Source: Mesorhizobium sp. 113-3-3 (GTDB lineage Bacteria > Pseudomonadota > Alphaproteobacteria > Rhizobiales > Rhizobiaceae). Taken from it: a DNA stretch of 64,000 bases. Within the stretch, counting starts at the first letter, position 1; every line of letters begins with the position of its first letter. This document shows, one piece after another, positions 1 through 64,000 of the stretch. The stretch spans positions 2,360,501-2,424,500 of the forward strand of contig NZ_AP023243.1 of the NCBI RefSeq assembly GCF_016756495.1, written 5' to 3'. The notes beneath the pieces were generated by a model. The model searched no databases. It was not told the DNA's origin and was given only the letters and a program-made list of their open reading frames with translations. The position numbers and the translations under genes are program-made.

Positions 1-49
1 CGATAGGGGTGATCAACGTCAAGCCCTGTAAGGCCGCATGCGTGCCCGC

Positions 50-772
50 TCAGTCCTTGTTGCCGAAGAGTTTCTTCAGCATGGCGGCCATCGGGCCGGT
101 CTCCGGCAGTTTGGCGGGCGCCTGTTGCGACCGCGCCTGGCGGATGTGGCTCTGTTGTTTGGGCTGCTGCTTCTGCGCCGGCTTTTCCAGCTCGGCTATC
201 GCCTTGCCCTGGACGGCAAGGGCGGCCTTGTTCATGAAGCCGGATTCGTCGCCCTTGACGATCATGGCGGCGTTGTCGGCGATCGCGTCGAGCAAGGGAT
301 CGAGCCATTCGCGATCGGCCTTGGCGAAATCGCCGAGCACATGGTGCTGGACCATTTCCTTGACGCCGGGATGGCCGACGCCGATGCGCACGCGGCGATA
401 GGCGTTGCCGACATGGCCGTCGATCGAGCGGATGCCGTTATGGCCGCCGGCGCCGCCGCCTGTCTTGATGCGCAGCTTGCCTTCGGCGAGGTCGATCTCG
501 TCATAGAAGACGGTGAGCGCGGAAAGCTCGAGCTTGTAGAAGCGCAGGGCCTCGCCGACCGACTGGCCGGACAGGTTCATGAAGGTCTGCGGCTTGATCA
601 GGATGATCTTTTCGCCGGCAATCGTCCCCTCGGCGATCAGGCCCTGGAATTTCTTCGACCAGGGCGAAAAGGAATGGCGGCGGGCGATAGCGTCCGCCGC
701 CATGAAGCCGACATTGTGCCGGTTATGAGCGTATTTCGCGCCCGGATTGCCGAGGCCTGCAAAGACAAGCAT
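50..772 (-). CDS. pth: Peptidyl-tRNA hydrolase
   Basis: Cytosolic enzyme that cleaves the ester bond of peptidyl-tRNAs that drop off ribosomes, recycling tRNA. The 240-residue protein opens with the family signature GLGNPG, followed by NRHNVG carrying the catalytic His (H19), and has the expected N9, N66 (FMNLSG), D91 (FYDEID) and N112 (GGHNG). After about residue 190 comes a Gln/Ala-rich tail longer than in E. coli Pth (about 194 residues), a common feature of rhizobial orthologues. It lies 23 bp downstream of rplY on the same strand, the usual rplY-pth pairing, so the two are probably cotranscribed. Identification is secure; the role of the tail is unknown. Confidence 0.97.
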
Positions 773-795
773 CGTCTGCTCCGGGCGGGAAAGAG

Positions 796-1437
796 TTACT
801 TCTCTTCGGCGGCAGGAGCCGCTTCAGGGGCAGCCGCTTCGACCGTCTCTTCGGCCTCCGGCTTCATCGCCGACGAACCGGCAATGGTCGCGATGGTGAA
901 GTCGCGGTCGGAGATGACCGGCTTGACGCCGGCCGGCAGCTTGACCGCCGAGATGTGGATCGAATCGCCGATATTGGTGCCAGTGAGATCGATGGTGATG
1001 AATTCCGGGATCGCATTGGCCGGGCAGTGGAACTCGACTTCGTGACGCACGATGTTGAGCACGCCGCCGCGCTTGATGCCGGGCGACTTGTCCTCATTGA
1101 TGAAGTGGACAGGCACGTCGACATTGACTTCGGTGTCCTTGCCGATGCGCAGGAAGTCGACATGGACAGGGAAATCCTTGACCGGGTCGAGCTGGAAGTC
1201 CTTGGGCAGGACCTGGATCTTCTTGCCGTCGACATCGATCGTGGCGATCGTGGTCAAGAAACCACCGCCATGGATCTTGTAGTAGATGTCCTTGTAGGTG
1301 AGAGCGATAGCCAGGGGAGGCTGCTTGTCACCATAGATTACTGCAGGCACTTTACCGTTGCGGCGAACTGCACGGGCGGACCCCTTACCGACCTGTTCGC
1401 GCGCTTCGGCCTTGAGCTCGTAAGTATCGTGGCTCAT
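796..1437 (-). CDS. rplY: 50S ribosomal protein L25/general stress protein Ctc
   Basis: Binds 5S rRNA in the large ribosomal subunit. At 213 residues it is the long two-domain TL5/CTC form: an N-terminal L25 domain (about 1-95, with the [10 protein letters not shown] motif) plus the C-terminal TL5 beta domain (about 100-190), ending in an Ala/Glu-rich tail. The ATG at 1437 is preceded by an AAGGAAAAG Shine-Dalgarno sequence. First gene of the rplY-pth pair. The 260 bp upstream (1438-1697) hold its probable promoter and no other gene. Confidence 0.96.
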
Positions 1438-1697
1438 GGCTTTTCCTTTCGCGTGTTATGGAGCGTTTGCGGGAAGGCAAATTGCCCAAGCCGTAAACGT
1501 CGAAAGCCGCCGGACCTCGATGTCCGAATGAGGGCGCCGCTTCGAGACGGAGCTTTGTTCGGGATCACAAGGGAAGGCAGCCTTCCGCCGCGTTGCCTCC
1601 AAGGGTGTCTACGCGGGTGGCGGCTCTATAGCGGAAGGCAGCGAGAGGCGCAAGCGGTTGGGCTGGAAGGGTGAAAGGCATCCAGGGGAGGCAGTCT

Positions 1698-2648
1698 TCA
1701 TTGCCGCAACATATGTTTAGAGAACCAGCGGTGGAGCTTTTGGGTCCATGTGCGTTTGGGTCGCGCCCGAGAGCTGACTTGCACGCGCCAGTCCGGAATA
1801 TCATTCTCGGATTCCGTGCTCGCCGCCCGAACCCTCTGCGCCAGCCATGTCATGTCGACAAGCGCGCATCCATTGGCCAGCAACCGGTTGGAGAGCATCA
1901 GCTCATTGAGAATAGCCCTGGCCTTCTTTTCGAAAAACGGCAGCGTTTCAGGCGTAAGATCGAACCTTGAATGCCAGATCACCTCCTTGCCAGCTCTGTC
2001 GCCGGTGAGCCAATGCCGCAAAAACTGCTGATATGCTTGCGAGATCGGTGCGTCATCACGGAAGGGCTGTCGAGGGTTGCCGCTGAAAATCGGCGCGTCC
2101 CTGCCAACGCTCACCAGGGATCCCAGGCTGCTGAGTTGCCGCGGATTCATCAGGATGAACGAACTGCGGAGCCAGGCCTGCGAACGGACTCCGAAAACCG
2201 AGAAGGCCTCGCGGCGAGCATCAATGCAACCTAGCGCTCCCTGCAAGCCGAGCAACGACCGCAACGAGCCATCATCGATCAATTTGAGATGGTCAGATTC
2301 GGATGCCGCGAAAGCCGAAGTGGCCAGGTGAACCAGATCATAGTGATGAAGCTTGGCGGCGGTATGCTTGATGCCGCAGTCCCAGGCGGAGAATTCCCAA
2401 TCCTCGTTCGACGCGCCGATCAGTTCGACCCCGCTGTCTAAATCAGCGCCGTGACCGACCGGCAGCGAATTGTCGATCACCAGCATGCTATGCGCAACGT
2501 CCGGCATCTGGCGGGCGAACATGGCTCGCAAGTCCTGCCATGCGGTCGGATACTTCTCGGTGCCGTGACGCACCAGAAGGGTCAAGACACGAAGGGGTTG
2601 GGCGTGCATGGCGGACGCGCCATTTTCCGGCGCCAACGTCTTCTTCAT
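1698..2648 (-). CDS. Putative glycosyltransferase-like protein
   Basis: 316 residues, soluble, function not firmly recognised. The N-terminal part reads RVLTLLVRHGTEKYPT..., then VIDNSLP and a segment near ASNEDWEFSAWDCG. Alternating beta strand/Asp-Asn motifs followed by 'N..WEFSAWD.G' resemble GT-A type glycosyltransferases of polysaccharide clusters, so this is a family-level inference. The start at 2648 is tentative: the Shine-Dalgarno is weak and an alternative ATG at 2609 begins MHAQPLRVLTLL. It stands alone between rplY and a convergently arranged marR-type gene, with no other sugar genes nearby. Confidence 0.5.
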   Translation of the reverse strand: MKKTLAPENGASAMHAQPLRVLTLLVRHGTEKYPTAWQDLRAMFARQMPDVAHSMLVIDNSLPVGHGADLDSGVELIGASNEDWEFSAWDCGIKHTAAKLHHYDLVHLATSAFAASESDHLKLIDDGSLRSLLGLQGALGCIDARREAFSVFGVRSQAWLRSSFILMNPRQLSSLGSLVSVGRDAPIFSGNPRQPFRDDAPISQAYQQFLRHWLTGDRAGKEVIWHSRFDLTPETLPFFEKKARAILNELMLSNRLLANGCALVDMTWLAQRVRAASTESENDIPDWRVQVSSRARPKRTWTQKLHRWFSKHMLRQ

Positions 2649-2826
2649 CTCATCTTCGCCACAGCATTGCTCGCGCCGTACCCTATAGCAGAAGCAAGGG
2701 CCTGCAGGTCAATTCCCCGCAAACCCTCATGCTCGAATTCGTCTCGTGCCAGCCTGCATGCTCCCCACGAAAAGCGGCGCGATCGATCTTCGTGACGCGT
2801 CGAGGCACTCAAGCTCCAGCCGGTGG

Positions 2827-3255
2827 CTACCGATCGCCGTTCAGCGCAACGCGCAGCGCCTGGATTTGCCGGTTCAGGGCATCAAGCTCAGCCAGCGTCA
2901 TGCCCGAGCGCTCGATCAAGGTCTCGTTGAGGCAATTGCACTGGATGAGCAGCGCGCGCCCGGCTGGTGTCAAGTCAACCTGCACCTGGCGCTCGTCGGC
3001 CTGGCTGCGCTGGCGGGTGACCAGCCCGGCCTGTTCCATGCGCTTCACCAGCGGGGTGACGGTGCTCGATTCCAGGGCGAGCCGATGGGCGACCCTGCCG
3101 ACCGACATGCCGTCGGCCTCACCCAGCGCGTTGAGCACGAGATATTGCGGATAGGTGATCCCCATCTCGTCCAGCATAGGCTTGTAGGTGCGGTTGATCG
3201 CCATCGAGGTGGCGTAGAGCGTGAAGCAGAGCTGATTGTCCAACGGGAGAGGCAC
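2827..3255 (-). CDS. MarR family regulator, OhrR-like organic peroxide sensor
   Basis: 142-residue winged-helix repressor. The N-terminal LDNQLCFTLY and MGITYPQYLVL segments are characteristic of OhrR, which represses peroxide-detoxification genes until a reactive Cys is oxidised. That Cys is C10 here; C106 and C108 could be resolving partners, as in 2-Cys OhrR proteins. The recognition wing lies around residues 65-95 (TPLVKRMEQAGLVTRQRS). It is divergent from the hydrolase at 3404 across a 148-bp spacer with three copies of an ATCGCGA motif, so it very likely autoregulates and controls that hydrolase. Unlike most OhrR loci there is no ohr gene adjacent. Confidence 0.85.
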   Translation of the reverse strand: MPLPLDNQLCFTLYATSMAINRTYKPMLDEMGITYPQYLVLNALGEADGMSVGRVAHRLALESSTVTPLVKRMEQAGLVTRQRSQADERQVQVDLTPAGRALLIQCNCLNETLIERSGMTLAELDALNRQIQALRVALNGDR

Positions 3256-3297
3256 GACACATTCCTTTGCCGATTAATCACGAAATATGTACCACGA

Positions 3298-3388
3298 AAA
3301 ATGATATCGCGATATACATTTTTGTAGACAAGGCTTCAAGGCTGCGCTAGCCATATAGATATCGCGATATTGTTTATCGCGAAAACAA
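3298..3388. promoter_or_regulatory. Triple ATCGCGA operator region
   Basis: The 13-mer GATATCGCGATAT occurs twice, at 3303-3315 and 3358-3370; each contains the perfect 12-bp palindrome ATATCGCGATAT. A third, degenerate copy (TTATCGCGAAAA) is centred near 3379. Centres of the first two are 55 bp apart and of the last two 15 bp apart. The sites sit between the OhrR-like gene and the hydrolase, in a locally AT-rich stretch, which is the position expected for the repressor's operators. Confidence 0.75.
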
Positions 3389-3403
3389 TCAAAGGAGATT
3401 GAG

Positions 3404-4261
3404 ATGGCTTCGCAGACGAAATCCGGTTCCGGCAGCGGCACGATCACCACCAAGGACGGCACGCAGATTTTCTACAAGGATTGGGGAACCGGCCAGCCTA
3501 TCGTCTTCCATCATGGCTGGCCGTTGAGCAGCGACGACTGGGACGCCCAGATGCTGTTCTTCCTGGCACAGGGCTACCGGGTCATCGCCCATGACCGGCG
3601 CGGCCATGGCCGCTCGACGCAGACCGATATCGGCAACGAGATGGACACCTACGCCGCCGATGTCGCTGAACTGGCGGCGCATCTCGACCTCAAGAATGCC
3701 ATCCATGTCGGCCATTCGACAGGCGGCGGAGAGGTGGCGCGCTATGTCGCGCAATACGGCTCGGGCGGCCGCGTCGCCAAGGCGGTGCTGATCGGCGCGG
3801 TGCCGCCGATCATGCTCAAGACGGCTGCCAACCCCGGCGGCCTGCCGATCGAGGTCTTCGACGGCTTTCGCGCTGCCCAGGCGGCCAACCGCGCCCAGTT
3901 CTTCCGCGACGTTCCGGCCGGCCCCTTCTATGGCTTCAACCGCCCCGGCGCCGAGGTTTCGCAGGGCGTCGTCGACAATTGGTGGCGCCAAGGCATGATG
4001 GGCGGCACAAAGGCGCATTATGATTGCATCAAGGCCTTTTCGGAAACCGACTTCACCGAGGATCTGAAGGCGATCGACGTGCCGGTGCTGGTCATGCATG
4101 GTGACGACGACCAGATCGTCCCGATCGCCGACTCGGCGCTCTTGTCGATCAAGCTGCTCAAGAAGGGCGAACTCAAGATCTACAAGGGCTTCCCGCACGG
4201 CATGGCGACGACCCACGCCGATGTCATCAACGCCGACCTTCTGGCCTTCTTCAAGGCGTAG
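3404..4261 (+). CDS. Alpha/beta hydrolase, cofactor-free haloperoxidase/perhydrolase type
   Basis: 285-residue cytosolic alpha/beta-fold hydrolase of the non-heme 'chloroperoxidase' group, which hydrolyse esters and can form peracids. The catalytic triad is visible: Ser105 in GHSTGGG, an Asp in HGDDDQIVP (about 234-236) and His265 in FPHGM. The oxyanion region is [12 protein letters not shown]. The start follows an AAAGGAGA Shine-Dalgarno. Linked divergently to an OhrR-like repressor with shared operators, so induction by organic peroxides is likely (inference). It ends in a strong bidirectional terminator. Physiological substrate unknown. Confidence 0.88.
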
Positions 4262-4276
4262 GGTCTCTGAGAACGC

Positions 4277-4307
4277 AAAAGGCACCCGCCATTTGGCGGG
4301 TGCCTTT
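4277..4307. terminator. Bidirectional intrinsic terminator
   Basis: Perfect 10-bp stem GGCACCCGCC/GGCGGGTGCC (4281-4290 with 4295-4304), 4-nt loop, flanked by AAAA on the left and TTT on the right. It sits between the convergent hydrolase and MFS genes and can serve both. Confidence 0.85.
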
Positions 4308-4333
4308 CCGTATCAATTCAGGGGCAGGCAAAG

Positions 4334-5575
4334 CTAGGCTGCTGCCTGCGCCTTCCGGGCTTCCTTCATGTTCGGCAGGAACACGGTCAGCAGGCCCAGG
4401 AACGGCAGATACGAGCAGATCTGGAAGACGAAATCGATGCCTTTCATGTCGGCGACGACGCCGAGCACGGCGGCCGCGATACCGCCCATGCCGAAGGCGA
4501 AGCCGAAGAAGATGCCGGCGATCATGCCGACGCGGCCCGGCACCAGTTCCTGCGCGAAGACGACGATGTTGGAGAAGGCCGACGACAGGATCAGCCCGAT
4601 CAGCACGGTGAGCACCATCGTCCATTCCAGGTTGGCGTAGGGCAGCGCCAGCGTGAAGGGCAGCACGCCGACGATCGAGAACCAGATCATCGCCTTCTGT
4701 CCGTAGCGGTCGCCGAACGGGCCGCCGAGCAGGATGCCCAGCGCCGAGGCGCCGAGGAACAGGAAGAGCATCACCTGGCTCATCTGCACCGACACCCCGA
4801 ATTTATGGATGGAGTAGAAGGTGTAGTAGCTGGCGAGGCTGGCGATGTAGGCGTTCTTGCTCAGCACCAGCAGGGTCAGCACGATCAATGCCCACATCAC
4901 CTTGCGGCGCGGGAAGGGCGAGACGAAGCTTGCCGCCTTGCGAGTGCCTTGCGCGGCGCGCAGCCGGCTGTACCAGCCGCCGACCTGCCACAGAACGACG
5001 ATGCCGATCAGCGAGCCGACGGCGAACCAGGCGATGCTGGTCTGGCCGAACGGCACGACGATGAAGGCGGCCAGCAACGGCCCCATCGACTGGCCGAAAT
5101 TGCCGCCGACCTGGAACAGCGACTGCGCCAGGCCGAAACGGCCGCCGGAAGCAAAGCGCGCGATGCGCGAGGATTCGGGATGGAAGATCGCCGAGCCGAT
5201 GCCGATCAGCGAGGCGCCGATCAAGAGCAGATAGTAGTGCCCGGCATAGGCCAGCACGACCAGGCCGATCAGCGACGAGGCCATGCCGTAGGGCAGGGAA
5301 TAGGGCATCGGCCGCTTGTCGGTGATCATGCCGATCACCGGCTGCAGCAAGGACGCCGTCACCTGGAAGGTGAAGGTCAGCAGGCCGATCTGCCAGAAAT
5401 CGAGGCCGTAATTCTGTTTCAGAAGCGGATAAATGGCCGATAGCAGCGACTGCATGATGTCGTTGATGCAATGGCAGAAGCTCACCGCCAGGATGACGGT
5501 GAAGGCCGTCGCCTGGGCGGAAGTGTGACTGGCGGTCGCTGGTGACGCGACGCTGGCGGCTGTCGTATCGGTCAA
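4334..5575 (-). CDS. MFS transporter, fosmidomycin-resistance (Fsr)-like
   Basis: About 413-residue inner-membrane exporter with roughly twelve hydrophobic segments. The first helix region (SFCHCINDIMQSLLSAIYPLLK) and the motifs GxASSLIG, FHPESSRIA and LFQVGGNFGQSMGPL match the Fsr family of drug/proton antiporters. The TTG at 5575 was chosen because a GGAG lies 7 bp upstream and because longer starts (up to 5761) would add a non-homologous Ala-rich stretch overlapping the divergent AraC gene. That regulator probably controls it. Substrate cannot be read from sequence. Confidence 0.88.
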   Translation of the reverse strand: MTDTTAASVASPATASHTSAQATAFTVILAVSFCHCINDIMQSLLSAIYPLLKQNYGLDFWQIGLLTFTFQVTASLLQPVIGMITDKRPMPYSLPYGMASSLIGLVVLAYAGHYYLLLIGASLIGIGSAIFHPESSRIARFASGGRFGLAQSLFQVGGNFGQSMGPLLAAFIVVPFGQTSIAWFAVGSLIGIVVLWQVGGWYSRLRAAQGTRKAASFVSPFPRRKVMWALIVLTLLVLSKNAYIASLASYYTFYSIHKFGVSVQMSQVMLFLFLGASALGILLGGPFGDRYGQKAMIWFSIVGVLPFTLALPYANLEWTMVLTVLIGLILSSAFSNIVVFAQELVPGRVGMIAGIFFGFAFGMGGIAAAVLGVVADMKGIDFVFQICSYLPFLGLLTVFLPNMKEARKAQAAA

Positions 5576-5726
5576 GGCAGGCTCCGTGGTCTTTTTGGCG
5601 GGCACGCCCGCGGGCAATCTGGCGGACGCTCCTGCGGCCGCCCTAGGGACGGTTGCCTTATAAGCTGCTTGTCGCGCGACTTCTTTCGTGGTTTGGTCCA
5701 ATAGTTTCGCAAGTGGGCCATACAAG

Positions 5727-6608
5727 ATGCCGCATGGCAGGGAAATCTTCCGCGCCGGCAATGCCGATCTCGGCCAATTGCACCGGAGCCGCTGGCAATG
5801 GCTGGAGGAGGTCGCCGGCCCAGCGGTGGCGTTGCCGACCGAATATCCCGACGGCTACCACGTGCCGCAACATCGCCACAGGCGCAGCCAATTGCTGCAC
5901 GCGCTGGTTGGTGTCGTGCTGGTGACGACACGGCACGGGCGCTGGATGGTGCCGCCGGACCACGCAATGTGGATTCCGGCCGGCATCGAGCATTCGGTCG
6001 AGATGCTGGGTGACGTCTCGATGCGCTCGGTCTATGTCATGCCGGGCGCGATTCCCGGCCTGCCGGAAGGCTTGCGCGTCGTCGGTGTCACCGAGCTGAT
6101 GCACAGCCTGATCGTGGAATCGGAGAAACTGCCGCAAGGCGGCGAGCTGGAAGGGCGCGGCGGGCTGATCATGAAGCTGTTGCTGCATGAGATCCCGACC
6201 TTGCCGGAGCGGCCGCTCGGCCTGCCGTTCCCGTCCGATCCGAAGCTGGCGGCGCTGTGCCGCCGCTTTGTCGCTGCCCCTTCGCCGCATGCGACGATCG
6301 ACGAATGGGCTGACGCCGCGGGCATGAGCCGGCGGTCCTTCACCCGCGCCTTCCAGCGCCAGACCGGCCTGTCGCTGTCGACTTGGCGCCAGCAGGCCTG
6401 CCTGTTCGCGGCGCTGCCGCGGCTCGCCGATGGCGAACCGATCACCCGGGTGGCGCTCGACCTGGGCTATGACAGCGTGCCGGCCTTCATCACCATGTTC
6501 AAGCGCATGCTGGGCTCGTCGCCGCGCGGCTATATGCGTGGCGCGCGAGACAATGGCGAAGGCATAAGGCGGGCCACGCCCCGCCTCGAGGCTCCGGCGC
6601 CAGAGTGA
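5727..6608 (+). CDS. AraC family transcriptional regulator with cupin sensor domain
   Basis: 293 residues if started at ATG 5727 (an in-frame GTG at 5688 would add 13). The N-terminal half is a cupin (QHRHRRSQLLHAL...GRWMVPPDHAMWIPAGIEH); the C-terminal half carries two helix-turn-helix motifs (IDEWADAAGMSRRSFTRAFQRQTG and a second with VALDLGYDSVPAFITMFKRMLG.SP). This layout is typical of small-molecule sensing AraC/XylS regulators paired with exporters. Divergent from the Fsr-like transporter with about 150 bp between, so that is its most likely target. Confidence 0.9.
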   Translation: MPHGREIFRAGNADLGQLHRSRWQWLEEVAGPAVALPTEYPDGYHVPQHRHRRSQLLHALVGVVLVTTRHGRWMVPPDHAMWIPAGIEHSVEMLGDVSMRSVYVMPGAIPGLPEGLRVVGVTELMHSLIVESEKLPQGGELEGRGGLIMKLLLHEIPTLPERPLGLPFPSDPKLAALCRRFVAAPSPHATIDEWADAAGMSRRSFTRAFQRQTGLSLSTWRQQACLFAALPRLADGEPITRVALDLGYDSVPAFITMFKRMLGSSPRGYMRGARDNGEGIRRATPRLEAPAPE

Positions 6609-6632
6609 GCAGCGCCGGCGTGCATTGACGCC

Positions 6633-6732
6633 TAGAGCGGTTCACCGTTTCACGGAAACGGCGAACCGCTCTAGCTCTTTGTTTTGAAGCAATTCCGGAC
6701 GGAAAACCGCTCACACTTTTCCTGGAATTGCT
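6633..6732. repeat. Two adjacent palindromic repeat units
   Basis: Unit 1 (6633-6673) is a hairpin with outer arms TAGAGCGGTTC/GAACCGCTCTA and a second inner stem (ACCGTTTC/GAAACGG). Unit 2 (6688-6732) has arms AGCAATTCC/GGAATTGCT. On the opposite strand unit 2 reads almost identically to 54221-54262. These are non-coding dispersed repeats placed between convergent genes, ending directly at the stop codon of the TctC gene. Confidence 0.85.
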
Positions 6733-7710
6733 CTAATCCATCTGAACGCCGCTCGCCTTGACGATCGGCTCCCACTTGGCGAGCTCAGCCTTCACATGCG
6801 TTGCCAGTTCTTCCGGAGTGGAGGCCACGATCGAGGCGCTGAATTGGCCCATGCGCGCAATCACATCGGGATCCTGCAGCGCCTTGGCAGCCGCCTTCTG
6901 CAGAACCTCGATCACGTCCGGCGGGGTGCCCGCTGGCGCGAACAGGGCGTTCCAGCTGTAGGTTTCATAGCCGGGAATGGTCTCGGCAATTGCCGGGACG
7001 TCGGGGAAGGAGGGCACACGCTCCTTGGTGGTGACGCCTAGGGCCCTCAGCGTCCCGCCCTTGATATGCCCAGATGAAGACGGCAGGTTGTCGAACATCA
7101 TCGGCACCTGATTGGCGATGACGTCGTTCAGGGCCGGCCCGGCGCCCTTGTAGGGTATGTGCTGCATGCTGACGCCGGCCATCGTCTTGAAAAGCTCGCC
7201 CGAGAGATGCAGCGGGGTGCCGTTGCCCGACGAAGCGTAGGCGTATTTGTCCGGCTCCTTCTTCAACAGGTCGATCAGTTCCTTGACGTCCTTGGCGGGA
7301 AACTGGGGGTTCACCACCAGGACGTTCGGCACCAGCACAAGCAGCGAAATCGGAGCAAAATCCTTCTCCGCATCGTAGGGCTTGGTCTTCAGGATGAGCG
7401 GGTTGAGCGCGTGTGTCGCGACCGTGCCCATCAAAATTGTGTAGCCGTCCGGGTCGGCCCGGGCGACCTGGGCCGCGCCGATGCTGCCGCCGGCGCCGCC
7501 GACATTTTCAACGACGATCTGCTGGCCGAGGCTTTCGGACATCTTGTTGGCGACGAGGCGCGCGACCAGGTCCGTGGAGCCGCCCGCGGAAAAGGGAACA
7601 ACCATCGTGATGGTCCGGTCCGGAAAATCAGCGGCCCAGGCCGCCGGTGCCGAAAAGGCCGCCGCGATGGAAACTGCAAGCCCGAGCAAAGTCCTTCGCC
7701 GGATTGGCAT
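6733..7710 (-). CDS. Tripartite tricarboxylate transporter substrate-binding protein (Bug/TctC family)
   Basis: 325-residue periplasmic binding protein. The signal peptide carries a twin-arginine-like start (MPIRRRTLLGLAVSIAAAFSA) ending near AWAADFP. Diagnostic family motifs follow: ITMVVPFSAGGSTD, VENVGGAGGSIGA, and the region PLHLSGELF...IPYKGAGPALNDVI. Such proteins deliver carboxylates to TctAB-type permeases, but no tctA or tctB lies near, so this is an orphan binding protein, common in this family. The ATG at 7710 follows a GGAGGAGG Shine-Dalgarno; longer in-frame extensions upstream run antisense to prs and are rejected. Ligand unknown. Confidence 0.92.
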   Translation of the reverse strand: MPIRRRTLLGLAVSIAAAFSAPAAWAADFPDRTITMVVPFSAGGSTDLVARLVANKMSESLGQQIVVENVGGAGGSIGAAQVARADPDGYTILMGTVATHALNPLILKTKPYDAEKDFAPISLLVLVPNVLVVNPQFPAKDVKELIDLLKKEPDKYAYASSGNGTPLHLSGELFKTMAGVSMQHIPYKGAGPALNDVIANQVPMMFDNLPSSSGHIKGGTLRALGVTTKERVPSFPDVPAIAETIPGYETYSWNALFAPAGTPPDVIEVLQKAAAKALQDPDVIARMGQFSASIVASTPEELATHVKAELAKWEPIVKASGVQMD

Positions 7711-7817
7711 ATGCACCTCCTCCATTGTGTGGAGGGCCAGTATGCCATGGTGAGCGCGTAAGGAAACCTCTGCTCGCGATGCGATGCAGGCGATGGCGGA
7801 TAAAGGGGGAGTCCGCT

Positions 7818-8753
7818 TTAGTCGAACAGGCTCGACACCGATTCCTCGGTTGCCGTGCGCGAGATGGCCTCGCCCATCAGGTCGGCGATCGAGATGACGC
7901 GGATGTTCGGCGCGTCGAGCACGCCTTGCGTCGGCTGGATGGAATCGGTGATCACCAGTTCCTGCAGCTTCGAGCCGCTGATGCGGGCCACGGCACCGCC
8001 CGACAGCACGCCATGGGTGATATAGGCGGTGACACTGGTGGCGCCATTGGCCAGGAGCGCGTCGGCGGCATTGCACAGCGTGCCGCCCGAATCGACGATG
8101 TCGTCGATCAGCAGGCAATCCTTGCCGGCGACCGCGCCGATGATGTTCATCACTTCCGATTCGCCCGGACGCTCGCGGCGCTTGTCGACGATGGCGAGCT
8201 GCGCGTCGAAGCGCTTGGCCAGCGCACGCGCCCGCACCACGCCGCCAATATCGGGCGACACCACCACGACATTGCCGAGCTGCTTGTATTTCGCCTTCAC
8301 GTCGCGGGCCATCACCGGCACCGAGAACAAATTGTCGGTCGGGATGTCGAAGAAACCCTGGATCTGGCCGGCATGCAGGTCGAGTGTCAGAACGCGGTCG
8401 ACACCGGCGCGGGTGATCATATTGGCGACCAGCTTGGCCGAGATCGGCGTGCGGCCGGAGGCGCGGCGGTCCTGCCTGGCATAGCCGAAATAGGGAATCA
8501 CCGCCGTGATGCGCTTGGCCGAGGAGCGCATGAAAGCGTCGATCATGATGAGCAGTTCCATCAAATGATCGTTGGTCGGGAACGAGGTCGACTGCAGGAT
8601 GAAGACATCCTCGCCGCGCACGTTTTCCTGGATTTCGACGAAGATTTCCTGGTCGGCGAAGCGCCTGACGCTGGCCTTGCCCAGCGGGATGTTGAGATAG
8701 CGGGCGACCGCTTCGGCCAGCACCCTGTTGGAATTGCCCGCGAAGAGTTTCAT
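7818..8753 (-). CDS. prs: Ribose-phosphate pyrophosphokinase
   Basis: Makes PRPP from ribose-5-phosphate and ATP, feeding purine, pyrimidine, histidine, tryptophan and NAD synthesis. 311 residues, the normal class I length. Visible motifs: the flexible ATP loop region [21 protein letters not shown], the Mg/ATP site [13 protein letters not shown], and the PRPP loop [15 protein letters not shown]. Start set at ATG 8753 ([10 protein letters not shown]), which has an AGGAA upstream. Separated by about 100 bp from the TctC gene and not obviously coupled to it. Confidence 0.97.
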
Positions 8754-8921
8754 GCACCGTTCCTGGTGGGGGATGGGAAGGCCTGACAGACTCTCCCGCA
8801 CCTTTTAGTCGGGCTTTTAGCGGCCCGCGCTGGTATTGCAAGCGCCGAGATCGGGAATCCGCCGGCTAAGCTGAAGAAAGCTTCGTGCCATCGCCGAGAG
8901 GCAACACTTGAGCATGCCTTG

Positions 8922-9533
8922 CTAGCCAGCCTTGCCGCCCAGAAATGCCGCGAACTGGTCGATGGTCTGGTCGGCGATCGCCTGCATGGTGGCCGGCGAG
9001 ACGCCCTTCCAACTGTCGGCGCCCGCGCCGGAATTGACCGAAGGCGCCTTCATCTGGCCGTTGATGCGGTGCAGGCGGTTGCCTGAGGGGTCGTAGACGT
9101 CCCAGACATAGATGACGGTGGTGTCCTTGCCCTCCGAAATCGCCGAGAAATAGCCCTTCAGCACATGGGTCGCGGTCTGGTCGGCGCTGCCGGCAAGCGT
9201 GATGCCGCGCTGCCTGGCGCGCGTCTGCAGTTCCGCCGTCAGCGGGGTCGCGGCCTCCACCGAAGCGCCGACGATCGGCGCGATCTGCAGCCGTGTCTTG
9301 GCGAGGATGGCGGCACTTTGGGCCGAGGTGAGTGGCGGCGTGGTGGTTGCGGGCGCCCCCGCCGTGGTGGTCGCAGGCGCGGGAGCCGTGGCCGCCGTAC
9401 TGCCCGGCGCTACCGGCCCCGAAGTCGCCGGCGGGGTGATGGCGGAAGGTTCGAGAACGTCCTTTGCGTTGGTGCAGGAGGCAACAGCCAATGCCACAAG
9501 CAATGACACGGTCGTCACATGCGATCGTCTCAT
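8922..9533 (-). CDS. Putative lipoprotein of unknown function
   Basis: 203 residues from the ATG at 9533 (MRRSHVTTVSLL), preceded by AGAAGG. A lipobox (LAVASC) near residue 20 predicts lipid attachment in the envelope. Then a low-complexity Ala/Pro/Thr linker (about 25-70), and a conserved-looking C-terminal domain (ILAKTRLQIAPIVGAS... THVLKGYFSAISEGKDTTVIYVWDVYDPSGNRLHRINGQ). The latter pattern resembles surface lipoproteins that bind or neutralise a ligand, but I do not recognise the family. Standalone gene 43 bp from the M24 gene stop, same strand. Confidence 0.75.
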   Translation of the reverse strand: MRRSHVTTVSLLVALAVASCTNAKDVLEPSAITPPATSGPVAPGSTAATAPAPATTTAGAPATTTPPLTSAQSAAILAKTRLQIAPIVGASVEAATPLTAELQTRARQRGITLAGSADQTATHVLKGYFSAISEGKDTTVIYVWDVYDPSGNRLHRINGQMKAPSVNSGAGADSWKGVSPATMQAIADQTIDQFAAFLGGKAG

Positions 9534-9576
9534 TTGCCTTCTAACTCCTTGGCGAAGAACGCCTCCCATTATGGAT

Positions 9577-10728
9577 TCACTGTACGATCAAGTCGAGATC
9601 ATGGCGGGAAAGCGGCTTCGGCTGGGATTCGGTGGTCAGGTAGGTGCGGCCAAGCGTCATTGCCGTCTCGGTCTCGGAATCCATGATGATCATGTGGGCA
9701 AACAGCGTCATATGCGGCGCGATCGGCTCGGGATTGCCCTGGTAGAACATCGGCATGTCCATCCAGGACGGCGTGAAGCGGGCGCCGACGGAGTAGCCGC
9801 AGGCATTCAGCCGGTGCTTGGTCAGGCCGTGCGCCTCCATGGTGCGGGCATGCGCGTCGAAGACGTCGCCGAACGTGTTGCCCGGCGTCATCGCCTTTTC
9901 CACCGCGAGAAGGGCGGCGCGCGCGGCGTCGAACAGTTCCTGATGGCGCTTCGACACCTTGCCGGTCAGCACGGTGCGCATCATCGGCGCGTGGTAGTGA
10001 TGGAAGACGCCGGCCCATTCGAGCGTCAGTTGGTCGTTCTTGGTGAGCTTGCGGCGGCCGGCCTTGTGGCGGCACAGCAGCGCGTCGACGCCCGAACCGA
10101 TGATGAACTCGTTGGCCGGATAGTCGCCGCCGCCGGCAAAGACCGCGCCTTGCATGGCGGCAAGGATCAGGGCCTCGTCGCCGCCCTGCTTGATCAGCGG
10201 CAGCGCCGCGTCCAGCGCGTCGTCGGAAAGGTTGGCGGCCTTCTCGGCCTTCGCGATCTCGGCCGGGCTCTTGAACAGGCGCAGCCGGCCGACGATGCCG
10301 GAGGCATCGGCGATCTGGCCGAAGGTCTGCAGCTGCTCGTCCAGCCGGCGGCCATTAAAGGCGGTCAGGCCATGGGTGTCATATTCGACGCCAATGCGCG
10401 CGCCGAGCAGATCGAGGTCGTTGAGCAGATTGCGCAGGTCGACCGCCGGGTTGGCGCCGTTGCGGTCGGTCCACAGCACGATGTTGTCGATGATCGAGGT
10501 GTGGCGCGCCTGGCGCAGGTCGGCCGAGCGGGTCAGAAGCACCATCGAGCCGTCGGCCTTGACCACCAGGCACTGGAAGAAACAGAAGCCGAACGTGTCG
10601 TAGCCGGTCAGCCAGTACATGCTTTCCTGTGCGAACAGCAGGATGGCGTCGAGTTTCTTCTCGGCCATCTCGATCATCAGCCGGTCGCGTCGCGCGTCAA
10701 ATTCCGATCGTTCAAAATGCAGCGCCAT
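9577..10728 (-). CDS. M24 family (creatinase/Xaa-Pro peptidase fold) hydrolase with lost metal ligands
   Basis: 383 residues: an N-terminal creatinase-like domain (1-160, starts FDARRDRLMIEMAEKKLDAILLF) and a pita-bread C-terminal domain. The dinuclear-metal ligands of aminopeptidase P (Asp, Asp, His, Glu, Glu) appear replaced: the first Asp motif reads LEWAG, the second reads YHAPMMRT instead of Y.SD.TRT, and the GHG motif reads GYSVG. That is the pattern of metal-free members such as creatinase, and ectoine hydrolase (DoeA/EutD) is a related possibility. Its start overlaps the pgeF stop by one base (TAATG), so it is translationally coupled. Substrate unknown. Confidence 0.82.
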   Translation of the reverse strand: MALHFERSEFDARRDRLMIEMAEKKLDAILLFAQESMYWLTGYDTFGFCFFQCLVVKADGSMVLLTRSADLRQARHTSIIDNIVLWTDRNGANPAVDLRNLLNDLDLLGARIGVEYDTHGLTAFNGRRLDEQLQTFGQIADASGIVGRLRLFKSPAEIAKAEKAANLSDDALDAALPLIKQGGDEALILAAMQGAVFAGGGDYPANEFIIGSGVDALLCRHKAGRRKLTKNDQLTLEWAGVFHHYHAPMMRTVLTGKVSKRHQELFDAARAALLAVEKAMTPGNTFGDVFDAHARTMEAHGLTKHRLNACGYSVGARFTPSWMDMPMFYQGNPEPIAPHMTLFAHMIIMDSETETAMTLGRTYLTTESQPKPLSRHDLDLIVQ

Positions 10729-11522
10729 TATTCACTCTCCAAAACGATGGCCGAAACCTGCCGGCCGTAATCGGGTTCCCCACGGTGCGTGGTGCGCCGG
10801 TAGGAGTAAAACAAACCTTCCTCGGCATAGGTGCAGCGGCCGAGGCCTTCAGCGGTCACGCCGGCCCTGACGAGCCGGTCGACCGTGTACCGGTTGAGGT
10901 CGAACATGGCGTGGCCTGATGTGGCCGAGGGCGCGAAGTAGCCGATGTTTTCCGCGTCGGCCTCGACGAAACGGGCGACGAATTCCGGCCCGACCTCGTA
11001 ATTGTCGGGGCCGATCGAGGGGCCGAGCACGGCGACGGTGTTTTCGCGCCGGGCGCCCAGGCTTTCCATGGCGGCAATTGTGTTTTCCAGCACGCCCGTA
11101 AAAGCGCCTTTCCAGCCGGCATGCGCTGCGCCGATGACGCGCGCCCCGGCATCGGCGAACAGAACCGGGCCGCAATCGGCGGTCGAGGCGCCGATGGCGA
11201 TGCCCGGGCGGTCGGTGACGATGGCATCGGCCTTGGGCCGTTCGCCGGCAAAGGGTTCCCTGGCGACAATGACGTCGGGGGAGTGGACCTGCCAAGCGGT
11301 CAGCAGATGGCTTGCCGGCACGCCCATCCAGGCGGCGACACGGGCGCGATTCTCGGCCACCAGCGCCTTGTCGTCATCCGACCCGGTGCCGATGTTGAGG
11401 CCCTGGTAGATGCCCGTCGAGACGCCGCCCGTGCGGGTGAAATAGCCGTGGCGGATGCCTTGTGCCTGCGCCTTGTCCAGCAGCGGCGACCGAATGGGAT
11501 CCGGTTTGGTCTGATTCAGCAT
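10728..11522 (-). CDS. pgeF: Peptidoglycan editing factor/polyphenol oxidase family (laccase domain) protein
   Basis: 264 residues from ATG 11522 (MLNQTKPDPIRSPLL); a longer in-frame start at 11642 would run into the midA gene and is less likely. YfiH/PgeF proteins are Cu/Zn-binding hydrolases that remove wrongly incorporated residues from muropeptide precursors. Signature motifs: HGYFTRTGGVS, ADCGPVLF, AAHAGWKGA, GPSIGPDNYEV and the distal RRTTHRGEPDYGRQ. Member of the lgt-midA-pgeF run, an order common in Hyphomicrobiales. The initiation site lacks a clear Shine-Dalgarno. Confidence 0.9.
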   Translation of the reverse strand: MLNQTKPDPIRSPLLDKAQAQGIRHGYFTRTGGVSTGIYQGLNIGTGSDDDKALVAENRARVAAWMGVPASHLLTAWQVHSPDVIVAREPFAGERPKADAIVTDRPGIAIGASTADCGPVLFADAGARVIGAAHAGWKGAFTGVLENTIAAMESLGARRENTVAVLGPSIGPDNYEVGPEFVARFVEADAENIGYFAPSATSGHAMFDLNRYTVDRLVRAGVTAEGLGRCTYAEEGLFYSYRRTTHRGEPDYGRQVSAIVLESE

Positions 11523-11638
11523 GCGGGCGTTGTTGTCCGTGTGGTCGGTTTCGTCAAGAAAAAGTCCGGAAGCAAGGCGGCTGGCGGTTCGGCCGCTCTT
11601 TTGCCGGACGGGAGATTGGGAGGGGCAGCAGTGAAAAG

Positions 11639-12727
11639 TCAATCCGCCGTGGTGAAGGGCCGGATCGGCACACCGCGCGGCAGCACGGCAAGCACCTTGA
11701 ACAGCTCGCCCATGGCTTGCGGCCCGGCAAGTCGTTCGACATCGCCTGATATCTTGTCGCGGGCCGCCTGGCCGGCATCGGCGCCAAGCCGGCCGGCACG
11801 CTCGAGAATGCCCATGCCGAGCAGGAAACTGCCTTGTGTCGACAGATGGACGTCGAGGCCATGCGCGCGCGCGACCGCGGCCAGGGCAGCGAAATCGACA
11901 TGCGAGGTGAGATCAGCCTCGCCGGGATTGGCCAGCACATCTTCGTGATTGTGCTTGCGCAAGGCCTGCAGCGTGTCGCCGACACCCGGCCGGAGATGAC
12001 CATAGTCGAGAAACAGCCCGGCGCCACTGTTTCGAGCTATGCGCTCGGCAATGGCCGCCATCAGGGCGGTGCGGGCCGGCGCCACCTCGACGATCGCGCC
12101 TTGCGGCGCTTCAGCCGCATCGACGGGCAGCAGCGTCGGGTCGACCGAGCCGGCGCCGGCGAAGAAACAAAGGACATTCTGGTCGTCGAGGCCGACCATG
12201 CGCTCGCGCCAGCTGGCGCCGGCGCGGACGAACTGACGAATCGGCACGGCGTCGAACAATTCGTTGCCGACGATGAGCAACGGCTGATCGGGCAAGGTCT
12301 CGATGGTCTCGTGCCAGCGAACCGCGAAGGGCGTCGCGCCGAGCGTCTGTTTCTGGGTCTCGGCCAGGCGCGGGCTGGTCTCGATCATGGCGAATGCAGC
12401 GCCATTGGCCAGGTCAGGAACGAGCCGCGACAGGGTGCGCAGCATGTCCTTCATCAGCGTGCCGCGGCCGGGGCCGATCTCGGCGATGGTGACCGGCACC
12501 GGCCGGCCGATCGCTGCCCAAGCCTGGTAGAGCCAGACGGCGACGAGTTCGCCGAACATCTGGCTGATCTCCGGCGCGGTGACGAAGTCGCCGGCGGCGC
12601 CGAAGGGTTCGCGTGTCGTGTAGTAGCCATCCGCGGGGTCGAACAGGCACATGGCCATGTATTCGTTGACGGGAAGGGGACCGAGCGCCTCGATCAGGTC
12701 GACGATGCGGGTCTTCAGCCGCGTCAT
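11639..12727 (-). CDS. SAM-dependent methyltransferase, MidA/NDUFAF7 family
   Basis: 362 residues. NDUFAF7/MidA proteins methylate an arginine of a respiratory complex I subunit in mitochondria; bacterial members are presumed protein arginine methyltransferases. Visible: N-terminal [37 protein letters not shown] (very characteristic), SAM-binding [16 protein letters not shown] near 90, and [17 protein letters not shown]. The start overlaps the lgt stop by 4 nt (ATGA), so the genes are translationally coupled. Confidence 0.92.
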
Positions 12728-13584
12728 GTCGCCTGCGGCTGCGCTTGCGTCACCGGCTTTGCCGTCGCCATCGCCCAGATGCCGGCCAGAACCATCGGCG
12801 TGGACAGGATCATGCCCATGGTCAGCCAGTTGGTGCCGAGGAGATAGCCGAGCTGCTGGTCGGGTTCACGGAAGAACTCGACGAAGATGCGCGACAGGCC
12901 ATAGCCGCAGATGAAGGCGCCGCCGACGAAGCGCGGCGTCTTCAACTTGAGGCGCGAATGGGTGAGGATGCGCAGGACCAGGAACAGCACCAGGCCCTCG
13001 AGCAGGGCTTCGTAGAGCTGGCTCGGATGGCGGGTAAATGGCCCGCCATTGGGGAATTCGATCGCCCACGGCACGTCGGTCGGCCGGCCCCAAAGCTCGG
13101 AATTGATGAAGTTGGCGACGCGCACCAGGCCAAGCCCGACCGGCACGCCGGCGGCCACGACATCGAACAGCGACCAGGTGCGGATGCCGCGCTTGATGGA
13201 AAACAGCGTCATGGCGAGGATGACGCCGAGCAGGCCGCCATGGAACGACATGCCGCCTTGCCAGACCGCGAAGATATCGAGCGGGTGCTGGATGTAGCGC
13301 GCCAGGTCGTAGAACAGCACGTAGCCGGTGCGCCCGCCAAGGACCACGCCGATCGCCGCCCAGACGATGAAGTCGTCGAGGTCCTCCGGCTTCATCGGCA
13401 GGATGCCGTCGGGCCACAGTTTCGGATTGGCGGCGAGACGCTTGGCATACCACCAGGCAAACAGCTTGCCGACGATATAGCCGACGCCGTACCAGTGCAC
13501 CGCCAGCGGCCCGATCTGGATGAGGATCGGGTTGATGTTGGGGAAGGGCAACGAGGCCAGCGGCAGCAGGAAATATTCGTTCAA
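12724..13584 (-). CDS. lgt: Prolipoprotein diacylglyceryl transferase
   Basis: Inner-membrane enzyme transferring diacylglycerol from phosphatidylglycerol to the lipobox Cys of prolipoproteins. 286 residues, seven predicted membrane segments. Family motifs are present: [11 protein letters not shown] (essential His), [20 protein letters not shown] and [12 protein letters not shown]. First gene of the lgt-midA-pgeF-M24 run; it would modify the lipoproteins predicted at 8922, 24374 and possibly 54919. Its promoter lies in the 132 bp between it and the BrnA-like gene. Confidence 0.97.
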
Positions 13585-13716
13585 CGGGGAGCTCTCGGTT
13601 GCGGTCGCGTTCGGGCGCGGACCATGCGGCAGGGTTTTGGCAGGGTCAAGGCAAGGTGGTCGCCGTCAAGTGCCGCGACGAATCCACTGCGAGCCATCGC
13701 GCCGTGAATGGTGAGA

Positions 13717-13950
13717 TCAGCCCTTGGCGGCCACCCACTGCCGCAATGCGTCGTTGATCCTGTCCTGCCAGCCGGGGCCGTCTTCCTGGAAATGATCGAG
13801 CACGGCGCGGTCGATCCGGATCGAGACAAGCTCGCGCACGTTCAGTGCGGTCGAGGCTTCGCGAACGGGCGCTGCCGGCTTCTTGACCGGCTTGAAGGCC
13901 GCTTCGGCGGCTTCGAACGGATTTGTCGGTCGGCGCGGGGGCGTTGCCAT
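13717..13950 (-). CDS. BrnA-like antitoxin family protein (orphan)
   Basis: 77 residues from ATG 13950 (MATPPRRPTNPFEAAEAAF). The C-terminal block VSIRIDRAVLDHFQEDGPGWQDRINDALRQWV matches the ribbon-helix-helix BrnA/DUF4415 pattern, usually the DNA-binding antitoxin of a BrnT RNase. No BrnT gene lies on either side (lgt downstream, a divergent ubiK-like gene upstream), so it is an orphan, perhaps a stand-alone regulator. Confidence 0.75.
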   Translation of the reverse strand: MATPPRRPTNPFEAAEAAFKPVKKPAAPVREASTALNVRELVSIRIDRAVLDHFQEDGPGWQDRINDALRQWVAAKG

Positions 13951-14165
13951 TGGGTGACCCTGATTGGAGCGTGCCGCAGCACTGCGTGATGGCCACACAG
14001 TAGGCGATTTGGCGTCCTCAAGTACAGCTTGGGACCATCTGAAAGCTTCGCATTGGCATGGCATCGCCATGCGCCATAGCAACGCAGAGGCCGCACCGGC
14101 CCTCAACGTTCTTGCATTCCTCGCCCCGCGCCACTACGTCATTTCGAGCAAAGCGAGGATTTGCC

Positions 14166-14468
14166 ATGTCGACCGGACCGAACCGCATTCTCGATGAATT
14201 CGCCAAGCTGATGACCGACGCCGCCGGCGCCGCGCAGGGCGTGCGCCGCGAAGTCGAGACGGCCTTCAAGGGCCAGGCGGAGCGTATCCTCAATTCGATG
14301 GACGTGGTGCAGCGAGAGGAATTCGAGGCCGCGCGCGAGATGGCCGCCAAGGCCAGGGACGAGAATGCCAGGCTTGCCGCCCGCATCGAAGCGCTCGAGG
14401 CCAAGCTCGCAGAACTCGCCGGTGATGCCGCACCAGCGGCGGCGGCGAGGCCCCGCGCAAAAAAATAA
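14166..14468 (+). CDS. UbiK/YqiC (BMFP) family accessory factor
   Basis: 100 residues starting at ATG 14166 behind a GAGGA Shine-Dalgarno. Layout of the BMFP family: N-terminal amphipathic membrane-binding helix (NRILDEFAKLMTDAAGAAQG), central segment with MDVVQREEFEAAREMA, and a C-terminal coiled coil (ENARLAARIEALEAKLAEL), then an Ala/Lys tail. UbiK promotes aerobic ubiquinone assembly in E. coli; a similar role here is inference by family. Divergent from the BrnA-like gene. Confidence 0.88.
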   Translation: MSTGPNRILDEFAKLMTDAAGAAQGVRREVETAFKGQAERILNSMDVVQREEFEAAREMAAKARDENARLAARIEALEAKLAELAGDAAPAAAARPRAKK

Positions 14469-14807
14469 TCGTTAAACTTTTCCACATAGTCCGAGCCTGA
14501 AAATCGCTTTGCCGTGAATCGCTTAACGGCATTGCATGAATCTTTGTGACAGCGCCTTTCCACATGCGAATGACGCAGTGCGAAAAATTGGGCTGTTCAC
14601 GCGACTCCCGATCAATAGACTGAATTTGTTGCATGATTCGAAGCAGGGTCATGCGGCCGGGCGGTGGGGTCCGGTCTGGGGTCTTTGCGTCGAGACGTAG
14701 TCTTTGGCGCGAAGTAAAGTCCTGGCCGTCCGAGTTCTAGATCAGATTGTTCGTCGTGTGTGCCCCGCGGAGCGTGAGGCGCTCCCCCTGAACACAGGAA
14801 GCATTCC
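14469..14807. promoter_or_regulatory. 339-bp intergenic region with four GANTC sites
   Basis: No gene seen. Four GANTC (CcrM methylation) sites lie within 124 bp: 14516-14520, 14538-14542, 14603-14607 and 14635-14639. TTAA-containing words at about 14471 and 14523 loosely resemble CtrA half-sites. This presumably holds the promoter of the YbjN-like gene, possibly with cell-cycle control. Confidence 0.5.
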
Positions 14808-15308
14808 ATGGAACTTCTCGAACTCGAATTCTCCCGCGAAATCCATCCGGTGGATGTTATCGAGCAGGTGGCCCACAACAATGACTGGTCCTTCGAACGG
14901 GCCGGCGACGATGAAATCTCGATCTCGGTCGCCGGCAGCTGGACCGACTATCACGTCTCCTTCTCCTGGATGGAGGATTTCGAGGCTCTGCATCTGGCCT
15001 GCGCCTTCGATATCAAGGTGCCGGAGACCCGCGCGCTGGAAGTGATGCGGCTGTTGTCGCTGATCAACGAGCAGATGCTGTTCGGTCATTTCGACCTATG
15101 GGAGCAGGAAGGCGCGATCATGTTCCGCCAGTCGCTGCTACTGGCCGGCGGGGTCGAGCCGTCGAGCCAGCAGGTCGAGGTGCTTTTGTCCTCGGCGCTT
15201 GAGGCCTGCGAGTGCTATTTCCAGGCTTTCCAGTTCGTCGTCTGGTCGGGAACCTCGGCCAAGGACGCGCTGGCCGGCGTGCTGTTCGAGACCTACGGCA
15301 ACGCCTAG
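14808..15308 (+). CDS. YbjN domain-containing protein
   Basis: 166-residue soluble protein, a type III secretion chaperone-like fold of unknown exact function. Characteristic sequence: PVDVIEQVAHNNDWSFERAGDDEISISVAGSWTDYHVSFSW, then ALEVMRLLSLINEQMLFGHFDLWEQEGAIMFR. Conserved single-copy gene of this kind across Hyphomicrobiales. Shine-Dalgarno AGGAAG lies 8 bp before the ATG. Followed after 18 bp by the CsaA-like gene on the same strand. Confidence 0.88.
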   Translation: MELLELEFSREIHPVDVIEQVAHNNDWSFERAGDDEISISVAGSWTDYHVSFSWMEDFEALHLACAFDIKVPETRALEVMRLLSLINEQMLFGHFDLWEQEGAIMFRQSLLLAGGVEPSSQQVEVLLSSALEACECYFQAFQFVVWSGTSAKDALAGVLFETYGNA

Positions 15309-15326
15309 AGCCTTGGTAATGTCGAA

Positions 15327-15686
15327 ATGAGTTCGAGCAGCGAGCGCAAGCCCGAGATCAGTTTTGCCGATTTCGATCGTGTCGACATCCGCGCCGGCAC
15401 GATCGTCGAGGTCGAACCGTTTCCACAGGCACGCAAGCCTGCCTTCAAGCTGAAGATCGATTTCGGACCCGACATCGGCATCAAGAAGTCGTCGGCGCAG
15501 ATCACCAAATATTATACGCCGCAGACGCTGGTCGGCCGGCAGGTGTTCGCCGTGGTCAATTTTCCGCCACGCCAGATCGGCCCGTTCATGTCGGAAGTGC
15601 TGACGCTGGGCTTTCCCGACGAGGAGGGCGCCGTCGTGCTCGGAGCGATAGAGCGCAAGGTGCCGGACGGCGGCAGACTGTTTTAG
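15327..15686 (+). CDS. csaA: CsaA-like tRNA-binding domain protein
   Basis: 119 residues made almost entirely of an EMAP-II/Trbp111 OB fold (FADFDRVDIRAGTIVEVEPFPQARKPAFKLKIDFG... SSAQITKYYTPQTLVGRQVFAVVNFPPRQIGPFMSEVLTLGF). CsaA proteins bind tRNA and have been described as protein-export chaperones in Bacillus. Its last four bases overlap the end of the convergent glycosyltransferase gene (15683-15686). Confidence 0.88.
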   Translation: MSSSSERKPEISFADFDRVDIRAGTIVEVEPFPQARKPAFKLKIDFGPDIGIKKSSAQITKYYTPQTLVGRQVFAVVNFPPRQIGPFMSEVLTLGFPDEEGAVVLGAIERKVPDGGRLF

Positions 15687-16705
15687 GCCGCCAGCTTGCG
15701 CGTCCTGCCGAGCGCTTCCTCGACCGTGTCGAGGAACATTTCCGCGCAGGCTTTCCAGCTGTAGCGCATAGCGCGTTCTCGTGCCTGCGCGCGGTCGACC
15801 TCGAGGGCGGCGAGCGCGGCCTCGCGCAAATCATTCGAAACCGCACCGCCAAAACCATCGCCGACAATGTCGATCGGCCCGGTCACCGGATAGGCGGCGA
15901 CCGGCGTGCCGCTGGCCAGCGCCTCGATGATGACGTTGCCGAAGGTGTCGGTGCAGCTGGGGAAGACGAAGACATCGGCCGAGGCGTAGATCTCGGCCAG
16001 TTCGTCATTGGGACGATGGCCGAGGAAATGCGCGTTGGGATAACGGGCCTTGAGCTTGGCCAGCTCCGGTCCCTCGCCGACGATCACCTTGCTGCCGGGC
16101 AAATCGAGGTCGAGGAAGGCGGAGAGGTTCTTCTCGATGGCGACGCGGCCGACGCAAAGGAAGACCGGGCCGGGGAAGCCAAGGTCCTTCCTCTTGTCCG
16201 GGCGGAAATGATCGGTGTCGACGCCGCGCGTCCAAGGCCTCAGCTTGTTGAAGCCGCGCGCCGAAAGGTCGTCGGCGAGCGACTGGGTGGCGACCAGCGT
16301 GCCCTGGCCGGAATTGTGGAAATCGCGCAGCCAGCGATAGGCCCAGCTTTCCGGCACCGGCAGGCGGGCGCTGAGATATTCGGGGAAGCGCGTGTGATAG
16401 CTGGTGGTGAACGGCCGGCCGGCATTGCGGCAATAGCGCCGCGCCATGATACCGAGCGGCCCCTCGGTGACGATGTGGATATGGTCGGCCTTGTAGCCGT
16501 CGATCAGGCGCGCGACATGGCCCGGCGTGGTCAGCGCCAGCCTGATGTCGGGGTAGGTCGGCAGGGGGAGCGTGCGAAAGATGTTGGGCGTCAGGAAATC
16601 CACCGCGACGTCGAAGGATTTCAGCGTTTCGGTGAGCCGCTCCAGCGTGTGGACGACGCCGTTGACTTGCGGGCGCCAGGCGTCGGTGACCATCAATATG
16701 CGCAT
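15683..16705 (-). CDS. GT4 family glycosyltransferase (MgtA/PimB-like)
   Basis: 340-residue retaining glycosyltransferase with two Rossmann domains (GT-B). Visible: N-terminal VTDAWRPQVNGVV, acceptor region YHTRFPEYLSARLP, donor-domain start FLCVGRVAIEKN, and the nucleotide-sugar motif SCTDTFGNVIIEALASGTPVAAYPVTGP. The sequence is of the type annotated GDP-mannose-dependent mannosyltransferase; agrobacterial relatives have been linked to glycolipid synthesis, so a diacylglycerol glycolipid role is possible but unproven. Convergent with csaA. Confidence 0.82.
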   Translation of the reverse strand: MRILMVTDAWRPQVNGVVHTLERLTETLKSFDVAVDFLTPNIFRTLPLPTYPDIRLALTTPGHVARLIDGYKADHIHIVTEGPLGIMARRYCRNAGRPFTTSYHTRFPEYLSARLPVPESWAYRWLRDFHNSGQGTLVATQSLADDLSARGFNKLRPWTRGVDTDHFRPDKRKDLGFPGPVFLCVGRVAIEKNLSAFLDLDLPGSKVIVGEGPELAKLKARYPNAHFLGHRPNDELAEIYASADVFVFPSCTDTFGNVIIEALASGTPVAAYPVTGPIDIVGDGFGGAVSNDLREAALAALEVDRAQARERAMRYSWKACAEMFLDTVEEALGRTRKLAA

Positions 16706-16913
16706 GGCGGCCCTTTGCTGGAAAGGTCGACGGTTGCCTTGAAACGATGCCGGAACGGCGTCCAGCCGGCTGCCCGCGCTTCGCTCCAGCGCACCCGGGC
16801 GGGCACGGGATCGAAGTGGGGCGGCAAGGCCGAATCAACTGATGTCGCGCGTTTCATGCGCGCTCTTGATCATGATTTCATGACGCGCGGATGAAGCCTG
16901 GTATTTGGTCTGC

Positions 16914-18329
16914 CTAGGCCGGAACCTTGATCACCGCGCGCAGGCCGCCGAGCGGGCTGTCGTCGAGGGTGATGTCGCCGCCATGGCTGCGGGCGATGTC
17001 GCGGGCGATCGACAGGCCGAGCCCGGTGCCGCTGGCGTCGAGGTTGCGCGCTTCGTCGAGCCGCACGAAGGGCTTGAACACGTCCTCGCGCCTGTCGGCC
17101 GGAATGCCCGGACCGTTGTCGTCGACGGTGACCACTAGCGAGCCACGGCCGTGATTGGCGCTGACCTCCACCGTTTTGGCATAGCGGAAGGCGTTGCCGA
17201 TGACGTTGGACAGCAGCCGGGCGAAGGCGTTCGGCCTGACATGCACCGTCGGATCGCCGGAAAGCGTCGTCGACAGCTTGCATTTGCGCAAGGCGGCTTC
17301 GTCGCCGAGCTTCTGGAAATAGGCTTCGAGATCGAAACGTCCCGGGTCCTCCGAGGCTTCGCCGCGGGCAAAGGCGAGATAGCCTTCCAGCATCGACTGC
17401 ATGTCGTCGATGTCCTGGTTGAGCGCCGCCTTGGTCTCGGTCTTGCCGCCGGCCAGCGCCAGCTGCAGCTTGAAGCGGGTGAGGATGGTTCGGAGATCAT
17501 GGCTGACGCCGGTCAGCATGGCGGTCCGCTGGTCGATCTGGCGCTCGATGCGCTCGCGCATCTGGATGAAGGCAAAGCCGGCGCGGCGAACCTCCTCGGC
17601 GCCGCGCGGGCGAAAATCGCGCGGCATCGGCCGGCCCTTGCCGAAGCTTTCTGCGGCCTCGGCAAGCGTCAGGATCGGCCGGATCTGGTTGCGCAGGAAG
17701 GGGATGGCGATCATCAGGAGCACCAGCGACGTGCCGACCATCCAGATCAGGAAGATGTGGGTGTTGGAGGCATAGGCCTGGCTGCGCCTCACGAAGACTC
17801 GCAGCACCTTGTTCTCGAGCTGGATGCGCACCTCGACGATGTTGGAATTGCCGACCGTGTCGATCCAGAACGGCCGGTTGATCTGGCGGGTGATCTCGGA
17901 CGAGAGAACATCGTCGAGGATCGAGAAGAACGGTTTTGGACCGGGCGGCGGCAAGGGATCCGGCGGCAAGAGATCGACCTTCAGCTGCATGCGGTCCTGG
18001 GCGATGCGGATGATGTTGGCGTAGTCGGCGTCGTGCGGGTAGGTCTCGATCAGGTCGATGATGGCGGCGATGTCGCGCACGGTGGCCTGCGACAGGCGTT
18101 GCGTCACCGTTGCCCAATGGCGCTCCATGAAGACGAAGGCGACCACCGATTGCAGCAGGATCATCGGCGCGATGACGATGATCAGCGAGCGCGCATAAAG
18201 GCGCTTGGGCATGTAAAGTGAAACGAGACGCCAGAACCGGTTCCAGATGCGCGGCACCGCCTTGAGCATTCGCGTGGCGCGTGCGCTCAAGCCGTCAGGT
18301 CCCGGCCCTTCCAGTTCCGTCGTCGCCAT
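16914..18329 (-). CDS. Sensor histidine kinase, EnvZ-like
   Basis: 471 residues. Two membrane segments (about 46-68 and 191-212) frame a periplasmic sensor region of about 120 residues with a Pro-rich stretch (LLPPDPLPPPGPKP). Then a HAMP domain (213-265), the dimerisation domain with phospho-acceptor His277 (GVSHDLRTILTRFKL; note I instead of the usual P after RT), and an HATPase domain with N-box NVIGNAFRYA, DDNGPGIP and GTGLGLSIA. Lies 105 bp downstream of its probable partner response regulator, with a palindromic repeat between them. Signal unknown. Confidence 0.93.
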   Translation of the reverse strand: MATTELEGPGPDGLSARATRMLKAVPRIWNRFWRLVSLYMPKRLYARSLIIVIAPMILLQSVVAFVFMERHWATVTQRLSQATVRDIAAIIDLIETYPHDADYANIIRIAQDRMQLKVDLLPPDPLPPPGPKPFFSILDDVLSSEITRQINRPFWIDTVGNSNIVEVRIQLENKVLRVFVRRSQAYASNTHIFLIWMVGTSLVLLMIAIPFLRNQIRPILTLAEAAESFGKGRPMPRDFRPRGAEEVRRAGFAFIQMRERIERQIDQRTAMLTGVSHDLRTILTRFKLQLALAGGKTETKAALNQDIDDMQSMLEGYLAFARGEASEDPGRFDLEAYFQKLGDEAALRKCKLSTTLSGDPTVHVRPNAFARLLSNVIGNAFRYAKTVEVSANHGRGSLVVTVDDNGPGIPADRREDVFKPFVRLDEARNLDASGTGLGLSIARDIARSHGGDITLDDSPLGGLRAVIKVPA

Positions 18330-18365
18330 TGGCTCTTTTCATCCGTGGGCTGCCCTAGACTCTTT

Positions 18366-18418
18366 GAAACATGACCTTCTCCGAAAACAGGTTGCCGCTT
18401 TTCGGGATCATGCTCTAG
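18366..18418. repeat. Dispersed palindromic repeat (GATCATGC type)
   Basis: Hairpin with arms CATGA/TCATG and inner arms CCGAAAA/TTTTCGG, ending TGCTCTAG. It is of the frequent rhizobial form in which an AGAGCATGAT start leads into a CCGAAAA stem. It sits between the response regulator and kinase genes without interrupting either. A related unit is at 22451-22497. Confidence 0.75.
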
Positions 18419-18434
18419 GGCCGCCGCCGGTATT

Positions 18435-19154
18435 CTATTCCACGCTGAGCCGATACCCAATACCGCGCACGGTCTGCAGCCAGACCGGGTTGGACGGATC
18501 GCGCTCGATCTTGCGGCGCAGGCGGTTGATCTGCACGTCGATGGTGCGCTCGCCGACCTCCGAATCGTCGCCGACCAGTTCGTGGCGCGGGATGGTCTCG
18601 CCGGCCCGCGCGGCAAAGATCGCCAGGATCTCCTGCTCGCGGTCGGTCAGCTTCAGCGCCTCGCCGCCGCGCTTCAGTTCGCGCCTGGCAATCTGGAACG
18701 TGTAGGGGCCGAAGACCAGCTGCTCGACCTTTGGCGTCGTCGCCGGGCCGCCGCGGCGCAGGATGTTGTTGATGCGCAGGATCAGCTCGCGCGGGTCGAA
18801 GGGTTTCGGCAGGTAGTCGTCGGCGCCGGCCTCGAGTCCTGAGATGCGGCTGTCGGTTTCCGACAGTGCGGTCAGCATCAGGATCGGCACGTTCTTTTCG
18901 GCGCGCAGCGACTTGGTGAGATCGACGCCGCTTTCGCCGGGCATCATGACATCGAGCACCAGCAGGTCGAAGTCGAGGCCGGCGAGCTTGCGCCTGGCCT
19001 CGCCGGCATTGCCGGCGACGGTGACGCGAAAGCCGTTTTCAGTCAGATACTGCTTGAGAAGATTGCGGATGCGGGTGTCGTCGTCGACCACAAGCAGATG
19101 CGGCGCGTCGTCGTCCGGTGCGGCCGCCTGATCGACCCTCTCAGTGCTCTCCAT
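18435..19154 (-). CDS. OmpR/PhoB family response regulator
   Basis: 239 residues from ATG 19154, which follows AGGAAAAA. Receiver domain with the acidic pair (VVDDDTRIR), phospho-acceptor Asp67 (LLVLDVMMPGESG), T in LMLTAL and K in LPKPFDPREL; C-terminal winged helix (LTDREQEILAIFAARAGETIPRHEL... VGERTIDVQINRLRRKIE... WLQTVRGIGYRL). Its start lies inside the 3' end of the upstream MarR gene (14-bp overlap), so the MarR regulator, response regulator and kinase form one operon. Confidence 0.94.
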   Translation of the reverse strand: MESTERVDQAAAPDDDAPHLLVVDDDTRIRNLLKQYLTENGFRVTVAGNAGEARRKLAGLDFDLLVLDVMMPGESGVDLTKSLRAEKNVPILMLTALSETDSRISGLEAGADDYLPKPFDPRELILRINNILRRGGPATTPKVEQLVFGPYTFQIARRELKRGGEALKLTDREQEILAIFAARAGETIPRHELVGDDSEVGERTIDVQINRLRRKIERDPSNPVWLQTVRGIGYRLSVE

Positions 19155-19674
19155 GGCTTTTTCCTGACATTTTTGCGGACCCAACGTCGATCTGAGCTCT
19201 CAGTTCCGGATTGACCATCGCTTCGAGGAAGCGTTCCACCAAGGTCCGTTCGGTGGCGCCGGAATCTTCCAATGCAGCACGGATGCGGCGTGACTGTGGC
19301 CGCGCCAGGGCGAGCGCCAGCGCCCGGCCCTTGGCAGTGGGATAGAGTTCGCGCTGGCGGCGGTCGCGCGGACCTTGCAATTGCACGACATGGTCGGTGT
19401 CGATCAGCTGCTTGAGCACGCGCGCCAGGCTCTGCTTGGTGATCTTCAGCACGTCGAGCAGTTCGGCGACCGTCAGGCCCGGCCGGCGGTTGACGAAATG
19501 CAGCACCCTGTGGTGGGCGCGGCCGAAGCCATAGTCGGCCAGGATCTGATCGGGATCGGAGGTGAAGTCGCGATAGGCAAAGAAGAACAGCTCGATGATG
19601 GCGAAGTCTATGCCGTCCTCGACTGACATCGCGGTCCTGATCGGTTTTCCGGCGGCTGGGCTTCGATCCGTCAT
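19141..19674 (-). CDS. MarR family transcriptional regulator
   Basis: 177 residues. Winged helix visible at HRVLHFVNRRPGLTVAELLDVLKITKQSLARVLKQLIDTDHVVQLQGPRDRRQRELYPTAKG. Two consecutive ATGs (19677, 19674) follow GGAG; the second has the better spacing and was chosen. A dyad at 19698-19720 just upstream is a likely autoregulatory operator. First gene of the MarR-response regulator-kinase operon and divergent from ilvE, so it might influence both sides. Confidence 0.88.
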   Translation of the reverse strand: MTDRSPAAGKPIRTAMSVEDGIDFAIIELFFFAYRDFTSDPDQILADYGFGRAHHRVLHFVNRRPGLTVAELLDVLKITKQSLARVLKQLIDTDHVVQLQGPRDRRQRELYPTAKGRALALALARPQSRRIRAALEDSGATERTLVERFLEAMVNPELRAQIDVGSAKMSGKSHGEH

Positions 19675-19697
19675 CATTTCTCCATGGGAACGGGAGA

Positions 19698-19720
19698 TTA
19701 TGTCAGTACTATTGACGTAA
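19698..19720. promoter_or_regulatory. Probable MarR operator
   Basis: Inverted repeat TTATGTCA-N7-TGACGTAA (8-bp arms, one mismatch) located 24 bp upstream of the MarR start and about 210 bp upstream of ilvE. The size and symmetry fit a MarR dimer site. Confidence 0.6.
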
Positions 19721-19928
19721 TTTCCCTGCAATGGTAATTTTTGACAAGCTTTTGGGCGGATTGCGAACGAAAAGGCAAGGCAGACCGGTTTTTCCGGAAC
19801 TTCCTGAGTTTGCCAGAGCGCGATTATCCGCTTACGCTTCGCAACATCGGCCGGCGCGTCCAATCACGGCCAAAAAGAACACGCAACGACACCAAGGATA
19901 TGCGGGCCTTGGCCCGCGGGAGGTTACC

Positions 19929-20822
19929 ATGGCATCCGTTCCCTTCGATCAACTGGACGGCTTCATCTGGATGAATGGCGAATTCATTCCGTGGGGCGAG
20001 GCCAAGATCCATGTTCTGACGCACGGTCTGCACTACGCCAGCGCGGTCTTCGAGGGCGAGCGCGCCTATGGCGGCGAGATATTCAAGCTCAACGAGCACA
20101 CCGAGCGCCTGCATGAATCGGCGCGCCTGCTCGGCTTCAAGATTCCGTATTCGGTCGCCGAATTGAACGATGCCTCGACCACGCTGCTGAAGAAGCAGGG
20201 TTTCCAGGATGCGTATGTGCGGCCGATCGCCTGGCGCGGCAGCGAGCAGATGGGCGTTTCGGCGCAGAACAACCGCATCAACGTCGCCATCGCCATCTGG
20301 CAGTGGCCGAGCTATTTCGATCCGGCGCAGAAGCTGAAGGGCATCCGCCTCGATGTCGCGGAATGGCGCCGGCCCGACCCGCGCACGGCGCCGTCGAAGT
20401 CGAAGGCCGCCGGCCTCTACATGATCTGCACCATGTCCAAGCATGCCGCCGAAGCAAAAGGCTATGCCGACGCCATGATGCTCGACTGGCGCGGCCAGGT
20501 CGCCGAAGCGACCGGCGCCAACATCTTCTTCGTCAAGGACGGCAAGATCCATACGCCCAAGCCCGATTGCTTCCTCGACGGCATCACCCGCCGCACGGTC
20601 ATCGGGCTGGCCAAGGATCGTGGCCTGGACGTGATCGAACGCGCCATCCTGCCGGAAGAACTCGAAGGCTTCGAGCAATGCTTCCTGACCGGAACGGCGG
20701 CGGAAGTAACGCCGGTGTCGGAGATCGGCCCTTACCGATTCGAAGTCGGCGAAATCGCCAAGAACCTTATGAATGACTATTCTGTGGCCGTTCAGCCGAA
20801 GCATGCGATCGCCGCAGAATAA
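19929..20822 (+). CDS. ilvE: Branched-chain amino acid aminotransferase
   Basis: PLP-dependent class IV aminotransferase for the last step of Leu, Ile and Val synthesis. 297 residues from ATG 19929, behind AGG. Key motifs: MNGEFIPWGEAKIHVLTHGLHYASAVFEGERAYGG, R in YVRPIAWRG, the PLP lysine K159 (SKSKAAGLYM), EATGANIFFV and FLTGTAAEVTPV. Divergent from the MarR operon and followed by a strong terminator. Confidence 0.95.
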   Translation: MASVPFDQLDGFIWMNGEFIPWGEAKIHVLTHGLHYASAVFEGERAYGGEIFKLNEHTERLHESARLLGFKIPYSVAELNDASTTLLKKQGFQDAYVRPIAWRGSEQMGVSAQNNRINVAIAIWQWPSYFDPAQKLKGIRLDVAEWRRPDPRTAPSKSKAAGLYMICTMSKHAAEAKGYADAMMLDWRGQVAEATGANIFFVKDGKIHTPKPDCFLDGITRRTVIGLAKDRGLDVIERAILPEELEGFEQCFLTGTAAEVTPVSEIGPYRFEVGEIAKNLMNDYSVAVQPKHAIAAE

Positions 20823-20848
20823 CGATAGTCACAGCTTTTCGCGCAAGC

Positions 20849-20877
20849 AGGGGCGGTTTTCGAGCCGCCCCTTTTAT
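20849..20877 (+). terminator. Intrinsic terminator of ilvE
   Basis: Stem AGGGGCGG/CCGCCCCT (20849-20856 with 20865-20872), 8-nt loop, followed by TTTATTTC, 26 bp after the ilvE stop. Confidence 0.85.
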
Positions 20878-20967
20878 TTCAGCGTTTCTGCATTTGACTT
20901 TCATCCAATTCGGCGTCTCATGATGGTGTCGGCCCGGGAGGCTGGCAGCTATGGAGGGACTAATCAT

Positions 20968-21285
20968 ATGGACATGAACACGCTTCTTCCGATCATTATA
21001 CAGGTGATTACGGGTATCATCGGTGGTCAGGCGGTCGGTGTTGCGCTCAAGAACGCGGCGATGGGCCAGCTTCCCAAAATCCTGGGTGGCGCCATTGGCG
21101 GCGTCGGCGGCGCGGCGATCCTCGGCAGCCTGCTTGGCGGCGGCGCGGTCGATCCGGCGGCGGCCGCTGCAGCGACGAGCGGTCTCGGCAGTGCGCTCAA
21201 CCTCAACAACATCGTCGGCGGCGCCGGCGGCGGCGCGATCCTGACCGGCATTATCGGCGCGGTCATGGACGCCATGAAGAAGTAA
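20968..21285 (+). CDS. Small Gly/Ala-rich hydrophobic protein
   Basis: 105 residues from ATG 20968 with GGAGGGA upstream. Two hydrophobic stretches rich in Gly and Ala (LLPIIIQVITGIIGGQAVGVAL and ILGGAIGGVGGAAILGSLLGGGA) and a closing ILTGIIGAVMDAMKK. Looks like a membrane-inserted small protein; I do not recognise a functional family. Own terminator downstream. Confidence 0.75.
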   Translation: MDMNTLLPIIIQVITGIIGGQAVGVALKNAAMGQLPKILGGAIGGVGGAAILGSLLGGGAVDPAAAAAATSGLGSALNLNNIVGGAGGGAILTGIIGAVMDAMKK

Positions 21286-21308
21286 GCCTGACGGTCTCAG
21301 GTTCGTTC

Positions 21309-21337
21309 AAATGGGCGGCTTCGGCCGCCCATTTCCG
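21309..21337 (+). terminator. Intrinsic terminator
   Basis: Perfect 10-bp stem AAATGGGCGG/CCGCCCATTT with loop CTTCGG, just after the small Gly-rich gene. A/T-rich on both sides, so it may act in either direction. Confidence 0.75.
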
Positions 21338-21426
21338 TTTCTGGGGCGACTGTCTGTTCGTCTTTCGAGGGGTGGACGCCTTTCACTGGCGCCTCTACAT
21401 CACCCCTGAACATCGAAAGGACGATC

Positions 21427-22065
21427 ATGGGTCAGCTCAATGCCGGCATCGTGCCGGTCACACCGTTTCAGCAGAACTGCACCATCCTGTTCGACATGGA
21501 CGACAAGCATGGCGTCGTCGTCGATCCGGGCGGCGACATCGACAAGGTGCTGGCGGTGCTGAAGGACAATGCGATCACGGCCGAGGCGATCTGGATCACG
21601 CACGGCCATATCGACCATGCTGGCGGCGCCATGGAACTGAAGGAGGCGCTGGGGATCGACATCATCGGCCCGCATGCGGCCGACAAGCCTTTGCTCGACA
21701 ATCTGGAAAACCAGGGCAGGCGGTACGGCATCGAAGGCGCACGCAACTGCGTGCCCGACCGGTTCCTGACCGAAGGTGAGACCGTGTCGTTCGGCGGCCA
21801 TGTGTTCGAGGTGCTGCATTGCCCCGGCCACGCGCCCGGCCACGTCGTCTATTACAACCGCGCGGCCAAGTTTGCCCATGTCGGGGACGTGCTGTTCCGT
21901 GGCTCGGTCGGCCGCACCGACCTGCCGGGCGGCGACCATGCGACGCTCATCGCCTCGATCAAGGACAAGCTCTTGCCGCTCGGCGACGATATCGGCTTCA
22001 TCTGCGGCCACGGCCCCGGCGGCCGTTTTGGCGAGGAACGGCGGACCAACCCGTTTCTTGTTTAG
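21427..22065 (+). CDS. MBL-fold metallo-hydrolase (glyoxalase II-like)
   Basis: 212-residue beta-lactamase-fold hydrolase. Metal motif THGHIDHAGG (H59, H61, D63, H64), then HCPGHAPGHVVYY, a bridging Asp in HVGDVLFRGSVGRTDLPGGD, and the final His in ICGHGPGG. The short length and the GSVGRTDLPGGD segment match the YcbL-type glyoxalase II-like family, which hydrolyse S-lactoylglutathione or related thioesters. Single gene between two terminator/repeat regions. Confidence 0.9.
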   Translation: MGQLNAGIVPVTPFQQNCTILFDMDDKHGVVVDPGGDIDKVLAVLKDNAITAEAIWITHGHIDHAGGAMELKEALGIDIIGPHAADKPLLDNLENQGRRYGIEGARNCVPDRFLTEGETVSFGGHVFEVLHCPGHAPGHVVYYNRAAKFAHVGDVLFRGSVGRTDLPGGDHATLIASIKDKLLPLGDDIGFICGHGPGGRFGEERRTNPFLV

Positions 22066-22130
22066 AAATCCAGAGTTTAGGAATTCAGACGCAAACCAAC
22101 TTGATCTGGTTTGATTTCGAAAGCCGGCGC

Positions 22131-22302
22131 TGCCCCTCATTGTCCTGCCGGACATTTCTCCCCGTCTAGGACGGGGAGAAAGACGCCTTCACTGAGGATT
22201 TCACCAAGCTCCAGCGTTGCAGAAGGGCGCGAGCATCGCGGTCGGTTCCATTCTCCCCGTCACTATACGGGGAGAAGGTGCCGGCAGGCGGATGAGGGGC
22301 GG
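22131..22302. repeat. Composite inverted repeat element, copy 1
   Basis: Begins TGCCCCTCATTGTCCTGCCG and ends in the approximate reverse complement (CCGGCAGGCGGATGAGGGGC); inside are two CTCCCCGT.../ACGGGGAG hairpins. The element at 49961-50136 has the same organisation and nearly identical ends. Confidence 0.85.
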
Positions 22303-22370
22303 CACGGACTTTGCAGACCTGGCAGATCCCACGTCAGAGCGCCCTGAATTCAAAATCGTAGAACTCAAAA

Positions 22371-22398
22371 AGCGCTGGCCTTGCGGTCAGCGCTCTTT
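22371..22398 (-). terminator. Intrinsic terminator-like hairpin
   Basis: 10-bp stem AGCGCTGGCC/GGTCAGCGCT (one G-T pair) with loop TTGC, T-rich on the right and A-rich on the left, about 100 bp beyond the BA14K stop. Could terminate the BA14K transcript (minus strand) or read-through from the left. Confidence 0.6.
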
Positions 22399-22450
22399 GT
22401 TCTGGGGCAGGGAAGCCCTTAGCGCTTTCGCGCTTCGGCATTCTGTTTGG

Positions 22451-22497
22451 TGCAAGTCGTTATCCCAAAACCGCTGCGCACTTTTGGGCGACATGCA
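22451..22497. repeat. Dispersed palindromic repeat (CCCAAAA type)
   Basis: Outer arms TGCA...TGCA and inner stem CCCAAAA/TTTTGGG around CCGCTGCGCAC. It is of the same general class as 18366-18418 and directly abuts the end of the BA14K gene. Confidence 0.75.
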
Positions 22498-22498
22498 C

Positions 22499-22942
22499 TC
22501 AGTTCGCCGTGCAGAAATGCTGCTCGCCGTCATTGCCGGTGAAGGTGCCGGTGCGGGAGTTGAAGGAGCGGTAGCGGTCCGAGCAGTATTCGTACCAGTC
22601 ACGCGTCCACGGTTCTGCATAACGATCGGCATAGACCACACGCGGCTCCACATAGTAGCGGCGGACCGGCGCCGGGCGGACCCGCACGTCGCGATCGTAG
22701 TAGCCGTCATTGTAGTAACCGTCATCGTAGTAGCGGTTGGCGTCAGGCGGTGGCCGGTCATTGGCCAGCGCGCCACCGATCAGGGCGCCGGCGGCGAGGC
22801 CGAGCACGCCGGCGGCAATGGCGTCGCCATTGCCGTGGTGGCGGTGATGACGCCATTCATCGGCATTAGCGGTGGGCAGGGCCACGAGCATGGTGGCCGC
22901 CATGGCGGCGGACAGCACGGCTGTCTTGAAAATTCTGTTCAT
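22499..22942 (-). CDS. BA14K family protein
   Basis: 147 residues with a Sec signal peptide ending near ANADEWRHH, a Gly/Ala hydrophobic stretch (AIAAGVLGLAAGALIGGALA), a Tyr/Asp-rich middle (YYDDGYYNDGYYDRD) and the diagnostic C-terminal domain WYEYCSDRYRSFNSRTGTFTGNDGEQHFC. BA14K is the Brucella immunoreactive 14-kDa, lectin-like envelope protein, which is needed for normal LPS there. Paralogues are frequent in Mesorhizobium. Confidence 0.92.
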   Translation of the reverse strand: MNRIFKTAVLSAAMAATMLVALPTANADEWRHHRHHGNGDAIAAGVLGLAAGALIGGALANDRPPPDANRYYDDGYYNDGYYDRDVRVRPAPVRRYYVEPRVVYADRYAEPWTRDWYEYCSDRYRSFNSRTGTFTGNDGEQHFCTAN

Positions 22943-23129
22943 CTGGGTCTCCTTCGTACCGGGCCGTGCAGTTTTGCAGGGGATGCGGTCCGGCTTTACC
23001 CAAGACTAATATGCGACCGTGGCTGAACGGAGGCTGAACGGATTTCGACCTGTTGGCTAAGAGGGGCGCCAAGAACCTGGCTCTGATCGAGCTGGGCTGC
23101 CCCGCCGGAGCCGACAGTCTGAAGCCGGC

Positions 23130-23342
23130 TCAGCCGACGGACAGGTTGACGGCCTTAGGCCCCTTGCCGCGCTTGTCCGGCTCGGTGTCGAATGTTACTT
23201 TCTGCCCATCTTCGAGACCGGGAAGACCCGACGCCTGCACGGCCGAAATATGGACGAAGACATCCTTCGCGCCATCGTCCGGCGTGATGAAGCCGAAGCC
23301 TTTGGCATGGTTGAAGAATTTGACGGTGCCGGTCTGCGGCAT
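23130..23342 (-). CDS. Cold-shock protein, CspA family (paralogue 1)
   Basis: 70-residue nucleic-acid chaperone started at [11 protein letters not shown] (23342). RNP1 motif KGFGFI and RNP2 motif VFVHIS are intact; ends [15 protein letters not shown]. Very similar to the copy at 23659-23871, suggesting tandem duplication; each has its own upstream region. Confidence 0.94.
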
Positions 23343-23544
23343 GGGAAGCTCCTTTGATCCCATAAACTCCAGTCTCGGGCCGGCAAATGCCCGAGAGGAA
23401 ATTTGTCCTTTATTTTAGCGTCATCGGCAAGAGAAAGTTTTGCGGGCACTTAAAGCGCCTTAAACCCTTGTTATGATGCATGTCATTGATCCGGAGCCGT
23501 ATCCACTTCCGGGCGGCATGCATTCATGCTGCGCCGCGGGCATG

Positions 23545-23577
23545 AAAAAGGCGCGACGAAAATCGCCGCGCCTTTTC
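23545..23577. terminator. Bidirectional terminator
   Basis: AAAAGGCGCG/CGCGCCTTTT stem (23546-23555 with 23567-23576), 11-nt loop. It lies 82 bp past the stop of cold-shock paralogue 2 (minus strand). Confidence 0.8.
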
Positions 23578-23658
23578 AAAATCTGTCTGCGTGCCCACAG
23601 GCTGGGCGAGCTTGGAACCCTCGTTCGCCCGCCGTCAGGGACGCGCGGCGCCGATGGC

Positions 23659-23871
23659 TCAGGCGGCGCGGAGGTTGACCGCCTTCGGGCCTTTGCCCAT
23701 GCGGTCCGGCTCGACGTCGAAGGTGACCTTCTGGCCGTCGACGAGCGTGCGCAGGCCCGATGCCTCGATCGCGGAAATGTGGACGAACACGTCCTTGGCG
23801 CCGCCGTCGGGCGTGATGAAACCGAAGCCTTTGGTCGCGTTGAAGAATTTAACGGTGCCGGTCTGGGCCAT
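23659..23871 (-). CDS. Cold-shock protein, CspA family (paralogue 2)
   Basis: 70 residues, [20 protein letters not shown]..., RNP1 KGFGFI and RNP2 VFVHIS present, ends [15 protein letters not shown] Shine-Dalgarno upstream. Most similar to paralogue 1; terminated by the hairpin at 23545-23577. The long 5' region typical of cold-shock mRNAs probably extends into 23872-24100. Confidence 0.94.
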
Positions 23872-24373
23872 TGGGGAAACTCCTTCACCCGTTCAGTCTT
23901 TGGTGGTCCTGCCCGCCACCTGGCGTCGAGGGCAGTTCCCGGTGGTTGCTTTCGGCAGTCATGCATTGGCGCATGGTCAAACCCCCCGCCGAAAAACGGG
24001 GCCGTCAGAGATTCACAGTATCGGGGAAAGGTCGTCCAAAACGTTCCGCTCTCCGGGTCGCAAATGCCCGAACACGGAATTTATCGCACGGAAACGTGAA
24101 GGTTGCAAGATAGCGCCGCGGGCCGCCACACTGGGCGCATCCCGACGCAAGAATCGACCGATCTGAGCGTCGACGGGCCGCAGATAGGCTTCGTTGCCGG
24201 GCCGGTCATTGACCCACGGATGTGGGCGCGCATAGGCCAGTATTGCCAGCGGACGCCCGGCCATGGCTGCAACCGTGGCTTCCGGGCGAAGGCAGTGCAT
24301 CCGACAGCGGGTTGCATTTGACAGGGGAATGGCGAGGATCGCGATCGGGGATGGGATCGAGGGAGAAATCAGC
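23872..24373. other. Gene-free interval
   Basis: 502 bp between cold-shock paralogue 2 (minus) and the Kazal lipoprotein (plus). It should contain both promoters and the cold-shock 5' leader. I see no convincing open frame, repeat or RNA gene here; frames present read antisense-style Arg/Ser/Pro sequence. Confidence 0.5.
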
Positions 24374-24802
24374 ATGAAATTCCTGGCGTCGGTTTTTTCG
24401 CGGCAAGGGTTTGCCGTCCTGTTCCTGTCGGCGCTTCTGGCCGCCTGCACCGTGGTCGTCGATGACGGGCCGGGTCCGCGCCCGCGCCCGCCGCGCCCCG
24501 AACCGGAATTCTGCACCAGGCAATACGAGCCCGTCTGCGCCCGGCGCGGCGGCGACCGCCAGACCTTCGCCAATGCCTGCCTTGCCGACCGTGCCGGCTA
24601 CCGCATCGTGCGCGACGGCCCCTGCCGCGGTGACGGCGGTGGCGGTGGCGGTGGCGGTGGCGGTGGCGATGAAGAGCAGACGTTCTGCACCCGCGAATAC
24701 GCGCCCGTCTGCGCCCGCCGGCATGGCGAGATGCGCAGCTTTCCCAATGCCTGCGAAGCCCGCGCCGCGGACTATCGCATCGTCGGCGATGGCCCGTGCT
24801 GA
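24374..24802 (+). CDS. Lipoprotein with two tandem Kazal-type protease-inhibitor domains
   Basis: 142 residues from ATG 24374. The signal sequence ends in a lipobox (LLAAC, Cys25), followed by a Pro/Arg spacer. Two Kazal-like domains follow: cysteines 47, 55, 69, 84 and 105, 113, 127, 142, with identical spacing (8, 14, 15) and shared EPVC/APVCARR...F.NAC..R..YRIV.DGPC. They are separated by an 11-Gly linker (88-98) encoded by a GGTGGC microsatellite. Four-Cys Kazal domains occur in bacterial secreted inhibitors; target protease unknown. Lipid-anchored in the envelope by Lgt. Confidence 0.88.
   Translation: MKFLASVFSRQGFAVLFLSALLAACTVVVDDGPGPRPRPPRPEPEFCTRQYEPVCARRGGDRQTFANACLADRAGYRIVRDGPCRGDGGGGGGGGGGGDEEQTFCTREYAPVCARRHGEMRSFPNACEARAADYRIVGDGPC
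24635..24667 (+). repeat. GGTGGC microsatellite
   Basis: About five and a half tandem GGTGGC units encoding the poly-Gly linker between the two Kazal domains. In-frame expansion or contraction would change linker length without breaking the gene. Confidence 0.9.
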
Positions 24803-24845
24803 GGTATTTTCTTCTCCCCTCGTGAGGCGCTTGCGCGGGGGTTGC

Positions 24846-25091
24846 CTAGGCCGGATAGGCTCCATCGGCCGGCCCGGCATAGAGCTCGCTGCCGTCTTCG
24901 TCCGAGATGCGCACACGGTCGGGGATCTGCGGCATTGCGAGCGTGTGGAAGAGCGCGGCGGCTCCCTGAAGGGCGGCGCGTAGGGTCGGTGCTTCCAGCG
25001 ACACCTTGTCGAGCGTTGCCTCCTCGGCGTCGCGTGACCGGTAGAACTCGATGACGAAGTTCAAGCACGCCTCCGTGGCAGGACTTGGCAT
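24846..25091 (-). CDS. Small conserved protein of unknown function
   Basis: 81 residues from ATG 25091 (MPSPATEACLNFVIEFYRSRD); a TTG 30 bp further upstream is an alternative. Acidic, soluble, with a readable C-terminal part (PQIPDRVRISDEDGSELYAG). I do not recognise the family. It stands 30 bp from the convergent Kazal gene end and upstream of no obvious partner. Confidence 0.6.
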   Translation of the reverse strand: MPSPATEACLNFVIEFYRSRDAEEATLDKVSLEAPTLRAALQGAAALFHTLAMPQIPDRVRISDEDGSELYAGPADGAYPA

Positions 25092-25158
25092 GGGGCTGTT
25101 GTCAGTTACATCGCCTGCCAAAGCAGGGGGAGGGGCGCGCGAGGCGCCCCCAGAGCCG

Positions 25159-25296
25159 TCAGCCCTTGGACTTCGGCTTCAGGCCGCTCTCGGCCTGCTT
25201 GACCGACGAACCGAACGGCGAGGCGGGCTTGGCTACCACCTTGTCCTTCTTCGGCTTGCGCGCTTCGCGATTGCTTCGCTGTTGACCCTTGGACAT
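25159..25296 (-). CDS. Very small basic conserved protein
   Basis: 45 residues from ATG 25296 (MSKGQQRSNREARKPKKDK) with a GAGGAG Shine-Dalgarno. Highly basic N-terminal half, ending in a Lys/Ser/Gly tail. Short proteins starting MSKG..R.NRE.KKPK recur in rhizobial genomes, but no function is known to me. Last gene of a three-gene minus-strand run with 25340-25603 and 25600-25869. Confidence 0.75.
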   Translation of the reverse strand: MSKGQQRSNREARKPKKDKVVAKPASPFGSSVKQAESGLKPKSKG

Positions 25297-25339
25297 CTTG
25301 TTTGCTCCTCGTATGGTTCTGTCTGGCGTTGCTGGGGTG

Positions 25340-25603
25340 TCAGGCCGGATTGTTGGCGACAACCGGATTGTCGGCCGGCTCCAGATTGTCTTCCGTGGTG
25401 ACCCGCTCGTGGGTCTCCTGCTCGCTGCGGATACGGTATTGCGGCGAGCCGTCCTTGACCGGCAGCCTGCTCTTGATCTGGAACAGTTCCGCCGTCTTCT
25501 GGACGAGGCCGGTGCGGCTCTTCATGCGCACCGTCTGGCCGATGGCGAAAAGGTGCGAGGGTGTGTCGGTGCGCGGACGCGCATTCTGCTGGAAACGGAT
25601 CAT
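25340..25603 (-). CDS. Conserved hypothetical protein
   Basis: 87 residues, soluble. Readable core FAIGQTVRMKSRTG... YRIRSEQETHERVTTEDNLEP looks like a small SH3-like barrel domain (inference). Its ATG overlaps the stop of the 25600-25869 gene by 4 nt, so the two are translationally coupled. Conserved in rhizobia as I recall; function unknown. Confidence 0.75.
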   Translation of the reverse strand: MIRFQQNARPRTDTPSHLFAIGQTVRMKSRTGLVQKTAELFQIKSRLPVKDGSPQYRIRSEQETHERVTTEDNLEPADNPVVANNPA

Positions 25604-25869
25604 GCTGCATTCTCCCGGTCGCGCTTCAGCGCGGTTTCGAGTTCGAGGTGGTCTATGGCGACAAGCTGGCTGATCGCGGGGTTCTTCACCGCCCTTGCGG
25701 GAAGGTGGATGAAGGTAGCGACGCGGCGCCAGGCGACGCGTGACATGCCCTCGATCAACTCTTCATCATGGTCAATGTCGTAGTCGCCGGGCGGCAACGG
25801 TCCTTCCAGGCCTCCGAGCATGAAGGATGCCGCGAAATGGGCGATGGAATGGGTGGTGCGGTCCGGCAT
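25600..25869 (-). CDS. Conserved hypothetical protein
   Basis: 89 residues, MPDRTTHSIAHFAASFMLGGLEGPLPPGDYDIDHDEELIEGMSRVAWRRVATFIHLP. The central PLPPGDYDIDHDEELIEG.S motif is well ordered and acidic. Unknown function; first gene of a three-gene run of small conserved proteins, coupled to the next by ATGA. Confidence 0.75.
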   Translation of the reverse strand: MPDRTTHSIAHFAASFMLGGLEGPLPPGDYDIDHDEELIEGMSRVAWRRVATFIHLPARAVKNPAISQLVAIDHLELETALKRDRENAA

Positions 25870-25927
25870 TGTCCTCGCCTTGGTTGGTTCACGCCTTGGG
25901 CGTCACGTAAGACAGCGGCCTGAACGC

Positions 25928-25955
25928 AAAAAAGCGGGGACGAGCCCCGCTTTTC
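25928..25955. terminator. Intrinsic terminator
   Basis: AAAAGCGGGG/CCCCGCTTTT stem (about 25930-25939 with 25945-25954) with a 5-nt loop, located 83 bp beyond the stop of cold-shock paralogue 3 on the minus strand. Symmetric A/T flanks allow bidirectional use. Confidence 0.8.
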
Positions 25956-26037
25956 TATTTCCGGCAATCGCTGGAAATAAGCCGCTTTCGAGAGCTGCCA
26001 GTACATCCGTGGTCAGCGTTCATCGAATTCGGCCGGA

Positions 26038-26244
26038 TCAGATCAGTTGCAGATTGGCGGCGGACTCGCGGCCCTTGCCGTCACGCTCCAGGTCGAACTG
26101 CAGCTTCTGGCCTTCGGCGAGGCCGGGAAAGCCGGCGCGCTCCAACGCGCTGACATGGACGAATACGTCCTTGCCGCCATCGGCCGGCTGAATGAAGCCA
26201 AAACCCTTCTGGCCATTGTAGAATTTCACGATTCCGGTGTTCAT
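26038..26244 (-). CDS. Cold-shock protein, CspA family (paralogue 3)
   Basis: 68 residues, MNTGIVKFYNGQKGFGFIQPADGGKDVFVHVSALERAG...; RNP1 KGFGFI and RNP2 VFVHVS intact. More divergent than paralogues 1 and 2: the C-terminus ERDGKGRESAANLQLI lacks the GKGPKAVNL end, pointing to an older split. Confidence 0.93.
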   Translation of the reverse strand: MNTGIVKFYNGQKGFGFIQPADGGKDVFVHVSALERAGFPGLAEGQKLQFDLERDGKGRESAANLQLI

Positions 26245-26572
26245 ATCTGTCTTTCGCGGATTGAAAAAATCGTCGCAGGGCCAATGTGCCGTGCGTCTGG
26301 TATCGACGATTTGGAATGATATTGGCGGGTCGAGAACCTCTGACGCCGCGAGATGCCAATTCTGGCCAAAACGATTTTCTTTATATAGATCGATTGAGCT
26401 CCATGTTCAAGGTGTTTCAAAAATCAATCCCGCTCTGACTGAAAAATAGATCGCTATATACGTTTAGATATTTCTGCTATGGTTTGCGCATATTTCCAAA
26501 AAAATCTTGAGAATGCGCTGGGGTATTTCCTCCGCGCCCATATTTTTATTTATCCTAGAAGGAGGAAAAAGC
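26245..26572. promoter_or_regulatory. AT-rich divergent promoter region
   Basis: 328 bp between cold-shock paralogue 3 and the small gene at 26573. From about 26370 to 26565 base composition is strikingly AT-rich for this genome (runs such as CTTTATATAGATCGATTGAG, TAGATCGCTATATACG, and TTTTTATTTATCC). It probably holds strong divergent promoters and the cold-shock leader. No gene seen. Confidence 0.6.
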
Positions 26573-26797
26573 ATGGTGTCCACAAGAGGCTCAAGAGGTA
26601 AGACCGTCGCGGTCAATCCGGTCATCAAGCCAATCGCCATTCACGCCATTGCCGTTGGCCCCAACGGCCAGCCGATGATCGTCAAGTCGGCGCGGCTGAC
26701 CATCAGAAGCGACGAGGCGGCAAGGCGAACGATCTCCGATACCGATGGCACGGTGAGGCGGGCGAGGCAGGTCGCGGAGACCAACCGCTTGATCTGA
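26573..26797 (+). CDS. Small protein of unknown function with strong translation signal
   Basis: 74 residues from ATG 26573, preceded by an excellent GAAGGAGGA Shine-Dalgarno. Basic protein: MVSTRGSRGKTVAVNPVIKP, then IHAIAVGPNGQPMIVKSARLTIRSDEAARRTISDTDGTVRRARQVAETN. No family recognised. The AT-rich upstream strip and strong ribosome site suggest high or regulated expression. Confidence 0.65.
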   Translation: MVSTRGSRGKTVAVNPVIKPIAIHAIAVGPNGQPMIVKSARLTIRSDEAARRTISDTDGTVRRARQVAETNRLI

Positions 26798-26838
26798 TCC
26801 TTGGCGTCGATGGAAAGGGCGCGGAACCACGCCGAGAC

Positions 26839-28617
26839 TTGAACCTGCCGCGCCAATGGCCTAGATCGCGGCAGGCGGACAAACACGGCAGGTTTCCCAT
26901 TAACAGAGATCAGAGACGAGCGGCGGGTGCGGGAGTCAGGTCTGGCGCGGGCGGACAGCCGCCACTGGGCCTCGACCAGTATGTGCAGCAGGCCCTGCAG
27001 CTGCACCAGGCCGGGCGCCGGCAAGAGGCTGAGTCCATCTACCGGCAAGTGCTGACCCGCCAGCCCAAACACGCGGCGGCGGCGCATTTCCTGGGACTGC
27101 TGCTGCACCAGACCGGGCGCAGCGAAGAAGGACTGGACCTCATCGAACGCTCGGTGAGCCTGCAGCCGACGAATGCCGACTTCCTCAACAATTTCGGTAC
27201 GGTGATGCGCGACCTCGGCCGCGTCGCCGCGGCAGTCGACTTCTTCCGCGGCGCGGTGGATCTGCGGCCGGAGCAGCTCGCCGCGCGCGACAATCTCGGC
27301 TCGTCGCTGAAGCAGCTCGGCCGCTTCGAGGAGGCCGAAGAGATCTATCGCGGCACCGTCACGCGCAATCCCTTTCATGTGCGCGCCCGCATCGGGCTTG
27401 CCGAAACCCTGCAGGAAGCCGGGCGGCTGGACGAGGCGCTGGCTGTCTTCCGCGAGGCGCTGACCATCCGCCCGAAGGATGCCGACCTGCTGCACGGGCT
27501 GGGCGTTGGGCTGATGGAAAAGGGCAAGCTCGACGAGGCGGCCGACCTGTTCCGGCAGGCGCTGGCGATCAACCCAGGCATGGCGACCGCCTGGCTGATG
27601 CTGACGCAGGTCAAGCGCCAGAAGGCGCGCGACGCCGAACTGGCAGGCATGGAAGCCCAGCATGCCAAGGCGCCGCAGAACAGCCTGGCGCGCATGCAGC
27701 TGTCCTTCGGCCTCGGCAAGGCCAATGACGATCTGAAGGATTATGGAAAGGCCTTCGACTATTTCGCCGAAGGCAATGCCATTCGCCGCAAGGGGATCAA
27801 CTATGACCCCGTCAGGACGCGCGAGGAATTCGCGGCGATGAAGACGGTGTTCGATGCCGCCTTCTTCGAAAGGCACAGGCCGAGCCCGATCACCGATGAC
27901 GCGCCGATCTTCGTCGTCGGCATGCCGCGTTCAGGTACGACGCTGGTCGAGCAGATCATCGCCAGCCATCCCCAAGTCTATGGCGCGGGCGAGCTCAGCA
28001 TCCTGAAGAACGCGGTCGGCAGGCAGTTCCCGGCGACCATGCCGGGCGGCTTCCCCTGGGGCGTATCGGATACGGACGATGCGGATTTCACCGAGGCGGG
28101 CCAGGCCTATCTCGACATGCTGCATGCCCGCTATCCGCATATGCGCCACGTCACCGACAAGATGCCGGGCAACTTCCTGCTTGTCGGCTTCATCCACATG
28201 ATGATGCCGAAGGCCAGGATCGTTCATTGCGCCCGCGATGCGGCAGCAACCTGCCTGTCGATCTACAAGGTGCATTTCCGCGGTGACAGCCACCGCTACG
28301 GCTACGATCTCGGCGAGCTCGCCGACTTCCACAATCTCTATACCGACATCATGGCGCACTGGCACAAGGTGCTGCCCGGCGTCGTGCATGATGTGCGCTA
28401 CGAGGATTTCGTCGCAGATCAGGAAGGGCAGAGCCGGGCGCTGATCGACTATCTCGGCCTGCCTTGGGACGATGCCGTGCTGTCGTTCCACGAGACCGAC
28501 CGGCCGGTGCGCACGGCTTCCGCCGCGCAGGTGCGCCAGCCGATGTATCAGGGCTCGGTCGACCTGTGGAAGCGCTATGGCGACCGGCTGAAGCCGCTGC
28601 TCGACAAACTGGACTGA
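26839..28617 (+). CDS. TPR-repeat sulfotransferase family protein
   Basis: 592 residues. N-terminal two-fifths are tandem tetratricopeptide repeats (from about 45: LQLHQAGRRQEAESIYRQVL, then repeats with NADFLNNFGTVM, LAARDNLGSSLKQLGRFEEAEEIY, ADLLHGLGVGLMEKGKLDEAADLF). The C-terminal part is a PAPS-dependent sulfotransferase with phosphosulfate loop FVVGMPRSGTTLVEQIIASHP (about 355) and the 3'-phosphate region RIVHCARDAAATCLSIYK. Predicted to sulfate a protein or glycan; acceptor unknown. The TTG start is uncertain. Confidence 0.88.
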   Translation: MNLPRQWPRSRQADKHGRFPINRDQRRAAGAGVRSGAGGQPPLGLDQYVQQALQLHQAGRRQEAESIYRQVLTRQPKHAAAAHFLGLLLHQTGRSEEGLDLIERSVSLQPTNADFLNNFGTVMRDLGRVAAAVDFFRGAVDLRPEQLAARDNLGSSLKQLGRFEEAEEIYRGTVTRNPFHVRARIGLAETLQEAGRLDEALAVFREALTIRPKDADLLHGLGVGLMEKGKLDEAADLFRQALAINPGMATAWLMLTQVKRQKARDAELAGMEAQHAKAPQNSLARMQLSFGLGKANDDLKDYGKAFDYFAEGNAIRRKGINYDPVRTREEFAAMKTVFDAAFFERHRPSPITDDAPIFVVGMPRSGTTLVEQIIASHPQVYGAGELSILKNAVGRQFPATMPGGFPWGVSDTDDADFTEAGQAYLDMLHARYPHMRHVTDKMPGNFLLVGFIHMMMPKARIVHCARDAAATCLSIYKVHFRGDSHRYGYDLGELADFHNLYTDIMAHWHKVLPGVVHDVRYEDFVADQEGQSRALIDYLGLPWDDAVLSFHETDRPVRTASAAQVRQPMYQGSVDLWKRYGDRLKPLLDKLD

Positions 28618-28697
28618 AGAGCCCGGCAGATGTGCCGCTATTAATCAGGATGATGTCTGGTTGAAATCGTTGTCCTGATCTCTTTGGACAACATGCA

Positions 28698-29267
28698 TTA
28701 GCCGGCCTGCGACTTCTGCTCGTAGCGCAGGAAGACGTTGCCGTTGCCGAAGGCTTGTGACCGGGCCAGCTTCACGTTGAGCCGATTGCCGATGCCTTCG
28801 AACATCGTCCTGCCGGCGCCAAGCATGATCGGCACGATGACGAACTGGTATTCGTCGATCAAATTCTCCTCGGCCAATTGAGCGACGAGATTGCCGCTTC
28901 CCAGGATTGTCAGGTGGTTGCCCGGTTGCTGCTTCAGTTCCCGAAGCTTCGCGGCCGGGCCGCTTTTGACCAACTCGGTGTTGTTCCAACTCGCCGTGTC
29001 GAGCGTGCGGGAGAACACGACCTTCGGCATGGCGTTCATGCGTTCGGCCACCACCGGTGCGATTTGGGCCGCCATCGGCGTCGGCCAGAACTGGATCATC
29101 AGCTCGTAGGTAACGCGGCCCAGCACCAGCATGCCACCGCCCTTGGCATTGTCGGCGACGAAAGCGTTCCATTCCGGATCCTGGCTGTGCGCCCAGTCCA
29201 TGGCGCCGTGCCTGTCGGTAAAATAGCCGTCGAGAGAGATGCTGTTGAATACGATCAGCTTGCGCAT
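28698..29267 (-). CDS. Dihydrofolate reductase family (RibD C-terminal domain) protein
   Basis: 189 residues, MRKLIVFNSISLDGYFTDRHGAMDWAHS, with LVLGRVTYELMIQFWP, VFSRTLDTASWNNTEL and the NADPH-site pattern LGSGNLVAQLAEENLIDEYQFVIVPIMLGAGRTMFEG. A stand-alone reductase of the YwjB/YyaP type rather than true folate or riboflavin enzyme; substrate unknown. AGGACC Shine-Dalgarno upstream. Start of a minus-strand group of small 'DUF' enzymes (DUF1428 and VOC next). Confidence 0.9.
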   Translation of the reverse strand: MRKLIVFNSISLDGYFTDRHGAMDWAHSQDPEWNAFVADNAKGGGMLVLGRVTYELMIQFWPTPMAAQIAPVVAERMNAMPKVVFSRTLDTASWNNTELVKSGPAAKLRELKQQPGNHLTILGSGNLVAQLAEENLIDEYQFVIVPIMLGAGRTMFEGIGNRLNVKLARSQAFGNGNVFLRYEQKSQAG

Positions 29268-29357
29268 AAGTCGGTCCTGCCTCGAGAAATGAAGACTGGT
29301 TCGGGTCCCGCCGTGGCGTCGGCACGCGGCAGCGGTCGGTCGGTCTGGATGATCGGT

Positions 29358-29711
29358 CTACAGCTCGATGAAAGGCTGGAAGCCGCCGAAGATCATGCGT
29401 TTCATATCGAACGGCATGGGACCCAAATCGGGTGTCAAACGCGGGTCGGCCATCACCTTGGCCATCACCGCGTCGCGGCGTTGCCTGGATTCATAGACCG
29501 CCCAGGCGAAGACGACGATCTCGTCGTCCTTTGCCTGAACGGCACGCGGAAACGAGGTCAGCTCGCCATAGGGCACGTCGTCGCCGATGCATTCGACATA
29601 GGCCAGAGCGCCGTGTTCCATCCAAATGGGGCCTGCGAGGTTGGCCAGCTTCTTGTAGTCATCGAGTTTGGCCTTTGGCACGGCAAGCACGAAACCATCG
29701 ACATAGGACAT
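29358..29711 (-). CDS. DUF1428 family protein
   Basis: 117 residues, an alpha-beta barrel domain: MSYVDGFVLAVPKAKLDDYKKLANLAGPIWMEHGALAYVECIGDDVPYGELTSFPRAV, ending GPMPFDMKRMIFGGFQPFIEL, which is diagnostic of DUF1428 (YbaA-like). Strong AAGGAGAA ribosome site. Function unknown; frequently linked to VOC and RibD-C genes, as here. Confidence 0.92.
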   Translation of the reverse strand: MSYVDGFVLAVPKAKLDDYKKLANLAGPIWMEHGALAYVECIGDDVPYGELTSFPRAVQAKDDEIVVFAWAVYESRQRRDAVMAKVMADPRLTPDLGPMPFDMKRMIFGGFQPFIEL

Positions 29712-29805
29712 AGGGTTCTCCTTGGCTGAAAAGATGAGCGCCGGGTCGGCGGGGATACGACCCGGCGCGGTGAGCGCGTCAGCCCTGACGGGCGACGCCT
29801 GCTCG

Positions 29806-30228
29806 CTACTTAACCGGTGCGTTCATCGCCCAGGCGACGCCGAACGGATCATTCAGCTGGCCCCAGCGGTCGCCCCAGAACATCACCTGCAGCGGCGTGA
29901 CCACTTCGCAGCCGGCGTCGACCGCGCGCTGCCACCAGTTGTCGATGTCGCCATCGCCGAGATGGAGCTGCAGCGTGTAGCCTTGCGCCGCCTTGTGCGG
30001 ATGGCCGTGCTCGGGATAGGCGTCGCAAAGCATCAGCGTCGAGCCGTTGACGTGGAGATGGATGTGCATGGTGCGGCCCTGCTCGTCGGCCGGGTAGGCA
30101 AAGACCTCCTTGGCGCCAAAGGCCTTCTCGTAGAAATCGGCGGCCTTGAAGGCGCCGTCCACCTGCAGGTAGGGGGTCAATCCGCCGAGCACTTCTGCCC
30201 TGGGCTGAATGGGGGTCTGGTCAGTCAT
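29806..30228 (-). CDS. VOC family protein (PhnB-like)
   Basis: 140 residues with two beta-alpha-beta-beta-beta modules of the glyoxalase/bleomycin-resistance superfamily: GLTPYLQVDGAFKAADFYEKAFGAKEVF and LQLHLGDGDIDNWWQRAVDAGCEVVTPLQVMFWGDRWGQLNDPFGVAWAM. GAGGAG Shine-Dalgarno. Resembles PhnB-type proteins of unspecified activity; heads the three-gene minus-strand group that ends with the RibD-C reductase. Confidence 0.9.
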   Translation of the reverse strand: MTDQTPIQPRAEVLGGLTPYLQVDGAFKAADFYEKAFGAKEVFAYPADEQGRTMHIHLHVNGSTLMLCDAYPEHGHPHKAAQGYTLQLHLGDGDIDNWWQRAVDAGCEVVTPLQVMFWGDRWGQLNDPFGVAWAMNAPVK

Positions 30229-30465
30229 GTCTTGCTCCTCTTTGCGTTCGGCTTAGCCTTGCGAACCACAGGACGCACGAGGTGACCGCAATCCTACAGC
30301 GCGGCACAAATTTTTTTGGGCCGGCTTCGGGCAGGCCGCGCAGACGGCGGTTTGAGCCGAAGGCGTGAAACGAACTTGCGCCAGCGGCCCCCAAACAGAG
30401 CGCAATTATCGCAGCTCGCGGGCTAGAACGGATTACGCGCCGCTTCCTCAATCCCTGAGACGACC

Positions 30466-31080
30466 ATGATCCTCTATTACCAGACCCACTCACCTTTCGC
30501 GCGCAAGGCGCTGGTCTTCGCGCATGAGGCCGGCATCGCCGATCGGCTCGAGGTCATTCATCACGAGACCAGTCCGACCTTGCGCAACGCTCGTGTCTAC
30601 GCCGAAAATCCGCTCGGCAAAGTGCCGGTGCTGCTGCGGTCCGGCGCATCGGCGATCTTCGATTCCGATGTCATCTGCGCCTATCTCGACACGCTGCATG
30701 ACGGCCGCAAGCTTTTGCCGCAAGACGGCGAGGCGCGCTGGCAGGCGTTGCGGCTGCAGTCGGTCGCCCAGGGGCTGGCACAGACAGGCATCGCCCTGCG
30801 CTGGGAGACGGAAAGGAGACCCGAGCCGCTGCGCTATGATGCTCTTGCGCAGGGATATCGGGACAAGATCGAGGCGAGCTACGACTGGATCGAAAGCACG
30901 CTGGACGACGAAGCGCCGCTCCATATCGGACATATAGCGCTCGCCACCACGCTGTCCTGGATGGCGTTTCGCCAGCTTCCGTCGTTTCGCGCGCGGGCAC
31001 GGCTGACGCGCTGGTTCGACGTTTTCGAAAAGCGTGCGTCGATGCAGGCGACGCCGCTTTCGGGCGACACGCATGATTGA
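30466..31080 (+). CDS. Glutathione S-transferase family protein
   Basis: 204 residues. Thioredoxin-like N-domain (MILYYQTHSPFARKALVFAHEAGI; the SPFARK motif is the usual S-P-[FY] site), NPLGKVPVL with the cis-Pro, and SDVICAYLD for the glutathione gamma-glutamyl contact; an all-helical C-domain follows. Monocistronic, divergent from the VOC group. Substrate unknown. Confidence 0.9.
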   Translation: MILYYQTHSPFARKALVFAHEAGIADRLEVIHHETSPTLRNARVYAENPLGKVPVLLRSGASAIFDSDVICAYLDTLHDGRKLLPQDGEARWQALRLQSVAQGLAQTGIALRWETERRPEPLRYDALAQGYRDKIEASYDWIESTLDDEAPLHIGHIALATTLSWMAFRQLPSFRARARLTRWFDVFEKRASMQATPLSGDTHD

Positions 31081-31129
31081 GCATTGGTCGCCGCGTGGCG
31101 GCCCGCATCGATATTTTCCGACCGCATTG

Positions 31130-31303
31130 TCAAAGCGTCCTGCGGATCCGTGGGCCGCTTTGCGCGTCGATGACGATTTCCGGCCAGCCGATGTCCTTGC
31201 GCAGTTCGATCGGCAGGGACAACAATTCGCGCTCGCTGCGGTGGCGGGCGCGGTTCTGTGCGTAACGGGAGGCAACGCGACCCAGGGATGACAGAATGGA
31301 CAT
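31130..31303 (-). CDS. DUF1127 domain small protein
   Basis: 57 residues from ATG 31303 (MSILSSLGRVASRYAQNRARHR), with GGAG upstream. The Arg-rich helix followed by RSERELLSLPIELRKDIGWPE is the DUF1127 signature. DUF1127 proteins are small, stress-responsive RNA-associated regulators in alphaproteobacteria (for example CcaF1 in Rhodobacter). Confidence 0.88.
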   Translation of the reverse strand: MSILSSLGRVASRYAQNRARHRSERELLSLPIELRKDIGWPEIVIDAQSGPRIRRTL

Positions 31304-31427
31304 GATGCTTTCTCCTCGGATGAAGCCGGCATCATCGTGTCGGCATCCCAAGGACGCCGCAGGTTCAGGCGATCCGACAGAGCGACGAAATTTTTGTTAC
31401 GACTCCGGATTCAATCCAAGAGTGGAC

Positions 31428-31736
31428 CTAGGCTACCTTAAGCGTCGGGATAGCTGAAACGTCAATTTCACGCTCGGCGTGCCAGGCATCGAAAGCCGCC
31501 TGCATCCGAAGCCAGATCGCGGCACCGTCGCCAAACAGCTTCCCAAGGCGAGCGGCCACAGCCGGCGAAACCGGCTTCTTTTCGCGGATGATGTCATAAA
31601 GCTGTTGCCGGGAGATCCCGAGCAGATTTGCAATTTCCACCTTGGTCTTTCCGGTTGCCGGGATAATGTCCTCAAGTAGCGCCCCCGGGTGGGAGGGACA
31701 ACGCTCGATCGGACGCGTCGGCTCGTGCACGGTCAT
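31428..31736 (-). CDS. higA: HigA family antitoxin
   Basis: 102 residues. Xre-type helix-turn-helix: HPGALLEDIIPATGKTKVEIANLLGISRQQLYDIIREKKPVSPAVAARLGKLFGDGAAIWLRMQAAFDAWHAER, the standard VapI/HigA layout. Binds and neutralises HigB and represses the operon. Located 27 bp after the toxin gene, in the toxin-first order typical of hig loci. Confidence 0.94.
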   Translation of the reverse strand: MTVHEPTRPIERCPSHPGALLEDIIPATGKTKVEIANLLGISRQQLYDIIREKKPVSPAVAARLGKLFGDGAAIWLRMQAAFDAWHAEREIDVSAIPTLKVA

Positions 31737-31763
31737 AAGTCGAACTTCTCCAATCTGGCCACC

Positions 31764-32042
31764 TCAGTGATATTGCTCGAAATCGACGCGGGCGGCATCA
31801 TTACCGTCGAATTCAAATGTGATGCACCACGGGCCGTTGACATGGACCGTGTAGCGGATCGGATCGAAGCCTTTCAGCGAGTGGAAGTCGAAGCCGGGGA
31901 GGTTCATCTCCTCCGGCTTCTCCGAAGCTTCCAGGCGGTCAAGCCGGACAAGAATGCGCTTGTGCATTTTGGCGTCGATCTTACCGGTTTTTCCGGTTTG
32001 AAAGAGGTCCGACAGCGCCTTGTTCTTGAAGGACTTGATCAT
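31764..32042 (-). CDS. higB: HigB family toxin (RelE/ParE superfamily RNase)
   Basis: 92 residues, MIKSFKNKALSDLFQTGKTGKIDAKMHKRILVRLDRLEASEKPEEMNLPGFDFHSLKG...IRYTVHVNGPWCITFEFDGNDAARVDFEQYH. The GFDFHSLKG and NGPWCITFEF motifs are the HigB pattern for ribosome-dependent mRNA cleavage. Starts within a few bases of two operator repeats. Likely intact. Confidence 0.94.
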   Translation of the reverse strand: MIKSFKNKALSDLFQTGKTGKIDAKMHKRILVRLDRLEASEKPEEMNLPGFDFHSLKGFDPIRYTVHVNGPWCITFEFDGNDAARVDFEQYH

Positions 32043-32049
32043 AGATATA

Positions 32050-32099
32050 TGTAAACATATTGCTTACACTAATCAAGAGATGTAAGCAAATAATTTACA
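32050..32099. promoter_or_regulatory. Duplicated hig operator
   Basis: Two copies of the dyad TGTAA-N9-TTACA, at 32050-32068 and 32081-32099, starting 31 bp apart (about three helical turns). They lie immediately upstream of higB, inside an AT-rich strip that should carry the promoter. Same-face placement suits cooperative binding of HigA or HigBA. Confidence 0.8.
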
Positions 32100-32127
32100 G
32101 ACCGATTGAGGTATCGAGCCTTCGCCC

Positions 32128-33654
<1,527 letters not shown>

Positions 33655-33790
33655 TTGGATTTCTCTGGTCTTGGCCGACATGCGGCTCATGCACTTGGAC
33701 GGTGCGCTTGCTGGCCATCAGGCTCGGCGTTGCGGCACCACGAAGGGCAGACCAAAAAATCGAAGCGGGAAAAACCCGGACCGTCCCTGG

Positions 33791-33862
33791 TCAGCCCTGC
33801 AAGCTGGCTTGCAGGGCAGAAATCGGGCCACGCTGACGATGGTGACGATGAAACGTAAACAC
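33791..33862 (-). CDS. Candidate leader peptide upstream of the ABC-F gene
   Basis: 23-codon ORF starting GTG at 33862 with a near-perfect AAAGGAGGG Shine-Dalgarno 6 bp upstream, stop TGA at 33791-33793. The peptide starts VFTFHRHHRQRGP, very rich in His and Arg, and ends LQASLQG. Its last codons form the perfect 10-bp hairpin at 33794-33817. It begins 40 bp after the EamA stop and ends 137 bp before the ABC-F start. Position and hairpin fit a ribosome-sensing attenuator, but it might also be an independent small protein. Confidence 0.6.
   Translation of the reverse strand: MFTFHRHHRQRGPISALQASLQG
33794..33817 (-). promoter_or_regulatory. Hairpin overlapping the leader ORF end
   Basis: GCCCTGCAAG/CTTGCAGGGC, a perfect 10-bp stem with a 4-nt loop, ending at the base next to the leader stop codon. 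There is no immediate U-tract on the minus-strand transcript, so it is not a simple terminator; T-rich runs come about 30-45 nt later. Confidence 0.65.
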
Positions 33863-33901
33863 GTGAGCCCTCCTTTCAAGACGTTCGAGTGTGCGAAGCG
33901 A

Positions 33902-34807
33902 TTACACCAAGGGCGGGGCGGATGGCAAGGCCGCCGCTTTCACGCGGCGCGGGAATGGATCCAGCACCAGTATACAGCCGCCGATGATCGCCACCGCGCC
34001 GAAGGCCTGGATGATGGTCAGCGACTCGCCAAGCACGACGGTGCCAACCAGCACCGCGATCGTGGTCACGGCGAATTCGACGCTGATCGTTTTGGTCGCG
34101 CCGATGCTGGCCACCAGCCGGAAGTAGACGACATAGGTCAGCGCACTCATCACGCAGGCTAGAAGGACGAGGTAGAGGAAATCGACGGGACGCGGCATGG
34201 CCGGAACCGGCACGGCCAAGAGCAGCGGCAGCGTCATCAGCCCGCCGAACAGGAAGGCGGCGCCGGTGAGTTCGAACGAGCCGGCCGAGCGCAGATGGCG
34301 ATTGGCGTAGTTGCTGCCGAAGGCGGCCGAGAAGGAACTGAACAGCGAGGCGGCGCAGCCGAAGGCGAAGGACGCTGTGATAGGCACCGAAGGGAAGCCG
34401 ACCAGGACGACGATGCCCGCCGCGCCGAGCAGGAGGCCGGCCAGCCCGCGAACGGTGATGCGCTCGAGCCCCCATAACTGGCCAAGGATCATCGAAAACA
34501 GCGGGATCGCGGCAACGAGGATGGCCGCCATCGCCGTGCCGATGCGCGGCGTGGCGTAGGACAGGCCGATCAGCTGCGCCGCGACGGTCGTCGCACCGAC
34601 CATGGCGAAGTGCCGCCAGCCGGCGCTGAAATCGAGCCGCCGCCGCGTCGCCGCCGCCAACAGGAAGAGCGTGATGCCGGCGATCAGCGAGCGCAAGGTC
34701 ACGGCGCCAACCCAGCCGAAAGCGTGTACGACCTTGAGCAGCACCAGGAATGACAGACCCCAGGTGACGGCCAGGAAGGCGTAGGCTGCGATGTCCCTGG
34801 GTTTCAT
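33902..34807 (-). CDS. EamA family (drug/metabolite) transporter
   Basis: 301 residues with about ten hydrophobic helices in two EamA repeats: first MKPRDIAAYAFLAVTWGLSFLVLLKVVHAFGWVGAVTLRSL, second starting near SFAFGCAASLFSSFSAAFGSNY. ALTYVVYFRLVASIGATKTISVEF and AVLVGTVVLGESLT are the usual C-terminal features. Inner-membrane exporter of metabolites or drugs, substrate unknown. Upstream, on the same strand, of the leader peptide and ABC-F gene, possibly one transcription unit. Confidence 0.88.
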   Translation of the reverse strand: MKPRDIAAYAFLAVTWGLSFLVLLKVVHAFGWVGAVTLRSLIAGITLFLLAAATRRRLDFSAGWRHFAMVGATTVAAQLIGLSYATPRIGTAMAAILVAAIPLFSMILGQLWGLERITVRGLAGLLLGAAGIVVLVGFPSVPITASFAFGCAASLFSSFSAAFGSNYANRHLRSAGSFELTGAAFLFGGLMTLPLLLAVPVPAMPRPVDFLYLVLLACVMSALTYVVYFRLVASIGATKTISVEFAVTTIAVLVGTVVLGESLTIIQAFGAVAIIGGCILVLDPFPRRVKAAALPSAPPLV

Positions 34808-34913
34808 GGAGGCGGGGCGGGTGGGGCGCGTTGCTGGCAGAGGCAGGATTGCAGCCGTGCGTATCGCTTCCGCCGGCTGGCGGCAAGCGCGAGCTGCGAA
34901 GATGGAGCGCTTT

Positions 34914-35066
34914 CCTTTCTCCCCCTGTGGGAGAAGGTGGCCTCGCGAAGCGAGGTCGGATAAGGGGGTGTGCCAGGGAACGCCAGCGTCTCACTCCGCT
35001 GGAACACCCCTCAACCGTCTCGGCGCTGGCGCGCCGATCCACCTTCTCCCACAGGGGGAGAAGGAA
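34914..35066. repeat. Long inverted repeat element between eamA and uvrB
   Basis: Arms of about 27 bp: CTTTCTCCCCCTGTGGGAGA at 34914-34933 and its near reverse complement ending 35066. Each arm is itself a small hairpin, and the centre holds a CTCGCGAAGCGAG hairpin. The 153-bp element stops a few bases before the uvrB stop codon. It belongs to the same broad class as the elements at 22131 and 49961. Confidence 0.8.
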
Positions 35067-35073
35067 GAGGCGC

Positions 35074-38000
35074 TCACTTCCCCGGCCTGCCGGTCTTGCC
35101 TGGCCGCCGCTTTTCCCGACGGGCGTCGCCTGGGTCCTCGTAAGAGCCGATGCCGGCGCGCTGGCGAACGATTGGTTTGCCGTCGCGATCCGCCGCGCCC
35201 CCCTCTGTCCTGCCGGACATCTCCCTCACGAGGGGGGAGATCGGCTGGGGCTTCGCCGGCACTTTTCCCTCGACCGGCTTTTCCGTGCGCCGCACCGTCA
35301 TCTCGTCCAGCGAGTTCTTCTTGAACAGCGGCTTGACCGGCTCGCCGGGAATACCGAAATCGGAGCCGTGCGCTTCGGATGCCGACTGTTTCTTGAACAG
35401 CGAGCGCGACACCGCACCCGCGGGTGTCGGCATGTCGGTGCCTGGCCCCATGTCGTCGATCGAGGGTTTGGCGAACAGCGGCTTCGTCACCGGCACGGCG
35501 CCGTCGGCGCCCATCTCGTCGAGATCGGGCTTGCGGAAGAGGTTGGGCCGGGCGGCCTTGGCCGCCTCTTCGGCGGCGCGCGCCTCGTCGAGCTTGCGGA
35601 AACGCTCCTGTTCCTCGGCCGTGCGATGCTTGGCCACGCCCTTGTTGTGCTTGCCCTTTTCGCGGCCCGAGACCGGGCTTTCCATGTCGGCGTATTTGGC
35701 CAGTGGGTCCTCGGAGATGGACAGTTCCATCTCGCGCAGCCGCTTGATCTCGTCGCGTATGCGCGCTGCCTTCTCGAAGTCGAGATTGGCGGCGGCGTCG
35801 CGCATCTGCTTCTCCATCGCGTCGAGATGCGCCTTGAGGTTGTTGCCCATCATGGCGCCGGCGCTGTCGGTGAACTGCGAGATGTCGGCGCGGACGTGGT
35901 CCTTCTCGTAGACCGAGTCCAGAATGTCCGAGATGCGCGACTTGACCGATTCCGGCGTGATGCCGTTGGCGGCGTTCCACTCCATCTGCTTTTCGCGGCG
36001 GCGGCTGGTCTCGGCCATCGCGCGTTCCATCGAGCCGGTGACCTGGTCGGCATAAAGGATGACCTTGCCGTCGACGTTGCGCGCGGCGCGGCCGATGGTC
36101 TGGATCAGCGACGTCTCGGAGCGCAGGAAACCTTCCTTGTCGGCATCGAGAATGGCGACGAAGCCGCATTCGGGGATGTCGAGGCCTTCGCGCAAAAGGT
36201 TGATGCCGACCAGCACGTCGAAAGCGCCGAGGCGCAAGTCGCGCAGGATCTCGATGCGCTCCAGCGTGTCGATGTCGGAGTGCATGTAGCGCACGCGCAC
36301 GCCTTGCTCATGCAGGTATTCGGTCAGGTCCTCGGCCATGCGCTTGGTCAGCACGGTGACCAGCGTGCGGTAGCCGGCGGCCGTGGTCTCGCGGATCTCG
36401 CCGACGACATCGTCGACCTGGCTCTTCGCCGGGCGCACTTCGACCGGCGGGTCGATCAGGCCGGTCGGGCGGATGACCTGCTCGGCGAAGACGCCGCCGG
36501 ACTGTTCCATTTCCCAGCCGCCCGGCGTCGCCGAAACGGCGACGGACAGCGGACGCATGGCATCCCATTCCTCGAAACGCAGCGGCCGGTTGTCCATGCA
36601 GGAGGGCAGGCGGAAGCCATATTCGGCCAGCGTCGCCTTGCGCCGGAAGTCGCCGCGATACATGCCGCCGATCTGCGGCACGGTGACATGGCTTTCGTCT
36701 ATGAAGACCAGCGCATTGTCGGGAATGTATTCGAACAAGGTCGGCGGCGGATCGCCCGGCTGGCGGCCGGTGAGATAGCGCGAATAGTTCTCGATGCCAG
36801 CGCAGGAGCCGGTGGCTTCCAGCATTTCAAGGTCGAAACGGGTGCGCTGCTCCAGACGCTGCGCTTCCAGCAGGCGGCCGGCACGCTCGAGTTCGACCAG
36901 ACGCTGCTTGAGCTCTTCCTTGATCGACTTGATCGCCTGGTTGAGCGTCGGGCGCGGCGTCACATAGTGCGAATTGGCGTAGATCTTGACGCTTTTCAGC
37001 TCGCCGGTCTTCTGGCCGGTCAGCGGGTCGAATTCGGTGATCTGCTCGATCTCGTCGCCGAACATCGAGATGCGCCAGGCGCGGTCCTCAAGGTGGGCCG
37101 GGAAGATCTCGATCGTGTCGCCGCGCACGCGGAATGAACCGCGCACGAAATTGATGTCCTGGCGCTTGTACTGCTGGGCAACGAGGTCGGCGAGCAGGGC
37201 GCGCTGGTCGAGCCGGTCGCCGATCTGCATCTGGAAAGTCATCGCCGTATAGGTCTCGACCGAACCGATACCGTAGATGCAGGAGACAGAGGCGACGATG
37301 ATGACGTCGTCACGCTCGAGCAGCGAGCGCGTCGCCGAGTGCCGCATACGGTCGATCTGCTCGTTGATCGAGGATTCCTTCTCGATGAAGGTGTCGGTGC
37401 GCGGGACGTAGGCTTCCGGCTGGTAATAATCGTAATAGGAGACGAAATACTCCACCGCATTGTCGGGGAAGAATTTCTTGAACTCGGAATAGAGCTGCGC
37501 GGCCAGCGTCTTGTTCGGCGCCAGGATCAGGGCAGGGCGCTGCGTCTCCTCGATCACCTTGGCCATGGTGAAGGTTTTTCCCGAGCCGGTGACGCCGAGC
37601 AGCACCTGGGTGCGGTCGTTGTTGTCGACGCCTTCGACAAGATCCTTGATGGCGGTCGGCTGGTCGCCGGCCGGCTCGAAGTCCGACACCATCTTGATGG
37701 CGATGCCGCCTTCCGACTTTTCCGGGCGGGCAGGGCGGTGCGGCGTCCACAGCACGCCGTCCTTGTGCAGCGGATTGCCGGATTCGATCAGTGCCGAGAG
37801 GGCGGCGACCGTCGCGGTGACGCCGCTCGACGTCATCGTCTCGGCCTCTTCCAGCGAGATGTCGAGGCCGGCAACCGGATTGAGGCCGGCCGCCGTGCGT
37901 TCACGCGCCGTGGCCGCGCCGCCCATCGAGGTGCCGCGCGCCGTGCGTCCGGGCGCGGCGGAGCGCTCGGGAATCTTCTTCGACGGCTTTGGCGCTTTGC

Positions 38001-38244
38001 CGCCGTCGCCCTTGCCGGCCTGGCGCCCTTCGCGTTCGGCTTCCTGCTCGATCTGTTCGGCCCAGTCGGCGATCGAACCGGTCAGCGGCGTGCCCGACAG
38101 TTCGGGCTGCGGCATCTCGGCGAAGCCGCCTTTGTGCAGCGGTTCCGAAGCGTCGAGGAAATCGGTCAGCGGGCTGCGCCGCTTCGGCGCGGCGCGGTCG
38201 TCATTCGCCGTCGGCGGCGTTTTTTTATCAGGGGATTTGGCCAT
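35074..38244 (-). CDS. uvrB: Excinuclease ABC subunit B, strongly extended
   Basis: DNA-damage verification helicase of nucleotide excision repair. The catalytic core is complete: [11 protein letters not shown] at 189-199, Walker A GVTGSGKT (217-224), [12 protein letters not shown] beta-hairpin, DESH box, GRAARN motif VI, and a UVR domain ([30 protein letters not shown]). At 1056 residues it is far longer than E. coli UvrB (673): about 185 extra residues at the N-terminus, basic and disordered-looking, and about 220 at the C-terminus. The C-tail has four LF[RAK]K repeats (residues 902, 923, 949, 974) and an inserted repeat-element peptide (1001-1017). Confidence 0.97.
35194..35244. repeat. 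Repeat element inserted in frame in the uvrB 3' end
   Basis: This segment is related to the end of the palindromic element at 22131 (shared core TGTCCTGCCGGACAT, then CTCCC and a GGGGAGA return arm). It is read through without a stop and gives the UvrB residues [30 protein letters not shown] is the familiar conceptual translation of this rhizobial repeat class. Confidence 0.75.
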
Positions 38245-38369
38245 GTCCCGAATATGGGAGGTCTTGGCGAAAATAGAAAGAGCGCGATGCGGCGCGGCGC
38301 ATGCCCGGATGCGGCTCCTGACAGTAGGCTGTCAGGAGGAGGCAGTTGCCGGGGACCACCTGCCTGCGT

Positions 38370-39995
38370 TCAGGCGCCCCGGGCGTTGTCCGTCGCCACT
38401 TGAGTCGGCGATCCGTTCAGGCGCGGCACCACGACGAGGCGTGTGACCTTGCCCTTCTTGAAGGCGGCGAGGAAGCGGGCATAGTCCCTGAAGACCACGC
38501 AGCCATTGGACTCGGCGCGGCCGCCGCGCAGCATGTAGGTGTGGGCGAGCAGGCCGTCGCGGTTGTATTTGTTGCCGCCGCTCGTCGGCGTCAGGCGTAT
38601 GGCCTCGACGCCATGGAAGCGGGATTCACGCAGCGACAGATTGTAGGTGTTGGGCGGCGTCGGGCCGCGATCCTTGACGTGGACATAGCGCGGCTGGTCG
38701 ACCATGGCGCCGAGGCCGGAATGCGCCTCGAGCCGCTGGCCGTCCGGCATGTAGACGGTCTTGGCGCTGATGTCATAGACGGCGACGCCGTGGCCGGCTC
38801 CGCTGCCGCCGCCCGGTCCGTTGAACAGGTTCCTGAATGCCTGGCCAAGGCCGCCCGAAGGCGTGTCCGGCTTGGCATAGGCCAGCACATCGCCGCCATC
38901 GCCCGGCCGGCCGGCCCGGGCCGGCCTTGCCGGCTGGGCTTGCTGGACCGGCTTTGTCTGCGGCGCCGGCTTCTGCTGCGCGATCCTGGGCTGAGCAATC
39001 CTGGTCTGCGGCGCAGGTTCATCCTGTTCCACCACGGCCTTCGGCTGCCGCGGCGCGTCATATTGCGGGCGGTGGGTCGGCAGTGGCACGTCGTCGGTCA
39101 GCGCATCCGGCAGCGAGGCGGCGTCGCCGGGCTGTTGCGGCTGGGTTTCGGCAGGCTCAACCGTGATATCGGCCGAGGAGCCGGTCATCGGCAGCGGCGA
39201 GGCGAAGGCTTCGTCCTCGACCGGCAGCGACTCGACAAGGGCCAGCGCCAGCTGTGCATTGTCAGGCGTCTGCGACTGGGCAAAGCCCGCCGGCGCCGGC
39301 GCGGTCTGGACGACGGTATCGGCACGGGCGAAGCGTTCAGCCGCCGGAGCCGGCATGTTATCCGACAGGCTGGCCATCACCTGGACCGATGGCACAAGCG
39401 ATGCCTCGGTGACCTGCGGCGCGGCCTTGGAAATCACCGGGCGGGCATCGGCAGTGGCGACAGGCTTGCCGGCAGCAAAGGCAGCGGCCAGCTTGCTCGG
39501 CGAGAGCGACGCTTCCATGCGTTCGAAGCGCTCCTGCGCTTTCGACTTCAGGATTGGCTGTTCCGGTCTTGCATGGGCCGCGAGGCGCGCGGACTTCTCA
39601 CCCAGCGGGCTCACACTGGCCAGCTTGAAGCACGTGGCGCCGCATTGCACGGCATGGTCGTGCAGGGCCTGCGCGCCGCCATGGGCATTGGCCAGCACGA
39701 ACGGCGCCGAGGATCTGAGGAAATGCTGTTTGAGCGGATCGGCCATCGCCAGCGAGCCCGGCATGGCCAGCGTTTGCGGCAGCCCGCCGCCCGACGTCGC
39801 CGACAGCGAGGCGCCGACGGAACTGAGGCCGGCCATGGTGCCGATCAGCCAGAGGCCGACAGCAGCACTGGCACCGGGCACCGCGACCCAGCGGACGATC
39901 CGTTTCGGGTTGAAGGAAGGGATGCGCTGCGCATCGACGAACTCGCCGCCCTCGCGCTGGTCCCAATTTATTTTGTGTTTACTCGACAACGCCAT
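38370..39995 (-). CDS. DUF2778 (Tlde1-like L,D-transpeptidase fold) envelope protein
   Basis: 541 residues. Cytoplasmic N-terminus, one membrane helix (about 35-60), a long Pro/Ala/Gln-rich periplasmic linker, and a C-terminal DUF2778 domain from about 405 (GVAVYDISAKTVYMPDGQRLEAHSGLG). The catalytic-looking pair is His485 in LAHTYMLRGG and Cys499 in ESNGCVVF, matching the H...S.GC pattern of L,D-transpeptidase-like enzymes. DUF2778 includes the Tlde1 peptidoglycan-acting effectors, but the anchored architecture points to a housekeeping cell-wall role. Monocistronic, divergent from the methyltransferase operon. Confidence 0.85.
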   Translation of the reverse strand: MALSSKHKINWDQREGGEFVDAQRIPSFNPKRIVRWVAVPGASAAVGLWLIGTMAGLSSVGASLSATSGGGLPQTLAMPGSLAMADPLKQHFLRSSAPFVLANAHGGAQALHDHAVQCGATCFKLASVSPLGEKSARLAAHARPEQPILKSKAQERFERMEASLSPSKLAAAFAAGKPVATADARPVISKAAPQVTEASLVPSVQVMASLSDNMPAPAAERFARADTVVQTAPAPAGFAQSQTPDNAQLALALVESLPVEDEAFASPLPMTGSSADITVEPAETQPQQPGDAASLPDALTDDVPLPTHRPQYDAPRQPKAVVEQDEPAPQTRIAQPRIAQQKPAPQTKPVQQAQPARPARAGRPGDGGDVLAYAKPDTPSGGLGQAFRNLFNGPGGGSGAGHGVAVYDISAKTVYMPDGQRLEAHSGLGAMVDQPRYVHVKDRGPTPPNTYNLSLRESRFHGVEAIRLTPTSGGNKYNRDGLLAHTYMLRGGRAESNGCVVFRDYARFLAAFKKGKVTRLVVVPRLNGSPTQVATDNARGA

Positions 39996-40514
39996 GCAAC
40001 CAATCTCGCTCCAATCGGTTTTCCCCGTACGTGGCCTTGTCAGCCGCGACGACCATTCTGCGAGTGATCCCAGGGTGGTCCCCGACGCGTTTGCCGCGCC
40101 TGTCGTTGATTGCCGATTGCTTCAAAATATGGACAAAGTTGGTTAACCAATCCCTCTCAAATCCAACTTTGAGACGTGAACTTTGTGCCAAAAAAGGCTC
40201 GTCCACGATCATGCACGCGGTATTACAGCCCTTCCGAAGCAGGTTTGCTGCCTGTTTTTGACGGCCGAGTCAAGCACAACAGCCCTTGCTAATATAAGGA
40301 AAAGGCTCTCCAGCGAGCCCTGCGGCAATGCGGCGCGCCATTCCACGGTCCTGAAAAAGGCTGATGGCATCGGCAAAACTGTTGCCCGCGCGCCACATTT
40401 TTCCGGCCTGCACGGCCGCCCTTCTACGCCCATTGACTCGTTTTGGGAGCCGGTGCAATCGGGTTGAAGTGCTTGGTTTTGGGGTGGCAAAGGCCACTTT
40501 TGGAGGCTTTTTCC
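39996..40514. promoter_or_regulatory. 519-bp divergent intergenic region with dyads
   Basis: No gene supported. It contains a 9-bp inverted repeat CAAAGTTGG (40134-40142)/CCAACTTTG (40163-40171), overlapping the perfect palindrome TTGGTTAACCAA (40139-40150), about 140-175 bp upstream of the DUF2778 start. Promoters of both the DUF2778 gene and the methyltransferase operon should be here. Confidence 0.55.
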
Positions 40515-41384
40515 ATGAAGCGTCGAGATTTCTTGACGCTGTCGGCGGGTGCGGCGGCGTTCTCCATTCTTCCAGCCACGGTCAGGGCCAACGTGCCCGT
40601 GCCCTACGACCGCAACGCCGAAGTGCCGTTCAACGACAAAAAATCGTTCATCGACTGGATGGTGGCCAATCGCGGCGAGGATCCGAAGTTTTTGGCCGAG
40701 CGCTTCGATCGCTTCCAGATCATGGTCTACAACAAGGACGTGCTGGACGACCGCAACAAGCGCGCCTTCCTTTTGACGCCGCGTGAGGAATTCGTGCTGC
40801 CGCAGAATCTGGGGCGCGCCTATGACCATGCCTTTCTCGACATCGGCTATGGCGTGACGATTTCCGGTCCGCACCTCGTCGGGCGGATGACGACGGCCAT
40901 CGACGTGCAATTCGGCGAGGCCGTGCTCGAGGTAGGCACCGGCTCCGGTTACCAGTCGGCCTATCTCGCCAACCTCACCGACAAGGTGCACACGATCGAG
41001 ATCATCAATCCGCTGGCGCAGCGCACGCGGCGCACCTATGACGGGCTGGTCGAGCGAGGCTACAGCGAGTTCGGTTCGGTCACCAGCCGCAATGCCGACG
41101 GCTATTATGGCTGGGAGAGTGTCGGCCCATTCGACAAGATCATCGTCACCTGCGGCATCGACCACATTCCGCCGTCGCTGCTGCAGCAGCTGAAGCCCAA
41201 TGGCGTCATGGTCATTCCGGTCGGCCCGCCTGGCGCGCAGCACGTGCTCAAGGTGACCAAGCAGCAGCTTGCCGACGGCACGTTCAACATCGTCCGCTCG
41301 GACATATACAATGGCAAGGTCGTACCGTTCGTGCCGTTCACCAAGCTGGAAGGCGACCAGATCGTCGGCACGCACAACAGCTGA
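40515..41384 (+). CDS. Protein-L-isoaspartate O-methyltransferase family protein with Tat signal
   Basis: 289 residues from ATG 40515, Shine-Dalgarno GGAGG. The N-terminus is a twin-arginine signal (MKRRDFLTLSAGAAAFSILPATVRA, probable cut after residue 25). Then the PCMT fold: LDIGYGVTISGPHLVGRM (the family's 'G..ISQP' site), SAM motif EVGTGSGYQSAYLA (139-152), and a C-terminal LKPNGVMVIPVG. It would repair isoaspartate in exported proteins, although SAM supply outside the cytoplasm is a problem unless it acts before export. Leads a three-gene operon with 41409 and 44117. Confidence 0.85.
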   Translation: MKRRDFLTLSAGAAAFSILPATVRANVPVPYDRNAEVPFNDKKSFIDWMVANRGEDPKFLAERFDRFQIMVYNKDVLDDRNKRAFLLTPREEFVLPQNLGRAYDHAFLDIGYGVTISGPHLVGRMTTAIDVQFGEAVLEVGTGSGYQSAYLANLTDKVHTIEIINPLAQRTRRTYDGLVERGYSEFGSVTSRNADGYYGWESVGPFDKIIVTCGIDHIPPSLLQQLKPNGVMVIPVGPPGAQHVLKVTKQQLADGTFNIVRSDIYNGKVVPFVPFTKLEGDQIVGTHNS

Positions 41385-41408
41385 GCATTGCGGCATCAAG
41401 GGACCTGA

Positions 41409-44117
41409 ATGGCTGCCGTCGCATCGAATTCCCGCCCGACCATCCCGTCCCTCGAGGCGCCTCGGCTGGCGCATTACCTGGCGGTCGGGCTGATCGCCGG
41501 CGCCATCATCGCGCTGCAGATCGCGGTCATGCGGGTGTTCGCCGTTGGCAGCTGGTCGCATTTCGGTTCGCTGGTGGTCAGTCTCGCCATGCTCGGCTTC
41601 TCGCTGTCCAGCGTCGTCATCTTCGCCGGCAAGGGCTGGTTCGACCGCCACTGGCAAGGGGCCGCCACCGCGGCCCTGCTGCTGATCGGTCCGCTCGCCG
41701 TCGGCTCCAATCTCGTCGCCCAGACGGTGCCGTTCAATGCCATCTTCCTGGTATCCGACCCGGCGCAGAAATGGCGGCTGCTCGCCAATTTCTTGCTCTA
41801 TCTCCTGCCGTTCCTGGCCGGCGCGTTCTTCCTCGGCATCGTCTTCCTGAAAAGCCGCACCGCCTTCGGCCGCGTCTATTTCGCCGACCTCACCGGCTCG
41901 GGGCTCGCCGGCCTCGTGGTGCTGGTGTCGCTCTACCTGTTCGCGCCGGAAACCATCATCGTCGTGCCGCTGCTGCTCTGGGCGGCCGGTTCGATCCTGT
42001 GGTTCTTCGCGTTCGGCGCCTGGAAGAGCGTTGTCGCCGGCGTGGTCGTGGCGGCGCTGTCGGTCGCCGGCTATCTCATGCTGCCCGTGCTTCTCGGCAT
42101 CCCGGACATCGCCGTGTCGCAGTACAAGGGCGTCGCCTATGCCCGCAATTTTCCGGATGGCAAGCGCATCTACCGCAGCGTCTCGCCTTTCGGCGACCTG
42201 CAGGTCTATGCCAGCTCCTACATGCATTTCGCGCCGGGCCTGAGCGACAACGCCGCCTTCGGCATGCCCGAAGTGCCGGCCAACACCTATGTCGGCATGT
42301 ACCGCGACGGCGACGGGCCGGAAGGCATCATGCGCAATCTGGCGCCGGCCGAGCAGGTCTATTTCCGCTATCTGCCGATGCACTATCCCTATGTCATCAA
42401 GGACAAGCCCAAAACCTTCGTGGTGCAGTTCGGCGGCGGCATCTCCACGCAGGCCGCGCTCAATGCCGGTTCGACCTCGGTGACCGTCGCCGAGAGCAAC
42501 CCGATGACCTTGCGGGCATTCCGCGACCCGGTGCTGAAAGATGTCACCGGCGATATCCTGGCCGAGCCGCGGCTCAAGGTCATCGACTATGACGGGCGGC
42601 TGTTCCTCGCCAACACGAGCGAGCGCTACGACGTCATCGACCTCAGCCTCGCCGACAGTGTAGGCCTGTCCAATCCCGGCGGCTTCGCCATCTCGGAGAA
42701 ATACGCCTACACGCGCGAAGCGATGCTGAGCTACATGCACGCGCTGGCCGATGGCGGCGTGCTGTCGATCACCTTGTGGAACAAGGAAGAGCCGCCGAAA
42801 TCGGTGCTGAAGCTCTATTCGACCGTCGCCGAGGCGGCGAAGACCTTCGACAGCCAGGGTGCGGCCAACGACATCTTCGCCGTGTCGAGTTACCTCTCGA
42901 CCACGACCGTGCTGTTCAAGAGCGGCGGCTTCACCGAGGCCGAAATCAAGACGCTGCGCGACTACACCAGGTCGATGTCCTGGGAAGAGGTCTACTATCC
43001 AGGAATGATTTATGACGGCTCGAGCGCGCAAAAGGTACTCGACGATTACCGCGCCTCGATCTTCGGCAGCGGACAGGACGCGACACTGGCGCAGCAGCCG
43101 GCCGCCGATGCGACCGCGCCCGCCGACCCGACCGCTCCGGTCAACCCGGATTGCGATCCGACGGCGCCCGCCGATCCGACGCTCGACGCCTGCGCAGGCA
43201 CCGTCGGCGATGCCGGCCCGCAAGTGTTGCCGGCAACGGAACTGCAGCGCATGGCCTGGCACGCGCTGTTGACCGGCGGTTGGGAGAAACTTGCCGGCGA
43301 CTATGTCTTCGATGCGCGGGCGCTGAGCAACGACCAGCCCTATTTCGCCGCCTATGTGAAGGTCGCCGACCTGCCGCGCACGCTGGACAGGCTCGACCTG
43401 TTCCAGGACGATTGGGGCTATCTGTTGATCTGGGCGACGCTCGGCATCGCCTGCGTCACGGCGGCGTCGCTGGTGCTGCTGCCTGTGATCTTCGGCTGGC
43501 GCATCGTGTTCTCGCGCTCGCGCGGCAAGCTCGGCACCATCCTCTATTTCGCCTGTCTCGGCCTCGGCTACATCATGGTCGAGGTCGGGCTGATCAGCCG
43601 CTTCACCGTGGCGCTGGCCAACCCGACCGTGTCGGCCTCGGTGCTGATCTCATCGATGCTGGTGTTTTCCGGGCTCGGCAGCCTGTTTGCCGAGCGCATC
43701 TTCGACCGCGCCAGAACGCTGCTGCCGGTTGTCCTGCTGGCGGTCTGCGGGCTGCTGCTCGCCTATGGCTTCACTCTGACGCCAGTGTTGGACCGGATCG
43801 GCGCCTATCCCTATGTGGCGCGGCTGCTGCTCTGCTTCCTCTTGGTGTCGCCGCCGGCTTTCCTGATGGGCATGCCGATGGCCACCGCCATGACCTGGCT
43901 GGCGCGGCTCGGCAAGGAGCATCTGTTCGTGTGGGCCTGGGGCATCAATGGCTGTTTCTCGGTGATCGGTTCGGCCGCCGTGCCGATCGTCGCCACCAGC
44001 TTTGGCTTGAGCGCCGTGCTGCAATGGGCGGCGATCGCCTATCTCATCGCCATCCCGGCCTTCTTTGCCGTGCTGTTGCCGTCAAAGGCGACTGATATGC
44101 GGCTGGTGGCTGCCTGA
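41409..44117 (+). CDS. Membrane protein with spermidine-synthase-like domain
   Basis: 902 residues. About six membrane helices (35-260), then a soluble Rossmann methyltransferase/aminopropyltransferase-like region (about 330-560: FVVQFGGGISTQAALNAG, VAESNP, DYDGRLFLANTSERYDVIDLSLADS), and about seven more helices (650-890). The GGG and DGR positions match polyamine synthases, but the catalytic-Asp segment is altered (IDLSLADS instead of VDSTDP). An acidic linker with TAPADPT repeats (about 570-595) precedes the last block. 24 bp after the methyltransferase gene. Activity unknown. Confidence 0.8.
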   Translation: MAAVASNSRPTIPSLEAPRLAHYLAVGLIAGAIIALQIAVMRVFAVGSWSHFGSLVVSLAMLGFSLSSVVIFAGKGWFDRHWQGAATAALLLIGPLAVGSNLVAQTVPFNAIFLVSDPAQKWRLLANFLLYLLPFLAGAFFLGIVFLKSRTAFGRVYFADLTGSGLAGLVVLVSLYLFAPETIIVVPLLLWAAGSILWFFAFGAWKSVVAGVVVAALSVAGYLMLPVLLGIPDIAVSQYKGVAYARNFPDGKRIYRSVSPFGDLQVYASSYMHFAPGLSDNAAFGMPEVPANTYVGMYRDGDGPEGIMRNLAPAEQVYFRYLPMHYPYVIKDKPKTFVVQFGGGISTQAALNAGSTSVTVAESNPMTLRAFRDPVLKDVTGDILAEPRLKVIDYDGRLFLANTSERYDVIDLSLADSVGLSNPGGFAISEKYAYTREAMLSYMHALADGGVLSITLWNKEEPPKSVLKLYSTVAEAAKTFDSQGAANDIFAVSSYLSTTTVLFKSGGFTEAEIKTLRDYTRSMSWEEVYYPGMIYDGSSAQKVLDDYRASIFGSGQDATLAQQPAADATAPADPTAPVNPDCDPTAPADPTLDACAGTVGDAGPQVLPATELQRMAWHALLTGGWEKLAGDYVFDARALSNDQPYFAAYVKVADLPRTLDRLDLFQDDWGYLLIWATLGIACVTAASLVLLPVIFGWRIVFSRSRGKLGTILYFACLGLGYIMVEVGLISRFTVALANPTVSASVLISSMLVFSGLGSLFAERIFDRARTLLPVVLLAVCGLLLAYGFTLTPVLDRIGAYPYVARLLLCFLLVSPPAFLMGMPMATAMTWLARLGKEHLFVWAWGINGCFSVIGSAAVPIVATSFGLSAVLQWAAIAYLIAIPAFFAVLLPSKATDMRLVAA

Positions 44118-45052
44118 TGCCGGACCGCCGCGCCATCGTTGCCGGATTGCTGGCCACGGCGATGTTTCCGGCGGCGAGTTTGGGGGCGCGCTTGCGCAAG
44201 GCCATCTCGACCATCGTGCCGTTCAAGGCATCGCCCTTTCCCTATCGCGGCAAGCTGCCCGACGGCTCGGCGCCGTTTCTCGACGTGACGGCGGCGGACG
44301 GAAGGCGCGGCCACACCTCGCCGCGTGGCGGCATCTACTGGGAAGACGAGACCTATTCCGACCGCTCGACGCTGCTGGCGGTGTCGAAAGGGTTCGATCC
44401 GGCCAAGCCGGCGGTCGTCGTGGTGTTCTTTCATGGCAATGGCGCGACCTTGCAGCGCGATGTCGTCGGCCGCCAGCGGGTCGTTGCGCAGGTCGAGGCG
44501 TCGGGCCTCAACGCCGTGCTGGTGGCGCCGCAATTTGCCAGCAATGCGCAGGATTCCAGCGCCGGCAATTTCTGGACACCGGGCTATTTTGCCGAATTCA
44601 TGGCCGAGGCGGCGCAAGGCCTGGCCAGGCTGACTGGCGCCAAGGCGGCAGAGTTCGACGCCATGCCCGTGGTGCTGGTCGCCTATAGCGGCGGCTACAA
44701 TCCAACCGCTTTCGTGCTCAGGAATGGCGATATCGACGCCCGCCTGCTCGGCGTCATCCTGCTCGACGCCGTGTTCGATGAGGCCGACATTTTCGCGGGC
44801 TGGATCGCACAGCACAGGACGCGTTTCTTCGTCAGCGCCTATGGCAAATCCTCGGCCTCCGGCAATGCCGAGATCAGGCAGTTGCTGGCGGGCCAGGGCA
44901 TCGACGCCAGTTCCGATCCGCCCCGTCGCCTCGAAGCCGGCACCATCGCCTTGCTTGCGTCCGATGCCGCGCATGACACGTTCGTCACGCGGGCCTTCGT
45001 GGGCAATCCGCTGCAGTGGCTGCTTGGCAGGCTGCACGGTTTTTCGCGATAA
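44117..45052 (+). CDS. Secreted hydrolase-like protein (alpha/beta fold)
   Basis: 311 residues; starts with MPDRRAIVAGLLATAMFPAASLGA, a short twin-Arg/Sec-type signal. Core features of an alpha/beta hydrolase: VVVFFHGNGATLQRD, VLVAPQFASN, VLVAYSGGYNP with the G/Y-x-S-G-G nucleophile Ser, and a late His (AAHDTFV). Its ATG overlaps the stop of the preceding membrane gene (TGATG), so it is translationally coupled. Substrate unknown; perhaps acts with the methyltransferase and membrane protein on one envelope product. Confidence 0.78.
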   Translation: MPDRRAIVAGLLATAMFPAASLGARLRKAISTIVPFKASPFPYRGKLPDGSAPFLDVTAADGRRGHTSPRGGIYWEDETYSDRSTLLAVSKGFDPAKPAVVVVFFHGNGATLQRDVVGRQRVVAQVEASGLNAVLVAPQFASNAQDSSAGNFWTPGYFAEFMAEAAQGLARLTGAKAAEFDAMPVVLVAYSGGYNPTAFVLRNGDIDARLLGVILLDAVFDEADIFAGWIAQHRTRFFVSAYGKSSASGNAEIRQLLAGQGIDASSDPPRRLEAGTIALLASDAAHDTFVTRAFVGNPLQWLLGRLHGFSR

Positions 45053-45064
45053 GACCTGCGCAAT

Positions 45065-45994
45065 TCAAGCCGGCAGGGCACCGTCGATGCCGGTGCCGGC
45101 CGCGGCCTCGAGTGCCGCCGCCACCGCGGCGGCGCGGCGTGCCTTCGGGCCATGTTCGGGCCAGACGATGCGGCGCTTGATGGTCAGTGCCGGCACGTCG
45201 CGCGCGATCTCGACGAGATGGCCCGCGTCGAGATGGCGGCGCAACACCAGTTCGCTGGCCAGCAGCGCGCCCATGCCGGCGATCGCCGCTTGCGCCGCGA
45301 CGATGGTCAATCCGAAGCGCGGTCCCTGGTCGATGTGCGGCCTTTGCCGTCCCGCTGCGGTGAACCAGTCCCGCCATGTGGGGTAGACATCGTCGCCCAT
45401 CATCGGGTCGATATGCAGCAGCGGCAACCTGTCCAGCATTTCGGCCCTGTCCGGGCCGGCATGGCGTTCGACCAGCGCCGGCGCGCAGGCGGGAATGACC
45501 CGTTCGGTGAAGAGGTCGAGCGCTGCGATGTCCGATGCCGATCCCTTGCGGTAGCTGATGGCGAGGTCGACACCTTCCTCCGCCATGGCATCGAGCCCGA
45601 CGGAAGCGACGATGCGGACCTCGAGCCGCCCGAGAGCCGGCCGCACCAGGGCGAGGCGCGGCGCCAGCCACAACGAGGCGAAGGACGGATCGGCCGAGAT
45701 GGTGAAGGTCTCGGCCTGCCGTTCGAAGCGCAGCCGGCGTATGCCGGAGGCGAGCGCATCGAAGCCGCGATCGATGTCGGGCAATGCCGCCTCGGCGGCA
45801 CGGGTGAGCACGATGCCATTGCCCTCGCGGCGCACCAGTTTGACGCCGAGCCGCTCTTCCAACTGCCGGATCTGGTGACCGATGGCGCCGGGCGTGACGC
45901 CCAACTCTTCGGCAGCGCGAGTCAGGCTGCCGGCCCTGGCGGCGGCCACCAGTGCCCGCAATCCGGAAAGCGGCAAGTCCCTCAGCATCGTCAT
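45065..45994 (-). CDS. LysR family regulator (GcvA-like)
   Basis: 309 residues, N-terminal winged helix (LSGLRALVAAARAGSLTRAAEELGVTPGAIGHQIRQLEERLGVKLV) and a periplasmic-binding-like effector domain. The 'PGAIGHQI' recognition helix resembles GcvA/AmpR-type members. Divergent from the gamma-butyrobetaine dioxygenase gene with a perfect inverted repeat abutting its ATG, so it probably senses a related quaternary amine or product. Confidence 0.92.
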   Translation of the reverse strand: MTMLRDLPLSGLRALVAAARAGSLTRAAEELGVTPGAIGHQIRQLEERLGVKLVRREGNGIVLTRAAEAALPDIDRGFDALASGIRRLRFERQAETFTISADPSFASLWLAPRLALVRPALGRLEVRIVASVGLDAMAEEGVDLAISYRKGSASDIAALDLFTERVIPACAPALVERHAGPDRAEMLDRLPLLHIDPMMGDDVYPTWRDWFTAAGRQRPHIDQGPRFGLTIVAAQAAIAGMGALLASELVLRRHLDAGHLVEIARDVPALTIKRRIVWPEHGPKARRAAAVAAALEAAAGTGIDGALPA

Positions 45995-46015
45995 GTTTTG
46001 AATCTACCTCAAAAC
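45995..46015. promoter_or_regulatory. Inverted repeat between lysR and dioxygenase genes
   Basis: GTTTTGA-N7-TCAAAAC, perfect 7-bp arms, starting at the base directly upstream of the LysR start codon. It is a plausible LysR autoregulatory/activator site in the 100-bp divergent spacer. Confidence 0.6.
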
Positions 46016-46094
46016 TATGGGAAGGGAACTCGTTTGAACATGGGCTTTTCGCTCTCTAGCCTGGTGGAAGAAATTCAACCGCAGGGGACACCAG

Positions 46095-47300
46095 ATGCTC
46101 GACACGCCAAAGCAAGCAAGCCAGCAAAGACACGCCGTCGCACCCATCCGCGCCATGCGCGCGGAAGGCGCACGCGTCGCTGTCGAGCTGGTGGACGGCC
46201 GCTCGGCAAAACTTTCGACGCGCTGGCTGCGGCTGGCCTGCGAATGCGGTGAATGCGGCGACACCGCCTCGGGCAAAAGGTGGCTGACGCCGGCCGATGT
46301 CGACAAGGCCATCCATGCCGAGAGTTTTGACCTCTCCACATCAGGGCAAGTCACCGCCATCTGGCAGGATGGGCATGTCTCGCGCTATGACGCGGCCTTC
46401 CTCACCAGTCATGCCGGCGGCTCAGGTCCGGTCCGGTTCCAGCCGCTTCTATGGCACAGCGATCTTGCCGGGCGGCTCGGCCGCTTCGCCTTCGATGCCG
46501 TGGTCGCGGATGACGAAGCGCTGTTCCAGTCGCTCAGGGCTTTACGGGATCACGGCATCGCCATGCTGACCGGCGTGCCGGCCGAAATGGAAGCAACAGT
46601 GCGGGTCGCCGGCCGCTACGGGCCGATCCGCGAGACCAGCTACGGCAAGGTGTTCGACCTGATCTCGCGGCCGGATGCGCGCGTGGCGGGCGAGACGGCG
46701 CGGGCGCAGATCCCGCATACGGATGAGCCGTTCCGCTATTCCCCGCCGGGCTTCATCTTCTTTCACGCCATCCGCACCGGTGCTGGCACTGGCGGCACGT
46801 CGCTGATGGTCGACGGCTTTCATGTCGCCGAGCTGATGCGGGCGCGCACGCCGGAGCTGTTCGAGCTGCTGACGCGGCACGGCGTCACCTTCCACCGCGA
46901 ACATGAAGGCGAGGTGTTCTTCAGCGCCGAGGCGCATGTCATCAGCCTCGACGCGGCGTGCGCCGTCACCGGCATCCGCTACAATGACCGGTGCCTGGCG
47001 CTGCAATGGGCGCCCCTGGACCGGATCGACGGCCTGATCGAGGCGCTGGCCGAACTGACGCGGCTGATCTGCGACCCGCAAAACCAGTTCCAGCACCAGT
47101 TGCAGCCGGGCGAAGTGCTGGTCTTCGACAACCAGCGCGTCCTGCACGGCCGCAGCGCCTTCGACCCGACGCTCGCCGTGCGCCATCTCAGAAGCTGCAA
47201 CATCGACCGCGACGGCGTGCACAGCGCGTTTCGGACGCTGGCGCGGCGGTTTGCGCCTGATGAGGCGGAGCAGGTGCTGTACCAGGGTGCGATTTTCTAA
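46095..47300 (+). CDS. Gamma-butyrobetaine dioxygenase-like Fe(II)/2-oxoglutarate oxygenase
   Basis: 401 residues. N-terminal DUF971 zinc domain with C49-x-C51-xx-C54 (ACECGECGD) and His94 (DGHVSRY), exactly as in BBOX1-type enzymes; C-terminal TauD/TfdA domain with Fe ligands H208-x-D210 (IPHTDEPFRY) and H351 (VLHGRSAF). The family hydroxylates gamma-butyrobetaine to L-carnitine, or related trimethylamines. GGGGAC ribosome site upstream. No other carnitine genes are adjacent, so the substrate is inferred from family only. Confidence 0.9.
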   Translation: MLDTPKQASQQRHAVAPIRAMRAEGARVAVELVDGRSAKLSTRWLRLACECGECGDTASGKRWLTPADVDKAIHAESFDLSTSGQVTAIWQDGHVSRYDAAFLTSHAGGSGPVRFQPLLWHSDLAGRLGRFAFDAVVADDEALFQSLRALRDHGIAMLTGVPAEMEATVRVAGRYGPIRETSYGKVFDLISRPDARVAGETARAQIPHTDEPFRYSPPGFIFFHAIRTGAGTGGTSLMVDGFHVAELMRARTPELFELLTRHGVTFHREHEGEVFFSAEAHVISLDAACAVTGIRYNDRCLALQWAPLDRIDGLIEALAELTRLICDPQNQFQHQLQPGEVLVFDNQRVLHGRSAFDPTLAVRHLRSCNIDRDGVHSAFRTLARRFAPDEAEQVLYQGAIF

Positions 47301-47311
47301 GGTGTATTGAT

Positions 47312-47430
47312 ATTCAGGTGATGCCGGCCTGCAAACGGCGGCTTCCTGCGCTTCCGGTGCTCACGTACCCAAAAGTACGCTCCGCTCCGGTTCTCGGAAG
47401 CCACCGTTTTCGGCTCGGCCTGACCTGAAT
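47312..47430. repeat. Long palindromic repeat element (GCGCTTCCG type), copy 1
   Basis: Outer arms ATTCAGGT/ACCTGAAT, next arms GGCGGCTTCC/GGAAGCC, and a central hairpin CGTACCCAAAAGTACG. The core is repeated with substitutions at 57234-57294. It lies between the convergent dioxygenase and EF-hand genes. Confidence 0.8.
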
Positions 47431-47478
47431 CTCAACACGCCTTGCAGCGCACCCCCCTCGACTTGAGATGCCTCTCTC

Positions 47479-48735
47479 TCAGTTAAACCACAGCGCAAAT
47501 GTCAAGAACCCGCCACCGCCGAACTCACGCTGGATCTGGTCGAAATCCTCGCTGGTCAGGATCCTGCCGCTTTCGAGATAGGGCGCGATTCCAGGGCCGG
47601 TGATCGACAGCACGAGGTCGAAAGTCTTCGGCTCGTCGAAGAAGCGCTTCATGTTGATGCCTTTGCCGGTGATGCGGAAATGCGGCAGCAGCGCGCGGCC
47701 TTCGAGCAGATCCTCGGCCATGCTCAAGGTGGCGAGCCAGGCCTGCACCTGCTCCTCGCCGACTTCGAGGCCGGTCAGCGGGTTCTCGCCCTTCTGCTGC
47801 GGGCCGGGCAGCCATTCGCGGTCATTGTCGGTCTCGGCGCGGATCGCCTTCCAGTCCTCGCGCGACAGCCGGATCATTTCGAGCAATTCCTGGCGCGCCG
47901 CCTTGCGGCGCTCCGGTTCGACCACCGGCCAGTTGATCATGTGCACCATCGAGATGAAATCGGCGATGCGCCATTCCGAGGAGAAGATGCTCGAGCCCAT
48001 CTCGCTGGGCGGCGGCACGAGAATGTCCTGCAGCGGCAGCTTCGCGCGCGGGAACAGCATGTGGAACGAGCCGTCGAAGGTACTTCTGAAATCATGCGCC
48101 AGCCAGAAATCGGCCTGCGCCATCAGGAATTCGGCATAGCCCTGCAGCCAGTAGCCGTCGGCGCGGTCGAAGCGGAAGGTGAGCGCGGGTGCGGTATCGC
48201 CCTGTGAGATGCTGCCGCGCGACAGCGCGGCCATGATCGCCGCCATGCTTTCGTCCGGCGCGATGGCGCCGTCCTCGTTGAGGTCGATGCCGACATGGGT
48301 GAGGTCGATGACCATGCCGATATCGGCATCGGCCGGCACCGAGCCCAGTGTCGCGGCGGATTTCGCCAACCTGTCGCGGAAGGCGACCAAGATGGCGCGG
48401 AACTCTTCGTAGGTCAGCGGCTCGGGGTTGGGATTGGACGGCACCGGCAGCTGCATCAGCGGCAGCATGAAGGATTGCGGGCTTTCGAAACCGTGGCGAT
48501 GCAGGCCGCTGGCCAGCAGCTCAAGTGCGGTGAAGAACTCGCCGGCGCCGGCGGCATAGGCCGATGCCGGATCTTTCGGCGCGGCGGCCTCGAGCGTCGA
48601 CAGCGCGCTGTCGCGCGCGGTCACGGTCTTGGCCTCGAAAAGCGCGGTTGCCGCTTCTGGCACGGCTGCACTGGCCGAAGACCAGGGCAGAAGCACAATG
48701 AAAGCGGATGCCAGCAGGCCTGCTATTCGTGTCAT
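47479..48735 (-). CDS. Exported protein with an EF-hand loop, function unknown
   Basis: 418 residues from ATG 48735 (GGAGGGG ribosome site). Sec signal ending about residue 24 (SASAAVPEA). A canonical EF-hand calcium loop is present at 151-162 (D-L-N-E-D-G-A-I-A-P-D-E; ligands D151, N153, D155, E162). The rest is mixed helical with FRFDRADGYWLQGYAEFLMAQADFW and a C-terminal ITGPGIAPYLESGRILTSEDFDQIQREFGGGGFLTFALWFN. No family recognised; predicted periplasmic calcium-binding protein. A longer upstream reading frame is not supported. Confidence 0.75.
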   Translation of the reverse strand: MTRIAGLLASAFIVLLPWSSASAAVPEAATALFEAKTVTARDSALSTLEAAAPKDPASAYAAGAGEFFTALELLASGLHRHGFESPQSFMLPLMQLPVPSNPNPEPLTYEEFRAILVAFRDRLAKSAATLGSVPADADIGMVIDLTHVGIDLNEDGAIAPDESMAAIMAALSRGSISQGDTAPALTFRFDRADGYWLQGYAEFLMAQADFWLAHDFRSTFDGSFHMLFPRAKLPLQDILVPPPSEMGSSIFSSEWRIADFISMVHMINWPVVEPERRKAARQELLEMIRLSREDWKAIRAETDNDREWLPGPQQKGENPLTGLEVGEEQVQAWLATLSMAEDLLEGRALLPHFRITGKGINMKRFFDEPKTFDLVLSITGPGIAPYLESGRILTSEDFDQIQREFGGGGFLTFALWFN

Positions 48736-48897
48736 CTTTTCCCCTCCCAAGCATTTGTCGCCGACAATCATACACAGATTTGGGACTATTTGAGGCATCG
48801 CGCCTGTCAGCGGCGACGCGCTGTCCGCATCGTTGATTGCCGACGGCTTCAACCAGCCCACCAGACAGTCTAAACAAGGCAAACGATTGGGCATTGC

Positions 48898-49923
48898 GTG
48901 TCGAACTATCCGCTTTCCTACAAACTGTCCTGGCTGCCGCGTTTCCTGAAGCCGTCGCTTGGCGGTGACGGCAAGGGTTTTGCGCCGATGGCGGGGACGC
49001 TGATGGCGACGCCGCCGATGCGAACGGTGCGGCTTGCCTTCATCGGTGACATCTCGGCGGTGGCCAACCGCCGTGCGCCGGACTGTGATCCGGCGATCAA
49101 GGCGATGCTTGGCTCTGCCGATCTGGTGATCGGCAATTGCGAAAGCCCTGTCGTGGACAGGCCGAGCGCGGTGCTCGGCACGAAGCTCGGCACGCATCAT
49201 GCGATGAGCGAGCGGTTTCTGGCCGAGGCGCTGGCGGCGGTCGGTCTCGCGCACGAAAAACTCGTGCTGTCGCTGGCCAACAATCATGTCCTCGACCAGG
49301 GCGTCGCCGGTTTCGACGAGACGGTGGCGGCGTTGCAGCGGCTCGGCATCCGCAGCATCGGCCTTGCCGCCGATGGCCCGGTGCAGCCGGTCAAGGTCGG
49401 GCTGCTGGATGTCGGGTTTGCGGCCTTCACGCTATGGCGCAATGCCGATGAAGACCTGTTTGCCGGGCGTGTGTCGATGGGCAGCGATCTGGCCGGCTGG
49501 CCGCGCGGCTTCGACCTTCTCTGCGCCGTGCCGCATTGGGACTGGGAGTTCCGCCACTTTCCGCGCGCCGGAACGCGGGCATTGGCCAGGCACCTGGCCG
49601 GGCAGGGCGTCGGGCTGATCGCCGGCCATCACGCTCATGTCGTGCAACCGGTGGAGCGGATCGGCGAGACTGTCGTCGCCTATGGGCTCGGCGATTTCCT
49701 CGGCACTGCGCTCGCCCGCCAGCCATGGCCGGGGCGCATTGGCGGGGTTTTCGTTGTGGATGTCAGTGTGGATGAGGGGACGCATGGTGTGATTGCGGCT
49801 TACCGGATGCATCCGTTTGTGCGGCTGCGGGGCAGGGATCATGAGCGGCTGGTGTCGGTGGCGCACCTTGAGGATGCGATGAGGGGGAAGGTTGAAAGAC
49901 GGCTGAGAGCAATCTTTCCTTAG
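48898..49923 (+). CDS. CapA/PgsA-family metallophosphatase-like protein
   Basis: 341 residues (GTG start, weak ribosome site). Calcineurin-like PGA_cap layout: VRLAFIGDISAVANR with D, LVIGNCESPVV (N/E), LVLSLANNHVLDQGVAGFDETVAALQRLGIRSIGLAAD, the CAVPHWDWEFRHFPRAGTRALARHLAGQGVGLIAGHHAHVVQPVERIGETVVAYGLGDFLG block with metal-binding His residues. The family takes part in polyglutamate capsule formation; similar proteins occur in bacteria without capsules and their role is open. Confidence 0.88.
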   Translation: MSNYPLSYKLSWLPRFLKPSLGGDGKGFAPMAGTLMATPPMRTVRLAFIGDISAVANRRAPDCDPAIKAMLGSADLVIGNCESPVVDRPSAVLGTKLGTHHAMSERFLAEALAAVGLAHEKLVLSLANNHVLDQGVAGFDETVAALQRLGIRSIGLAADGPVQPVKVGLLDVGFAAFTLWRNADEDLFAGRVSMGSDLAGWPRGFDLLCAVPHWDWEFRHFPRAGTRALARHLAGQGVGLIAGHHAHVVQPVERIGETVVAYGLGDFLGTALARQPWPGRIGGVFVVDVSVDEGTHGVIAAYRMHPFVRLRGRDHERLVSVAHLEDAMRGKVERRLRAIFP

Positions 49924-49960
49924 AGCTTCAAGCGACAAGACTATCCTACAAGCGTCGCGC

Positions 49961-50136
49961 TGCCCCTCATCGCCCTGCCGGGCACTTCTCCCCGTATAGT
50001 GACGGGGAGAAGGACGCGGTCATCGATGGTTTCGCCAATTGCCAGCGTTGCAAATGAAGCGCCGCCGGCACGGCTATACTCCCTTCTCCCCGTCACTATA
50101 CGGGGAGAAGGTGCCGGCAGGCGGATGAGGGGCGGC
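49961..50136. repeat. Composite inverted repeat element, copy 2
   Basis: 176 bp starting TGCCCCTCATCGCCCTGCCG and ending GGCAGGCGGATGAGGGGCGG. It contains TTCTCCCCGTATAGTGACGG and the mirrored CCCCGTCACTATACGGGGAG. Same structure as 22131-22302, including the half-conserved middle (CCAGCGTTGCA). Confidence 0.85.
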
Positions 50137-50233
50137 GCCGGCGTTCTTCTGAGAGGCACGGTCTCGCTGTCTTGCAGTCGATACATCCAAGAAATGCAGC
50201 TATCATGCGACAATATTGGCAGGGGGGGTGGCG

Positions 50234-51202
50234 GTGGAAACAGCGGATTTCATGCCCAGCGAGGCGGTCATCGCCGGCATCCGGAAAAACATCGAGGCCT
50301 ATGAGGCCGCGCGGGCTTCGGCGGTGCGGCAGGTGCGCTGGCGGGTACCGCTGTTCGTCGGCCTGGTGCTGGTGGCCGTGGTGGTGATCGCCTGGCTATT
50401 CAACAAGGTCGCCGATCCCCATGAGCAATGGTTCTCGACGCCGCATGTGTTCCTCTATTTCATCGGCTTTGCCGCTTCGGTCCTGCTCTATTTCCAGGCC
50501 ATGAAGCCGGCGACGCGGCTGCAGCAATCGTTCCGCGACACGCTGCTGCCGATCATCTTCGGCTTCATCAGGGATGTGCGCTACCAGCATGGCGGCAGGC
50601 CGAACTCGTTCGACCGGCTGCCGCGCGAGGCGGTCGGGCCCTTCAACCGGCAAGCCTTCGACGATGTCGTTTCCGGAAGCTACGAAGGGTTTCCGTTCGA
50701 GCTCTACGAAGCCGAACTGCGCGAAGGCACCGGCAAGGGCTCATCGACGGCCTTCAAGGGCGTCATCGTCGCCTTCGAGGCCGTCGAACCTTTTCCGGGA
50801 ATCCTGGTGGCGACGCGGCGGACCAATGCGGTCGTCGGATTCTTCCGCAGTCTGTTCGGGTCCAAGCTGCAGGAGTTGTCGTCGGGTGAGCCGTTCCTCG
50901 ATGCGGCCTATGAATTTCGCACCGACAATGTCGAGGCGGCGCGGCCGCTGGTGACCGGCAGGCTGGCGCAGGCGCTGAAATGGCTGGGCGAAACCTGGCC
51001 GGACGATCCGGCCCGCGTCGCGCTTAATGGCGGCGACGGTTTCCTGATGCTGCCGCAGGCGAAGAATTTCTTCGAGCTGCCGGAGATATCGGTGCCGCTC
51101 GATTACACCAGGCATGTCGCGCCGATGATATCAGACATGGGCGCCATGCTGGCGACAGCCGCACTGGTGCGCAAGATCGGCGCGAAGGACGAAGCCGGTT
51201 AG
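50234..51202 (+). CDS. DUF3137 domain membrane protein
   Basis: 322 residues from GTG 50234 (an AGGGGGG Shine-Dalgarno 6-7 bp upstream). Two membrane helices (about 37-59 and 70-92), then a cytoplasmic domain with FRDTLLPIIFGFIRDVRYQHGGRP, FDDVVSGSYEGFPFELYEAELRE, FKGVIVAFEAVEPFPGILVATRR and EPFLDAAYEFRTDNVEAA: the DUF3137 pattern. Function unknown. Directly downstream of the composite repeat. Confidence 0.85.
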   Translation: METADFMPSEAVIAGIRKNIEAYEAARASAVRQVRWRVPLFVGLVLVAVVVIAWLFNKVADPHEQWFSTPHVFLYFIGFAASVLLYFQAMKPATRLQQSFRDTLLPIIFGFIRDVRYQHGGRPNSFDRLPREAVGPFNRQAFDDVVSGSYEGFPFELYEAELREGTGKGSSTAFKGVIVAFEAVEPFPGILVATRRTNAVVGFFRSLFGSKLQELSSGEPFLDAAYEFRTDNVEAARPLVTGRLAQALKWLGETWPDDPARVALNGGDGFLMLPQAKNFFELPEISVPLDYTRHVAPMISDMGAMLATAALVRKIGAKDEAG

Positions 51203-51215
51203 GCGACCGCCACGA

Positions 51216-51710
51216 TCAGCAATCAAAACCGTATTTGCCGCGCATATAGTCGGCTTCTTCCTTCGGCATTCTCTTGAACATGACGCAGACGGTGAAGCTG
51301 CCGACCTGCCGCCCGTCTCGGGTGTAGCCCCAATCGGAGACATCGTTCCTGGTGAATTCGATATTCTGGCCGAGGACGACATTGCGAACTTCCTCCGGCT
51401 GGTTCGCCAATATGCCGACAAAGCCGGTCTCGGTGCGGCGGAACGGGATGACCCAGAAGTGCTCGGTGACGTTGCCGTCGCGCACCTTGACCTTCAGCTT
51501 GAACCGTTCGGTGCCGGCGGGAGGCGCTTCGGCCAGGGCCAGGAATTCATCCAGGCCGGTCAGCGCCTGCGTGGTCGCTGCCGTCATTTCAGGATCGCCC
51601 GGAGCAAAGGTAACCGTCTTGTCATCGCTGGGATCAGCGCCTTGCGCGCCGGCCCATCCCGGTGCAAGCGCCAGCATCAGGGATATGATGGTTCGGACTG
51701 CCAGTTTCAT
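51216..51710 (-). CDS. DUF2314 domain exported protein
   Basis: 164 residues from ATG 51710 (GAGGGGG upstream). Signal peptide MKLAVRTIISLMLALAPGWAGAQ. The domain EHFWVIPFRRTETGFVGILANQPEEVRNVVLGQNIEFTRNDVSDWGYTRDGRQVGSFTVCVMF is typical DUF2314 (YegJ-like), ending with a Cys-terminated GKYGFDC. Convergent with the DUF3137 gene. Function unknown. Confidence 0.88.
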   Translation of the reverse strand: MKLAVRTIISLMLALAPGWAGAQGADPSDDKTVTFAPGDPEMTAATTQALTGLDEFLALAEAPPAGTERFKLKVKVRDGNVTEHFWVIPFRRTETGFVGILANQPEEVRNVVLGQNIEFTRNDVSDWGYTRDGRQVGSFTVCVMFKRMPKEEADYMRGKYGFDC

Positions 51711-52151
51711 GATGGCCCCCCTCGTCGCAGCGGTTGGAATGATCCTGCATCCATTTCGATTTTGCAACCACAGCGCGAGTTTCCTTGCCTTTTTGTCATG
51801 GCGGTTGAGCTGATCCATGAAACAAAACTTGTATCAATGGAAGATCGGCAGGCTGTTGCGTGATGCGATCCGGGGTGGATTGTGGCGGCTGCGTGATGGC
51901 CGCGAAGCGCCCGCCGCATTCGGCTAAACGATTCTTTTCGTGGGTGAACGGCGCGCGTCGAGACAAACGATATGACTGGAAATCGCGTCAGCCGCAAGCA
52001 ATGTGTCAGAATTAAGCCTATGATTTCCTTTGCGAAAAGTCACTCAACGTGATTTGCGGCCAGCAGGCTTCAGGGCCAGTGTCGGCTCGTTCGGTGCTGT
52101 CGCTGCTCAACGCGGCGGCCCGGAAAAGTGAAACAGCACGGAGTGCTATCG
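51711..52151. other. Gene-poor divergent interval
   Basis: 441 bp between the DUF2314 and DUF1344 genes. It holds the two promoters. A 36-codon frame at 51817-51927 (starts MKQNLYQWKIGRLLRD) has only a weak ribosome site and is not called. Nothing else recognised. Confidence 0.5.
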
Positions 52152-52394
52152 ATGAAGAAGACCCTCGCAACCACCGCCGCTTTGCTCGCCTTCCTCGGTA
52201 CGGCCTATGCCGCGTCCGTTCAGGGCACCATCCAGGCGGTCGATCCGACGACCAAGTCGATTACGCTCGACGACGGCAAGATCTACCAGCTGTCGCCGGA
52301 CGCGAAGATCGGCAAACTGAAGGTCGGCGCCAAGGTGGCGGTAACCGTCGATGACAAGACCGGCATGGTGACGTCGATCAAGAAGGCTTCGTAG
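52152..52394 (+). CDS. DUF1344 family exported small protein
   Basis: 80 residues from ATG 52152. Signal peptide MKKTLATTAALLAFLGTAYA, mature part ASVQGTIQAVDPTTKSITLDDGKIYQLSPDAKIGKLKVGAKVAVTVDDKTGMVTSIKKAS, an OB-like small beta barrel of the DUF1344 family common in rhizobia. Function unknown. Followed by a strong terminator. Confidence 0.9.
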   Translation: MKKTLATTAALLAFLGTAYAASVQGTIQAVDPTTKSITLDDGKIYQLSPDAKIGKLKVGAKVAVTVDDKTGMVTSIKKAS

Positions 52395-52454
52395 ACACGA
52401 GCATCATGCGTCGGCAGATATGCTGACCTGATTTTCAAGACCCTGTTCCAATCC

Positions 52455-52484
52455 TGGCCGGTCCCCTCGGGGATCGGCCATTTT
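52455..52484 (+). terminator. Intrinsic terminator
   Basis: TGGCCGGTCCCC/GGGGATCGGCCA stem (52455-52466 with 52469-52480, one G-T pair) followed by TTTTCC, 60 bp after the DUF1344 stop. Confidence 0.85.
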
Positions 52485-52592
52485 CCTGCTCCCGGTTAGC
52501 AGTCACCCTGAGGCGGTGGAACGTAGCGCCGAGGGCGCCCCTATGGTTTTTGCCAAAGAGCCGCGCTATCCCTTGGCCAACGGGGGATCTGC

Positions 52593-54215
52593 ATGGCTGA
52601 CGAACGGAAGGGGTTTCGCCTGTCGCGCCGGCTGGTGCTCGGCGCGGCCGTGGTCGGCGGCGCGGTGTTGTGGGGCAGCACCACAATGGCGCGGCTGGCG
52701 CGCGGGCCTTCAGGGCCGAAGAATGCCGGACGCATCGCCGACATCGATGGCATTGCCCTGCCGCTGAAGCCGATTGCCACTCCGCCGGCCTTTGACCCTT
52801 CGCTGCCCTGGTCGGCCAAAGGCGGCGACATCAACGATGCCAGCGGCTTGTCGCGGACGCCGGTCTATGGCGTGGTCGAGGTCAGCGAGGAGGACCATAT
52901 CGCCAGGGCGTTGGCCTTCGCCCGCGCCAACGGGTTGAAAGTGTCGCTGGCGGCCATCCGCCATTCGATGGGCGGCCATGCCTTCGACGACAATGCGCTG
53001 GTGCTCGATCTCAAGAAATTCAACAAGGTCAGCGTCGACGCTACGGCCAGGACCATGACGCTGCAGCCCGGCGCGCGCTGGCATGACATCCAGAACATGT
53101 TGCATCCGCGCTTTGCGGTGAAAGCGATGCAGTCGACCGACATCTTCTCCGTAGGCGGCTCGCTGTCGGTCAACGCGCATGGCATGGACCACCAGGCGGG
53201 TTCGGTTGCCGGCTCGATCCGCTCGATGCGGGTGATGCTGGCCGACGGGTCGGTGACGACCTGCTCGGGTACGGAGAACAGCGAGCTGTTCCGCCACGTC
53301 GTCGGCGGTTACGGCCTGTTCGGCGTGGTGCTGGAGGCAACGCTCGACATCGTCGACAACGCCGTTTACCGCACCTCGCGCGAGATCATCAAATCGGACG
53401 ATTTCCCAAAATTCTTCGCCGAGGTGCTGGAGCCGAACAAGGATATCGGCCTGTTCTACGGCCATCTGTCGACGGCGCCGGGCAATTTCCTCGAGGACAT
53501 GATCGTCTACCGCTACGACAAGGTGGCCGAACAGCCGCCGGCCGACCAGCCTGATATCGGCGAGCCGGGCTCGGTCGGGCTGAAGCGGGTGATCATCAAC
53601 CTGGCGAAATGGGGCAGCCTGTTCCAGGAGCTGAAGTGGTTCACCGAAAAGACGCTGGAGCCGAAATTCGAGAGCTGCACGGTGGCGCGCACGACGGCGA
53701 TGGCGCAAGGCGAGGCCTGCCTCGTCACCCGCAACAACCCGATGCACGATTCGGTGCCGTATCTGTTCAACGACCTCATGGACGAGACAGACATACTGCA
53801 CGAATATTTTATTCCACGCGGTGCGTATAATCCATTCATCACGGAGGCTCGCGAGATCCTGCGCAACCAGTCGCTGCCGGTGCTCAATGCCTCGGTGCGC
53901 ATCGTCCACAAGGAGGATGTGGCGCTGACCTACGCGCCGGAGCCGGCCTATTCGCTGGTGCTCTACATCAACCAGCCGACCGATGCCGACGGCAATGCGA
54001 GGATGCGGGCGCTGACACGGGCGCTGATCGACGTGACGATCAAGCATGGCGGGCGCTTCTTCCTGCCCTACCAGCTGCATTATACGGCCAAGGAGTTGCT
54101 GGCCTCCTATCCTGAGCTGCCGGCCTTCCTGGCGGCGAAACGGCACTATGACCCGACGGAACTGTTTTCCTCGACCTTCTACCGTGCCATCAAGGCGCTG
54201 AGCGGGGTTGCGTAG
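52593..54215 (+). CDS. FAD-binding oxidoreductase (FAD_binding_4) with Tat-like signal
   Basis: 540 residues. N-terminus FRLSRRLVLGAAVVGGAVLWGS is a twin-arginine signal/anchor. FAD domain of the PCMH type: AIRHSMGGHAFDDNALVLDLKKFNKVSVD, TLQPGARWHDIQ, IFSVGGSLSVNAHGMDHQAGSVAGSIRSMRVMLADG, YGLFGVVLEATLDIVD. The C-terminal half carries the oxidase cap. Relatives include aldonolactone oxidases and vanillyl-alcohol-type oxidases; the substrate cannot be named. Monocistronic. Confidence 0.88.
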   Translation: MADERKGFRLSRRLVLGAAVVGGAVLWGSTTMARLARGPSGPKNAGRIADIDGIALPLKPIATPPAFDPSLPWSAKGGDINDASGLSRTPVYGVVEVSEEDHIARALAFARANGLKVSLAAIRHSMGGHAFDDNALVLDLKKFNKVSVDATARTMTLQPGARWHDIQNMLHPRFAVKAMQSTDIFSVGGSLSVNAHGMDHQAGSVAGSIRSMRVMLADGSVTTCSGTENSELFRHVVGGYGLFGVVLEATLDIVDNAVYRTSREIIKSDDFPKFFAEVLEPNKDIGLFYGHLSTAPGNFLEDMIVYRYDKVAEQPPADQPDIGEPGSVGLKRVIINLAKWGSLFQELKWFTEKTLEPKFESCTVARTTAMAQGEACLVTRNNPMHDSVPYLFNDLMDETDILHEYFIPRGAYNPFITEAREILRNQSLPVLNASVRIVHKEDVALTYAPEPAYSLVLYINQPTDADGNARMRALTRALIDVTIKHGGRFFLPYQLHYTAKELLASYPELPAFLAAKRHYDPTELFSSTFYRAIKALSGVA

Positions 54216-54220
54216 GAAGT

Positions 54221-54262
54221 AGTTCCAGGAAAAGTGTGAAGCGGTTTTCCGTCCGGAACTGC
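54221..54262. repeat. Dispersed palindromic repeat, second copy of the AATTCCAGG unit
   Basis: AGTTCCAGGAAAAGTGTGAA then GCGGTTTTCCGTCCGGAACT. On the opposite strand it matches 6688-6732 nearly base for base, with arms AGTTCC/GGAACT. It lies between the oxidoreductase stop and the next start. Confidence 0.85.
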
Positions 54263-54289
54263 TCAGGAATAGAGCAGGAGAACAAATCG

Positions 54290-54913
54290 ATGCGGATGGT
54301 ATCGGCGGCGGCCCTCACACTCATTGCGCTGTGCGCTGGACCGGCTGCGGCCGAGGACCTCAAGGCGTTCAAATTGACCATCGACGGCGTGGCGGTCGAT
54401 ATCGATCCCGGTGATAGCACGACCATTACGCTGCCCGGCGGCAAGCAGAGCAAGGTCACGCTCGAGCGCAACGACTTCGCCACCTTCTCCGGCGACAGCT
54501 TCTCCTTCGTCCATCCGAGCGGCATTTCGGTGACCAAGACCGATCTCGGCGAGAGCATCAGGCAATATCTGATGGCTTCGGCGCTCGGCACGATCGTCGT
54601 CGTGCAGGAATATGGCAAGATGAACCCGGTGTCGCTCAACCAGCTTATGCTGCAGGAGATGACCAGGGAATCGGTGCAGGCCGGAGCGGAACTGACGCAG
54701 CAGCCGACGACGCGCAAGCTCGCCGACGGCAAGGAACTGACCGGCATTCGCGCCGAGGTGAAGACGCGCACCGAGACCGCGTATTTCGAGATCGTCGGCT
54801 ATGGTCTCGCCGATCAGGGACTGTTGTTCGTCACGCGCGTCGGCAGCGGGGACCTGGCCACCGAGCAGCCGCTGATCGACAAGTTCTGGGAGAGCCTGAA
54901 GCTCAAGATGTAA
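54290..54913 (+). CDS. Exported protein of unknown function
   Basis: 207 residues from ATG 54290 (GGAG upstream). Signal peptide MRMVSAAALTLIALCAGPAAAED. Mature part is a mixed alpha/beta protein: FKLTIDGVAVDIDPGDSTTITLPGGKQSKVTLERNDFATFSGDSFSFVHPSGISVTKTDLGESI, ending ATEQPLIDKFWESLKLKM. No family recognised. Convergent with the next gene, 5 bp apart. Confidence 0.75.
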   Translation: MRMVSAAALTLIALCAGPAAAEDLKAFKLTIDGVAVDIDPGDSTTITLPGGKQSKVTLERNDFATFSGDSFSFVHPSGISVTKTDLGESIRQYLMASALGTIVVVQEYGKMNPVSLNQLMLQEMTRESVQAGAELTQQPTTRKLADGKELTGIRAEVKTRTETAYFEIVGYGLADQGLLFVTRVGSGDLATEQPLIDKFWESLKLKM

Positions 54914-54918
54914 GAGGA

Positions 54919-55440
54919 CTACAGTCCCGTCGGCATCAGGCCAGCCAGCCAGTTCACGGAGCGTTTGGCCGCATCGGCGGTCGCGGAAGCCGCGCGGCCA
55001 AGGTCGGTCTTGACCACGGCATAGCCGTTCTTGGTGCGGTAGAGCACGCCGGTCCCGCCGTCGACCACCTGTTCGTAGGCGACGGGCCGGGCGGCGTCCG
55101 CGTCGACGGTCGTCGTCGGCGAGCCGACAGGCACGCTCGGCCGATGGCTCAGTTCCGGCGGCAGCGGGCTTTGCGTCCGCACGACCCTGCTGGCGGGGTT
55201 CAGTTCCGGGCGGGATGCGGTGGCGGCCAGCTGCGAGGAGGATGACGAACCCTTGGTGCGGCAGATGCCGGACACCAGCGGATAGTTGAAATTGCGCTGG
55301 TGCAGAATCTGGCTTTTCATCGCGGCTTCGCATTCGGCGATGGTCGACCACTTGGCCGGCGTCTCGCCGATATATTCGCACAGCTTTGCGTCGCAGTCGC
55401 AGCCGACAATGGTCATGGCGACAAGGGCGGTCTTGATCAC
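54919..55440 (-). CDS. Putative exported/lipoprotein of unknown function
   Basis: 173 residues from GTG 55440 (AAGGGA ribosome site). Short hydrophobic N-terminus with a possible lipobox (MTIVGC). A Cys-containing core follows (CDCDAKLCEYIGETPAKWSTIAECEAAMKSQIL... GICRTKG), then a Ser/Pro-rich linker and a C-terminal VLYRTKNGYAVVKTDLGRAASATADAAKRSVNWLAG. Predicted envelope protein; family not recognised. Confidence 0.65.
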   Translation of the reverse strand: MIKTALVAMTIVGCDCDAKLCEYIGETPAKWSTIAECEAAMKSQILHQRNFNYPLVSGICRTKGSSSSSQLAATASRPELNPASRVVRTQSPLPPELSHRPSVPVGSPTTTVDADAARPVAYEQVVDGGTGVLYRTKNGYAVVKTDLGRAASATADAAKRSVNWLAGLMPTGL

Positions 55441-55603
55441 GGTCTTGTCCCTTCGAGATGCCCCCCGGCAGCCCATTCAGGTGCATGTCGCCCGTCAGGC
55501 AACATGCACCACTCCATCGCGCGCGAACAAGGCGGGATTTGGCCGCGATTGTGGAATGAGCATGGCGGTGCGCCTGATCTTTGCCGGGCGTGGCCGAAAG
55601 GCC

Positions 55604-56734
55604 TCAATAGTCGTAGACGTGTTCGAGCCTGGCGCCTGCCTTCATCAGTGAGGGCAGCACCAGATGCAGCTTGCGTACGGCAACGACCATGCCGGTGCGG
55701 CGCGTCGAAGGATCGGCCGGCAGCGGATAGCTGAACAGGATGTGCATGCCTTCGGGAACGGCGATCGAGTCGGTCGACAGCATGGTCACCATGATCTCGT
55801 CATTGCCGCCGATCTCGACGAAGGAGACGCCCTTGTCGATCAGCCGTGGGATCATGTCGGTGAAGACCTGATAGCGCCTGGTGACGAAGACTGTGCCATC
55901 GGCGCCCATGTCGCGTTCCAGCAAAGTGTCGGGCTCGTTGCGGGTGGCTTCGCCGACCGGGCCCTTGGCCCAGACATGGACGTCGAGGAAGGCCGGGTCG
56001 GAGGTCGCGGCGAGCGCCTTTTTGATCAGGTCGGCATAGCCCTGCTTGATGGTGTCGGCGAGACCGAAGGCGAGCTTGCGTTCGCTGGTGCGGACGGAGC
56101 TGTCTCCCGGCGCCGGCTGGACGGCAAACAGGCCGGCGCGTTTTTCGGCATAGGGGAACTGATACCACGGCACTTGGTCCAGAAATCCTGCGTACTCGGC
56201 CGCCACCTTGGCCTGATAGATGTCGGCGGCGGTGCGCTTGGCCGATGTCGCCTCGGTGACGCGGCCGACCGTGTTTTCATAGGCCCATTGCAAGATGTGC
56301 TCGATCGAGTGGCTGGTGCCGATGATGACCAGCATCTGGTGGTTGGCATAGTTGAACTTGTAGGGGGAACTGGCGCGGATCACCGTGGCGTAATCCTGCC
56401 AGAAGCGGCCGACATAGGACCAGTAGGGAAAGCCGCTCGGCTGGTCCTTGGCGACGAAGCCGGCATATTCGCGCGCGGCGTAGACGATCGCCCATTCGGG
56501 GTAGGTGAGGAAGGTCGATTCCTCCGGTCTTTGGTAGCCGGGAATTTCGGCGCGGACCTTGTCGGCCAGCGCCTTGGGCGGGGCGCCATCGGCAATGCCG
56601 GGCAGCGGCGTCTTGTCGAGCGACGGCGTCGTCAGGAAGCCGTAGCTCAGCCCGACGACCGGGATGAGGATGATGATGACGATCAGCCAGACGATCGTCT
56701 TGATGAGGCGCTTCAGCCAGCGGAACAGGAACAT
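55604..56734 (-). CDS. Single-pass membrane protein of unknown function
   Basis: 376 residues. One N-terminal membrane helix (WLIVIIILIPVVGLSYGFL, about 16-35), then a large periplasmic domain: TFLTYPEWAIVYAAREYAGFVAKDQPSGFPYWSYVGRFWQDYATVI, the repeated GTSHSIEHILQWAYENTVGR, and VTRRYQVFTDMIPRLIDKGVSFVEIGGNDEIMVTML. The WxxVY/Trp-Tyr-rich 'YPEW.IVY' region appears conserved, but I recognise no family. Lies 6 bp after the membrane gene at 56741-57175, so the two are an operon. Confidence 0.72.
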   Translation of the reverse strand: MFLFRWLKRLIKTIVWLIVIIILIPVVGLSYGFLTTPSLDKTPLPGIADGAPPKALADKVRAEIPGYQRPEESTFLTYPEWAIVYAAREYAGFVAKDQPSGFPYWSYVGRFWQDYATVIRASSPYKFNYANHQMLVIIGTSHSIEHILQWAYENTVGRVTEATSAKRTAADIYQAKVAAEYAGFLDQVPWYQFPYAEKRAGLFAVQPAPGDSSVRTSERKLAFGLADTIKQGYADLIKKALAATSDPAFLDVHVWAKGPVGEATRNEPDTLLERDMGADGTVFVTRRYQVFTDMIPRLIDKGVSFVEIGGNDEIMVTMLSTDSIAVPEGMHILFSYPLPADPSTRRTGMVVAVRKLHLVLPSLMKAGARLEHVYDY

Positions 56735-56740
56735 GGCCGG

Positions 56741-57175
56741 TCAGGCCGTGGCGAAGTGGTCGTGTATGCGCTTCGACAGCCAGAAGCCGACATAGACGGC
56801 GAAGCCGCCAATGACGAGATGCGGCAGGTTGGCGAAGAAGCGGGTGGGGAACTCGATGTCGTTGAGGGAGCGGAAACCGTTGATGAAGATGCCGGCATCG
56901 AGGCAGCCGGAGCCGGTTACCAGCCCGAGCACGCCGTCGAACAGGTAGACCGAGCCGAACAGCTTGAAATAGAACACCGCCTGGCGGTGCGAGATAAAGG
57001 CGGCGGCCAGCGCCCAGACGCCGGAGAAGGCGTGCAGCAGGTCGTCGTACCATTGCAGCGAGAACAGCCCGAACAGATTGCCGTTGGCATCGTTGAACGC
57101 CGGTATGTAACCGATGGCGACCACGGCGAAGAACAGGAAAGCGTAGGCAACGGCCAGCTTCTGGATGAGCGTCAT
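56741..57175 (-). CDS. Four-helix membrane protein (DUF4383-like)
   Basis: 144 residues with about four membrane helices: MTLIQKLAVAYAFLFFAVVAIGYIPAF, LHAFSGVWALAAAFISHRQAVFYFKLFGSVYLFDGVLGLVTG, and FANLPHLVIGGFAVYVGFWLSKRIHDHF. The layout (PxFN..GNLFG.F..., LHxxxGxWALxA) fits DUF4383-type small membrane proteins. First gene of the pair with 55604; probably acts with it. Confidence 0.72.
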   Translation of the reverse strand: MTLIQKLAVAYAFLFFAVVAIGYIPAFNDANGNLFGLFSLQWYDDLLHAFSGVWALAAAFISHRQAVFYFKLFGSVYLFDGVLGLVTGSGCLDAGIFINGFRSLNDIEFPTRFFANLPHLVIGGFAVYVGFWLSKRIHDHFATA

Positions 57176-57962
57176 GAAGTATCCCCCTTCAAGAAGTCCA
57201 TTCGCTAACGCACCCCGCCGGTCGCCTGACGCGGGTTTCTGCGCTTCCGATGCTCACGGACCCAAATGTCCGCTGCGCTTCGGTTCTCGAAACCCACGCC
57301 ATGCACCTCGGCAGAGCGCGTTATCAAACGGACTCCGACGTCGAACGTTAGCTGATTTTGCCGCCGGTTGCAGCCCCAAGCGGAAACACCGTAAAAATTG
57401 TGCGGGATGGAGAAACGACAGTCGGCGCCGGGATTTCTCCCAGCGCCTCCCTGTCAGATCAGGACACGGTCGCGGCAGCAACTTCCGCAAAGTCGTCGCG
57501 CCATGCCGGCCTTGATTTTGACGGTCCTGCCAGCCACCACCCCAAGGCAGTGTCCGTTCCAGACCACGCTGGTCTTGGCCCTTGCGGGCTTTGCCCTGCG
57601 TGCCATCGAAGGTTTTTGCCGTCCTTCATGGCAGCATCGGTCCGCCGTCGGCGTTGGCACGCTTTCCGCGGCCCCGTATGTCTCGGCTACCGTCCCTCGA
57701 AACAGGCAAGCCTGCTCTCGCTCCGGGCCGTACGGGCCTCAGGAAATCCGCCTTTCACTTTCGCCTTTCGGCTTGGCGATCAGTGGCCGCCTGAGATGGG
57801 TTTAACGTACGCCGGGTAAGGGCTTTCGGGAATGGCCAGAGGCCTGTGGATAGCGGGATTATCGGGGACCGTTTGGCGAGTGAAGGCACGGCCCACGATG
57901 TTGAGCCTTGAGACAGAAGCTGCCGAGCGGTGATCCAAATTTCTATCGCGGGACCGGCGCCA
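57176..57962. other. 787-bp interval without a supported gene
   Basis: Contains the palindromic repeat at 57234-57294. The remaining 600 bp have open frames on both strands, but none has a ribosome site, a recognisable product or gene-like codon use. I considered a decayed gene or an RNA gene (tmRNA, RNase P) and saw no supporting signature. Confidence 0.5.
57234..57294. repeat. Palindromic repeat element (GCGCTTCCG type), copy 2
   Basis: Arms GGGTTTCT/CGAAACCC with central hairpin CGGACCCAAATGTCCG and the motif TGCGCTTCCGATGCTCACGG. Same organisation as the core of 47312-47430. Confidence 0.75.
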
Positions 57963-58331
57963 TCACGTTTTCGAAGTCATCACCTTCTGAACGATCTTCC
58001 AGGTTCCGTTGACCTTCAGGCATGACAGGAGGTCCGTGAAGTGGCGTGGCGGTACCCGCAACCTCACCTTCAGGAGCGCGAGGTCTCTTTCGACGTCAAG
58101 TGACAGGATTTCGTCGTCACGCTCCGCGCCTTGCAGTTTTGGAGCCTTTGCGTTGCGGACGGCTGCCAGCCACATCGCAATTGGCGTCACGCCCACGTCG
58201 CCGTCGTCGGCGACCTTCGTCACAGAGCTCGAGGGATGAAATATGGATGCAAATTTCTCGGCATCCATTTCATAGGCGGCGTCAAAATAGGTCTCCGCCA
58301 AGGTGCGCAAAGCGCGAAAATCGGTATCCAT
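57963..58331 (-). CDS. NTF2-like (lumazine-binding/SnoaL-type) family protein
   Basis: 122 residues from ATG 58331 behind GAGGTG. Cone-shaped alpha+beta fold: MDTDFRALRTLAETYFDAAYEMDAEKFASIFHPSSSVTKV, then LDVERDLALLKVRLRVPPRHFTDLLSCLKVNGTWKIVQKVMTSKT. Such proteins are putative lumazine-binding or polyketide-cyclase-like enzymes; function not defined. Divergent from the LysR gene at 58496, which probably regulates it. Confidence 0.85.
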   Translation of the reverse strand: MDTDFRALRTLAETYFDAAYEMDAEKFASIFHPSSSVTKVADDGDVGVTPIAMWLAAVRNAKAPKLQGAERDDEILSLDVERDLALLKVRLRVPPRHFTDLLSCLKVNGTWKIVQKVMTSKT

Positions 58332-58495
58332 AGTCACCTCGTTGTTACGTCCGACCATTCCATGCACGCCGTGATCACGTGGCGAGCACCAGGCAAGCCG
58401 GAGACGTCTCGACTTTCTTTCGATCAAACCTAGGACAAAGGGACTTATGAGGATAGCTATGCTGCCCGGGATGGAGTCATGAGCGAGAATCATAA

Positions 58496-59374
58496 ATGGG
58501 AAATGAGCTGAATGAACTCGCGACGTTTGCGGTCGTCGCCGATGAGCGGAGCTTTACACGTGCTGCCGCGAAGCTGGGCATCTCGCAATCCGCGCTGAGC
58601 CACACGATCCGGAAACTTGAGCAGCGCCTCGAACTCAAGCTTCTTGCCCGTACGACCAAGAGTGTAGCGCCAACCGCCGCGGGCGCGGCTCTTTTGCAGG
58701 ACCTGTCTCCAGCGCTTGAGCAGATTACGCGTGCGCTGGACAAAGCCCGAAGTGTCCAGCGCCGACCTGCCGGACGCCTTAGAATCGTAATGTCGCGGTC
58801 GGCCGCGGTGATGGTGTTGTTGCCGAGGCTCACGGCATTCGCCGAGGCTTACCCCGACATCGTTCTCGACGTGGTCACCGTCACTGGTCCCGTAGACATC
58901 GTCGCGGGCGAATTCGATGCGGGTATTCAACTCGGCGAGTACATCCAAAAGGATATGATTGCGGTGCGCGTCACGCGGGACCTGCGTTTGGCGGTGGTGG
59001 GATCGCCCGGCTATTTTGCGTCACGAAGCATCCCTCAAAAGCCCAAGGATCTGAATGATCATCGATGTCTGAACCTGCGTCTCCCGAGCGGTCCGTACCG
59101 GTGGCAGTTCGAGCAGGGACGCAAGACGGCTACAGTCGGTGTGAACGGCCCGCTGATAATCGACGATACCAATTTGGTGATTCAGGCGGCGCTCACCGGA
59201 GCCGGCCTTGGGCTCGCCTATGAAGAACAGGTTGCCGAGCATATCGCCGAGCACCGCCTCATCCGGGTGCTGGAGAACTGGACGCCGCCTATTCCCGGCT
59301 TCTTCATGTATTACCCCAGCCGCCAGCATCAGCCCGCTGCATTGACTGCGCTGGTAAGCGCGCTGCGATGCTGA
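58496..59374 (+). CDS. LysR family transcriptional regulator
   Basis: 292 residues. Winged helix LNELATFAVVADERSFTRAAAKLGISQSALSHTIRKLEQRLELKLLARTTKSVAPTAAG, then effector domain with AEAYPDIVLDVVTV and a C-terminal FFMYYPSRQHQPAALTALVSALR; resembles the large group controlling oxidoreductase and efflux genes. Divergent from the NTF2-like gene with 164 bp between, its likely target. Confidence 0.92.
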   Translation: MGNELNELATFAVVADERSFTRAAAKLGISQSALSHTIRKLEQRLELKLLARTTKSVAPTAAGAALLQDLSPALEQITRALDKARSVQRRPAGRLRIVMSRSAAVMVLLPRLTAFAEAYPDIVLDVVTVTGPVDIVAGEFDAGIQLGEYIQKDMIAVRVTRDLRLAVVGSPGYFASRSIPQKPKDLNDHRCLNLRLPSGPYRWQFEQGRKTATVGVNGPLIIDDTNLVIQAALTGAGLGLAYEEQVAEHIAEHRLIRVLENWTPPIPGFFMYYPSRQHQPAALTALVSALRC

Positions 59375-59501
59375 AAGGGCGGTAGGCGGCGACCGGTATT
59401 TCGACGTTCGGACCGACACCGCCCCTTGCCCAGCCGGCGGGCGCGGGCTTCAATGCCGGCAAACGAACGGACATGGGTCCGGCGCCGGGGAGGGCGAGTA
59501 A

Positions 59502-60440
59502 TTGAAAGTCGGGGTGGTTCTCAATCCGATAGCCGGTGGCGGCCGGCTGAAACGGCATTGGCCTGAAGTCGCAGCCTCACTGAAAAAACACTTCGGCGAT
59601 TTCGAACTGCGCGAGACGCAGGCCGAGGGCGACGCCGAACGGTTGGCCATCGACCTCGCGGCCAGTGGTTTCGATCTGGTGATCGCCGCCGGCGGCGATG
59701 GCACCGCGAGCGAAGTGGCAGATGGGCTGCTGCAGGCATTCCAAGAGAGTGGCAGGACGACCGAGCTTGGCCTGCTTCCTTGCGGCACCGGCATCGATTT
59801 CGCGCGCGGGCTCGGCCTGCCGAAAGCGGTGGATGCGACCCTGAAGCGGATCGCCGGGGCAGAGGGACGCAAGGTCGATGCCGGCCGCATCTGCTACATC
59901 GACGACCATGGCGCTCTGGCCAGCCGCCACTTCATCAACATCGCCAGCCTTGGCCTGTCGGGCGCCACCGACCGCGCCGTCAACGCCGACAAACGCAAGG
60001 GCAAGATGTCGGCCAAGGCGCTGTTCCTGTGGCGCACCGTGGTCGAGTTCATCCGCTACCGCTTCCAGGACGTGCGGATCACCGTCGACGACGGCGCACC
60101 GGTCGAGGCGCGCATGGCGCTGGTGGCGGTGGCCAACGGCAAGTTCTTCGGCGGCGGCATGATGATCGCGCCCGACGCCGAACTGACCGACGGAGAGTTC
60201 GACATCGTCATCCTGCGAGCGGCGGGCAAGCTGAAGCTGATCTGGGACATCCGCCTGCTCTATGGCGGCCGGCACCGCAACCATCCGGCAATCACCATCC
60301 TGCGCGGCAAGAAAGTGGTTGTCGAACCGCTCGGCGATGTGGAAAGGAACGGCGCGCTGGTCGACATTGACGGTGAGTCGCCCGGACGCATACCGGCAAC
60401 CTTCGAGATCCTGCCCGGCGCGCTGACGCTCAGATATTGA
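59502..60440 (+). CDS. Diacylglycerol/lipid kinase family protein (YegS-like)
   Basis: 312 residues from TTG 59502, ribosome site GGGGAGGG. DAGK catalytic domain: VVLNPIAGGGRLKRH, VIAAGGDGTASEVADGLLQAF (nucleotide/Mg loop GGDGT) and LGLLPCGTGIDFARGLGLP; the usual GTGNDFA has Ile in place of Asn here. The C-terminal beta domain includes VANGKFFGGGMMIAPDAELTDGEFDIVIL. Phosphorylates diacylglycerol or another lipid; cytosolic/membrane-associated. Confidence 0.9.
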   Translation: MKVGVVLNPIAGGGRLKRHWPEVAASLKKHFGDFELRETQAEGDAERLAIDLAASGFDLVIAAGGDGTASEVADGLLQAFQESGRTTELGLLPCGTGIDFARGLGLPKAVDATLKRIAGAEGRKVDAGRICYIDDHGALASRHFINIASLGLSGATDRAVNADKRKGKMSAKALFLWRTVVEFIRYRFQDVRITVDDGAPVEARMALVAVANGKFFGGGMMIAPDAELTDGEFDIVILRAAGKLKLIWDIRLLYGGRHRNHPAITILRGKKVVVEPLGDVERNGALVDIDGESPGRIPATFEILPGALTLRY

Positions 60441-60533
60441 ATCAAGGCGTTGCCAGATTGATTCAAGTCGTTCCGAAACTGAATCCGGCTATCGATTCAA
60501 GCAAATGAAATTGCTTGGTTTTCCGCTCGCTGG

Positions 60534-61451
60534 TCAGATTTCCAGTTTGGCCGGGAAGCCTGGCGCGCGCAGGTCGGTGCCGACGGCATCTTCCAGCAGC
60601 TTGACGATCTGGGTCGACCAGGCGCCGCCGCCATAGGCCGCCTTGCCTTGCTCGAAAATCGCGTTGACGCGCGATGCCAGCTCCAGCGGCACGCCGAAAT
60701 CCTTGCCCATGCCCAAGGCAAAACCGAGGTCCTTCAGCGCCAGATCCATGGTGAAGCCGATGTCATAGGAGCCGTTGAGGACGAGCTGGCTTTCGGTCTC
60801 GTGGACGAAGCTGTTGCCGGAGGAGGCAACGATGGCGTGATAGGATTGGGCAAGGTCGAGCCCTCCCTGCTTGGCCAGCATCAGCGCCTCGCCGGCGGCG
60901 ACGAGATGGATGAAGGCCAGCATGTTGGTGATGACCTTGATCACCGCCGCCGAACCAATCGGCCCCATCAGGAACGATTTTGCGCACATCGCTTCGATGG
61001 CCGCGCGATGGCGTTCGTAAAGCGCGGCATCGCCGCCGACCAGCGCGGTGATTTTGCCGACCGCCGCGAGATGCACGCCGCCGGTGACAGGGCACTCCAA
61101 TGTCTCGACCCCTTGGGCCGACGCGAGGCCCGCAAGCCGCACGATCTCGTCACGGCCATTGGTCGACATCTCGATCCAGGTGCCGCCCTTGGGCAGGCCC
61201 TCGAGCAACCCGCCGGGCCCCGCAAGCACCGCCTCGCTGACCTTGGGCGAGGGCAGGCAGGTTATGGCATTGCCCGCGCGGGTGGCGGCCTCGGCCGGGC
61301 TGTTTGCAGCGGTGGCGCCGAGCGCGACGAGGCGCGCGACGGCAGCCGGGTCGCGGTCGAAGACGGTGACGGCAAAACCGTTGCGGATCAGGCTGGCGGC
61401 AAGGTTGCCGCCGAGATGGCCGAGGCCGATGAAGGCGTAGCGTTCTCTCAC
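60534..61451 (-). CDS. Beta-hydroxyacid dehydrogenase (3-hydroxyisobutyrate dehydrogenase family)
   Basis: 305 residues from GTG 61451, which overlaps the stop of the upstream dehydratase gene by 4 nt (GTGA). Rossmann motif FIGLGHLGGNLA, LPSPKVSEAVL, the substrate motif ECPVTGGVHLAAVG, and the catalytic-lysine helix GSAAVIKVITNMLAF; C-terminal helical half. NAD(P)-dependent oxidation of a 3-hydroxyacid or reduction of tartronate semialdehyde. Third gene of the GMC-dehydratase-dehydrogenase operon. Confidence 0.9.
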   Translation of the reverse strand: MRERYAFIGLGHLGGNLAASLIRNGFAVTVFDRDPAAVARLVALGATAANSPAEAATRAGNAITCLPSPKVSEAVLAGPGGLLEGLPKGGTWIEMSTNGRDEIVRLAGLASAQGVETLECPVTGGVHLAAVGKITALVGGDAALYERHRAAIEAMCAKSFLMGPIGSAAVIKVITNMLAFIHLVAAGEALMLAKQGGLDLAQSYHAIVASSGNSFVHETESQLVLNGSYDIGFTMDLALKDLGFALGMGKDFGVPLELASRVNAIFEQGKAAYGGGAWSTQIVKLLEDAVGTDLRAPGFPAKLEI

Positions 61452-62662
61452 GGCATCAACGGTGTCTGCATCATCTGCAGATGCAAATCCTTGCCTGTGT
61501 AGGGGTGCGCATCGCAGACCGCTTCGTTGAGCTCGACGCCCAGGCCCGGTTCCTTCGAGGGGATGACATTGCCGTCCTGCCACTCGATCTTCTTCTTCAA
61601 GAGCGTGGCATGGAAACCGTCCCACTGTTTCAGCGATTCCAGGATGAGGAAGTTGGGCAGCGTCACCGCCAGCTGGATGTTGGCGGCGCCGACGATCGGC
61701 CCGCAATAGCAATGCGGCGCGACCTGGATGTGATAGGCCTCGGCCATCGCCGCGATCTTCTTGGTTTCGAGGATGCCGCCGGAGCGGCCGAGATCCGGCT
61801 GCAATATGGTCGCGGCGCGGTTCTCGATGACGCGGGCGAATTCGAACTTGGTCGTCAGCCGCTCGCCGGTGGCGATCGGGATCGACGTGCCCCGCGCGAC
61901 CTGCGCCATCACTTCGGGCATGTCGGGCGGCACCGGCTCCTCGAACCACAAGGGATCGTAAGGCTCGATGGCGCGCGCCAGGCGCAGCGCGCCGGACGCG
62001 GTGAACTGGCCGTGCGTGCCGAACAAGATGTCGGCGCGGGTGCCGACCGCTTCGCGGATCGCCTTGACCATGCGGGTGGAGACGTCGATGTCGAGCAGGC
62101 GCGGCTGGTGGCCGTCGAAGGCGGTGTAGGGACCGGCCGGGTCGAGCTTGACCGCATTGAAGCCCTGCTCGACATATTCGAGCGCGCAGGCCGCCGCCAT
62201 TTCGGGATCGTTGTAGACGTTCCTGCCGTCCGGCGCGTCCTCGGAGTGGACGGATCCGGTGTGCGGGTAGAGGTAGGTGTAGGAGCGCAGCGTCTCATGC
62301 ACCTGGCCACCGAGCAATTTGTAGACCGGCTTGTTCGCCTCCTTGCCGATAATGTCCCAGCAGGCCATTTCGAGCGCCGAGAAGCACCCCATGCCGGAGA
62401 CATCGGGGCGCTGGGTGAAGCCGGAGGAATAGGCGCGGCGGAAGAAGTTCTCGATGTCGTGCGGATCGCGGCCGACGAGATAGCGCTCGGCCATGTCCTC
62501 GACCATTTTCGCCGTGACATGGGCGGAGAAGCTGGCGTTGTAGGCCTCGCCATAACCGACCACGCCGCCATCGGTGGTGAGCTTGACGAAGATGAAATAC
62601 TTGCCGCCGATGCCGGGCGGCGGGTTGCCGACAACCCAGGTCTTGACGTCGGTGATCTTCAT
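61448..62662 (-). CDS. Mandelate racemase/muconate lactonizing enzyme family sugar-acid dehydratase
   Basis: 404 residues from ATG 62662 (GGAGG upstream). Capping domain (MKITDVKTWVVGNPPPGIGGKYFIFVKL... WDIIGKEANKPVYKLLGG) and TIM barrel. Motifs: VKLDPAGPYTAFDGHQ, DILFGTHGQF with catalytic-type His, WFEEPVPPD, IATGERL, DLGRSGGILETKKIAAMAEAYHIQVAPHCYCGPI. Closest in kind to galactonate/mannonate dehydratase-type members. Coupled to both neighbours by 4-bp overlaps. Exact substrate unknown. Confidence 0.9.
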   Translation of the reverse strand: MKITDVKTWVVGNPPPGIGGKYFIFVKLTTDGGVVGYGEAYNASFSAHVTAKMVEDMAERYLVGRDPHDIENFFRRAYSSGFTQRPDVSGMGCFSALEMACWDIIGKEANKPVYKLLGGQVHETLRSYTYLYPHTGSVHSEDAPDGRNVYNDPEMAAACALEYVEQGFNAVKLDPAGPYTAFDGHQPRLLDIDVSTRMVKAIREAVGTRADILFGTHGQFTASGALRLARAIEPYDPLWFEEPVPPDMPEVMAQVARGTSIPIATGERLTTKFEFARVIENRAATILQPDLGRSGGILETKKIAAMAEAYHIQVAPHCYCGPIVGAANIQLAVTLPNFLILESLKQWDGFHATLLKKKIEWQDGNVIPSKEPGLGVELNEAVCDAHPYTGKDLHLQMMQTPLMP

Positions 62663-64000
62663 TTTTGGTCCTCCAGAACCAGTTCGGCGCCCTTCCACCC
62701 GGTCATGACCGAGGCGGCGTTGGTGTTGCCGGTGATGTTGTCGGGAAAGATCGAGGCGTCGATGACGCGCAAGCCTTCAAGCCCATGCACTTTCAGGCGC
62801 GGATCGACGACGGCGCGCTGGGGATCAGGCCCCATGCGGCAGGTCGAAACCGGGTGATAGACGGTGCCGGAGCGTTTCCGGAAATCGGTGATCAGATCGG
62901 CGTCCGACTGGATCGACGGGCCGGGCAGGACCTCTTCCCTGATGATTTCCGCCATGGCCGGCATCGAGGCGATCTTGCGCACGAACTTCACCGCCGCCAG
63001 CATCTCCTCGACGTCGGCATTGGTGGAATAGGCATTGGCGGTGATCTTCGGGTAGTCCAGCGGGTTGCCGGAGCGGATCATGATCTCGCCCCGGCTCGAC
63101 GGGCGGCAGTTGGACAGGCCGATGGAGAAGCCGGGCCACGGGTCGGGCGTCAGGATCGGGCGCTCGCCGCTCTTCGGGATGACGGTCGAGAAGGCCTGGA
63201 AATAAAGCTGCATGTTGGGGCGCGAGAACGCCGGGTCGGTGCGGAAGAAGCCGCCGCCATGGTTCATCGACAGCGACAGCGGACCGGAACGCGTGAGGAT
63301 GTACTGCATGCCGACCAGCAGCTTGCCCCACCAGGGACGCAGGATCTGGTTGAGCGTCGGCACCTTGCCCTTGAAGGTGTAGTTGATGCCGACATGGTCC
63401 TGCAGGTTGGCGCCGACATTCTCGTTGGCATGGACGACCGGGATGCCCAGCCCTTTCAGAAGTGCCGAGGGGCCGACGCCGGACAATTGCAGCAGCTGCG
63501 GCGAGTTGATCGAGCCGGCGGAGAGAATGATTTCGCGGCCGGCCCGCGCCGTCTTGGTCTGGCCGTTCTGCAGATATTCGACGCCGATGGCGCGCTTGCC
63601 TTCGAACAGGATGCGGCTGGCCAGCGCGTTGGTCTCGACGCGGACATTGCCGCGCTTCATCGCCGGGCGCAGGAAGGCGCGCGCGGCGGACATGCGGCGG
63701 CCGTTCTTGGTCGAGATCTGGTATGTGCCGACGCCCTCCTGGGCAGCACCATTGAAATCGGGATTGAACGGCAGGCCGGCCTGCTGGCCGGCGGCGAGAT
63801 AGCGCTTGGTCAGCGGGTGGACGGCGTTCGCCGTCTCGCTGATGTGCAGGGGACCGCCGGTGCCACGCCATTTGTCGGCGCCGGCCTCATTGTCCTCGAG
63901 TGCTTTGAAGGCCGGCAGCAGATCGTCATAGCCCCAGCCGGGATTGCCGGCGGCACGCCAGTCGTCGAAGTCCTCACGCGCACCGCGGATCCACACCATG
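62659..64000 (-). CDS. GMC family oxidoreductase, N-terminus beyond the window
   Basis: About 447 codons visible; the gene continues past the right edge, so the GxGxxG FAD-binding start is missing. The visible part begins in the family's G.VYIRG.xEDFD.W region (MVWIRGAREDFDDWRAAGNPGWGYDDLLP). It contains the second GMC signature (REIILSAGSINSPQLLQLSGVGP) and the C-terminal catalytic region (YHPVSTCRMG... NITGNTNAASVMTGWKGAELVL). Typical alcohol/choline dehydrogenase-type flavoprotein. Its stop overlaps the dehydratase start (ATGA). Confidence 0.92.
   Translation of the reverse strand, partial: MVWIRGAREDFDDWRAAGNPGWGYDDLLPAFKALEDNEAGADKWRGTGGPLHISETANAVHPLTKRYLAAGQQAGLPFNPDFNGAAQEGVGTYQISTKNGRRMSAARAFLRPAMKRGNVRVETNALASRILFEGKRAIGVEYLQNGQTKTARAGREIILSAGSINSPQLLQLSGVGPSALLKGLGIPVVHANENVGANLQDHVGINYTFKGKVPTLNQILRPWWGKLLVGMQYILTRSGPLSLSMNHGGGFFRTDPAFSRPNMQLYFQAFSTVIPKSGERPILTPDPWPGFSIGLSNCRPSSRGEIMIRSGNPLDYPKITANAYSTNADVEEMLAAVKFVRKIASMPAMAEIIREEVLPGPSIQSDADLITDFRKRSGTVYHPVSTCRMGPDPQRAVVDPRLKVHGLEGLRVIDASIFPDNITGNTNAASVMTGWKGAELVLEDQK

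Follow-up and report, generated by a model that had tools for sequence, protein, structure and literature searches.

The window analysed here, a stretch of 64,000 nucleotides from Mesorhizobium sp. 113-3-3, carries on its minus strand an ABC-F gene preceded by a short leader ORF (Table 1). The initial annotation had described this ORF as 23 codons long, with a GTG start and a Shine-Dalgarno sequence, and its last eight codons as a perfect 10-bp hairpin with the stop codon at the stem base, and both were recovered on the minus strand; the distance that it gave from this stop to the ABC-F start, 137 nt, is actually 136 nt. An ORF start at 33690 was rejected as the ABC-F start, since in the 55 relatives with an N-terminus found the alignment starts at the ATG of MALISLKSLGV or at its equivalent; the spacing immediately before this ATG is variable among them. 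The protein scored below the curated cut-off of the resistance ABC-F models of NCBIfam (292.4 of 380 bits for NF000355, and lower for the named resistance models). The gene upstream of the leader codes for an EamA-type transporter. A promoter-like pair, CTTGCC-17-TGTAAT, stands before the leader, so that leader and ABC-F gene would seem to form a separate transcription unit; the form CTTGNN-16..19-T(A/G)TNNN is found ahead of the leader in 51 of 55 relatives, with CTTGCC itself in 45, and a strict scan of the window gave no sigma-70 promoter.

Table 1 Features of the leader and the ABC-F gene in the window.
Feature	Position	Strand	Basis
Promoter-like -35, CTTGCC	33929-33924	minus	pair recurs in relatives
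Promoter-like -10, TGTAAT, 17-nt spacer, overlapping the stop codon of the upstream EamA transporter gene	33906-33901	minus	
Leader Shine-Dalgarno, AAAGGAGGG	33876-33868	minus	seen in window
Leader ORF, GTG 33862, 23 codons VFTFHRHHRQRGPISALQASLQG, TGA 33793-33791	33862-33791	minus	
Arrest-like motif, codons R-Q-R-G-P-I, conserved	33838-33821	minus	codon analysis
Hairpin H1, 10 bp, within leader ORF	33817-33794	minus	folding, compensatory change, conservation
Element B, AGGGCUGACCA, base of the H1 3' arm, stop codon and 3 nt	33798-33788	minus	
Element C, UUUUUUGGUCUGCCCU	33759-33744	minus	conservation, pairing and covariation analyses
C face pairing with B	33754-33744	minus	
C face pairing with D	33759-33749	minus	
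Element D, AGACCAGAGAA, ABC-F ribosome-binding region, pairing with C	33671-33661	minus	C:D covariation
ABC-F gene, 508 aa, conserved start ATG 33654	33654-32128	minus	

Leader DNA was matched in 57 of 101 related genomes. A covariance model, R1, built from 22 leaders, gave 61 strong matches (E 3.2e-6 or better) from 13 families in 397 genomes of the order; 60 of them directly precede the same ABC-F gene, and at the 61st (G211, L137) a Mutator-family transposase gene (564-1805, minus) lies between leader and ABC-F. The ABC-F protein search (E 1e-90) returned 64 of the 397 genomes, 63 of them with the leader: the 61 with an R1 match and two in which it was recognised by eye (G152, G424). The remaining one, G432, has a 37% relative and no leader. 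In a sample of 385 genomes of the class, the ABC-F was found in 14 (E 1e-120) and the leader in 12 of these, nine with an R1 match and three by eye (G626, G797 and G630); the two genomes without it have the protein at 62% (G704) and 44% (G737) identity, and the former, an orthologue (L268), lies in an A+T-rich stretch with no recognisable leader. Nine of the ten non-own R1 matches in the class precede the ABC-F gene and the tenth, L132, is a false match; all 17 model matches in a sample of 299 genomes of the phylum fall within the class. A pattern scan of named genomes gave at least 118 matches; among the matches listed, 113 precede the ABC-F and in the other five the sequence ends within 186 nt, which leaves the downstream gene not judgeable. 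The genera among the matches listed are Rhizobium, Bradyrhizobium, Mesorhizobium, Ensifer, Bosea, Devosia, Aminobacter, Phyllobacterium, Labrys, Nisaea and others. The genome of the window itself has one leader site, despite four other ABC-F-like loci. The closest proteins bear names that point to Mesorhizobium or a near neighbour. At one locus (L052, G004, at about 900-1200), a natural deletion after the leader has left little of the ABC-F gene besides its C-terminal end; the leader still present no longer shows the Shine-Dalgarno match and lacks one hairpin base, so the leader decays without its gene.

The last eight leader codons of the window (33817-33794) read GCCCTGCAAG-CCAG-CTTGCAGGGC, the stem of H1 closing a 4-nt loop with the stop codon abutting. 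All 108 distinct loci examined keep a stem between the Ala codon and the stop, with 7 or more contiguous pairs in each and 10 or more in 97. Among the 22 distinct pairs of H1 arms, 93.6% of the pairings were standard, compared with a mean of 87.1% and a best value of 91.4% for shuffled partners, none of 1000 shuffles reaching the observed fraction; position 5 exhibited a compensatory change, with U-A in 18, U-G in 1 and C-G in 3 of these arm pairs. The folding energy of the leader was unexceptional (z -1.37, 15 of 200 shuffles folding equally well), and Rfam has no family for it.

The 108 distinct loci gave 71 distinct 11-codon segments for codon analysis. We found Gly-Pro invariant in all 71, which were aligned on it and came mostly from the nucleotide-model search, so that leaders without Gly-Pro could be missed. 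All four Gly codons (GGC 53, GGT 11, GGA 6, GGG 1) and all four Pro codons (CCT 28, CCC 20, CCG 19, CCA 4) are used, with an entropy of zero at positions 1 and 2 and of 1.12 and 1.79 bits, respectively, at position 3. Because Gly-Pro is constant while the synonymous codons vary, the leader peptide is under selection at the protein level. The residue following Gly-Pro is Val or Ile in 67 of the 71 segments and the preceding one is Arg in 59, Tyr in 6, Cys in 3, His in 2 and Phe in 1; position -2 is Gln or Thr in 68 and position -3 is Arg in 63, which gives the consensus R-(Q/T)-R-G-P-(V/I)-x-A. Two variant leaders, found via the ABC-F instead, have RGSV (L270, G797) and RQPV (L271, G630) and both retain the hairpin. 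In each of the 71 segments H1 starts with a GCC (Ala) codon placed four codons downstream of Gly, and thus two codons after Val/Ile, at a fixed distance from the motif. The leader has as a rule 20-27 codons. Its C-terminal ALxxxLQG is probably conserved as RNA rather than as peptide: the stop codon lies inside the hairpin at three loci (L110, L123, L130) and the frame continues past the hairpin at four (L128, L129, L269, L270), with the stem retained in each, as seen by eye.

Element C can pair alternatively with B or with D, the ABC-F ribosome-binding site. In the 108 loci, the best-matching C was located 18-41 nt past the leader stop. Its face UGGUCUGCCCU is complementary to B, apart from a U.U mismatch that recurs in most loci. 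The B:C pairing is conserved and nearly invariant, and because it hardly varies it has no support from covariation, the observed fraction being reached by 53 of 1000 shuffles. D occurs in the lineage variants AGACCAGAGAA, GAUCAGCGAAACG, GGACGAAGAC, CGAUGAGAC and AGACCGGAAG, and the C region changes to match. In a permutation test with 37 hand-picked lineage representatives, the own-pair C:D score had a mean of 20.2, compared to 16.8 for permuted pairs (sd 0.5, best 19.1), and was reached by 0 of 20,000 permutations; a control stretch was null (14.17 vs 14.20). The locus has in this way the alternative helices, one of them hiding the ribosome-binding site, that characterise ermC-type attenuators, with covariation in both H1 and C:D. 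In the ermC-type systems, a stalled ribosome opens a hairpin and the freed arm prevents the sequestration of the ribosome-binding site. The short leader ORF with its own Shine-Dalgarno sequence, the selected peptide and the alternative helices are common to both, whereas here the regulated gene would be an alphaproteobacterial ABC-F, the motif is R-x-R-G-P-V, and the 5' arm of the hairpin is the end of the ORF itself, fixed two codons from the motif. A small hairpin, CGGG-UUUUU-CCCG (33778-33766, minus), lies between B and C; it is common to most of the window's genus and absent from the other lineages read.

We consider the leader likely to be a ribosome-operated translational attenuator of the ABC-F gene. 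Comparison of the sequences brings out the peptide motif, the hairpin, their fixed spacing, element C and the C:D covariation. In the off state, ribosomes would translate the leader and leave, H1 would re-form and the free C would pair with D, hiding the ABC-F ribosome-binding site. In the on state, a ribosome would pause when the Gly-Pro-Val/Ile codons have reached its peptidyl transferase centre, and would then cover with its leading edge the first H1 nucleotides, GCCCU; the freed AGGGC with the stop region (B) would capture C, and D would be released for translation of the ABC-F. We infer here the translation of the leader, the pause and its position, and the direction of the regulation. 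A ribosome with its P-site on Pro-13 (33826) and a footprint extending to +15 to +17 reaches 33811-33809 and covers GCCCU at 33817-33813, the partner of AGGGC at 33798-33794, which is the stretch of H1 required by B; +17 is the end point of inverse toeprints in the portion of PMC6238534 available. The trigger might be a ribosome-targeting drug or a pause relieved by the ABC-F itself, with an antibiotic that targets the ribosome, and from which the ABC-F would give protection, as the likeliest.

That translation of the leader controls its folding, and thereby ABC-F expression, had been proposed in the initial annotation, and the proposal gains support from the comparison: ORF, hairpin and spacing are retained in relatives far outside the genus, and the synonymous codons of the constant Gly-Pro point to selection on the peptide. 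In addition, a covarying pairing was detected by which the leader can reach the ABC-F ribosome-binding site, and which the annotation had missed. The His/Arg richness that it noted is there, but not as the sensing feature, the conserved one being Gly-Pro. If the attenuator reading is right, a ribosome-sensing leader family would extend across rhizobia and relatives, with a new arrest-like motif, R-x-R-G-P-V, and a fixed motif-to-hairpin ruler; it would also give a handle on the function of this ABC-F group, as whatever stalls the leader would name the target of the ABC-F.

The effect of an imposed ribosome was computed in 37 lineage representatives, the RNA beyond the ribosome being folded at equilibrium. 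The ABC-F site had a median unpaired probability of 0.31-0.32 with the P-site five to two codons before Pro, 0.44-0.52 with the P-site from Gly to four codons past Pro, and 0.29-0.32 further downstream, the rise being restricted to the middle interval. With the P-site on Pro instead of four codons earlier, exposure went up in 15 and down in 4 of the 37 (by more than 0.05, p = 1.6e-4). Shuffled intergenic DNA gave 11 up and 4 down, so the switch contrast is modest (real vs shuffled, p = 0.015). The equilibrium fold of the window (L001) stays closed with the stalled ribosome imposed, and exposure rises by more than 0.05 in 4 of the 45 loci of its genus tested. That equilibrium folding does not predict the switch in the window's genus is the main weakness of the attenuator reading; folding during transcription may matter there.

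The same RNA switch could operate with no drug, by autoregulation, which we regard as rather unlikely. R-x-R-G-P-V would then be intrinsically slow and its pause relieved by this ABC-F (or EF-P), low ABC-F activity giving a longer pause and turning on its own synthesis. The near-exclusive pairing of the leader with one ABC-F suits this idea, as does the negative feedback of msrD through its own leader, described in the accessible part of PMC10314930. Gly-Pro beside Arg also resembles the arrest cores RAPP, RGPP and RAGP: according to the sections of PMC12992588 available, the RAPP-like peptides ApcA, ApdA, ApdP and SecM have Arg, then Gly/Ala and Pro, at the putative stall. Those peptides, however, end in RAPP, RGPP, RAPG or RAGP and stand upstream of protein-localization genes, whereas here the fourth residue is Val/Ile, not Pro/Gly, and an ABC-F gene lies downstream. 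The Arg before Gly is moreover replaced in 12 of the 71 segments, and the gene is distributed patchily, in 64 of 397 genomes, which suits resistance better than housekeeping. With about the same modest probability, the leader would encode the ABC-F's own test substrate, a R-x-R-G-P-V pause that the ABC-F resolves, in a closed ribosome-rescue thermostat; if true, the switch would report ABC-F activity and hence any stress occupying the ABC-F, drug or not, and would be old enough to span many alphaproteobacterial families.

Transcription attenuation, in which an intrinsic or Rho-dependent terminator would act unless a ribosome stalls, as at vmlR or msrD, appears less probable still. At 33797-33778 the window scan detected one weak site resembling a terminator, with 6 pairs and an interrupted T tail, against an expectation of 0.3 from shuffles, and T runs occur in the window's genus, but in most of the other lineages read by eye no T run comes after C, and the C:D covariation involves the ribosome-binding region itself. 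The vmlR leader of Bacillus subtilis likewise places an ABC-F under uORF control, with partial Shine-Dalgarno sequestration; its uORF has three residues and the leader contains an intrinsic terminator, in contrast to the longer ORF here and the lack of a convincing terminator (PMC9226507, seen in part). MsrDL, too, is a leader peptide controlling an ABC-F gene, with MsrD feedback, but it acts by transcriptional attenuation with erythromycin in a mobile operon and the peptides are unrelated, as given in the available text of PMC10314930.

It is quite improbable that the ribosome undergoes an ErmDL-like, macrolide-type stall at the +X+ motif R-Q-R, its P-site being on Gln. RQR or RTR is common in the leaders and the erythromycin motifs include +X+ and XPX (PMC13410324 and PMC10314930, in the parts available); such a ribosome, though, reaches only 33820-33818, short of H1 (33817), and of the 71 segments 8 lack the first Arg and 12 the second, against a constant Gly-Pro. 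Macrolide XPX stalling at G-P-V may occur and would be a case of the attenuator reading. The HHRQR codons of the window's leader could suggest attenuation by His- or Arg-tRNA starvation, which is very improbable given that no His or Arg column is invariant in the 71 segments, that several leaders lack the run (e.g. HLTYGP, LSHGPD) and that the regulated gene is not biosynthetic. Hardly credible at all is an RNA element with an incidental ORF, for which the strong conservation of H1 and C as RNA and the moved stop with unchanged stem would speak, against the confinement of Gly/Pro codon variation to position 3.

The ribosome-operated translational attenuator has the same logic as known attenuators, with a new motif and a new lineage. 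In the excerpt of PMC12121999 available, the toiL uORF of Escherichia coli is likewise a Gram-negative uORF at which stalled ribosomes expose a hidden ribosome-binding site; in contrast, its target is topAI-yjhQ, stalls at many positions elicit the response and no ABC-F is involved. The duf1127_1 uORF of Sinorhizobium meliloti, also a rhizobial uORF reporting translation inhibition, acts by premature transcription termination via the first codons of the uORF, and its second half can be scrambled (PMC12218461, as far as its text was available). The term ABC-F is absent from the main text, in the part available, of the S. meliloti small-proteome paper (PMC10117765), and no description of this leader was found in the literature searched, which covers few subscription journals.

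Two genes downstream of the ABC-F, both on the minus strand, code for a HigB-like toxin (31764-32042) and then a HigA-type antitoxin (31428-31736). A 57-aa Arg-rich ORF at 31133-31303 (minus) gave no Pfam match and resembles a DUF1127 protein. One DUF1127 gene of S. meliloti comes with a uORF attenuator of its own, according to the accessible portion of PMC12218461.
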